Shown here: piece by piece, positions 1-45,651 of the stretch
Layout of the letters: each line of letters opens with the position of its first letter
How positions within the stretch are numbered: the first letter of the stretch is position 1
Origin: Hysterium pulicare CBS 123377
Taxonomy: Eukaryota; Ascomycota; Dothideomycetes; Hysteriales; Hysteriaceae
DNA: 45,651 bases
NCBI GenBank assembly: GCA_000467715.1
Contig: AJFK01000179.1
Span: 1 to 45,651 of the forward strand
Direction: 5' to 3'
The notes under the pieces: generated by a model
The model's database searches: none
Seen by the model: only the letters and a program-made list of their open reading frames with translations
Told to the model about the DNA's origin: nothing
Program-made: the position numbers and the translations under genes

Positions 1-454
1 GATATATTTAAATATAATTACTTTATTACTTCTATTATACTAAGGTAACTTAATGTGCATAGGTAGTAGCTTTGCAAGTTCTATAAGAACAGTTAAACTC
101 TTCGGGTCTACTTTAGCCAAGTTCCTTCCTATCTATCCCTTAGCCTTCATCGACAAACGCCATACAATCGAGCCTTCCAACCGGATTCCTCCGAAATTAA
201 CACCCGCGACGCTGACCGACAAGCCTTGGGCCCTTATTTTAATAGTTATTATATATATAGTAAGTAGTTTTAACTACCTTAAGAAGAATTTAGAGTCTTT
301 AAAAGTCCTTTCTTCCTGGAATTAATTAGAACCTATTTAGCTCTGTAAGGAAAAGAGCAGATATTTAGATTCCTAGCTCTATTAGAATCTTAACGTAGAT
401 TGATTTCCCGTAGTAATTTTGAGTCAGGATATAACTCTATCCAATTTCATATGG
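1..454. other. AT-rich, TpA-rich gene-poor stretch, RIP-like
   Basis: Downstream of the epoxide hydrolase stop. By eye it is much richer in A+T and in TA dinucleotides (many TAG, TTA and TAT words) than the coding regions nearby, especially at 1-60 and 230-430. A 90-codon ATG-started ORF at 53-325 (+) has no domain or coding character I recognise. The texture is what repeat-induced point mutation leaves in old transposons, but I cannot name an element and see no terminal repeats. Confidence 0.4.
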
Positions 455-1790
455 CTATCTTACATTCGGCCAGACTTGCTTTGCAAAGTCCTCTACATCC
501 TGCAACAAAGCCTCTGGCTGTTCCAACGCCGCGAAATGACCGCCCTTTTCATGCTGCCGGTAAAGCACTAGGTTGCCACCACGCTCAACCCAAGCCTTAG
601 GGCTGGGGAAAAGCTCGCGGGGGAAAGAAGAAAAGCCCATAGGCTTTTTAGAAGCAGGATTTGATCGATTTGGTCCGAGAAGTTGGCGATATGGCCAGAT
701 AGCTCGCGGCTCTGTTTCTGTAAAGTACCATAAGGACACGGATTCCAGTATGACGTCGAGTGAGGGGTCCTCGTCCGTCCATTCTAGGAACTTCTCGCCG
801 ATCCTGGTGATTGTGAGTGCGCAGAATAGGAAAAGACGTCTAATTGAAGCTCACCAAGCCAAGAGGGCGAGAGGACTTGAACAGAGTACAGCACCTATTG
901 TAGCTGGCCTAGTGGCATGTTCTTGGGCATACCCAAATCCTCTCTCACGAAACTCCTTAGCTCTATCCAAGCTTTTCAACTCCAAGTCGCTCAGCTCCCC
1001 GTCTACTTCGGGCGGCGGTCCAGTCAAGACATTGACTAATGGTTAAGTTACACAAATTCCTTACAGTGTAGTAATACATGCCATGACTTACGATGATAAG
1101 CTTTGCAAGAATCATAACCCTGACTAAGAATTCTGCTCACAAAGCTACCAACATCGCCACCTTGAGCGATATAACTCTGAAATCCTAACCCGGTCATCAG
1201 CTTGTTCATGATCCGGGCAGTGTCCTCCAATGTCCAGTCCTTTGTCAAAGGTGGACCAGAACTCAGAGCATAGCCTGTCAGAGAAGGAACCACAGCATGG
1301 AATGGCAGGTCCTTCGCAGAATACTTCTCTTTGATGAGGTCAAGCATCGGCAGGAATTCTAAGAAACTCCCTGATGGTAATGTCAGCACTGTATAGTGAA
1401 TTGTGGAGTTTTCTGACCTGGCCACCCATGGAGGAAGACAATGGGAATCGCGTCTGACTTATCAGAAAAAAGTGCTGTAAAGTGCACACTAAGTTCTTCT
1501 CCGTCATCATCTTTGATTTCGACTTTGAAGTTCGGGAAGGAATTGATGTGGTGCTCTTGAGCTCGCCAGTTGAATTTGTTCAGCCAGTAGTCCTTCGCAT
1601 GCTTGAGCCATGCGTGATTGATTCCAAATCGTCGATCCGTTTGTTTACTCTCCCAAGTCACGGGAGGAAGCTTGGATAACTTTAAGAGGGTCCTGAAATC
1701 CGAATAAACCTGATCGGGAATGTTAAGGGAGAATGGCTCTGGCTTCAGAACTGCTTTGGTGGGAATTGTATCATAACCTTTGCTAGACAT
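455..1790 (-). CDS. Epoxide hydrolase (alpha/beta-hydrolase with EHN domain)
   Basis: Opens epoxides to vicinal diols, probably for detoxification or secondary metabolism. Exons on the minus strand: 1790-1418, 1370-1092, 1035-855 and 803-455, with GT..AG introns of 47, 56 and 51 bp. The product is 393 aa, normal for the microsomal/juvenile-hormone-type family. The N-terminal EHN domain covers about residues 10-115. The oxyanion-hole motif HGWPG spans the first intron. The nucleophile is Asp197 in GGDVGS. The catalytic His is about residue 367 in GGHFAALEQPE, followed by a typical C-terminus. The lid region contains LTGPPPEVDGEL and SPLALLAWIGEKFLEW, both family-typical, and each is completed only by splicing. 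The start is the ATG of MSSKGYD. There is no signal peptide, so it is probably cytosolic. It looks intact although it borders the RIP-like stretch. Substrate unknown. Confidence 0.9.
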
Positions 1791-2475
1791 GCTGAAATTT
1801 GGTAGAATTGTAAGAAGTCGTGGAGAACAACCCGAAGGTGGGAGGTACCAGGGGCACAGTACATATAAAGCTATGACCTCAGCTCTAGCGTGCCCTGCAC
1901 AGAAGGTGGGGCTGGCGATGGGGTTGCGGATGCGTCCGGCTATCGCTTTATTACGTATATAGTTAGTCTAGCAGCAACCGCTAGGTAATGTCGATACATA
2001 TCAGAGTGCACCAAGGTAGGTAGTTATGCATAACCATATCCGCAACGCTTTTTGCAGACGGAGTTGAAGCTGATTGGACCACAGAACAAAGAAGAGGGAT
2101 TGAGGGCATCAGTGCATAAGCATGCGCGTTCGAGGCTCGCAAGGGTGACATCTGTAGTATTGTCCGCGGCCGACATTGGGCTAGGAGATGTTGGCTGGCA
2201 TATGCAGTTTGCGTGGCCGATGTTGACTTGAAAGACGTTGGGTGAGTATGAAGTATGATCGCTTAGTGTTAAGCCGGGCAACGAATAGTGGGTTTGTAAG
2301 CTCTTGAGAATAGCTATAGATTCGGGACACAATCAACTAGTATGGAGGCTGTCACGGAAAAGAACACAAATCAAAGATAAACTTATGAGGAGTTGAACAC
2401 CACGAAGAGAGAGAGAAACGAGTAGTCTGAGTTATTACCAAAATAATATCATAGGGCATTGAGGGAGTAGAAATC
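1791..2475. other. Intergenic; promoter of the epoxide hydrolase plus a Cys-rich open frame
   Basis: Holds the upstream region of the epoxide hydrolase and the 3' flank of the 2476-3702 gene. A TATATAAAG-like word lies near 1862 on the plus strand. At 2024-2332 (-) there is a 102-codon open frame without a proper start ATG, whose C-terminal part has at least five Cys in about 35 residues. It could be a terminal exon or chance. Nothing else recognisable. Confidence 0.35.
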
Positions 2476-3702
2476 TTACCATAAAGAGCCTGCTTGTTCA
2501 TTAACCACGAAGCACGCCCACCATTTCTCCGCCGTCTCGTTGGCATTGGTGTCCACACTAGAGAGACGAACACAGTAAAGCTGCTTTGCGACGCATTCTT
2601 TGCCCCATTGTATTGTCAGTTGGAAGTCATTGTCTGAGGTCAGATTCCACGTAAGTTCACGCAAAGTCTCCTGTCTCATCAAGCCTAACTCTCCATTGCG
2701 GTGCAAATGTGGGGAAAGAGAAATGACACGGTGATGGCCTAATCGGATCGGCGAACCCGATGCCAGTACCCGAGTTCTTTGCGTTTTCGGGGCAAGAATA
2801 AAGTAGTCTTGATAGAGCGACTTCATGTGGGCCGCCATTCCTAAAAAGCCATACAAATCGGGGCTGACGGAAGTATACTGGCTTGTTAAGGTCCCTGCAG
2901 ATGTGAAACCAGGGTTGAGAGCATCGGTGGTGGAAGATTCATGTACTTCCGCTTGGGCGAGGCCAAGCCAATCAAAATCCATCTGCAGGTCGCCTTCAGC
3001 TGTGGTAACAAACCCGAGATCTTTGAAAAAGTTAGCTTTACTCTTTTTGGCGCTCTGCCTCGCATATTCGCAAAACGCCAACCTACGGAGAGCCTCAGTG
3101 ACGTCCAGTTTCGAAGAGGCATAGAAACTCAACTCCCCTTTAGGAGTAACGAGCTCTCCAACCCATTCCAAAGCAAAACCAGGCCTCATATCTCTCTTAC
3201 TGTGGACTTCTAGATTCCAGTCGTTGATAACTTCGGTTTCAAGATTTAGAAATTTACAGGCGCTGACTCGACATACTCGTGGGCCGAAACGGTAGACCGA
3301 AGAGCACACTCGAATTGGGTTCCCGGCAATATTTGATGCTGCGATACATAATGATGCAAAATGCTTACCCAGGGCCGTATGGAGAAACCCAGGGGTCTCC
3401 GCCTGTGTCGAAACGATACGGGAAGCGTCCCAATGAGCCGATCGTATTCCATACTGCACCACCGAAGTTGCAGCAAGAAGATGGCTCAGTCGATCTAGTT
3501 CCTGGGTTGTAAGGGGTTCCCGCGCTTCATTTGAAGAACCACTCTCGTTTGACTTTTGCGTAAATGGAATTGTAAGGCATGGGACGGGGAATGGCAATTC
3601 GTTTTCTGTATTGCGAAGATCGTACTGGGCTGGTACTCGACGCACCTTGCGAGCTTCCAACTCTCCCAAAGTGTGATGGTCTTCAAAATAAGACGACTCC
3701 AT
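2476..3702 (-). CDS. Hypothetical protein, 408 aa
   Basis: I do not recognise the family. A single uninterrupted frame of 408 codons runs from an ATG (MESSYFEDHH) to a TAA at 2476-2478. The sequence looks like a soluble globular protein with no signal peptide or membrane segment. There is an acidic N-terminus, then a mixed region with a long-helix stretch near residues 205-225 (FCEYARQSAKKSKANFFKDL) and a Trp-rich C-terminal part (ELTWNLT, TIQWGKE, AEKWWACF). The final codons overlap a good 5' splice site (GTAAGA at 2479), so a short last exon is possible. The nearest 3' splice site would bring in a TGA almost at once, so the protein length changes little. It is divergent to HIS4, sharing the 624-bp gap at 3703-4326. 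Codon texture supports a real gene; function unknown. Confidence 0.6.
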   Translation of the reverse strand: MESSYFEDHHTLGELEARKVRRVPAQYDLRNTENELPFPVPCLTIPFTQKSNESGSSNEAREPLTTQELDRLSHLLAATSVVQYGIRSAHWDASRIVSTQAETPGFLHTALGKHFASLCIAASNIAGNPIRVCSSVYRFGPRVCRVSACKFLNLETEVINDWNLEVHSKRDMRPGFALEWVGELVTPKGELSFYASSKLDVTEALRRLAFCEYARQSAKKSKANFFKDLGFVTTAEGDLQMDFDWLGLAQAEVHESSTTDALNPGFTSAGTLTSQYTSVSPDLYGFLGMAAHMKSLYQDYFILAPKTQRTRVLASGSPIRLGHHRVISLSPHLHRNGELGLMRQETLRELTWNLTSDNDFQLTIQWGKECVAKQLYCVRLSSVDTNANETAEKWWACFVVNEQAGSLW

Positions 3703-4326
3703 GACTTACTCACTTTGCGTCGTTAATTGCCTCTCGAATAGGCGAGCAACCCGAAAACTTCGTAGAATTGGATAGAAAGAGGGAGAGAGCAGAAGTCTAT
3801 TAGAAAAGACACGCTGATATGATTACAACTGTCCGGCAGCAAAGGGTCAATGTGAACACATCCAGGAGGATTAATTGGAGACAACAGTTACTGGTTATAT
3901 TAGGGAAGGGCGCACAATGTTGCCTAAGAATCTTTCTGCTTTACAATGAATTTACATGCACGTGTACAAGAACAAAGAAGCATTTGTTGATGGGCCGCGC
4001 TTTGTACGAAATAGGTCGAATAGGGGCATAATGAGTGGAAAGAAAGTCCTGTACCTGACGAAGAATTGTGAAAGCGGTTGAGAAGACATTATGAGATACA
4101 TGAGCAAAATGATGCATGTTGTATTCGTCGACTTTTACCGGCAGAGATGTACTTGACTTGCCGGGAGGAGTGGTTGTGTAATGAGATGGATGGTGAGGCG
4201 CGGCCAGAAATTTCGTCTCCGAAAGCGGCATGCCCCACCAAAGTTTTCCTGCAGTACGACTATGCAGTATGAAGAAGCTTCCTCCGCCCAACTCTTCAAC
4301 GCTTCATCGCAAATCGTCTTGCTAGA
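3703..4326. promoter_or_regulatory. Divergent promoter region, hypothetical gene / HIS4
   Basis: This 624-bp gap lies between two divergently transcribed genes and must hold both promoters. I looked for a perfect Gcn4/CpcA site (TGASTCA), expected for histidine biosynthesis, and found only degenerate words: TGACTTACTCA near 3702 and ATGAGTGG near 4030. Short ORFs here on both strands show no coding character. No clear TATA box. Confidence 0.4.
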
Positions 4327-7063
4327 ATGGCCCCCTGTTTTCTTGTTGCAATTGACTTATCAAGTTATACACAACCTACCCAAGGCTTAGACTCAAAGGC
4401 GTTGTCTTGCCTAGGAAACGTCTTCACCGCCATCCATCCCGATTCCATTGACAATGCACTCCTTTACCTCCAAGAAACTGTCGGCCGACATTCCGCATAC
4501 TTCGATGTATCAGCTCTGACATCCCTCGATGATGTCGTTTCTTTGCTCGATTCTGGCGCTGCAAAGGTGTTTGTCACCCGCCCGCAGCTAGATCAGCTTT
4601 TAGCACAGACTATCGACCAGGATCGCCTCGTCCTCATGATGCCCGGCAACACAAAGCAAGAAATCATTGATGCCATAGGAGGTACCGCAGTCGATGTTTA
4701 TTCCCACCAAGTTCAGGACATCGAACTGGTCGAGGCATGGCTTAGAGAGTACGGCACGGATAGACCCGAAGTTTTCGTTTCCTTCGCCTCTCCCAATCTC
4801 GACAATGCGCTGCGAGTGGCTAGACTATCTGCAGTTCCCATCATACCAGCCGAAGCTCTTACAGTCGATCCCAAACGCGAACCTACCTGTATAAGTGTTG
4901 CGGAGGTCCTTTTAGCCAATACCACGAGCGATCGGCCAGATGGGCTTTTCACAACACTTGTTACAGACGAGCGAGGTGTAGCTCTCGGTCTGGTATATAG
5001 TAGCGAGGAAAGTGTAGCTGAGAGCTTGCGAACAGGGCGGGGAGTTTATCAAAGTCGGAAAAGAGGACTTTGGTACAAAGGTGAAAGCAGTGGGGATGTC
5101 CAGGAACTCCTTAGAGTATCTTTGGATTGCGACAACGATTGCCTGCGATATACCGTGAGGCAGAAAGGCAGAGGTAACGGAGCTATGCTATATAATCCAC
5201 CGAGCTGCGCTGATTTTCGGCAGGATTCTGTCACTTGGCCACAGCAACTTGCTTTGGACAATACACTGGGATCTCTCGTCTCCAACAGACCCTGCAAAGC
5301 CGCAAGGACTCGGCTCCAGCGGGATCTTACACATCTCGGTTATTCAACGATCCTCAGTTGCTGAAAGCCAAAATTCTGGAAGAAGCAAATGAGCTTTGTG
5401 ATGCCAAGTCTAAATCTGAGATTGCATTTGAAGCCGCTGACCTCCTCTACTTTGCCCTTACAAAATGTATTGCCGCAGGAGTAACATTAGAAGACATTGA
5501 GCGAAACCTAGATTGCAAGAGCGTCAAGGTCAAAAGAAGAAAAGGAGACGCCAAACAGGTCTTTGCCGCCCAGGTCAGATCTACTAATGGTAGCTTTAAC
5601 GGTCCGAATACGAACGAAACTTCAAAAGCGGCGGCATCGACACTCAATAGTAAGGATGATTCAGCAGGGTTGAAGAATGGTAGGATAGCGATGAAGCGAT
5701 ACATAACTGCTGTTGAAACGCCGGACGTCGTTCAGGCGGCTCTTCAACGCCCCTCGCAACGTTCCAGTGACCAGATACTGGGCATATGTCATCCCATCAT
5801 TAATTCAGTCAAAATTCGAGGAGATGATGCTCTGTTGGAATACACCCATAAGTTTGATAAGGCAACATCCCTAACCTCACCCGTCATAAAAGCTCCATTC
5901 TCCTCATCATTAATGCAACTCGATCCCGAAACCATTCAAGCAATCGATGTTTCGTTCGAGAATATTCGTCGGTTTCATGCTGCTCAGAAGGAAGACAAGC
6001 CACTTGTGGTAGAGACGATGCCCGGCGTGGTCTGCTCCCGCTTTTCTCGTCCTATCGAACGCGTTGGGCTCTACGTTCCTGGAGGTACAGCAGTTCTACC
6101 ATCGACAGCGCTTATGCTTGGAGTTCCTGCCATGGTGGCTGGCTGTAGGAAAATAGTGCTTGCATCCCCGCCAAGACCGGATGGTTCAGTAACTCCCGAG
6201 ATAGTCTATGTCGCTCACAAAGTCGGAGCAGAAAGTATAGTTCTGGCTGGCGGTGCGCAGGCCATCGCAGCTCTTGCTTACGGAACTAAAAGCGTATCTA
6301 AGGTGGACAAAATTCTAGGTCCAGGGAATCAATTCGTCACAGCTGCCAAGATGATTGTTTCTAATGATACGAACGCTGGCGTCAGCATTGATATGCCCGC
6401 CGGCCCAAGCGAGGTATTGGTAGTCGCCGATGCCACCGCGAATCCGGCTTTCGTTGCTTCCGATCTTCTGAGTCAGGCAGAGCACGGTGTGGATTCTCAA
6501 GTTATCCTTATCGCTGTCGGTCTCAGTGAAGCACAACTTGGCGCCATTGAGAACGAGCTTGATGCTCAAGCAAACGCCCTACCCCGGGTGGATATTGTAA
6601 GAGGAGCCATCGAACACTCTGTTACTCTTGTCGTGAGTAATATCGCAGAAGCTATGAGGTTGAGCAATATGTACGCGCCGGAACATCTCATATTGCAGGT
6701 AGAGGATGCGGAAAACATCGTGGCGCTCGTAGAAAATGCTGGGAGTGTATTTGTCGGGCCGTGGACACCAGAGAGTGTAGGAGATTATTCTGCTGGCGTC
6801 AATCATTCTCTCCGTAAGTGAACACTCATCTTTACTAATGAATCTTAGTAATACCAAGGGCTAATGAAGCGTTCGTAGCGACATTTGGCTACGCAAAGCA
6901 GTATTCAGGTGTTAATCTTGGGTCCTACGTGAAGCACATCACCAGTTCCAACCTCACGAAAGAAGGCCTACGCAACGTTGGCGGTGCAGTCATGCAACTA
7001 GCTAAGGTTGAGGAGCTCGAAGCCCATCGGCGGGCTGTTAGTCTGAGACTCGGAGTCCCTTAG
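4327..7063 (+). CDS. HIS4: Trifunctional histidine biosynthesis protein HIS4
   Basis: One polypeptide carries phosphoribosyl-ATP pyrophosphohydrolase, phosphoribosyl-AMP cyclohydrolase and histidinol dehydrogenase (steps 2, 3, 9 and 10 of histidine synthesis); cytosolic. Exons: 4327-5173, 5224-6813, 6879-7063; introns 50 and 65 bp; product 873 aa, usual fungal length. The cyclohydrolase motif LDCDND is at 266-271 and its zinc-site GFCH is completed across intron 1 (residue 283), followed by TATCFGQYTG. The pyrophosphohydrolase domain is about 300-400 (RLFNDP, EEANELCDA, AADLLYF). Histidinol dehydrogenase runs from about 440 to the end, with RVGLYVPGGTAVLPS (from 562), AGPSEVLVVAD, SQAEHGVDSQ and YAPEHLILQ. 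The last exon supplies TFGYAKQYSGVNLGSY. The start ATG has a good context (AGAATGG). The apparent frameshift near 5180-5230 is just intron 1. All signature residues that I can check are present. Confidence 0.97.
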
Positions 7064-8245
7064 CGGAGTTAATACATTCGTTGCTACATTCGTTGCCCTT
7101 CATCGATCTTCCCTCGGCTTTGGTCGCTGTCTGTCTAACATGGGTGATAAGTTCCTCCGAAAAGTAGGAAGGACTGGGAGCTGCCTGTCGAGCTGCCTTA
7201 AGTGCTCTTGTCTCTCGCTTCCAAGGTCATTGGTGAAATGATTGACGTGTGGCTTACCATCACTTCTCTTACGCACAAAGTGGCAAGCCATTTCACCTGG
7301 TTGAGTTGTACTGCGGGTTCTAATATCAAAGGAGACTGGTTACCCGTACTGGTTAAAATATTGTCGAGCTATCCCCGGGAAGGCGTGTGATGACCTGGAA
7401 CGACACTGTAAGGCACATTGCCAAAAACTCTCGATAACACAAGCCGTCATCCGTACCAATCATTCTCTCCGACCGTACTTAAAGCCACCGACAGCTGATG
7501 AAAGCCTCCTCAATTCCATTCGACATGTAAGTCCCATTTTTAGATCGGCCCACGTGCGAGGTTACTTGGCGAAGTTACTTTCCTGGGCTTTGGTTTTGTT
7601 TGGTGGCTTTTCGCGGAAAATTGCTCGTCCAGGGTAATCAAGCCCGTGGATCCAAGACATATAAACGCAATTGTCGGAGCGCGACGACCTCAAGTTTCAT
7701 GGGCCCTTCTTCCAATTTTTGACAGTGCCAGATGCCAAGCTGGTTGAAACCGGGGCACGCCAAATTTAGCCTAATCTACATTACTCAATAGCATACTGTC
7801 TTAATTCTGGAGAAGAGAGCGATTCTGTCCGCCTCCAACGTGCCGCTTCAAGACTAGGCTGCCCCAAGTTAAGCCTGTATAATCTCAGATCATATGTGGG
7901 GAAATCCCGGCCTTTACCTAGCTAAGTACTGAAACGTATCGCTCATTAAACTCTCTATATTGCGTCCTCTACATCATCTGGGCCGCCTAGATTTTGAACA
8001 ATCTAATTCTTCCTATCCAAACCACAATCTTTCTTCAGCCAAAATCTACTGCTCATCTATGGCGGATACTTACGAAAGCGAACCGCATTTCATTTTCACG
8101 GAGACAACTGGGAAACCGCCCCTAGCCCCAGGGAAAGACATGGCGTATAAGAGAGGAGAGCAGCCTGTCAGTGGCTTGGACTCAAGCTACCTGACACTTT
8201 TGTACACAGCCGGGTTCAAACCCCCTCTGAAGTAATCCTTCCACG
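7064..8245. promoter_or_regulatory. Intergenic: HIS4 3' flank and xylanase promoter
   Basis: A 1.18-kb gap. TTTAGCC at 7765-7771 reads GGCTAAA on the minus strand, the XlnR/Xyr1 consensus for xylanase activation, and sits in the 9-mer TTAGCCTAA (7766-7774). Two CreA-type SYGGRG words lie near it: CCGGGG about 7751 and GTGGGG about 7895. TATAAG at 8146-8151 is about 95 bp before the ATG and is a plausible TATA box. The open frame at 7960-8235 has no coding character and overlaps this leader region. Confidence 0.55.
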
Positions 8246-9643
8246 ATGCGTCGATCCGAATTGCTTGTGCTCCTTGCCTCTTCAACACCCACTGCTCTTG
8301 CGCATGCCGCTGCTTGGAGTCAATGTGGCGGACAGGACTGGACAGGAGCGACAAGTTGTTCTTCTGGATATACTTGTGTTGCCTCTAACTCGTACTATTC
8401 CCAGTGCGTTCCAGGCTCTGATAATGGTAATGCCGCTACAACTCTGGCGACTAGCGCCATAAGTCTCCCAACTGCGAGCGCTGGCAATTCAGGGAATACC
8501 GGAAGCACCAAAAGCACTGGAAACACAGGCAACACCAACGCCGTACCTTGCAGCATCGATGAAAAATGGAAGGCTCATGATGGCAAGAAATACATTGGTG
8601 TCGCTACTGACCAGAATCGTCTTTCCACTGGATCAAATAGCGATGTTATCAAGGCCAACTTCGGTCAAGTGACCCCCGAGAACAGGTGGGCGATCGGACG
8701 AGCCATCGGATTGATAGACCAGTACTAACCGAGTGGCTGTAGTATGAAATGGGATACCACAGAAGCTTCAAAGGGCACCTTTAAATTTGACACTGCTGAT
8801 TACCTCGTTAACTGGGCGACGACGAACAACAAGCTGATCCGTGGCCATACAACTGTGTGGCACTCGCAACTCCCAAGCTGGGTCTCCTCGATCAACAGCA
8901 AGGACACCCTCACTCAGGTCATGACCAATCACATTACCACTGAGATTACTCACTTCAAGGGCAAAATCTATGCTTGGGTGAGTACATTACAGACTCTACC
9001 AATCCCTCCCAAACTCTCAAAAGACGTTCGGCTGATGACAAAATGTAGGATGTTGTCAACGAGATCTTGAGCGAGAGTGGAGGTTTCCGTTCCTCGGTCT
9101 TCTATAACGTGCTTGGAGAAAGTTTCGTTGACTTGGCTTTCAAGACTGCGAAGGCTGCTGACCCTGATGCTAAGCTATACATCAACGACTACAAGTATAT
9201 GTCCCCTGGGTTCCTGGGGAATCCAACCCTCTACCGTCGATGTACTGCTAACAGACCAAAACAGTCTTGACACCGCAACCAATGCCAAGACAACCGGAAT
9301 GGTTAGCAAAGTCACAAAATGGGTCGCCAATGGCACGCCAATCGACGGCATAGGCTCCCAGACTCACTTGACCGGCGGACAGGGCTCTGGCGTTGCCGGC
9401 GCGTTGGCAGCTCTCTGCGGCGTGGTCTCCGAGTGCGCCGTTACTGAGCTCGATATCGCGAATGCTCCAGCAGCTGACTATGGCAACGTCGCTAAGGCCT
9501 GTCTAGGTGTGAAGAATTGCGTTGGTATTACTGTCTGGGGTGTCCGAGATCAAGACAGCTGGCGTTCAAGCACCAACCCACTGCTGTTCGACTCTAGCTT
9601 CAACGCCAAGCCGGCTTACACGGCCATTTGTAACGCTTTGTAG
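8246..9643 (+). CDS. Secreted endo-1,4-beta-xylanase, GH10 with N-terminal CBM1
   Basis: Cleaves the xylan backbone outside the cell. Exons: 8246-8685, 8743-8977, 9049-9194, 9265-9643; GT..AG introns of 57, 71 and 70 bp (the first with branch point CTAAC); product 399 aa. A signal peptide covers about residues 1-20. A fungal cellulose-binding module (CBM1) at about 22-56 has the four expected Cys ([23 protein letters not shown]). A Ser/Thr/Gly/Asn-rich linker at about 57-100 has GNTGNT-type repeats. The GH10 barrel follows: [14 protein letters not shown], acid/base Glu230 in WDVVNE (spanning intron 2), INDYN (completed across intron 3), nucleophile Glu335 in TELDIA, and [14 protein letters not shown]. 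Complete, with all catalytic residues. The upstream XlnR-like and CreA-like sites fit induction by xylan and glucose repression (inference). Confidence 0.97.
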
Positions 9644-10235
9644 TTTGAATGCGGTGTACCTGCAGGTGGGTAAATAAGGGGCGCGCACTTGAAGTGATCA
9701 GTCCGTCGCATTACAATATACAAGTACATTTGCAGATTAACTTCTTGATTGAAGAAAGCACACACGACACGGTGTTCTCTGTTCTGTCTCCAACCAAGTG
9801 ACGTATTTCCTTGCTCTAGACAGTACCCATAAACTTCCGATCGTGAATGTCCACAGCGCATCGGCACTGTCCATGTGCAAAGCTCCCATCTTGAGGTGTC
9901 TTATGTTTTAGCTCAAGCGAGCTGACCTCCCACTACCTAGGTAGGTATGGCAAAGCGCTTGCACCAGTCTCACGGTTGTCATCAGATGCCGTACATGACC
10001 TGATGGATCCTTCATGCGAAGTCAAGTACGTGCACGTGCCATAAAATTATGACTCTTCCAACGGTTCACAGCTAAAACGAACGTCGACCGCCCTCTGAGG
10101 TTTGAGCTTTATTTCAGCCGCCGACTTTTCCTTGAAGCATGTGTACGACTAGCACACAGTATTGATTTACCAACGCCGGTCAAACGACTTTCAGCAGACT
10201 CACCCCTAACCCTTATCTTCTTTTGTCATTCCAAC
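9644..10235. other. Intergenic; contains a CTACCTAGGT palindrome
   Basis: A 592-bp gap between the xylanase stop and the decayed small gene. It contains TACCTAGGTA (9934-9943), extended by a further GGTA, one of three CTACCTAGGT copies in the window, all intergenic. I see no gene. The minus-strand ORF at 9616-9867 overlaps the xylanase 3' end and has no coding character. Confidence 0.4.
9933..9947. repeat. CTACCTAGGT palindromic motif, copy 1
   Basis: CTACCTAGGTAGGTA; its core TACCTAGGTA is a perfect 10-bp palindrome. The same 10-mer CTACCTAGGT recurs at 18204-18213 and 20425-20434. Function unknown. Confidence 0.6.
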
Positions 10236-10639
10236 ATGAGCGTGGGCATACCATCAGTAGCTATGCGACAATTGGCACCCGAACCAAATCAAGAACGTGC
10301 CATAAGTTCCAGCCTCCCGCATCCTTAGTCCGGCATCCATATCGTTCATTTGTCCGCAATGCTAGTACTAGCAATGGTAAATCAGAGTTTCAACAAACTA
10401 CGAGACCAAGTTCGAACGCGAAAAACAGAGGGTCAACAACCTCGGAGAATCACACGTTGCCAACTTTCAGCTTAAAAGATCTAGGTGCTTCGCAGGGCGT
10501 CAAAGTCACTGTCATCGCCGTCTTTTACGTTCTCGGCACGATTGAGACTTATTTTTAGTGCAAAGTTTTATAGGCCAAGTTTGCTAAGAAGAATAAGGAG
10601 TAGGATAGAGAGCAAGAGACTAAGAAGTGGTATCGATAA
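10236..10639 (+). pseudogene. Decayed small mitochondrial-type membrane protein gene with three in-frame TAG codons
   Basis: From about 10330 the frame reads like a small mitochondrial protein: a basic, Ser-rich leader (RHPYRSFVRNAS), then LPTFSLKDLGASQGVKV and a single C-terminal membrane helix (VTVIAVFYVLGTIETYF). It is stopped by TAG at 10556-10558. The same frame then continues in convincing coding style (CKVL, TAG at 10571-10573, AKFAKKNKE, TAG at 10601-10603, DREQETKKWYR) to a TAA at 10637-10639. The best start ATG (10236, MSVGIPSVAMRQLA) is in another frame that stops after 29 codons, so a frameshift near 10270-10330 is also likely. If the first two TAGs were TGG they are CpA-to-TpA changes on the minus strand, the classic RIP context. 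Stop-codon readthrough is a less likely alternative. I cannot name the family. Confidence 0.5.
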
Positions 10640-10899
10640 CGGTCTATTCTAGACGATAGCTAAGTGTGATTCCTAAGGCTGACCATACTCCTGTTATATC
10701 CCTAGTATTTCTCTTCTCAAAGCTTTTAGACGCCGAGGTTCCATTTCTCCATTTCCTCCTCCACGATTTACGTAGTCGAAAGCTGAAGTAACTACTCCAT
10801 GTACAATATATTGTAGTGAAAAGGTAGTTTGCTGTCCGTGCAACAACCAGCTTCCTCCACTGCCTCCTCTGCTGTTCCGCTTTGTCCCTGAATCGGTTC

Positions 10900-11937
10900 T
10901 TAATGATTGGTGTGGCTTTTATAATCTCTACCTTTGGACCAGCTCCCCGAAGTTTTAGAAGGCCCTGGAATTGACGTTCGAGAAGGTGCAGGAATTCTTG
11001 TCGCTCTGGTAGAAAATGCCGTGGATGCGTTCGCCAAGGGAATCGAACCTGGCAAAGCAGTCGCTGGCATCTGATGGACGACTGCGGGCGTTACAACTGA
11101 ATTGCTTGAACTATCAACTGTGATCGAACCGGGCCTTGTGAGTGAGATCGTACTACAAAAGGAGTTCGCCGGTGTCGGCGTAGTCTTTGAATCTATGGTA
11201 GAGGCCGTCTCTGTAACATTTGTCGCATGGTCGCCTTTTGGAGTCCTGTGGATTTCTATGGGCTCAGATTCGTTAATATCAGTGTTGGTCTTGCTGACAT
11301 TTGCCAGCGGGATATCGGATTCTTCTTCCCCTTCCTCATCCTCATATTCCCCCTCGGATACTTCAAACCCCTCATTTTCATATTCAGAGATGGAAGACAC
11401 AGAGGTTGCTCTCTTCCGCTTCTTTGACTCTGAGATTTCCTGACCGTGCTGCATGAGTGGAAGTCCAGGACCGTCCGCGTATTCAAAGCGAATCATCTTT
11501 CCCTCGTCCTCCGTGACAAAGCGTTGCCGGAATGTCGAACCTAAGAATTTGGAGGAGTACTTCAGGTACCCCCTATTCCCATCTCTTGAAACCATGACCT
11601 TTTCGAGAAGCATACCATACATTCGAACACTCCGGGGATCTGTCATAGTCTTGAAGGCTCCTAGGAGGTTGTCTAAGACGTGGAGTACGAACACAGCTGA
11701 CGAGGAAGAGCTCACGTCGTGATTGCATGATGTTTGGAGCATCCTCTCGAGCATGAAGTTGAGAGAACATGCTGGAGACATCCACTGCAGTTTCAGTGGG
11801 GGCAGGATGTCAAACATGGTGGACCTTCCGTTCTGCCCGGTCTCGCACAGGCATAGTCTGGGTAGTGTAAAGGGTGATGTAGACTGTAGGAGCTCCGAGG
11901 AGTCCGGCAACTGAAGCGTTGACAATTGGACGACCAT
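10900..11937 (-). CDS. Hypothetical protein, 345 aa, with acidic and Ser/Thr/Pro-rich tail
   Basis: Family not recognised. The first in-frame ATG is at 11937 (MVVQLSTLQL); the frame is open further upstream, to a TTG at 12006, so an upstream exon is possible. The N-terminal half (about 1-160) looks folded (LCLCETGQNGRSTMFDILPP, LKLQWMSPACSLNFMLERML, VHVLDN-type helix). After KKRKR (about residue 175, a possible nuclear localisation signal) comes a disordered acidic block (EYENEGFEVSEGEYEDEEGEEE). The C-terminal 130 residues are Ser/Thr/Pro-rich and end in a basic tip (KGRDYKSHTNH). No signal peptide or membrane helix. A nuclear, possibly regulatory protein is a guess from composition only. 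No introns are needed for the 345-aa model. Confidence 0.55.
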   Translation of the reverse strand: MVVQLSTLQLPDSSELLQSTSPFTLPRLCLCETGQNGRSTMFDILPPLKLQWMSPACSLNFMLERMLQTSCNHDVSSSSSAVFVLHVLDNLLGAFKTMTDPRSVRMYGMLLEKVMVSRDGNRGYLKYSSKFLGSTFRQRFVTEDEGKMIRFEYADGPGLPLMQHGQEISESKKRKRATSVSSISEYENEGFEVSEGEYEDEEGEEESDIPLANVSKTNTDINESEPIEIHRTPKGDHATNVTETASTIDSKTTPTPANSFCSTISLTRPGSITVDSSSNSVVTPAVVHQMPATALPGSIPLANASTAFSTRATRIPAPSRTSIPGPSKTSGSWSKGRDYKSHTNH

Positions 11938-13465
11938 AGCTGTATGGACGTTTTGGTGCACAAAAAAGTAAGAGAATATCTCGTAGAGATAGACTAATAA
12001 GTTCAAATGTTATCTCCTGAGGTTCGTGAATGAATTGATCCCGCTCTAACCGATTGCTTCGAGACAGTTCAAGGGGGTTCTTTTCACTGGAGATACCTGT
12101 CATATGACATTATGAGCCAATGAAGAAACTGTTCAAAATGTTGTTGCCTCCTCATCTGGAACGCTAAATTAATTCTAAGAGGTATTTGAAGGTGCGGCGT
12201 GTGCCTTGTAGCATGCTCTATTGCGGATTTTATAACATCAGAGGAAGCAAAAGTTACCCCCATGACATTGATCGTCAGCATGTGTCTACAAAGGTACTTA
12301 CACCCTAATTAAGTCTGTCCCGTTTTCAGCTTCGTCAGACTTCAGCCAGGTTTGTACTCGCGTTATGCTCCACGTCCGAGATCAGGCTCAATTACTCAGT
12401 CCCTCCGCCAAATCACCTTCTGGTTGGATTTGTGTCTTCCGTAAATCTATCAGGCTAATCAAATTCGCAAGGGACGTGAAGTGGGACCCAGTGTTATGAA
12501 CTCTATTGTAAACGATACTAAGGTGAATGTGCGATTTCTAGATGCTTGACGATGTCTACACTTGGAGATGTGGTGGAGGATAGGGGGTAACCGAATGGCA
12601 GCGCGTTAGGGATGATATTTAGTGAGTGCGTGAGCTGATTGAGTATAGAACGGATAACCTTTTCATTTGCGCATGAAGCTGTAAGCATTCTTTGGGATAA
12701 GGGGAAGGAGAGGGCACACACCTTATGTAGATATGGATGCAACTAGACTGATTCCACTGTGAGCATCATCAATCTAATCTAGGGCATCGAAATCGACGAA
12801 GGATATCTCACACAGCCCCGAAATAAGCTTGGCAGCAACATTAGACTCTCTGGCCTCAGCCTTTATACTACTTCCATGCATCGCACATCTAAATATGCCC
12901 AAGCAAATACCCTCGTTCCGCCGTATTGCCCACAGTACACCACACGCAGTAGTAGTAGAAGAAAGGAAAAGTAGTACACGCATTAATAAAAGCAACTATA
13001 CAAGAGAAAAGATTCCCAGCAATGCCGTTCCAACATCGCGCCGCTTGCACTTACAAAAATCCCAAGAAGGAATACGCCGTGGGATCACCTTTTGAAGGAT
13101 CCTAATGCCATGGGTCCCCCACCGCTCATTTCTTTTTGCTGTTTCCCAAGAAGAACGCCACCAACGCCGTGCTTTGTTGCAAACATGACCAGACCAAATG
13201 AACAAATACACACACAGAAGAAGAGAGAGGGTGAGTAGCCAAAGCTCTCTAGGGGTAGAAGCTGGTTCTGCAATGGCGTTGACTGGATGAACGGGAGTCG
13301 TTAGCCCTGAAATGTATTAAAAGTTTCAAGGTTCCGTCTTCGAAGTGGTATAAGAGAAGTGAACAAAATTCAGCCGAAGGAGTATCAAGTCAAATGAAGA
13401 GCAGTCGGGTCGAAAGGGAACATATTTCTCGATGAGAGTAGAGGTTGAGATGAACGTCATCTGGG
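11938..13465. other. Intergenic, no credible gene
   Basis: 1.5 kb between the start of the 10900-11937 gene and the stop of the Sln1-like gene. It holds the promoter of the former, possibly an unseen 5' exon (the frame at 12084-12281 (-) is open but lacks coding character), and the 3' UTR of the latter. Short ORFs on both strands are unconvincing. Confidence 0.4.
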
Positions 13466-16400
13466 TCACGACAAGGGGGATACCGCAGGTGATTCCTTGC
13501 GAGCAGTAGTTTGGGCGACATTGGTCGCAGGGGCTGCACCACCGGGTGATGTAGTCCTCTGTGACTGAGTGACTCGGCCGTTTGGGCTTATTTCGGGAGG
13601 AGGAGTAGTTGCGGTTTCGCCTTCTTCCTCCGGGATTGGGGGACAGTAAGTCTTAAGGACGTGCTTCAGTGCAGGTCGCCGAATTGGTTTGGACAAGAAA
13701 TAATTCATGCCAGAGTCCAAACATTCCTATAAAGCGTTAGTAACACGCTAGCAATGCGCATGAGCTAGATAGTATATTACCTTCACGTTTTGCTCTTCGG
13801 CATATGCCGTTAGGGCCACGATCGGGGCTTGGAATCCGGACTGCCGTATTAGACGAGTGGATTGAAGACCATCAAGATTCGGCATCTATAATAACTAGTG
13901 AGACTCGTAGGCTAACGAAGCAGATGAGAGTGTCTCACCTGAACATCCATAAAGATCAAGTTGTAAGGGGTGTGGTTCTCCATACTTTCCTTGACTTTGT
14001 CTAATGCTTCTTGTCCATCTAAATAGTGTGAGCAAAGGCAAATGCCAATCACAGGAATGGAGATATACCTTTAGCGACCGTGACATCGTAGACATCTTCG
14101 AGCTTCAGCATACGCAAGACGACCTCTTGATTTGTCTTGTTATCCTCAGCAACAAGTACCTTAACTTTATCTCCTCGTTTTGTGGCTTCGGCGGCGACCC
14201 GCTCCATTGCAGCCAACTGCGAATTGGGCGATTCCAACGGTGGATTCGAGGCAAAGAATGGGGTACTGAGGCCGACCAGCCGGGGTTTTGAATCAGCTTC
14301 AAAAGTGACTGGACCGGCGGCGCTGGTTGGATTGCTTGTGGCTGACTGTATAGAAAGTGTATCATCCCCACCGGTTCCTGATCGATCGCGCATCCCATCG
14401 ACCGAGCCACTCCGTCGCATGTTCGGGTCGCCTAGGTTAATATTACTTGAACTTGCGGTGCTATCGGCCCTGCTTGTGAGATGCTTGAGCGGGATCTGCA
14501 TTGTAAACACGCTTCCTTTTCCCATCTCGCTCTTGAGAAAGACCGTTCCCTTCATCAAACCCGCAAGCTGAGAGCAGATACTGAGACCTAGTCCAGTGCC
14601 ACCGAACTTCTTGCTTAATCCTAGATCGCCTTGCACAAAAGGCTCAAAGATCTTGTCGTGTAGATGATCCGGAATGCCAGGCCCAGTATCTTCAACCTCG
14701 AATTCGAACTGCAGCCACCTTCCAGGGGGAGGTGTAGCCGATCTTTCTTGAGCCAGAATTTGTGCGTACGCGGTGGGTTTGTCGTAGGCATTCAAGGTAA
14801 TTGCCGTATCAAGATGATTTGGTGACGATATGTTCATGGAGGCTGCTTCTGAAGCTGATCCTCGACCCCGATTCCTGGAGTTGCGCATCGAGCTGTTCCT
14901 TGATTGCAATGATGCCTTTCGACTATCTGAAAACTGCGCTTCGCCGGTGCATTTTATCGTGAGAGTAACAGAGCCTCCTTGTGGAGTGAACTTAAGACTG
15001 TTTGAAACCAAGTTGATGACCACCTGAAGAATCCTGTGTTGATCTCCCCACAGAACCATGTCTTTAAGGCGACCAAGCCCAAATGGAGCGAGATCACCTC
15101 GCTCAATAACCCGTCCTTGATCATCATGGTTTGCGTCATACGGACCTTCGAAGTTCACGCGCAAGTCGATGCCTCCCTCCTTGGCTTGTTTATCAAATAT
15201 TGCTAACACTTGGGAGCTTATATCGCGTATCCGAAACTCTTTCTCGTCGAGACTTAAGTGCTGTCCAACTTGGTTCTTACTTTACCAGTCGTCAGTGACA
15301 TTCACAGGAGATTGGGATAGCGAAAAAGACTCGCAAGGTGTAAAACTCAAAACGGAACAGAATTCTCACCTGAATGTCAAGAGATCTGTAAGGAGATTCA
15401 GCAGAAGGTCGCCACTCTTGTAAATGATACCAAGAGATCGCTTCAACTTTATGGGATCCTCTTCCGACATACAAACAGCACACATGCCCATTATGCCATT
15501 GAGAGGAGTCTTCAGCTCATGGGAGATGTTGGCAATGAAGAGGGTTTTGCTCTCGTTAGCAGCTTCAGCCGCCTTCTTGCTCAACTCGAGTTCGGCGGTA
15601 CGCTGTTGGACTCTCTCCTCTAGCTTCTCGTATTGCATCATGAGCTCGTCTGTCATCTCATTGAACGTCGTCGTCAGGTCCGTCAACTCGTCGTGTACAA
15701 AATGCTTGCGGTCTTTAACTTTTGCAGGGATGCGAAATTGGCGACGGCGTTCTTCTTCTCTTCGCTCGGCCCTGTCTCTTTTGCGTCGCTGCCTTAAACC
15801 TTTCATTTGACCCAAAAAACCTTCCTTCCGAGCAACCTGCCCTATATCATCATCATCCACTCCGTCGTGTTGTGATGATAAGCTGTCCTCATCATACCCA
15901 GGCGGGGAAACACTCTTCCGGGTAGCATCGCGTAAACGTCTAATAGGTGTACTGGAAAAATGAGCGATTGGAAAGGCAAGCAGTATCATTGCACCCATCG
16001 TCCCAAAAACACAGGCTAACAGGATATTTCGGAGATGAATAATCGGGCCCCAAACTTCAGCGTGGGTTTGCTCGACAATCATTAGCCAGTCAACCATGTT
16101 TGTATTGACAACAGCATAACCAACAGCCACGCTGTGTTTCTCCTCGTTCGTGGTCGAGATAAGGCTCCCTGCGTTATTTGTCGCCCCCGTATTCTTAGTA
16201 TAACCATCTCTGATTGCAGGAAACTGGGCCCAACCCAGTGTTCCGTTTGTCGCCCCACCGTCGTATTTACTGTGTCGGTCCGGTACTCCAGTTCGATTAG
16301 TAGGAGGAAGCAGGAATCTGACCGTTTCATTCGGCGGCGCGGTTGGATTCTGTGAGTTGTACATAACTCCCGTTGGAAACTTGTTCGTTATGTTGTTAGG

Positions 16401-17288
16401 GCCGAATACTATAGTTTCTCCAGTATTATCGAGGCCTTCCATGGCATTCACTACTTGTTGGATGAGCCTCGCATCCAAAACCACAGTTAACCATCCGAGA
16501 ACATCTATCGCTGAGGTGTTGTTGATGATCGGCATGGTTATAGACAATAGAGAAAAGGTATTGTTGACTCTGTATGGCCCCATAAGAAGGTTGTTGTTTG
16601 CATCAATTGTCCTGCCATGAAAGGTAATCGAAGTCTTGTTGAAAGTTGCATTGACAGGGACTTCGACTGCCTGAAATGTTGTTGGGTACAGTTCAGGCAC
16701 AAGGCCATACACTGGATCTCCAAGAAGTGCGTTTGTACCGTTCGGCACTTGGTAAGGAAGGACGAGAGAGTTGACTGCATCGGCCGTTGCATTCATGACC
16801 GACGTCGTCTTATTTTTGGGGAATATTTGAGCTTGAAGGAGCAAATTAGTCCCTTGATCGCCTTGAAAGACGGCTTCTAGATCTGCTTGGGAGCGGACCC
16901 AATTGGAAGCGGAAGTATTGCCAGCGTTGTAACGTTGTAATGCCTGTTGAATGAGAACACGAGTAGCAGTCTGCTTCACACTCGATTGCATCAAAAGGAG
17001 ATTCGAGGACATTTGAGCCGCTTTCAGTGAAGCAGTGAGCGTTAATCGTGTGGATCTGAGGACTGCGTTAGAAAACGAGCGCTTTGAATGGAGGGAGCAC
17101 GGCATACCGTATGCCCAAAACGAAACTGTGATTCGTGAACTACAGGTTCCAGAGTGTTAGATAGGAGCCCTGTCAGGTTTGGATATAGAGAGGTGAAATA
17201 CCCATGTTGCGATTGCAATGACTGCTAGTCCGATCAAAGAGGCCAACAATACCAAAACCCCCAATTGTTCGCGAATAGGGATTCGCAT
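13466..17288 (-). CDS. SLN1: Sln1-type hybrid sensor histidine kinase (fungal HK group VI)
   Basis: Plasma-membrane osmosensor feeding the HOG MAPK phosphorelay through the Ypd1-type phosphotransfer protein. Seven minus-strand exons: 17288-17202, 17139-17108, 17055-15370, 15279-14069, 14018-13939, 13885-13781, 13726-13466; GT..AG introns 50-90 bp; frame continuous; 1153 aa, as expected for Sln1. TM1 is about residues 9-30. The extracellular sensor, about 31-383, has many N-glycosylation sequons (NKT, NAT, NNT, NGT). TM2 is about 384-406. A HAMP-like region ([13 protein letters not shown]) and basic linker lead to a coiled coil. The H-box [11 protein letters not shown] carries His552. The ATPase has N-, G1-, F- and G2-boxes ([33 protein letters not shown]). 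The receiver has acidic pocket VLVAEDN, phosphoacceptor Asp1030 in FMDVQMPNLDG and a Lys in LSKPI. The Pro/Ser/Thr-rich tail is disordered. Start: [10 protein letters not shown], a family-typical N-terminus. Confidence 0.95.
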
Positions 17289-19063
17289 CTTGACCATCGG
17301 AGCAGATAATACACTCTGACAGTGTCAGAGGGTTCAAACAACAGAACAAACAGCCTACGGTGATAAGGACGCGCCTCGACAATCAGCAATTGCCAAGCCG
17401 AAGAAGGCTCAGGCGGCGGAGATGTGAAGAGGCAGCGGCGGCAGTTCCGGCCACCAACTTCCCCTTCCTCGCGATGCAGTGTGTCGTCCTTAGATCGTGC
17501 ACAAACTGAGTGTACCGAGATGTGAATGTCCAATGGCGCGGGAATTGTGAGGGTGAGGCTGCAGGGATCGTGAAGACGGCACGCGGCTGCGGCGACGCAA
17601 AACAAGGGGAAAGAGAGGACGAGCCTTTGCAGCTCCTGGGGAAAAGACACAATGATGGTCGAGGGTATAGTAGAAGGGTGGGTTGGTGGTACTAGAGTAA
17701 GGTGTCTCGGGGTGAAGGAGTCGCTTTGACACCTTTCCGCCTTCTCCGCTTCCCTAGAAGCTCTGTACCGAGAAGAATTGGTGCACGCCAGGGACGCTAG
17801 ATCAGAGCTGGCCTAGAAGCAGTCTACCCAGGCGACGCCGCTTCGACAAGTCCCTTGTGCGTTTGCGCAAGGGCTGGGGGTCTGGCTGTTGTTCGTGGCA
17901 AACCGAGCTGAGTCCTGCGCCCCTTTGGTGCCTCCTCCTTCCCCAACAACTGATTATTCACGGTTGTCTAAGTCCTTTTATTTGCTTATGTTGCACAAGA
18001 TACAGAGAGAGAAATGCAGGTGGACGGTCGTACTGATCTCCAGGTGGCCCCGCCATCGTCGCTCGACGATATGGATCGCTGATCTCTTCTCTTTCGCCGC
18101 CTGCTTATTCTTGGGCCTGGCTCGTTCGCTTACAATTGTTTCGGAGGAGCCCATGATCCGCGGGTGCGCTTTCCAAAGTGTCATCGGCTTCGCGACCTCA
18201 CTGCTACCTAGGTCCCGACTTATTGTTTCACGGCCCGGCATCGTGATCCATCCAACATTTTCGGATTCGGCATGATACCCGATCTTGGATTCATCCACTT
18301 TGCGGAACACTGCTCCCACTATCTAATACACAACTCGCGGCCCGTTCCGGTTGTGTGACATTGGTCGGGTCTCAAGACCGAGAGATTGCTTAGACCAGTC
18401 TGGCCGAATGAATCATGTTCCTACCTAAGACGTATGTATTTTCGATGTACGCCGTTTTCTGAAGGAGCATGCGCATCGAGAATGCCTCTCGTGCTGCAAG
18501 TACAGACTACTTCATCTATATAAACAGGAAACCCCGTCTACCGGGTTCTCAATGGACGTTTCGCTGCTGGCTAGTCGCAAATTCTTTTTCCCATTGCGGC
18601 GGATTTAGATGACAGCAAATATAGACATTACTACCTACGTAGCGTCCTATCTTTAGAAAAAGCACGAATCGGTGCCACACAAGAAACGAAGCGCTGCGAA
18701 ACCGTCAACATTCCATTCTGCTGTCTCGTTACGTTATTTGAGGACGTTCGAACGAAGACCTGTACTGTCTCACACTTTCTGCAATTTCTTTCCAAACGGT
18801 CCGGAAGAGTGCATGTAGCACTGCACAGCGTGCCGACGGATTCGGTTCGTGTCAGCCTCGAAGGTGCTTTGTCTGCCGCAAATTAAAGCATATTGTCACA
18901 GGCCTCGAATAGGTGAGACGAGCCAACTACTGCACGTTCTTTCGAGGCGCGATACCTTGACGGGAAGGCGTTCTTGAACCTGGGAAAATGGATTCATTCT
19001 TGCAATTGACTATCCAGAAGTGCTTATCCCACCTCTTAGCAAAAGTCCATGGCGGACGACGTC
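17289..19063. promoter_or_regulatory. Long intergenic / upstream region of the Sln1-like gene
   Basis: 1.78 kb, the longest gap in the window. The half next to the kinase gene is pyrimidine-rich on the sense strand and contains several short open frames, so a long 5' leader is plausible. A CTACCTAGGT copy sits at 18204-18213. I found no gene; the ORFs at 17889-18275 and 17978-18319 overlap each other on opposite strands and lack coding character. Confidence 0.4.
18204..18213. repeat. CTACCTAGGT motif, copy 2
   Basis: Exact match to the 10-mer at 9933 and 20425, in the long gap upstream of the Sln1-like gene. Function unknown. Confidence 0.6.
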
Positions 19064-19816
19064 TCAAATGTAGGAAAAGCTTCCAAAAGCCCCTGTTTGC
19101 GGAGGAAGGTGAGACCTCGCCAGTAAAGAGTCACCTAACATTGATCCATCATTCCAATAGTGCCGACCCATTCTCTTGAAATGCTCAATTGTGACGAGTA
19201 GCCCGCAGATGATCTTCTCAATCCCATCAGTGTCTACTGAGAGGTTGTCGCGGTAAATCTCTAACTTTCCAACCTCAGCTCCGTTTGTTGCCGTTGTCCC
19301 ACATTCACTGTACGTGAACCGAGCAATGACTAGGTTCGAGTACTGGGCACTCAGTATGAGCGAAATTGGTCTACCCTTTAATCGCCAAGCAAATGTTACT
19401 CCGCTGATCGTTCCAGACCAATCCGAGAAATTCTTTGATTCCATATTGTATGTACTGGTTCCTTGCCGGAAGCATGCTCGAGGACACCATGGAAGTGGCC
19501 CATTATTAACGAAACGAATGGACGCAACAGTAGGCTTCGCTTCTAGCTCCGGCGAGACACGAATCAAAGACACGTGGGGTTTCTTTGAGAAAAGCCGAAG
19601 CGCTGCACGATGGGCGATTGTGTATGAAGTTGCTGTTGTTGGTCCGAAGGGAACAAGAATTTGTGATTTTCGGCCGACGTGACGGAGATGGTAGGTATAA
19701 ATAGGAGTATAGAAGTCTGAGCCGTCGTACTCAGGTGAAGTTTGGTGGTCGTAATCTGGCAATTCCTCGTCATACATGTCCTCGTCAGGGAGCACGAGCC
19801 GTTGTGCGAAATCCAT
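19064..19816 (-). CDS. Fungal hypothetical protein, 250 aa
   Basis: Single exon, ATG at 19816 (MDFAQRLVLPDEDMYDEELPDYD) to a TAA at 19064. The acidic, Tyr-rich N-terminus precedes a compact beta-rich body: PIYTYHLRHVGRKSQILVPF, VSLIRVSPELEAKPTVASIRF, GPLPWCPRACF, ESKNFSDWSG, GRPISLILSAQYSNLVIARFTY, AEVGKLEIYRDNL, then the amphipathic stretch KIICGLLVTIEHFKRMGRHYW. The layout, an all-beta barrel ending in a hydrophobic helix, reminds me of a fungal family sometimes compared with tubby/LURP-one folds. That is an impression, not an established assignment. No signal peptide or transmembrane segment. The neighbourhood is accessory (HET gene and cell-wall enzymes next door). Confidence 0.65.
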   Translation of the reverse strand: MDFAQRLVLPDEDMYDEELPDYDHQTSPEYDGSDFYTPIYTYHLRHVGRKSQILVPFGPTTATSYTIAHRAALRLFSKKPHVSLIRVSPELEAKPTVASIRFVNNGPLPWCPRACFRQGTSTYNMESKNFSDWSGTISGVTFAWRLKGRPISLILSAQYSNLVIARFTYSECGTTATNGAEVGKLEIYRDNLSVDTDGIEKIICGLLVTIEHFKRMGRHYWNDGSMLGDSLLARSHLPPQTGAFGSFSYI

Positions 19817-20556
19817 GTTGCGTCTCAAGTATCAGAGAGTGGGATGATTCCAGAGTCAGGAGGGCTGTAGGTATAAGTATAGAGAGCAAGCATCTCGCCG
19901 ATTATTGAGCACGCTCTCGAGTAGTGGTGTTGTGGTGGTGGTCGAAGTTCAGGAGTGGACGACGAAATGGAAGGGGCCCCGCTCTGGTATGGCGTTGACT
20001 ATTCCATTTCGAGGGACTTACACGCGTTTAGAATGCTACAAAGAAATCGAGAACGCCTTTATTTTCAACTGCGCCGTCGAGCATTGAGTTTCATGAGACC
20101 GTATGCCCAGAAAACGGAGTGGAAACATTGTTTTCCTACCGGAATGAATTCCTGTAAGTATTCAGCCCAGCCCCATTGAGGTCTATTGCCCAATCCGTCC
20201 CTGCCGTACGGCTTACCTGTCGAATCTTCGTAGTGTGGTTCTAAATACCGTGGTTTGTGATAATCAGAATTCCTTTGCGAGCCAATATGCATACTCTACG
20301 GCCAAGCATCTTCCTTGATCATTCAGGCTGCCAGCCATGATAATGATGAAATTAAGTCGCGTGTGGCTGTGCGCGCCGGTTCAAGCCTCGAGATCTCCGC
20401 ATCGCCCACTTTATCAAAGTTCAACTACCTAGGTACCTTTCAAGCATTGCGTGTCGCCGCATCCATTTCGACTCCATGTATCTTCGACACTTAGTACTCA
20501 GTTGATTATCGCGTGCAATTCTTTGTCAAGTCCTCGCTGGGCATCCACTTTCGTCG
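19817..20556. promoter_or_regulatory. Divergent promoter region, hypothetical / HET gene
   Basis: 740 bp between divergent genes. It contains a CTACCTAGGTA copy at 20425-20435 followed at once by CCTTT, about 120 bp before the HET start. No credible ORF or RNA gene. A GGTTCAAGCCT word near 20379 resembles a tRNA B box, but I could fold no cloverleaf around it. Confidence 0.4.
20425..20435. repeat. CTACCTAGGT motif, copy 3
   Basis: CTACCTAGGTA, about 120 bp upstream of the HET start codon. Third exact copy of the intergenic 10-mer. Confidence 0.6.
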
Positions 20557-23052
20557 ATGAGGAGTCGATATGCATTCAATCGGTCACGTTTATCGCAAGC
20601 GACCACGTTTACATTACAACCATATAAATATCACCCACTACTGTCCTCCAAGTGGATACGCCTTCTCGAAATAGCTCCTTCTATAGATGGCAAGGCCGTC
20701 AGCTGTTCGTTGCGGACATTTGAGTTGCACAATTGCCCTTCCTTCTCTGCTGTCTCCTATACTTGGGGACATTCATTCATGTCCTTCTCCAAAGCACCTT
20801 CCCTAGGCTCGAAAAAAGACAATTCCAAAAAGTTGAGCCAGAATTGGGATTCAGAAGAGTCTGGACGTGTACGACGATACCCCATTACTCTTGACGGCTG
20901 CTCGATAAAAGTCACCGCGAACCTGAGAGATGCCCTTCGAATGCTTGTCAAATCAGCCTTCTCGCGAAAAAACAACACAACTCTCAATTACTTCTGGATA
21001 GATGCGTTATGTGTTAACCAATCCGACGTCTCGGAGAGGAACGTGGCTGTCGCCAGTATGGCAGAAATCTTCAGAACTGCACAGAATGTCATCGTGTGGC
21101 TTGGTAAAGAGGACGAATTCACCGCAGACGCTCTTCAAACCATCGACAAGATATCGCAGATTCCCGAAGAAAAATGGAATTTGGTCAGCTACACCAGCTT
21201 CTACCAAGACGGCGGATTTGATAAGCGCAGTGTGGTCCCGGATCTGTCGTACCACAACTGGCTAGGGCTCATTGCATTAATAAATCGTCCTTGGTTCAAA
21301 CGGGCTTGGGTAGTTCAAGAGCTGGCAATGGCGAGGTCTGCTCTAGTTGTCTGCGGGTCTAGAACCTTTCAATGGGAGAAGCTATCCAAAACTTTGGCCT
21401 TTATCAAGAGCACGAGGTGGTACCACCATCTGACCATCGACAAATTGAAACACATCAGCTCTCTCCGGCGAAACCCCGGCATTTACAAGCGTTTACTAAA
21501 TACAAATATGAACATCGGTATGGGTGCAATATACCTCGATCGAACGAGAGCCGACATGGATGTTTCTGGTCGGTTAAGCCTACACAAACAACACCGAAGA
21601 CGAAAACCTCCTTTGGGTGTACTTCTGAGCACACACCGATTTTCAAAGGCCACAGATCCGCGTGATAAGGTGTACGCTTTCTTAGGTTTGGCAGACCGAA
21701 GATTAGCACCATTCAGAGATCTGCCAAAGATTTTGACTCCTAATTATAATTTGACGGTTCAAGAAGTGTATCTCGAGACTGCGCGAGCGATGCTATTTTC
21801 ATACGGACATCTAGGGCTGCTATCCCACGTCCAAGATCCATCTTGGACTCGAATTCCTAATCTCCCTTCCTGGGTACCAGATTATACTGTAGCTTTAGAT
21901 CCCTACCCTCTAGCGTTCCGCGGCACCTTTCGATGGAAGGCAAGTGGCGATGTTAAATGGGATATGAGTGAACATGGAGTGCCGAGAGATCAGCTCTTTG
22001 TTCAAGGCTACCAACTAGACGACATAGATCAGGTCTCGGTATTACGCGACGAGTCAAAGGATGCCGCGGTTACATGGGCTAGTATCGTCAAGCTTGCGCT
22101 TGCCTTGGATGATAACTACCAGAGTACTCGCTCTGAAAGACATTCAACCCAATCTCGTGTCGAGGTCTTATGGAGAACACTCACCAGTATGTAAGGTCCG
22201 GGTACAAAGTCCATGTCGTCGCCTTTGTACTTTTCTCTTATGTTCAAGTATTAAACGGGTTGTGGCAGAACCAAAACCCCCTTTTTGAAGTTCATGCTAA
22301 TTGTACTCCCACCTTTAGCAAACACATACGCGCGACAACACCCTGCACCCGGGCATGCAGGCGATCTCTTTATCGACTATATTCTAAATCTCCAGATACG
22401 CCATCGGCTGACGCCGTGGTCAAGCGACGAAGACTTTCAGCCACATCATTCCCCTCTTTCCGAGACTACACATCCAGATTGGCATGCTCTGCTTGCTGCT
22501 GAGCCTCCAGGCTCGCCATACGGCCTGGATGCGTACAAGAAACGACTGGGCGCACTTGTTGAGCGTATGTTCAATGGAACTTACTCCCCAATAGGGCTCG
22601 CACAACTTCAACATGAATTTGAACAATCTGGGGGAAGGATGCGACGCATGTTCAAGACTCAGAATAAATATCTGGGCACAGGCCCAAGATCGTTGAAGCC
22701 AGGCGATGAAGTTTGGGTCCTTGCCGGAGCTGCCGTTCCTTGTACGTAAGGTCCGGGTACAAAGCCTTTGTCCCTTCTTTGTACTTTTCCCTTGGATTTT
22801 CACTACCCACATCCCTCTCAGGTGATATCTGAAGATTAGAACACTATAATCAGAAGCATCAAGCGGGTTCTGGTAGTACTAAAACTCTTTTTTTTGAAGA
22901 CCATGCTAATTGTACTCCTACCTTTAGTTGTGTTGCGTCGAATGTCCAACGGAAACCATCGTATCATAGGAGAGGCTTACGTTTATGGTGTTATGCATGG
23001 GGAGGTACCAGCCGATATGGCACTCCCACTACGGGCCATTGTGTTGGAATAA
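20557..23052 (+). CDS. HET-domain protein (heterokaryon incompatibility family)
   Basis: HET proteins trigger cell death or growth arrest after fusion of genetically different hyphae. This one's partner is unknown. Exons: 20557-22186, 22319-22741, 22928-23052; introns 132 and 186 bp; product 725 aa. HET motifs in order: FSAVSYTWG (63-71), YFWIDALCVNQ (145-155), RNVAVASMAEIFRTAQNVIVWLG (161-183), then LINRPWFKRAWVVQELAMA. Further motifs are DPRDKVYAFLGLA, LPSWVPDY and, after the splices, LWRTLTTNTYARQHPAPG and FVLRRMSNGNHRIIGEAYVYGVMHGE, the usual C-terminal signature of 'HET-6'-like proteins. The insert at about 305-350 is basic. Both introns interrupt family-conserved stretches that become contiguous only if the 5' sites are GTATGT (22187) and GTACGT (22742). 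The two introns are homologous to each other; see their own entries. Intact and probably functional. Confidence 0.93.
22187..22318 (+). other. HET intron 1, introner-like element copy A
   Basis: 132-bp GT..AG intron. Its first 23 bases match those of intron 2 at 22 positions, and its last 26 bases (from CATGCTAATTG to ACCTTTAG) match at 25. It carries the perfect inverted repeat GTACAAAG (22202-22209) / CTTTGTAC (22223-22230), which would form an 8-bp hairpin near the 5' splice site. The neighbouring block ACGGGTTGTGGCAGAACC also aligns with intron 2. Such end identity is far above that expected of unrelated introns. Confidence 0.85.
22742..22927 (+). other. HET intron 2, introner-like element copy B
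   Basis: 186-bp GT..AG intron homologous to intron 1, with the same hairpin arms GTACAAAG (22757-22764) and CTTTGTAC (22777-22784) and the same 3' block. It is 54 bp longer because of extra central sequence at about 22792-22860, which itself contains a possible alternative 3' splice site (CCCTCTCAG, ending about 22820). Confidence 0.85.
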
Positions 23053-23206
23053 TTGTACAGTATGACGAAGCCCGTAACCTATGTCATTCATCATGCGATA
23101 CTCGTTTATTTGAGACTGGATGTTCTACGCTTTGCGCAGGTATGTAAGAATTCAAGAAAAGTAGATTTTGCGTCATGTACAGTGTATTATATGGGCTGAC
23201 CATCAT

Positions 23207-24179
23207 CTAGAGACCGAACCAAGCCTCCGAAGCTGCCAGATGTGCAGGTACTGAGTGACCGACACCTGTCGCATAGATGCCTTGCACATTGTCTCCATAA
23301 TTCGATGTCGTGTACTGAGAGTCCGGCGTGTTCGGTTTGGAATCGGTAGCCGTCTGACTAACACCAAAAACGTTCGTCCACTGCTTAATTTCCTCTTGGT
23401 AATTCTGCGGTGCAAGCGTGCCATCGGCGGAGCCATGCCAAATCTGCATCTTTGGCCTCGTGCCATTGTAATTTGGATACATGGCTCTGGCGGTATCACC
23501 CCACGCCTCGGCAGTCTTTGTCATCCGCCCTCCCGAACAGTCATTGTTCCATTGGTCGACACCGTTGCCCACAAAGCATCCCGCTGCGACGCCCGAGTAA
23601 AGGGAGATGGCTGTGATCATATCGGGATATGTTGCGGCCAAAACATTGCTCATCATGGCTGCATAGAAGTAAGACAAGTTCAAGTGATTCCTCAGCTTGT
23701 ACACTTACCGCCAGATGAACCCCCAGTAACAAAGACTTTCTTAGGATCAATCTTGTACTCCTTAATTGCGTATGTAATCATGTTCGCAATAGCATTCGAG
23801 TCTCCTCCGCCATTATGTGAGAGCGAAGCTTTGCTGGACACATCCCAGCAAGTACCACTGTTCGGACTACTTGGCCAGACAGTGACATATCCCTTCTTGT
23901 CCGATCCTTGCTTCCATGGGATCTTGCTGTTTGTGAAGTAGCTCTGTGCAGAAGACTGACAAGAGTGAATCACGACCACTAGCGCATCACTTTGCACTTT
24001 GTCTGGGACGTACACGTACCTTGATTATCGGTTAGCTTCCTTTGCGGAAAATGGATGAGAATAGGTACGGACATGCCGGCCTTTGATGCACTGCCTCCAT
24101 AGTTGCTAACTTGGGTCAAAGAAGCCCCGGATGCCGTGCAAGAGAGGACCAAAGTAGCGAAGAGTGTCGATAGATGCAT
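23207..24179 (-). CDS. Secreted acetylxylan esterase, carbohydrate esterase family 1
   Basis: Removes acetyl groups from xylan and so helps the xylanase. Minus-strand exons: 24179-24073, 24019-23709, 23658-23207; introns 53 and 50 bp; product 289 aa. A signal peptide covers about residues 1-20 (MHLSTLFATLVLSCTASGAS), followed by the family-typical SLTQVSNYGG start. GMYVYVPDKV forms across intron 1. Family motifs are SGTCWDVSS, SLSHNGGGDSNAIANM, nucleophile Ser137 in TGGSSGAMMSNV (spanning intron 2), YSGVAAGCF, PKMQIWHGSADGTLAPQNYQEE and the catalytic His region GVGHSVPAH. There is no C-terminal CBM1. The frame is open from a GTG three codons upstream, but the ATG at 24179 is the natural start. 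A feruloyl esterase of the same fold is the main alternative; the sequence style resembles AxeA-type enzymes. It shares a divergent 871-bp promoter region with the AA9 gene. Confidence 0.93.
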
Positions 24180-25050
24180 GATGACCACAGTGTAGCAAAC
24201 AACGGGTGCAACAGGTCCTGATAAGGACTCATGTCGACGGGTATCTGGGCGCCTTCATATTTAGTCGATCCCGGTAAACGAGTTTTTGAGTGATAGGTGG
24301 AAACACGTCGAGAATCGAATACCGAAGTAGATGAAGTAAGTCTTCAATATCGCCGCTGTCTTGGAGCGGCTTCTTTAATGCTTAGCCTAAACAAGGATCA
24401 TATACAAGCTTTCCCCACAACATTCTTTATATAACCGGATCGGTTCACAGCCCAGATGCAAGAACATGGATTGTCGAAGATCGTCGAATAAAGTCCCCGC
24501 AGTACTTTAAACACGGTTTCTGTGAAACGAGTCGCCCCAATTCGCTGATCCGAAACAACAACCAGAACGTGAATGGTCAGCTCACATCTCCAATATCTAC
24601 CGGCCATTAGTGGCAGTTACGTGAAGAATGCGTACATTGATGATAGTGTTAATATCCTATCCCTGAACATATCATCCGTTCAGACTCGGCTTGGAAGTGC
24701 CGCCCTTTATAGTGCTCCAGGTTCATGATTTCACAAGATTCTCTTCTCTTGCCTCCCGCCACCGCGTGTTCTGACAATCTGCGCCCAAAATATACATATT
24801 AACAATTCGCACTTCTATCTCTCGACTTGACAAATTCGGTTTCTCGGTTACCAGGATTCTCTTCATTTCGGTACATACATTATACCGCGCAGTTGGTTGG
24901 GATATTCGCTTGCATTCTCTTCAACGCGGAATATCATCGCCCTAGAAGCTACACTGTCTCTCTTTTCACGTAGCTATCCCCATTTCACGCACCCATAACG
25001 CGGCAGCCTGTCACGTCGACGTTTTTCATATTCGTCCACAACCATTCACC
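24180..25050. promoter_or_regulatory. Shared divergent promoter region, CE1 esterase / AA9 LPMO
   Basis: 871 bp. TTAGCCTAA at 24382-24390 is the same 9-mer as at 7766-7774 upstream of the xylanase and contains GGCTAA (minus strand), the XlnR/Xyr1 core. It lies about 200 bp from the esterase start and 660 bp from the AA9 start. A TTTATAG word near 24707 could be a weak TATA element. No gene; the minus-strand ORF at 24398-24607 is not coding in style. Confidence 0.45.
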
Positions 25051-25978
25051 ATGTGGCAACTTTTAGTCTCAATGGTAGCCTTCTTGGCACAAAAGGCATC
25101 CACTCATGGCGGCTGCTTGAACTACACAGTCGGCGACACATGGTACAGAGGGTGAGCCGTACTCCTTTCTATACATCTCAGCGACCTCCTGAATCATCTT
25201 CAGCTACTCTCCCTACGATCCCCCAGAAACACAAGATGGCCAGCCCTGGCTCGTCCAACGTAAATGGGTTTCCATAAACCCCATCTTTGAAGCCGACAAC
25301 ATCTCCCTATCATGCAACTACCCTGGCGATCCAGCCGTAGCCTCCATTCCCATCAACGCTGGTGAGAACATCACCGCCGTATACTACGATTGGCTTCACA
25401 CCGTCGGACCCATGGTGGTCTGGATGGCGGACTGCGGAGGGAGTTGCGCACACTTCAATGCCTCGCAGGCGAACTGGTTCAAAATTGCGGAAGAGGGCTT
25501 ACTCGACGGGACCATTACGACGGGAATGTGGTTCCAGCATGCATTTCAGACGTGGGACGGCACACCTTCATTGTGGACGGAGAAGATTCCGGCGACGCTG
25601 AAACCAGGGAACTATTTGATCCGCCACGAGATTATTAGTTTGCATATCGAGCATAAGCCGCAGTGGTACCCCGAGTGTGCGCATTTGGTTGTGAAGGGTA
25701 ATGGGACGAAGTTCCCGGACAAGAAGTATATGGCGAAAATTCCTGGAGTATACAACATGAGTCGTAAGTGGCTGGCTGGCTGCTATTTGATGAAGATATT
25801 CGTTTGGAAAAGGGTACTTGAAAGAAATGCTGATGATCCACAGAACCTCAAATCAACATCGATGTCTACTCTGCTGCCAATCAAAATGCTACTGTGAGTT
25901 ATATGCTGCTATGGCCTGATAGTTGCTGACCTGATGTAGACGTACAAGATTCCTGGCCCGCCTGTTTGGAGAGGTTAA
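25051..25978 (+). CDS. Secreted AA9-type lytic polysaccharide monooxygenase
   Basis: Copper enzyme of the AA9 type, which oxidatively cleave cellulose or related glucans outside the cell. Exons: 25051-25151, 25204-25763, 25844-25893, 25940-25978; introns 52, 80 and 46 bp; product 249 aa. Cleavage of the signal peptide after Thr18 would expose His19 (mature His1, followed by GGCLNYTV), the first histidine-brace ligand. The second His is in YYDWLHTVGPMVVWMADC. Family motifs are WFKIAEEGLLDGT, GMWFQHAFQTWDGTPSLW, IPATLKPGNYLIRHEIISLH, and PQWYPECAHLVV with the axial Tyr. The last exons add QPQINIDVYS and TYKIPGPPVW, the usual AA9 ending. There is no CBM1. The N-terminal segment after His1 differs from the commonest AA9s, so it belongs to a less-studied subgroup and activity on cellulose is not assured. 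Confidence 0.9.
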
Positions 25979-26173
25979 ATACGGGCTATTGATATCTGCG
26001 TCAAATTGTATCTCTCTAAATGGATTTTTTTTTCATATTTGTACATATGAATATCTCAAACACGAGATGAATTTTGCAAACCATGGCATGAACTTCTTGA
26101 ACTAAAGCAGCCTCCTCGTGAAAACAAGACTGACCAACTGATGACGAGGTTGAGGTTGAGGGGTTCAGAGAAT

Positions 26174-27004
26174 CTATGCAACTTCTGAAATCCAATCCCT
26201 TACCTCAACATCTTGAAATGCTTCACTCCTGAACTTCGGGAAGGGTTTCTGCTTTGATACAATGCAGCTCCTATAATACGTAAATTCAAGCGTAAGGGTT
26301 AAAGAGCCTTCTTTCTGTAAAGGGGCGCTTGGACGGTCAATGGCGATTCTGAAGTCGGGTCGGTCCCAGTCCCCGAATACCCTTTTTTCAACATAATCAT
26401 AAAGCAGACCCATAGTTAGCCTGTCATTCGAGGGGAACTTCACCTCCCCTCGTTTTGCCAGGCTGCTGTCGTCGAGGGGATGGATTTCAACGACTTTGAA
26501 ACTTCGGATCGGCTCTGTGGTGACTAACATTCGCCTCCAACTCGCATCAGCCCGTCTCCAGACTTTGGGTCGCGCATTCCAGGGCAATGCGAGGAAGAGT
26601 GCTGTCGGAGAGTCCATGTCGCCTGGATCTGGGGCGTTCGAGAGATCTCCATAGAGGATGTCCCAGTCTACTGAGGCGATTGCTGGATGGGAAGAAAACC
26701 AGCCGGGGAAGGATGCTATGAGGAGATGATTTAGTTTAGGTTGTTCAAGGGTTATTGAGTTTCCCTCCAGAGGCTTGAAGAATAGGTGGCGTTGAAGGGA
26801 TGGAGATGTGTCTATGAGACTGTGCCATGTTTTGTTGACGCGGAGGCAATTTACAAGTATATCTCGCTGTTGTGTCTCAAGAAGAATGATCTCGAGTAGT
26901 TCCAGAGAGATTGACGAGACGTTGGACATTTTCAATGGGAACGGCGTTGATGGATCGGATTTTGGGTAGTAGGCAACTATCTGTACTAGGTTATGTAAGC
27001 TCAT
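26174..27004 (-). CDS. F-box-like protein
   Basis: Single-exon frame, 276 aa from the ATG at 27004. A second ATG at 26929 (MSNVSSISLELLEI) starts exactly at the domain and is an equally good start. An F-box-like helix bundle at about residues 30-75 (LELLEIILLETQQRDILVNCLRVNKTWHSLID, then SPSLQRHLFFKP) would bind Skp1 in an SCF ubiquitin ligase. The rest has the conserved style of fungal F-box proteins of this length (WRRMLVTTEPIRSFKVVEI, GLLYDYVEKRVF) and no recognisable substrate-binding repeats. Such genes are numerous and variable in Pezizomycotina. It is convergent with the AA9 gene (196 bp apart) and divergent from the 27308 gene. Confidence 0.75.
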   Translation of the reverse strand: MSLHNLVQIVAYYPKSDPSTPFPLKMSNVSSISLELLEIILLETQQRDILVNCLRVNKTWHSLIDTSPSLQRHLFFKPLEGNSITLEQPKLNHLLIASFPGWFSSHPAIASVDWDILYGDLSNAPDPGDMDSPTALFLALPWNARPKVWRRADASWRRMLVTTEPIRSFKVVEIHPLDDSSLAKRGEVKFPSNDRLTMGLLYDYVEKRVFGDWDRPDFRIAIDRPSAPLQKEGSLTLTLEFTYYRSCIVSKQKPFPKFRSEAFQDVEVRDWISEVA

Positions 27005-27307
27005 AGAAGCGGGAGAGCTGCATGACCAACCACAACGGAATCAATAATGAAGCATGGATGCGGCCACAGCATTCAACACCGAAAATGCACGCTACCATGG
27101 CGCGTCTTACCGCCGTCCCGCCGAGTACCGAACCTTACAATTCCATTCTTAATTTTGCTTGTAGACATTCACTCGCTCAACGCAGCACTGCACCCCCGTA
27201 GTCGCTCAACCAGCTCTCCAATTCCCCCATCCCCTCACCCTCCCCCCGCCCTGTCGTTCCTATACCGCTCCCAAATCCCCCACAGTCTTCCTTACTCTTC
27301 ATGCGCC

Positions 27308-28218
27308 ATGAGCGGTACCACAGGCTCTCTTCCCCCCATATCCCTCGCTTCGGTCTCGATCGGCTTTATCTCCTTCGCCTTCACACTCGCCACCTTCCTA
27401 AATGTCTTCTGGTCTAGTCTTCGTACCATCTACGCCGCACCTAAAGAAATAAGGGACTATCTGTCAAATTTGAAACAGGGCCTCTATGAGGAGAGGGCGC
27501 ACTTGAGGAGGGTGAGGCGGAGGAAGAAGAGCGCCAGGAGGAGTTCGAGTAGGCAAAGAGCGGGGAGTCGAGGGAGGGAGAGCGGTAGAGGAGGAGGGAT
27601 GGGTTCTAAGGCTGGTAGTACGGGGGTGGGAAGGGCGAAAAGTAGAGGAAAGGCAGGAATGGGACATCATGTAGAAAGAGACCTTGAAAATTGGGCTGGG
27701 AACACAGGACCTCTTGGCGACGAAAATGACTCCTCTCTCCGCGTCATGAGAACCGCTGTAAGAGACATGATCCGTGACTTTCGTCGGATAGAGAGGCCAT
27801 TCTTGAAGCCGAAGGATCAGAGCAATGGAGGTGTTGGAGGTGAGAAGGATAGAGCATATTGGGAGGACGACGAGGATCAATGGCCCGATTACTATCATAC
27901 TGAGTATAGGCAGTGTGGGTTTAAAGAGCGGTTTCTGTGGCTTAGGAGGAAGAATGATGTTGTATGGTTATTGGAGGGGCTTGCGAGGGTGGAGACGAGG
28001 AGGATTGCTAAGGAGGTTGGGGAGATTGCCGCGTAAGTTTTCAGTTTACTTTTTGCATGATAAATGGTAAAACGGGTAAAACCTCGAATCATTGGCGAGC
28101 TAATTAGTGCCACAGGCTTGTAAGAGATGTGGGACGGGATCTGGAAGATGTTCAGGATTGTGTATACATGCTTGAACAGAGGTTGTCAAGAGTTGTTGGA
28201 TTAAGGAGAGTTGACTGA
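27308..28218 (+). CDS. Fungal hypothetical protein with one membrane helix and basic linker
   Basis: Exons 27308-28032 and 28116-28218 (83-bp intron); product 275 aa. The frame is open upstream to 27047, but that part is Pro/Ser-rich and reads like non-coding leader, so I start at the ATG of MSGTTGSLPPISL. A hydrophobic segment at about 12-35 (ASVSIGFISFAFTLATFLNVFW) is followed by a charged helix (KEIRDYLSNLKQGLYEERAHLRR), a very basic Arg/Ser/Gly-rich linker (about 60-115) and a folded C-terminal part (VMRTAVRDMIRDFRRIERPFL, QCGFKERFLWLRRKNDVVWLLEGL). The spliced end gives a predicted coiled coil (DVGRDLEDVQDCVYMLEQRL). I recognise the general layout from fungal membrane-anchored hypotheticals but know no function. 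Confidence 0.7.
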
Positions 28219-28410
28219 GGCTCATCGCTCGAAATCCAATATTGCCCCGAACAAGCACCGTGCTCCCAAGTTTTCGAATCCTTGCGCATGGAGGGAGTGT
28301 GCAGCCAATCTTAAAACTAGTGTGAAGGAAACCTCCAGAGATTGTCTCACATTGACATCTAAGCTGCCTCAATCTAGAACACCTCTCCCAGCCCCTGTGC
28401 AGAATTGAAG

Positions 28411-28737
28411 ATGATGGTGTTTAGCAGAACGGGCTGTCGGTCGGATGATAATTTGGATAGCGAAGAGGGCAAGATAGATGACATGGCCCACGAGATAGGT
28501 TATATGGTTCACAATATAGAGGACAAGGTCTACAAGATGGATGATATGACCCACAAGATAGGTAACGTGACCTACAAGATGGATGACATGACCTATGAGA
28601 TGGATGATATGGCCCGCGACGTGGACGACATCGACGTAATGGGGCGATATGATTGTACCAGTCCTCTTTCTCAGCAATTATGTATGCACGCTTATGTATG
28701 TACATATAAACATCCAAGATATCACATATTCCCGTAA
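28411..28737 (+). CDS. Possible small coiled-coil ORF built on heptad repeats
   Basis: 108-codon frame from ATG at 28411 to TAA. The middle is eight successive 7-residue units such as KIDDMAH, EIGYMVH, KMDDMTH, KMDDMTY and EMDDMAR, with hydrophobic residues at fixed a/d positions: an acidic, Met-rich coiled coil. The flanks (MMVFSRTGC, and a Cys/His/Tyr-rich tail) look random. Because the repeat period is 21 bp, several frames on both strands stay open, so the ORF length is weak evidence. It could be a real small gene, an alternative 3' exon of the 27308 gene (which ends in a coiled coil just upstream), or a non-coding minisatellite. Confidence 0.3.
   Translation: MMVFSRTGCRSDDNLDSEEGKIDDMAHEIGYMVHNIEDKVYKMDDMTHKIGNVTYKMDDMTYEMDDMARDVDDIDVMGRYDCTSPLSQQLCMHAYVCTYKHPRYHIFP
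28471..28638 (+). repeat. Degenerate 21-bp tandem repeat (8 units)
   Basis: Eight consecutive 21-bp units of the type AAGATGGATGAYATGACCYA, diverged but still aligned in phase. Each encodes one heptad in the plus frame. Confidence 0.75.
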
Positions 28738-29062
28738 TTCCCACCGTCTATCAAACCCCCATCAAATTGCTGAGAACGAGGCAAGAACGTGTGAATAATG
28801 ACTATCTAGGACCCCAAGACATCCGCAGAACTCAATTCCCGGATCCTAATAATAAGAAGTGTGGCTTATGCATAAATGTTGTTGAAAGGAATGGAGAAGG
28901 GTGAATTTCGCGCCGGACCCACATGATGTCGTTGAGACCCAGCACCATCGCTATGCAAACTGATAAGAACGAAGGAAAAAGGTAGCCTATGGATGACGAT
29001 GCAGCCAATGAATGGAACGAGGATGTGAAAAGCATGACGCGCCTATGCAAGTGATTATCAAC

Positions 29063-32000
29063 CTAATAGCTCTTGTATTTCTGCAAACTAATATTAGTAT
29101 CTGAGTTCGCCCGGAAGTAACGAGAGTAGGAAGGGATACTCACATCTTCAATCTTCCTCCGACTGTCCTTATCTAGCGCATTGCTGACTCCAAGCAACGT
29201 GTTACTGACGGCCTTAGTAGCCCCTAAAGCCGGCTTGAGTATCACGGTCGGTGCTCTCTTGATCACAGCTTTCGCTGCTCCGCCTGCACTTCCACTCTCC
29301 ATGATCTCTCCTGGGATCGCAATGACCGCATCCCGCGCAGTAACCAGATCACGCTCTAAATGCCTCGCAGCCCCACGCAGCCCAGCCATTACACCAATAG
29401 GCTGGTTCGCATAGTGGCTTACAGCTCTCGGCTCTTCGAAGTCGATGGAAGAGGCAGAGGAATCGATATCTTCCCACCCTGCATCAGCTGAAGGGGAAGC
29501 TGGGCTTAGGAAGCCTTCAGCGCCTTCGAGAACGGTTTGAGTACCAATGGCGATTTTAGCACCTAGCCGAGCGAGTTCAGAGGTTGTGTTTTTGGCAAAT
29601 TCGAAGGCGCCTTTTTGGAGACTGCGAACTATACGTCCGTCCTTCCTGTATTCGCGCATAGGAATAACGACGAGATCTCGAACGCCACTTCCGACATTCA
29701 CGAGAGAGCGGACAGGTGCTAGGCCGGCTAGGACACCTGGGAGTTGGTTACGTTTGACGTCGGGCATCCACACGTCATTCAAGGTCTTGTGTAATTTATC
29801 GAAACTTGTAACACCGTAGAGGATTGCATGGCGAAGAGTGATGTCGGCGCCGTCAAGAATGAAGAAGTTCATGAATTCGGTTGTATGGCCAGATCGGAGA
29901 CCAGCATAGTCAACTTTCTTGGGTTTGTAATCTAGCTTGATCTTGACAGTGTTCACTTCGACACGTTGGAGGAACGGTTGCTCGCCATTGCCGCTGCTTT
30001 CTGGGAGTGAATCATCTTTAAATTCGAAGAAGCGGGTAATGAAATCAAGGGCGTCTTGGTCGACGTGGAGCCGCAGAGGGAGAACAGTTACCTGCAAGAC
30101 TTAGTCATGGCTTCATTAGTTGTTTTGGCAGTACTCACCTTGAGGACCAATTCTGAAGCAGCAAGATCTTGGACCGGCTTTACTGTCAAGAGTTCCAATG
30201 TAACCATGGGCCTACCCATTTCACGTGCATTGGCATCGAGTAACGAAGTTGCAAATTTTCTCCAAGTGGACGAAGGAACATGATCGAATATCTCGAGGTC
30301 GCGGACCCTGAGATTGATAGAGCTTAGAGTTTCATCCTGCCCTGGAGGGAATACAACGAGATCAGCAGAACATCCTCTCAGCTCGAAAGTGATCTTGTGA
30401 TGCTTGCTACGCTCCAATTTGAGCCGTCGACGTTTTATTTTTCTTGCAGATTGGGGTCGCACGGTAGAACGAGTGGCTGTCGAGGTTGCATAACTGCCGG
30501 TTTCGCTGACAAGATCATCGACATCATGATTGATCTTCTTCGCGAGAGCCCCCTTTTCTTCGTTGACGGGAATACTAATCCAGACAGAATTGAATAGGAA
30601 GTCTTCTTCGACCTGAACGTTCTCTTCATCTTCATCTCTGAAGGCTCCCATCCTCTGTCTTCGCTCCTCAGCTCGGTTCTCGACATCTTCAACGGCTTGT
30701 CCGATTATTTCTCTGGTTCGTGGCCAGTCGTAACCATCGAAAAGATTCCATATGATGTTCATATCGCGAACGCGGACTTTGAGGGGACTGCCTGGTGCTT
30801 TGAACTCGTTGGAGAGATGGTACTGATTCTTGGTGGAATCCCATTTGCGAGCGGTACCTTTAACTTCTGAATCCGAACCGAAATAGTTTTCATCGAAATC
30901 GAATTCTTGTTCTCCTTCAGCTACTTCGTATTGCTCTTGAAAGCTTTCTAGAAGCCCTCGTTCGCCACGCCGACGAGTGATTGGTGGAGAAGCCAGAGAG
31001 TGCAAATCGTCCTCGCCAAGCATGCTATCTCCAATATCTTCTTCAGTGGGGATTGAATCTGGATTGTAGAAACTTCCAACATACTCGAGGTTAGTTGGAA
31101 CCTCATCAACTACACGATCTGCGTCGTCCATGATGAATGTCTCTTCCTCGGACTTGTCAGAACTTGTAGCAAAGGCATCTCCAGAGAACGAAGCCATCAT
31201 CTCTTGTAAGGGGACGATTGTTCTGTATCGTTGTGCAGTGCTCGGGGGCATAGGGGGTGTCAACCCGTTCAAAATGCCGATGAGGGTTTGTGTGGAATCT
31301 GCGCAAGTTTCCAGAACGAATAATTCGTTCTTGAATTCCACATCTACAATCTGTGGTTGATCCTTACCATCCCCAGAGACCGTCGCGAATGCTTTTGCGG
31401 CAGAAATACTGCTAAGAGATACGAACCCAATTTGACGGAGCTCTGCTAATTGGCGAGCACCGAGCGCGGCAATCGGAGCAGACGTTGTTAGAGAGCTAGT
31501 ATGATCATCAATACGCTCTATATTGTCAATGACATGTATCGAAGCTTTCCGAAGCTCAAGAGTGGCGGAGAACTCTTGTTTCTTGGGGAGTGTGCCGCTG
31601 AACCGCGCATCGGTAAGAACAAACAAGCCTTTTGATGATAGCTTGCTGGGGTTTAAGCCAAGAGCACAATTGCGGAATAGTATATCAACTTGTAGTGGCT
31701 TAAAGACAGTACCGGCAGGACTACTCGATGCTGATGTCTGCCTGCTTAAAGTCTTCGGTGACGTTGGCCCAGTTATTGTAGCGACAGAAGACGCAATACC
31801 AGAGACCACGTCTTCTGCTGTTCCTTCATCGCTGAGGCCAAGCATGGCTGCAATCGTGGATACCTGATATTCCAAGCAAACGTTGAATAGCTTTGCTTTG
31901 ATAATGGGTTCCATTTCGTCCCCAATAATTCTCGCCATGATCATTGGCAATTGGTCTTCCGTCGGTCGAAGTGGAACAACTTCATGTATCAGCGTCTCTT

Positions 32001-35000
32001 GTCCTCTCGTTAAGTCTACCTTTCCAACTTCCAAAGCAAAGAGAGAAGGCAAGCCAACGTGTGCAAGTGACGAAGATTGACAGGAAACGTTGAGACTACC
32101 AATACGTTCATTGACCATGACGTTGGCATCAAATCTTTTGATTGATGCAAGGGTAAGAATTCCAGGACGATCATCTTCTGGAAGATACTTGGTAACTTTT
32201 GATAATCTACCCATTTCAGTACCGAGATCTTCAAATGCTTTCATCCGACTGATGTCAGACACATTTAGACCAACATCGGCAACTTCAACCCTGATCACAG
32301 ATCCTTTGCGTCTTTGACGGAGTAATGTGTCTACCAAGATATCACTATCGTTTTCGTAAGGATCCTTTGAAGGAGTGATCATCGATAGTAACTTGGTCAA
32401 GTCGACCTCTTCCGGTGTGAAGAGAAACTCAACCGCGATATCCTTCATTTCTCCAAAAAAGGGAATATCGTCACGCTTCAAGTCCAAGTACGGCCCTGAT
32501 AGTTTGATCTCTAGAATTCGCAGCCGGAAATTGCTTTCACGAATGGCCATCCTGACAGGACTCGTTTGGAGATGTACAGCACAGCTCTTGCCTTTCAACA
32601 CGAAAGACACATCACCAAACCTGATGTTAACCTTTGGAAGTGTGGGCGCCTTGGGATGCTTGGGAGGAAATGCGGGCGGTGGCATGTTGTCAAAGTGGAC
32701 ACCTCTCGGCCGCTGCTGAGATAGTGGCGATGATGGACTGTGAAGTGAGTTGTTTGAAGTGATCGAGTTGCCGAGTTCCAGAACGCCGCTGAATCCGCCG
32801 AAACAGCCCAAGGCTTCGTCGAGTCTTTGCACATCGAATAAAACTCTAACAGGGCGGGTGGCAATGTGCACTCTAGTTTCTGTAGACTGCTGAAGATCGA
32901 TCTCCACGTCGTTCGCGAGTTGTTCCATGTTCCCGGTGCTCGGAGCTCTGGACTTTAATCGAGAATCGAAAGAGATGATCTCATGGCCAAGCGACGAGAT
33001 CGCGAACTTATTTATTAATAATTTAGTTGAAATCTCCTTGGACTTACTTCGGGCTATCAGCTGTAATGTTGCAAGCCCGATTCGCAGAATGGCATCGCCT
33101 GGGTTTGCTTCGAGCTTGTAGGAGGGACGAAGACGACCACCTGTGATGATGGATTCAGTCATCAAGTGTTCTAACCACACAACCGCAATATGCTTAATCG
33201 ACAGTTTTAGAGAACTTTCCAATTCAGACGCAGTCTCACTCTGACTGTTTGGCGTTTCCTTTTTGGGAGGGCCGGAACCGCCCAAGACTTGGAGTAATTT
33301 TTTAACCATTTGGAAGATCATACGACTGGTTGATAGATCAACATGCCCACAAACGGACCCTACTTCTACTTCAGTTCCCGAGGAAGTTTCAGGGGTAGGT
33401 GCTTGCGCAAGATTTTCAGGCTTGCTCGAGGTTGGAGTAGGACGTCTCTTTCGAGTGCCTATCGGTTCAGACGTGCTTTTCCGCCTCCTGGCGGCGGTCT
33501 TCTCAGCATAGAACGAGAATGACCCCGGCATATCTTGAAAGATGGAATCATCGCCGAGGTCGGTCGCAGGCGGGAATTGGTATTTCGGCTCTTTCGTTCC
33601 CAAGCTGGCTTCTGTTTCTATGCTGGGCTCTGATTTGGACAGGTGTAGCGGAAACCAGATCGTAGCCTCATCAATGGTAAGAAATGGTTTGGCGACTCTG
33701 ATGTTATCGGAGTCTGAACCTTCCGCAGCGTCTAGTCTAATAGGATGAGTTTCGGCTTGAGCTGGCTGGGTACTAGCTCGACTTGCTGGACGTGGTGTTT
33801 CGCATCCATCATCAACATCTGCAAAAGGTGTATGATTACTTGGGGTTTGTGGGGTTGGAGCCGTTGCTGTCGGGACATCAGGGACTGTGTCTTGACTGGA
33901 GTCGGAAGCGGTATCCCAACCTCCCGGCACCTGGGGGGCACGGCTGGCATCTAAGGGGGTCGCGCTCATGGCACTCATGTACATGCTCTCCGCTTCATCA
34001 TGAGTGAAAAGCCTCGATTGGGCGAGGTCTTCAACGCGCGACGAGGCACTAGAGTTACTACTAGAGTCACGACTTGCTTCGAGAGCGGCGTGTTTAGCTG
34101 TGTCTAGATTATCTGTGGATAAAGACAATTCCGAAGAAGGACTTGATGTTGATAATGGCACTTGATGGCTATGGTGGTCTGGGGAGTGAACTTCGCTAGC
34201 TGATTGGACACGCGCTGTTGCGGAAATACCCGGGAAGGGTGCTTCGAGCTCGTTGTCTGAGTTGGTCTCGTCTTCTCCCCAGTTGGTGGATTGACTTGAT
34301 AATGAGGGCCGTGAATCTAATTGTCCGTCAAAATGAGATGCAAATAATCCGTTCTCGGCGGCATAATCTAATATACCGTCATGGTCAAACATATCGCTTT
34401 GGCTCAACGGATCGGGAAACGAGGAATGATGCGATTGATTCATTTCCCCTGGAGCGACATCATTTGTCGATGAGGTTGACATTCGTTCGTCCTCTTCATG
34501 ATCAGCATCCGCGAATCGATCTTCATCCACAGTAAGCATAGAGGACTCTAATCGATCCGATCCCGCAAAGGGCTTCGGAGAAGCCACAGAGCGATGGTCT
34601 TGACTGGAAAGCTTGCTAGCAGAATCCCTGAGCTCTTTGTGGTTACTTGACGAAACCTTGTTTATCGAAGAATCACTATTGCTCCTTTGGCTGGCCGACA
34701 CGTCAGAGCGCACGTCGATGGGAGAAGATGGTCTGGAAATCTTTGATAAAGATGCGAAGTTCTCTGCCTTGGATATCAATCGGGCGCAAACGTTCTCTAT
34801 GCGCATTCGCCGCTTCCCGTCCCTGGCGTCTGGGGCTATGGCCGAAGAGTTCTCAATTGGTGTAAGGTCCACCTGCGGCCTCGCAGATGCCAAGCTATCG
34901 ATCGACACGTTTTCCAGATGGAAATTCACAGAGACTAGGGGATATTCGTCGTCCGCCGAACTGTTGACCGAGTCAGGGGGAAGATGACTATCAACTTGGA

Positions 35001-35774
35001 TATCGATCTGCTTGGCGCTAATCTGCAACCTGTCCAAGGCAGTATTAAGGAGATTCCGTAATACCCCAGGAAGTCCTAGTCCTGTTCCTAACCCCTCAGA
35101 CGCTTCATCCTCCCCATCTTCGCTTGATACTACGGAATCCTGCAGGTATTGGGATTGTGTATTTAGTGCTTCTTCCAGCTCCCTGATCTCTTCCGCAGGC
35201 TCTTCTTTCAGAAAAGACTTTGTGAGATCATCCACGGTAGGTATGGGTCCGTCGCCACCATCAGAGGACGCATCACTTATGGAATCGTCCAAGGCCAGTG
35301 ATCCACGCCGCCGAAAAGGAGATGCCGCACAAGGCTTTGGTCTTGACCGTCCTTCAGGTTTCGGAAGGTCGGGATCATCAAGTCGACTCCGTGTAACCTC
35401 CGACAACCTCGCATGTAACTGAACACCCTCTAGCTCTATAACAATCTGCGGTACGCCAAACTCTAAAACGAATGTGACTCGAAGTAGCGAGACGTGGGCT
35501 TTGGAAAGGTGAAATTCTGGCGGAAGTTTGAGGTGTAGTAGCGTTATCAATTTCTGTCCCAAATACAGTAAGCTCATTGCCTTCCACCGAGTCTGATGAA
35601 CAAATTGCTTGCCTTGACGCGTAGCCCAACATCCCGGACTTCGAGGGTTGTCCTCTTTCCCACGGCAACATCAACGAAATCTGAAGGGTCCTTATCCAAT
35701 ATATCCAAGTGTCGAAGACCAAATAGCAATATTCTTTTACCGATAGAGGACGAAACGGAGAGGAGAAATGCCAT
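29063..35774 (-). CDS. ATG2: Autophagy-related lipid-transfer protein ATG2
   Basis: Rod-shaped chorein-type protein that moves lipids from the ER to the growing phagophore together with Atg9 and Atg18. Minus-strand exons: 35774-35613, 35553-30139, 30091-29144, 29080-29063; introns 59, 47 and 63 bp; 2180 aa, usual for filamentous fungi. The N-terminal chorein motif is [18 protein letters not shown], then [17 protein letters not shown] joined to [15 protein letters not shown] long Ser/Asp-rich disordered insert covers roughly residues 90-700. The conserved C-terminal ATG2 region includes [54 protein letters not shown] and [19 protein letters not shown], plus the amphipathic helix ([14 protein letters not shown]). 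The ending SRRKIEDKYKSY appears only after the last, 18-nt exon is joined. Intron 1 has a GC 5' splice site. Divergent from the adenosine deaminase gene. Confidence 0.95.
35554..35612 (-). other. GC-AG intron 1 of ATG2
   Basis: 59-bp intron with 5' site AAG|GCAAGC and 3' site GGGACAG. The exon junction restores [17 protein letters not shown], the expected chorein sequence. There is no GT at the needed position, and the surrounding bases match the strong consensus usual for GC-AG introns. Confidence 0.85.
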
Positions 35775-36329
35775 GGTTGGCTGCGGGGGTGCTTAGGCGG
35801 AGAGACGGGCTATCTATGCCCTTGATGAGCATCCATAAGGACTAGTATCCCGATATGGGAGATGGAGGACGGCGAAAGGTAGTTCGGAGGATATTTCTAG
35901 GCCGCAGGTAAATCGGAGGTGAATGCTTAGGACCGTTTGCCGGCTGCAAGCGTGCTGGAGATGCTTTACTTTTAACGATAATAAATTAGAGAAAGACCAG
36001 GGAGACAGGCTGACGGGGTATCGAGATAGGGGAGATAATGTGGCATGCAGCCACTCGTGAACGACAAGGTCACGGGGTGAATGTTAGGGTGAGGGAGCGT
36101 TTGTAGGTGAATGATCGATGCTGCTGGCCGAGCTGCCACCACCGAGCCCCGCCGTTGACCCTGGCCTGTCACTTTCGTGCTCGAGCTTCAACGGGTAAAG
36201 CGCATCAAGCGTCATCGCCCTAGGTATCCGCCCTTCTCCAGCATAAAAAAGGCTGACATCCTTCATCATTCTTCCCATCTCTCAAATCTTTCCCTTATCC
36301 TCCTACCTTCGAAGAAGAAACAGTTCCCT
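35775..36329. promoter_or_regulatory. Divergent promoter region, ATG2 / adenosine deaminase
   Basis: 555 bp. ATAAAAAA at about 36243-36250, 80-90 bp before the deaminase ATG, could serve as a TATA element. No gene. Confidence 0.35.
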
Positions 36330-38182
36330 ATGGTCCCTCCAACTATCGAGAATGATGGTGATTTTGATCAGGCGGAGGGGATACCAGGCCTTCATGAGCC
36401 ATTCCTTCAGAAATATCTTGCGGGGAGAGATGCCCTTATATCCCAAGAAAAGAAGCAAAGAAGTGGTTTGTGACTAAGTATTTTCGGGAACCTTCAAGAC
36501 GACGGTCTGACATTATTCAGACCGCGTCTTTCGCGAAAATCTGTCCCCCATGGCTACCGAAGCGTGTGCCATCGTAGATCAGATCCGTTTCGAAGAGCAA
36601 CAGACTCTGTGGACCAGAGACTACGAAGACAGTCTCGTGAGCCAGCATGTGGACGTCTTTCCAGGCATGATGTTCTCCCTAGCCAAAGACCGGATTGAAA
36701 ACAGCAAACTTTGGCAGATAGTTCGGCGCATGCCGAAGGGTACACTGCTTCATTGCCATCTCGAGGCAATGGTAGATCTGGACTGGGCACTTGCTGAAGC
36801 GTTTGCAACTGAAGGCATTTGTATTACTTGCTCCGAAAACCTTTCCACGCCGGAAGCTCGCTTGAAAGCAAGCTTTTTGTTCACGTATTCGAAAAATAGG
36901 GCCGGAGACAACCCATCCATCTGGACTGACCAATACAAAGCTGCCACAGCAGTCCCGATTGCTGAGGCTGCAGAAAGTTTTCCGGAGAACGGTAAGGCGG
37001 GCTTTCTGGAGTGGGTCAAATCTCGCTGTACGATCACAACAGAGGAACACCTCAAACATCATGAAGGACCCAATGAAATTTGGCGCAAGTTCATGTCGTG
37101 CTTCCCAATATTAGGATCTATCATCTACTATGAGCCGATCTTCCGCAAGTTCTTCAGGAGGATGTGCAAACAGCTACTTAATGACGGAGTCTACTATGTA
37201 GATATGCGATCAGCTTTCTATAATCCATATAGAAGCGCATCTCAACCTGAATTTGACGAGGACCATTTCAACCTGCTGGGTCACATAGAGGAGGAACTCG
37301 AGATGTTCAAGGCATCGGAAGAAGGCAAAGAATTTTGGGGCGCTCGAATGATATGGACTACCATCAGAGCTTTGGATAAACGCAGTATCATCGATAGTAA
37401 GTTGAAGACTTGATTTGAATTATGCAATCAGGACAACGTCTTGCTCACTAGCAAAACTAGGCATGAAACAATGCATCGAAATGAAACTGGAATACCCAGA
37501 CCTGATCGCCGGCTACGATCTCGTCGGCCAGGAAGACATGGGCCGTCCCCTCGCTGATGTCCTTCCTGAACTCTTCTGGTTCAAGAAAGCATGCGCCGAA
37601 AACGGTGTCGATATTCCCTTCTTTTTCCATGCGGGCGAAACACTAGGAGATGGCGACTCAACAGACGAGAACCTCTTCGATGCAGTCCTTCTCGGTACTC
37701 GGCGCATCGGCCACGGGTTTTCTCTTTACAAGCATCCACTTCTTATTGAACAAGTCAAGGAGAAGAAGATTCTAGTTGAGAGCTGTCCCATCTCGAATGA
37801 GGCTCTGCGACTCACGGGGTCTATTATGTCACATCCTTTGCCTGCGCTCCTTGCGCGCGGCGTACCAGTGTCACTCTGCAACGATGACCCTACCATAGTC
37901 GGACAAGTCGATACGGGTGTGACGCATGACTTCTGGCAAGCGCTTCAAGGCTGGGAGAATCTAGGGCTTGCAGGCTTAGGCTCATTGGCTGAGAACAGTG
38001 TGCGGTGGGCTTCATTTGAGGATTATACTACAAAAGACTGGCTCCAAGATATCAAAGATGGCACCATGGGAGAAGGTGTGCGCGCTCAAAGACTGAAAGA
38101 ATGGATTTCAAAGTGGGAGAAATTTTGTGCTTGGATCGTGGATGAGTATGGCGTTGATGAGAATTTGAATCCGGAGGAGTGA
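36330..38182 (+). CDS. Adenosine deaminase, ADGF/CECR1 (ADA2) type
   Basis: Hydrolytic deamination of adenosine (or a related nucleoside) to inosine; purine salvage. Exons: 36330-36465, 36521-37396, 37461-38182; introns 55 and 64 bp; 577 aa. Zinc ligands His123 and His125 lie in PKGTLLHCHLEA. The conserved FFHAGET has a third His at about 394 and catalytic Glu at about 397. Further motifs are LVGQEDMGRPL, GTRRIGHGFSLYKHPLL, VESCPISNEALRLTGSIMSHPLPALLARGVPVSLCNDDP (metal/substrate Asp) and DFWQALQGW. The N-terminal helical part (VFRENLSPMATEACAIVDQIRFEEQQTLW) is typical of the ADGF branch. There is no obvious signal peptide, unlike animal ADA2, so an intracellular place is likely. Start MVPPTIENDGD. 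The apparent breaks near 36475 and 37414 are introns. Confidence 0.92.
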
Positions 38183-38465
38183 ATTGGCGTAGAACAGACT
38201 TCTTTCAACACACTTTGGAGATACCCAGTGTCCATACCTCCAACAAGGGGTCGTCGCAGTACGGTAGGTAGGATCCGTGCAAGCAATCAATATATCTACT
38301 CTCAAATGGCAGTCGAGTTCGGCTAAGATAAGCTTATTTTTAGTGGACGTCCTTCCTTCACCGTCGTCTCACTCTCTCTCACCCGTCTCCACAACTTCAA
38401 ACCTGTCTTGAAAATCCAATCGTTCTAACCACCGTAAGTGATCTCTACGCTCATGACTGGCCAGG

Positions 38466-39250
38466 ATGTCTACGCAGGAAGAGAAATTTGTGATGCCGGC
38501 GCTCAAACCATGTGCCTCACCGTCGGAACCTCCTCCAATGTAAGTGGATTCCTCTTGACTTCTGAAGGCCTAGCTGAGACGCCTCTGCTTAGCACTTGCT
38601 TTGATCGCCTCGTACCCATCGTTGTTGGCAAAGAGAAAAAGGTCTTCGAAATCCATAAGGGCCTCCTTATGTACCATTCCTCCTACTTCGCTGCTGCCTT
38701 CACCAGTGGGTTCAGAGAGAGTGAGGTCGAGAAGGTAGAACTCCCCGAAGATGAACCCGACGTATTCCAAGCCTTCTATTGCTGGATCTATACGGGTCGA
38801 TTGCGCGATCCCCAAGCTGGTTCTGGAAAGGAGGGACAATACCTCGAGCACGCCCTGCTCTGCAAGATCTACGTATTCGGCGACATGCGGGGCATTCCAA
38901 CGCTCAGAAATGCAGCAATTGATATGCTCCATGAAGCTATCGGAGCGACATGGCTTATACCGAATAACTACGTCGCATACGTATACGAAAATACCATGGA
39001 AGGGTCGCTTTTGAGAAAGATCATGGTCACAATCAGCACTGAATTACAAACTTATAATGCTTTCCTCGAAAATTATGGCAAAGCAATGAACGCACCCTTT
39101 CTCTTGGATGTGCTTAAGAAAGTTCAAGCCAGGGGCAGCACGTTCAAAAACATAGACCGAACCCAATGGTGTTTGATTGACAGGTGTAGCAAATTCCACG
39201 ACCATTCAGGCCCTGGAAGCAAACCCCACGATCCATCAAATGCGAGATGA
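38466..39250 (+). CDS. BTB/POZ domain protein (paralogue 1)
   Basis: Exons 38466-38539 and 38593-39250, 53-bp intron (GTAAGT..CTTAG), 243 aa. A BTB fold covers about residues 27-130 (VPIVVGKEKKVFEIHKGLLMYHSSYFAAAFTSGFRES, then ELPEDEPDVFQAFYCWIYTGRL), followed by a helical extension (YVFGDMRGIPTLRNAAIDML, YVYENTMEGSLLRKIMVTI). The end is CSKFHDHSGP. Frame reading straight through the intron is also open, starting from an ATG at 38453, but I prefer the spliced model. It gives a start (MSTQEEKF..PPI|TCFDRLVP) that matches the intron position and phase of the paralogue at 41111-41993. BTB proteins of this type usually act in protein-protein contacts, possibly Cul3 adaptors; partner unknown. Confidence 0.8.
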
Positions 39251-40005
39251 GAGGAGTAGCTTTGCCACCCAACTCACCAGACTCATACGATGGTGGATGC
39301 CAGCACCATGAACCTGTGAGCTGCAAGGATTATGGCGGGATATATCGAATGGAGAAAGACTTGGTCAACAGCATTGACACACTTGTTCGTTTCAAGTTGT
39401 CATAGTGACCTCTTTGTACTAGCTTGTTGTTCAGCTCTCAAACCAATGTCAACGACTGCGAGGATCAACGAGTATCGAAAGGTCATTCGACTTGGCAAGA
39501 AACATGGCCTTCATCCGACACTCTTCTACTCCATTTCCCAATAAACGAAACAGCATGTAAAGTAGTCACAAATACCATGCGAATCCGGCAGCGTCCTTCG
39601 CGTCTTGACTGTAATACTGTCCTTGCCGCTCATGGAAATCTTGCTTCTCCTTCACATTCCATCTTTCCGCCCGATATACTTACTTCAGAACCTTCACTAC
39701 CCTCAAACCTCCCGCAATCAGCAAGAAACCTCTTTCTGAAAGGATTAACCAAGTAACTCAGCCGCAGTGCAGGTAAGCACACAACACAGTAAGCCGTGAC
39801 GCCAAGCTAGTAGATCCGCCTACCACCACCCATGTACTTCCGCTAACAACGTACCCTCTTCCCTTTTGCAGCCCCATTCGCCGACATTTCCTTTTCCAGC
39901 CCTATCCGCCGAGAGTCACACACCCGTCCTACACCTCTTATACATCTCACTTCCCCAATTTCCACCACATCCAAAAGCCTTCCCCAACAATCCAAAGTAT
40001 TCATC
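39251..40005. other. Intergenic; promoter of the ABM-fold gene
   Basis: 755 bp. The last 150 bp before the 40006 start are very pyrimidine-rich (CCACC-, CTT- and CCC-runs), usual for a strongly transcribed fungal leader. ORFs at 39332-39544 and 39424-39756 do not look coding. Confidence 0.4.
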
Positions 40006-40492
40006 ATGGCCACCACCACCCCCTCTACCACCCCCCCAAAAGGCATCTCCCTTCACGTCAAACTCACCATCGACCCCAAGGACACCGACGCCTTCCTCAC
40101 CGCTCTCCGCCCCGTCTGGGAAAACGTAACAGCGGAGCCCAAGAACTTGTTCTTCGAAGTGTTTCAGGATCCGCAGAATCCCGGCGTGTTTAAGTTTATT
40201 GAAAATTGGGATGCGGATTTGGAGTGGATGTTTGATGTGAGTAGCTTTCCTTGTTCTTGAGTGGGGTTTGAGGAAGGGTTGAAGGAGGATGAGGATGGGA
40301 GGAGGAAGGGGTGTTAGTTTAGGGGAGTGGTGCTGATAGTGATTTCAGGTCCAATTGAAGAAAGAGTATTATAAGGAGTACTTCAAGATTACGGAGCCTA
40401 TGTTCATTAAGCCGAGAGAGCATGAGGTTTGGGCGCGCATGTCTGGGAATGAGTGGGTTAAGGCGAAGGAGCAGAATTTCTCTACGAAGTAA
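40006..40492 (+). CDS. Small ABM-domain protein (dimeric alpha/beta barrel)
   Basis: Exons 40006-40236 and 40349-40492, 112-bp intron, 124 aa. It matches the antibiotic-biosynthesis-monooxygenase/YgiN fold in length and layout: strand (GISLHVKLTIDP), helix (DTDAFLTALRPVWENVTAEP), strand (LFFEVFQDPQNPGVFKFIENW), helix and last strand (LKKEYYKEYFKI). Family members are cofactor-free monooxygenases or simple stress-related proteins; no substrate can be told. The start is the ATG of MATTTPSTTPPKG, in good context (TCATCATGGCC). The spliced junction D|VQLKKEYY is clean. Confidence 0.85.
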
Positions 40493-41110
40493 GCCTAGGA
40501 GAGATGGAAGAATCGGGAATGGTAAGTACTAGGCAGGCAATATGGGTGAACGCTTCTGCTTTGCGGGTATTACGTTTGATGATTTCACACTGTGAATTCG
40601 TCATGATTTGATGATGATCGTTGGCTAAATGCTAGAGATGATACTGGAGTTCATTAAATTTGAGAGCGTGAGCAATTCAATTATCTGGGTCAAGATTTAC
40701 AGTGACAATGAAAAGCTAGGTCACTTTGATAAGTAGAACAAATACAGTCAGCCACCTGTCTGTAAAGAGAAATGCCGTGCAAATGTGGTGTGTCGATTTT
40801 GCTGCGAACACTCCGATCATTTTGACCCGACCGCAGACGTCTGGTCTTAAAGAACATGTAAACAACCCGAGAAATTGAAAGCCATTTGATTCAAGTGAAT
40901 GCCTGACGAAGACAGAGCACTTTGTTGATCCAAAGAAGCATCGAAGATAGAGGAACCATGAAAGCACAATCCATCTCCCCATATATTGCCTATGCGTCGT
41001 TCACAACCACCACATTGGCAAATGATACTCCACTGTCATATCAGCTACCACGATGTCCTAAAGAGTGAATGACAAGTCAGAACTGATTTAGAGGGTATTT
41101 GGAGTATAAC
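40493..41110. other. Intergenic, nothing recognisable
   Basis: 618 bp between the convergent ABM-fold gene and BTB paralogue 2; two 3' flanks. An ORF at 40716-40982 (-) lacks coding character. Confidence 0.4.
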
Positions 41111-41993
41111 TCACTCCTCCTGAATGTCTTCACTGTCGTGAACCACTGCAACATCACTGGACGTGAATTATTAGCAGTGTCCATAGTACCTTTGAGAATA
41201 ACTTACGAAGCGGGAGATGACCTATGCCCAGTTGTAGGATCCGAGTGATCATGATACTCGCAGAGATTGCGTTTCTTGTATCCGACCCATTGATTCTGGA
41301 TCATGATTCTGCCAGGCACTCTGCCCCTCTCCTTCCAAATCAAGATGACGTCTAACAGAAATTCATTTGGAAGCCACATATCATTCTTTTTGAGCTCGTC
41401 GAGGGGATAGCCCTCTGCAAAGAATTGCGCGAGGAATTTCCGGAGAGGTGACCCGTCGAGCGTATTTTCGTAGACGTAATTGAGACAGTCCGTAGGGTAT
41501 GTCCATTCCATGCCCAATTTTGTGTAAGTGAGATCCATTACAGCATTGCATAGCCCTGGAGCGCCGCGGACGTCTCCGAAGACGAATGTTTGGAAAAGGA
41601 CGTCGGTCGTAATAGGTACCTTTCCGTCCTTGACCGTGCCATGCGAGAAAAGCATCTGAGTATTGACCCAATTATAGAAGATCCGGAAGACTTCGACATT
41701 GTCTTCAGGCAACTTAATGAATCCAGATGTCCCCTCTCGAAAAGGGCCATTGAGCGCCGCCCGGAAGTACGAAGAGTAGAAACACAGTAGACCTTTGTAG
41801 ACCTGGAATCTGCATTCGGAAACTCCTGTTCCCACGATGACCGTTACGATGTGGTTGTGGGCATAACTGGTAGGCACTGTTAGTATGGTCCCGCGTCGTC
41901 CCTTGCTTATGATTTCACTTACGGAGGAGCTGTCTTGCGAAACGGACATGGTGGGGCCCCGAACTTTCCGGGCCTGTACTCCTGGGCAGCCAT
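41111..41993 (-). CDS. BTB/POZ domain protein (paralogue 2)
   Basis: Minus-strand exons 41993-41923, 41866-41207, 41156-41111; introns 56 bp (GTAAGT, branch ACTAACA, CCAG) and 50 bp; 258 aa. Start MAAQEYRPGKFGAPPCPFRK. BTB domain: IVTVIVGTGVSECRFQVYKGLLCFYSSYFRAAL, then IKLPEDNVEVFRIFYNWVNTQ, and a helical extension (TFVFGDVRGAPGLCNAVMDL, YVYENTLDGSPLRKFLAQFF) collinear with paralogue 1. The shared end motif CEYHDHSDP is followed by an acidic tail (DVAVVHDSEDIQEE) supplied by the last exon. Reading through both introns gives shorter open alternatives (ATG at 41949, stop at 41203). The spliced model is favoured by strong splice sites and by the match in intron position and phase with paralogue 1. 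Confidence 0.8.
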
Positions 41994-42373
41994 CGCATGC
42001 AAATGCTCGAGACACAAGTGGAAAGATGAGGTCCGAGTACCATGCACTGAGGTGGCGTTGACTGACAGACGTGAGAGGATTACGCGAGGTGAAGGTGTAA
42101 GTCGGAAGAGGAAAATGATAGGACCGAACGGAAGCAACTTCTTGCTTTCAGCAGGTGAACCGGAAAAGCGAGTGAAAGTGAATGCAAGGGCGAGAAAAGT
42201 CCTTGTTAGAAAAGAACGCGAGCACACGCACCGACTATATGAAGGAAGAGAGCGGACACATAGTGAAGCTATCACGAGGCTTCACCAAATTCGATTACCT
42301 ACTTGATGGCCATCTGGTATAATCACACTATCCTAACCCTCCTCTAATCTCAAGCAAAGAGTCATTACTTTTA
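41994..42373. other. Intergenic: BTB paralogue 2 upstream, NUP85 downstream
   Basis: 380 bp. Open frames on both strands (41935-42306 plus, 41919-42275 minus) overlap here. Only the minus one contributes, as exon 1 of the BTB gene. No other feature. Confidence 0.4.
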
Positions 42374-45300
42374 TCAACCCTCGCCTTCCATCCAAGCCCT
42401 CCCAATCTCCTCCGCGATCCCTAATCTAAGGAGTCTAACAACATCCGAACCGCTCGCGTCTTTCCTGAATCCCTTCCGCCAATCCCATGCCCTCTTCGCA
42501 TCATCTACATTACCACCTCTGATCAATACGGCACTGCTTTCCGTCGATTGGCCTTCGCCTCCGGATCCAGACGCGAACATAGAGCTTCCCACCATAGAGA
42601 ACTGGCTTGAGGCTGTTGTGAGATTCGATGTTGATTTGTTGAGCGTTGCGCGTGGAGAAGGAACATCATCGCCATGAGCAGCCGCGAGGGTTGAAAAGAA
42701 GCATTCTTCACACTGGGCGTAGATGAGGGATGGGGCAGTTTCTAGGTCTTCGACTGCAGCGAGTAACGCATAGAGGTGGGCAAGTGTGAAGGTTCGCTTT
42801 GGCTCTAATAGCAGGAACACAAAGTTAGTCATTGTGAACATGAAATAAGGAGAATGCAGACTAACGGTTGACAAAGATGAGCGCTTCTCCAAGCAGCGAC
42901 AGCAGCCCATCTACCTTGACAACAGTCTCTACAGAAGGATCATACAATCCTCCACGAATGCTAGAGGCTGCACTAGAAATGACAACCATGAGAGCGGATC
43001 CAGCTGCACGTCTACGAGAGATTGGCCTGTCGCTTGGTCTCTGACCGGTCGGTGTAAGGAGGTGTTCGTCTCGGAGATCGTAGAACTTCCGGATCGTAGC
43101 GTAGCCGCTGAGGTACGTGGAGAGTATTTGCGCAGCTTCTAGGTCTACACGGGAGAGCTGGGTGAGGGTATGCTTGGGAGAAGTGATAAGGGATTTGAGT
43201 CGGTCATCAAGCTTTAAGATTGGTGGATATGACATGGACTTGACCAAAGAGTGGGAGACCAGGATGTGGAGTACTTCTTGAATCTTGTCCGGATTGTGAG
43301 CTCTGGCGTAATAGATTAAGGTATCTCCATAGTTGTCCGTGTTCTTAGAGAGGTAATCGGCGTATTTCTGATAAAAATTAGCACAAAAATGCAAAGGATG
43401 AAGATTCTTTGCTCTTACAGTAGCGATAGTGCTTGAATGACCAGACAACCCTAATCTATTGCACAACGCCAGTATCTTGTCCACTCGCCCGGTTGAATTT
43501 AGACGAAGATCATTCAGCAGCTTCTCGATCCGATCGTTCGCGGTGTTCTCATCGTCCAGCCTTCCCAGAACTTGAATCGCAAGCTCCCACCCCTCGCGAG
43601 TCGTGTTCCTATCTGAACTCTGTACGATCTCCTTTCTGGAAAGCAGATTGGAGTACCCGATCAACAAGGCATCTTTGCTAATCTCGCTGCGCCTCTCTTC
43701 GTTATAACTCAGAACCATAAGGTCACTCTGGTCAAAATTGTCCATGAGACCATCAGGCTTCTTTAACCAGTCCCCACTGCTAGCCACTTCTGCAACAGCA
43801 GACGAAATCAAAGGGGACCATGCCCGGATGATGTTCAAGAATCCGTCGATGTTGTGTTCAAATATACAAGCCAAAGCGACTTCCGAGGCGTCTGTAGTGT
43901 TGACACTTAGATCCTGCTCTTCATCGTCAACAACGGCAGCCAGCGCGGATGATAGACGTTGACAATATGCTGAGACCGGAGTGAGATCAACGGATCGAGC
44001 TCGATGTGATCGTGACAATGATCGTCGGGAGGCAGCAAGATTATCCTGGGGTGTTTCTTCTTCCTCTCCATTCCACCATATTGTTAGTCCAATCACAGCC
44101 TCAACCCAATCCACAGCTGTCGCGATGATCTCCTCCTCTTCCCCAAGAAGTTGCTTGTAAAGCATGATAAGGTTTTCATAAACGGTCCAAGGAACTTTGC
44201 TTTCAGCTTTGCGGCTGGCAATTCCCAGCTGCAAGTTGGTTTGTGATCGTGACATGCCAAATTTGACGGATGGTTGTTGAGAATGGCTATTTTGTCCAGA
44301 GCTATCCCGTTCCGCGAAGTCCTTCAGATCTGACATAGTCTGGGAAACACGGCGCCTGAAGATATCCCAGTCACTTCCCTTCACGTCCCAATTATCAAAT
44401 TCGACGGCTGGGCAGGACTGGATGAGAACAATTGCTTCCTTAACTGCAGTATTCACATTGACAAGATGGTCGCCCGAATAGCCGTAATCTCCAACATTGT
44501 CAGCAGCGGCTGTCTCTGCAACTTCGAATCGACCACCTTTGAGTAACTTTAGTGTAGCTGAAAAGTTGCCTCTCAACACAGAGTATTTGATAGCTTCCCA
44601 GTAAGCAGGATGCGCAGAATATCCTCGTTGCTCTCTCAATACTAGACCAACCTCTGATGAATTAAGGTGGTAGGTGTTCATCCAATCGAGAAGAACTTTC
44701 GGGATGGGGGTAGTCTGCCGGGCATCTGGAGCACGAGTGGAGACTGCCGAGAAAACTGAAGCGCGACCCTGGCGCGCTGCTTGGCCGGGATAATGTATTT
44801 GTAGAAGTAGATTTGTGAGTTGAGCTGCGTTAGAGATAGGAGTCGCACCGGCGGAACGAGTTGAGGCTGAGAAATTAGCGCCGGAAGAAGGATGAGAAGA
44901 TGTTCGCCATAGTTGATTGAGCTCTTGAGCAACTTGAGAAAGGACCTCAGTTCTCCTTCCTGGAGTATCCGATAGAACAGAGTCTTGTAATTTACCCATG
45001 AGCCGCTCCGTGTCAAGGATCATTTCGTCCGATTCTTGCAATCTTGCACGCTCCGCATTGGGTATCAAAGCCTTCGCTAGGCCTGATAAATCGTATTTGG
45101 ACTGTTTTGCAGCACGGCGCACAAGTGCAGGACTTGATGCGGGCTGTGTGAGTTCGTTTCGCGATCCTCTGAGTCCGCGAGATGAACCAAAGAGAGCGGA
45201 GTCCTTAAGGCCAAATCCCCGTGACGCCGTGGAAACCGAAAATGTGTTCTGCTGTCCGGTCCTGTTGTGGGTCTGGAAATCATCGTCTTCGTCTTCTTCC

Positions 45301-45651
45301 TCCTCAGAACCTTCCTCGTCCTCCTCCATGCGATCCTCGTCCTCCTCGTCCTCGTCCTCGTCCTCTTCCATTTCATCATCTTCCTCATCATCCTCGTCAG
45401 ATGCAAAGGACTGAGGTGGACTACTTCGAGGCGCGGGAAATCCGGTGCGGCCTCGATTTGTGGAATTTGTTGAAGAGGAGGGGACGGCGAATCGGCTGCC
45501 TCCTGGGAATGGGGAGCTTTTAGGAGGAGAGCTGTCAAAGCCAGACTTCTGGAAATTCGGCTTTCTTAAGGGGCCAGGCGTATTGCCGGCATTGAAATGA
45601 GAGCTTCCAAAGACGGACGACGGAGGAGGACCGGCGGGGGGGGGGGGCGGG
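42374..45651 (-). CDS. NUP85: Nucleoporin Nup85 (5' end outside window)
   Basis: Scaffold subunit of the Y-shaped (Nup84/Nup107) complex of the nuclear pore. Minus-strand exons >45651-43419, 43367-42866, 42804-42374; introns 51 and 61 bp; about 1055 codons visible, start not reached. The N-terminal part is disordered: Pro/Ser/Gly-rich with single FG-like pieces (SSVFGSSHF) and a 40-residue Asp/Glu tract (45279-45398). The alpha-solenoid follows, with fungal Nup85 hallmarks HPAYWEAIKYSVLRGNFSATLKLL, WTVYENLIMLYKQLLGEEEEI, WVEAVIGLTIWWNG, KYADYLSKNTDNYGDTLIYYARAHNP, DLEAAQILSTYLSGYATIRKFYDLRDE, SSAASSIRGGLYD and VDGLLSLLGEALIFVNQPKRTF. The 51-nt intron at 43368-43418 is stop-free and a multiple of three, so its retention would add 17 residues; homology of the junction AT|KYADYL favours splicing. 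Confidence 0.9.
45279..45398 (-). repeat. Asp/Glu-coding trinucleotide tract in NUP85
   Basis: About 120 bp of GAN triplets (coding strand) giving some 40 mostly Asp/Glu residues, with near-repeats of GAGGAC. A likely length-variable tract. Confidence 0.8.
45636..45647. repeat. 12-bp G homopolymer at window end
   Basis: G12 inside the Pro-rich N-terminal coding part of NUP85 (polyproline on the coding strand), four bases from the end of the window. Homopolymers of this kind are common assembly break points, and the true length is uncertain. Confidence 0.7.

What the first reader, a model, noticed from the sequence alone, without database searches (positions are those of the whole stretch)
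22187..22927. Two homologous introns in one HET gene: candidate introner-like elements
The two HET introns share 22 of the first 23 bases and 25 of the last 26, plus an internal block (ACGGGTT-like and AAC/T-rich, ending TTTTTGAAG). Both carry the perfect inverted repeat GTACAAAG/CTTTGTAC just after the 5' splice site. Ordinary introns in this window share only the splice consensus. Multi-copy near-identical introns with stable predicted hairpins are known from some Pezizomycotina (introner-like elements). Here both copies, 132 and 186 bp, sit in the same fast-evolving self-recognition gene, and copy B has about 54 bp more central sequence. This suggests recent intron gain by copying, or intron-to-intron conversion.
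Basis: partly seen in the sequence, partly recalled or inferred. Interest (0 to 1): 0.82.

Follow-up and report, generated by a model that had tools for sequence, protein, structure and literature searches.

The report
Fungal introns that copy themselves
Two look-alike introns in one fungal gene belong to a family of about sixty copied introns scattered through the genome, and the places where the copies landed hint at how new introns are made.

Summary
Introns A (22187-22318) and B (22742-22927) of the HET gene belong to a dispersed intron family in this 37.2 Mb fungal assembly: 62 distinct copies found (a lower bound), consensus 185 nt, both splice sites inside the repeat. A and B are independent insertions, each closer to copies on other contigs than to each other; A has lost 54 nt internally. 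They are fungal introner-like elements, not products of local conversion. HET paralogues read straight through the insertion sites, and protein-family profiles resume exactly across 5 of 13 other insertions tried: insertion looks seamless. No target-site duplication was detected, no longer element with the same ends was found, and host frames, where clear, run along the element's strand. The consensus is a long imperfect palindrome with a near-terminal stem. New here: insertion sites are not random. Copies tend to sit just 5' of a short palindromic motif, W^TSAW (S = C/G), on the coding strand, with excess phase 1; A and B themselves fit it poorly. Papers on Xylariales families report no such bias. 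Best reading: RNA-mediated insertion into the coding strand; a DNA-transposon route is not excluded. Splicing and sister-species absence could not be tested.

The parts
20557..22186 (+). HET gene, exon 1 (ATG 20557 chosen by eye; HET domain inside)
   Evidence: open frame; PF06985 E 3.9e-26
22187..22318 (+). Intron A, introner-like copy, 132 nt, phase 1, consensus positions about 60-113 deleted
22193..22207 (+). Intron A, 5' arm of the near-terminal inverted repeat (AAGGTCCGGGTACAA)
   Evidence: letters; pairing of consensus 7-21 with 168-182
22202..22230 (+).
22296..22301 (+). Intron A, branch-site-like GCTAAT, 14 nt before TAG
   Evidence: by eye (motif recalled, not tested)
22301..22315 (+). 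Intron A, 3' arm of the near-terminal inverted repeat (TTGTACTCCCACCTT)
22319..22741 (+). HET gene, exon 2
22742..22927 (+). Intron B, introner-like copy, 186 nt, full length, phase 1
22748..22762 (+). Intron B, 5' arm of the near-terminal inverted repeat
22757..22784 (+). Intron B, GTACAAAG/CTTTGTAC local inverted repeat
22905..22910 (+). Intron B, branch-site-like GCTAAT, 14 nt before TAG
   Evidence: by eye (motif recalled, not tested)
22910..22924 (+). Intron B, 3' arm of the near-terminal inverted repeat
22928..23052 (+). HET gene, exon 3 (FVLRR...GEAYVYGVMHGE resumes across the junction)

Best explanation
A and B are two copies of one fungal introner-like element family. The unit is the whole intron, from donor GT to acceptor AG, about 185 nt, carrying its own splice sites and a branch-site-like motif, so a new copy can be spliced wherever it lands (sequence shown; splicing inferred). 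The ancestral-like consensus folds back on itself end to end (computed). Copies lie in many different genes, in the sense direction wherever the coding context is clear, and without detectable target duplication; where it could be checked, insertion is seamless (shown). They tend to land on the coding strand just 5' of a short palindromic site, W^TSAW (shown statistically for 61 copies; A and B fit it poorly). Inferred mechanism: the excised intron RNA, its ends held together by the stem, is joined through its 3' G to the coding strand at such a site, by spliceosomal reverse splicing into DNA opened by transcription or by ligation of debranched intron RNA into a staggered break, and is then copied into DNA. 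That would give exact, sense-strand insertion without duplication. A lost 54 nt later.
For: Copy number: (62 distinct copies; backward patterns 0). Borders: 61 of 62 copies run from GT to AG, after 13 3' ends and 3 5' ends cut short by the aligner were moved to the nearest fitting site. Paralogues: 57 of 57 matches other than the window's own span the split residue of site B in an open frame; the nearest (C300, 725-aa frame) has exactly one residue between the exon-2 and exon-3 pieces, and a weak match of equal length across site A (E 0.053). Pfam positions resume exactly at 5 of 13 other insertions scanned from both sides: ABC2_membrane, Lysine_decarbox, P450, AA_permease, DIOX_N. No TSD: largest excess over between-copy matches at 25 offsets is 15 against 12.2. 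Strand: both flanks open for 40 or more codons in 42 of 62 copies on the element strand, 8 of 62 on the other. No long parent at up to 3 mismatches: 41 of 41 3'-end and 40 of 40 5'-end places belong to the 62 copies. Site: TSA follows 18 of 61 copies, 3.1 expected at phase-matched positions (1000 draws, maximum 9); +1 T in 36, +3 A in 33 of 61; mirror position 3 of 61; ordinary introns 0 of 31; palindromy about +2 0.184, null maximum 0.054 in 300 draws. Fold: consensus z -3.3, copies mean -1.5, ordinary introns +0.1.
Against: No RNA evidence for splicing or for an RNA intermediate was available. A palindromic target with a 3-nt centre is what a dimeric transposase or nuclease would prefer, and a near-terminal inverted repeat is transposon-like. 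Covariation does not support the stem: RNAalifold predicted no pairs; 39 both-side changes against 27.9 shuffled (9 of 500 as high), but structures slid by 1-3 columns give 20-50, two of the six about 10 more than the structure itself, and pairs with both-side change (21 against 19.2, 163 of 500) are not in excess. Fold energy does not fall off with divergence (rho -0.20, P 0.12). Absence of intergenic or antisense copies is not proven: 9 of 62 do not score higher on the sense strand and 10 are weak or ambiguous. The site is a preference only (18 of 61 with full TSA), shows no trend with copy age (TSA 4 of 20, 7 of 21, 7 of 20 from young to old), a second, weaker palindromy (0.079) lies at the junction itself, and A (A^CAA) and B (T^TTG) fit poorly. 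Exonic repeats of 2 or more nt occur in 8 of 61 against 4.6 shuffled (P 0.08), one of 5 nt (C68).
Confidence: 0.65

Rival explanations
1. DNA-transposon introner: a non-autonomous MITE-like element moved by a transposase that prefers W^TSAW and leaves no, or a lost, short duplication.
For: Inverted repeats near both ends and a palindromic, odd-centred target site. Introners with TIRs but no TSDs are reported in Acanthoeca (PMC9860276, passages seen).
Against: No TSD detected; repeats begin 6 nt inside the 5' end and 3 nt inside the 3' end; insertion is polar relative to the site (18 against 3 of 61); no long element with the same ends at up to 3 mismatches; clear contexts are coding and sense.
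Confidence: 0.22
2. Local intron-to-intron conversion or duplication within the HET gene made A and B alike.
For: Both in one gene, 79% identical over 131 aligned bases.
Against: Each has closer relatives on other contigs (92% and 89%) and the tree separates them; the nearest paralogue is uninterrupted at both positions.
Confidence: 0.03
3. [D1,2] sister stwintrons (two nested introns), as in Xylariales, rather than single canonical introns.
For: Length 184-186 nt, 14 nt between branch-site-like motif and acceptor (by eye), near-terminal complementary repeats and internal symmetry resemble those described in PMC12403724 (sections 14 and 16).
Against: The G needed before the internal GT is present in only 9 of 61 copies; removing GT..AG as one unit keeps frame and protein profile exactly at 5 of 13 insertions and in the C300 comparison.
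Confidence: 0.04
4. Old shared introns kept alike by selection on a functional intronic RNA rather than copied.
For: Pairing slightly better kept than with random placement of the same changes (86% against 83%, P 0.02).
Against: Positions are in different genes; paralogues lack the introns; star-like tree, 89% of length in terminal branches; no Rfam match in the window.
Confidence: 0.03

Closest known systems
Fungal introner-like elements of Capnodiales (Fulvia fulva, Dothistroma; van der Burgt 2012, Collemare 2015)
   Same: Multicopy whole introns, predicted stable folds, co-linear with genes, not canonical transposons (PMC3443670, passages); four genes with two copies each are on record (PMC4457414, abstract and section 9 part 1).
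   Different: Sequences could not be compared (not in the text seen). [quoted passage not shown] here the site is W^TSAW. van der Burgt 2012 itself was not seen.
[quoted passage not shown]
   Same: Symmetry, near-terminal complementary repeats, seamless insertion, no TSD, coding strand only, occasional two copies per gene; 184-185 nt and 14-nt branch-to-acceptor spacing in Xylaria.
   Different: Here single canonical introns of full length without the leading G, a different repeat sequence, and a clear bias in the bordering exon, which those papers say is absent in theirs.
DNA-transposon introners (algae, dinoflagellates; Huff 2016 recalled, Gozashti 2022 PMC9860276 passages)
   Same: Dispersed similar introns; inverted repeats in many families.
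   Different: Here no TSD detected, both splice sites carried by the element, repeats not at the very ends.
Alternaria alternata introners, 'direct insertion' (PMC9860276, Fig. 2A legend seen)
   Same: Ascomycete family said to insert directly, without DNA-transposition marks.
   Different: No target-site signature or end pairing is mentioned in the passages seen; sequence not compared.

Membership tests
Fungal introner-like elements | Many similar introns at unrelated positions in one genome | tested here: met
   62 distinct copies
Fungal introner-like elements | Repeat unit equals the intron with its own GT and AG | tested here: met
   61 of 62 copies, 16 ends adjusted to the nearest fitting site
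Fungal introner-like elements | Newly gained: empty site in relatives | tested here: met
   Paralogues only: 57 of 57 at site B, C300 at both sites; a search of this kind favours uninterrupted paralogues
Fungal introner-like elements | Absence from orthologues in sister species | not testable with these tools
   The tool states that this genome has no relatives here
Fungal introner-like elements | Predicted stable secondary structure | tested here: met
   Consensus z -3.3; 22 of 61 copies below z -2; ordinary introns mean +0.1; no covariation support
Fungal introner-like elements | Spliced in vivo at the predicted borders | not testable with these tools
   No RNA-seq; indirect support from frame and profile continuity
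DNA-transposon introners | Target-site duplication | tested here: not met
   exonic repeats of 2 or more in 8 of 61 against 4.6 shuffled (P 0.08); no offset clearly above expectation
DNA-transposon introners | Terminal inverted repeats | tested here: inconclusive
   15-nt imperfect repeat, 6 and 3 nt inside the ends
DNA-transposon introners | One splice site co-opted from the target | tested here: not met
   Both sites lie in the repeat
[D1,2] sister stwintrons | G directly before the internal donor in every copy | tested here: not met
   9 of 61
[D1,2] sister stwintrons | Near-terminal complementary repeats and internal symmetry | tested here: met
   86.5% of cells paired in the outer helix
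Helitron-like elements | Insertion between A and T (recalled) | tested here: not met
   -1 A in 21 and +1 T in 36 of 61

The most novel reading that the evidence does not exclude
These introns home to a palindromic site by an RNA route: an enzyme or the spliceosome opens DNA at W^TSAW with a 3-nt stagger, and the excised intron RNA is joined to the coding strand on the 5' side of TSA, much as in group II intron retrohoming (recalled), so that the usual 3-bp duplication never forms. Site choice, rather than selection, would then account for part of the phase-1 excess of new introns.
Probability: 0.25. Interest if true: 0.85.

Novelty: new variant of a known kind. Interest (0 to 1): 0.6.

Why it matters
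How new spliceosomal introns arise is an open question, and ascomycete introners are the outliers said to lack the DNA-transposon marks found elsewhere (PMC9860276, passages). A family with a measurable, polar insertion-site signature but no target duplication gives RNA-route and DNA-route models something concrete to explain, and it links site choice to intron phase.

Tried and rejected
Tried and set aside. Local conversion of A and B: contradicted by nearest-neighbour identities and tree. Target-site duplication in exons or across splice sites: not detected. Stwintron reading: missing leading G. Helitron reading: site not strict. Autonomous parent with the same ends: none at up to 3 mismatches; a diverged parent is not excluded. 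Conserved local hairpin: not kept by all copies. RNAalifold on 61 copies gave no pairs and pair counts no clear covariation. Motif as a leftover of the element end: unlikely, since C and G are equally common at +2 (TCA 9, TGA 9). Phase bias wholly explained by the site: not settled; TSA in host exons is phase 1 in 180 of 309, but a six-position weight model predicts only 41% phase 1 against 42 of 61 observed. Phase calls are uncertain: two methods disagree for 9 of 61. The palindromy null contains no motif, so it tests motif strength and symmetry together. The 31 ordinary introns are my own predictions under length and motif limits, not validated. Clustering of copies in genes: 2 multi-copy genes (this one, and three copies within 1 kb on C168, one gene by eye) against 0.2-0.3 expected, P 0.02-0.04, if 9,000-12,000 genes are assumed (gene number assumed). 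Rfam and tRNA scans of the window: nothing. A covariance model was built but could not be used on this genome. The consensus printed mixed strands and was discarded. The organism was not identified.

Full report
WHAT WAS CHECKED. The window is contig C144 of a 37.2 Mb, 596-contig assembly of an unnamed fungus (fungal by gene content; not identified further). Both are phase 1; taking them out gives a single HET gene, 20557-23052, with a HET domain in exon 1.

THE FAMILY. A search with B gave 41 places, 32 of them end to end; one with A gave 70 matched pieces. Pattern searches with the ends gave 41 and 40 places with 0 in the backward controls. A profile search over the fetched stretches gave 65 rows; merging two split copies and dropping two minus-strand self-symmetry rows leaves 61 copies, and one partial hit (C239; borders set by hand) makes 62. 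Three searches with divergent copies added only that one. The count is still a lower bound: the tool scores a limited number of candidates, and two diverged copies (C168 at 4589, C68 at 54864) came to light only because they lie next to others. Sixty-one copies entered the analyses; C535 was dropped because its 5' end is not recognisable. Lengths run from 132 to 192 nt, 44 of 61 being 180-189, against a median of 56 nt in 31 ordinary introns that I predicted in the same stretches. Copies differ from the consensus by 5-30%, median 11%; pairwise identity averages 76%, and the tree is star-like (89% of its length in terminal branches; 9 of 58 nodes with support 0.9 or more).

A AND B. A is closest to the copy on C80 (92%) and B to one on C94 (89%); they are 79% alike and rank 36th and 28th of 60 in each other's lists. 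They are therefore two separate insertions. A lacks consensus positions of about 60-113; another copy (C76) lacks about 75-118, so shortening happened more than once.

INSERTION LOOKS SEAMLESS. With exons 2 and 3 of the window gene joined as a protein query, 59 matches were listed; two are the window's own halves and 57 of the other 57 span the split residue in an open frame. Such a search favours uninterrupted paralogues, since an interrupted one would match in two short pieces, and the weakest matches have E near 0.004. In the nearest paralogue (C300, one 725-aa frame) the pieces of exon 2 and exon 3 align with exactly one residue between them, the codon split by intron B; across site A there is only a weak match of equal length (E 0.053). 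For 13 other insertions, upstream and downstream pieces were scanned apart. Counting the split codon, and extending the ends of the matches by one or two residues, profile positions resume exactly for 5: ABC2_membrane (C154), Lysine_decarbox (C73), P450 (C447), AA_permease (C424), DIOX_N (C420). One is off by one (Amidohydro_1, C126), three are unclear or have loop insertions (SDR on C424, HpcH on C447, GH43 on C76), and four match on one side only (C27, C94, C263, C68). Ten further single pieces gave three matches.

STRAND AND CONTEXT. In 42 of 62 copies both flanks stay open for at least 40 codons in one joined frame on the element's strand, against 8 of 62 on the other strand. A codon-based score is higher on the sense strand for 53 of 62, and 10 copies are weak or ambiguous, so I cannot claim that none lies outside genes or in antisense. 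Retention would stop or shift the frame in 60 of 62.

NO DUPLICATION DETECTED, BUT A SITE. Bases at equal offsets from the two junctions match about as often within copies as between copies at 25 offsets; exonic repeats of two or more bases are in 8 of 61 against 4.6 shuffled (P 0.08), with one 5-nt case. Yet the bordering exon is not random: W at -1 in 44, T at +1 in 36, C/G at +2 in 44 and A at +3 in 33 of 61. TSA follows the insertion in 18 of 61, where phase-matched positions in the same exons give 3.1 on average and never more than 9 in 1000 draws. TCA and TGA are equally common (9 and 9) and the mirror position just before the intron has TSA in only 3. The composition is most palindromic about +2 (0.184), with a lesser value at the junction itself (0.079); the null maximum was 0.054. 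The signal holds in the 36 copies with strict ends (T 22, C/G 25, A 21, TSA 11). Ordinary introns show TSA in 0 of 31 and phases 9:8:14 for 0:1:2. The element copies have phases 7:42:12 by open frame and 7:40:14 by codon model, 4:37:11 in the 52 that agree. Part of this excess follows from where the motif falls in codons, but a weight model explains less. Neither copy in the window is a good example of the site.

STRUCTURE. The consensus aligns with its own reverse complement better than 299 of 300 dinucleotide shuffles and folds end to end (z -3.3), with 13 pairs joining positions 7-21 to 168-182, close to both splice sites; copies average z -1.5 and ordinary introns +0.1. Near-terminal pairing declines with divergence (rho -0.39, P 0.002), fold energy does not (rho -0.20, P 0.12); pairing is slightly better kept than if the same changes were placed at random (86% against 83%), a control that ignores unequal constraint along the element. 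Covariation gives no support: slid structures show as many both-side changes and RNAalifold predicts no pairs. I read this as a structure that mattered when copies were made and then decayed; that is inference.

MECHANISM. Shown: whole-intron units, seamless sense insertion where it could be checked, no detectable duplication, a polar palindromic site preference, no longer relative with the same ends at up to 3 mismatches. Inferred: an RNA intermediate. Reverse splicing into the coding strand, or ligation of intron RNA into a double-strand break as proposed for Hypoxylon (PMC12403724 discussion), would yield the pattern if the coding strand is cut at W^T. A transposase that prefers the same site remains possible because the site is symmetrical.

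LITERATURE. Seen: PMC8469720 (outline, results parts 1 and 2 of 3, discussion part 1 of 2), PMC12403724 (outline, sections 14 and 16, passages), PMC4457414 (outline, section 9 part 1 of 2, passages), PMC9860276, PMC3443670 and PMC11889510 (passages only). Van der Burgt 2012, Torriani 2011 and Huff 2016 were not seen. PMC12403724 states that its 288 stwintrons show no nucleotide bias in bordering exons; [quoted passage not shown] I found no report of a W^TSAW site in the searches, which cover open-licence papers only.

VERDICT. It is a new family of a known kind, with a site signature that makes the disputed mechanism of fungal intron copying testable.

Noticed in passing
L084 (G000:C168:1600-8600), copies at contig 4588-4736, 5107-5280, 5369-5554: Three copies of the same introner family lie within 1 kb on one strand, apparently in one sugar-epimerase-like gene (by eye; the one piece scanned with Pfam gave no match).
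   Followed up: partly
L067, contig C68 53845-54030 (+) and 54864-55049 (-): Two copies about 1 kb apart on opposite strands, apparently each in sense to its own neighbouring gene.
   Followed up: partly
L010 (C73), L017 (C27): In these copies the first bases of the element are changed or partly lost and a nearby GT is the likely donor; the tandem GTAC-GTAAGG start may give a spare donor.
   Followed up: partly
window 28470-28637: Tandem repeats of 21 bp (six overlapping 63-nt copies) that by eye read as a seven-residue protein repeat.
   Followed up: no
genome-wide: 57 further HET-type matches in this assembly (E up to 0.01), a large self-recognition gene family.
   Followed up: no
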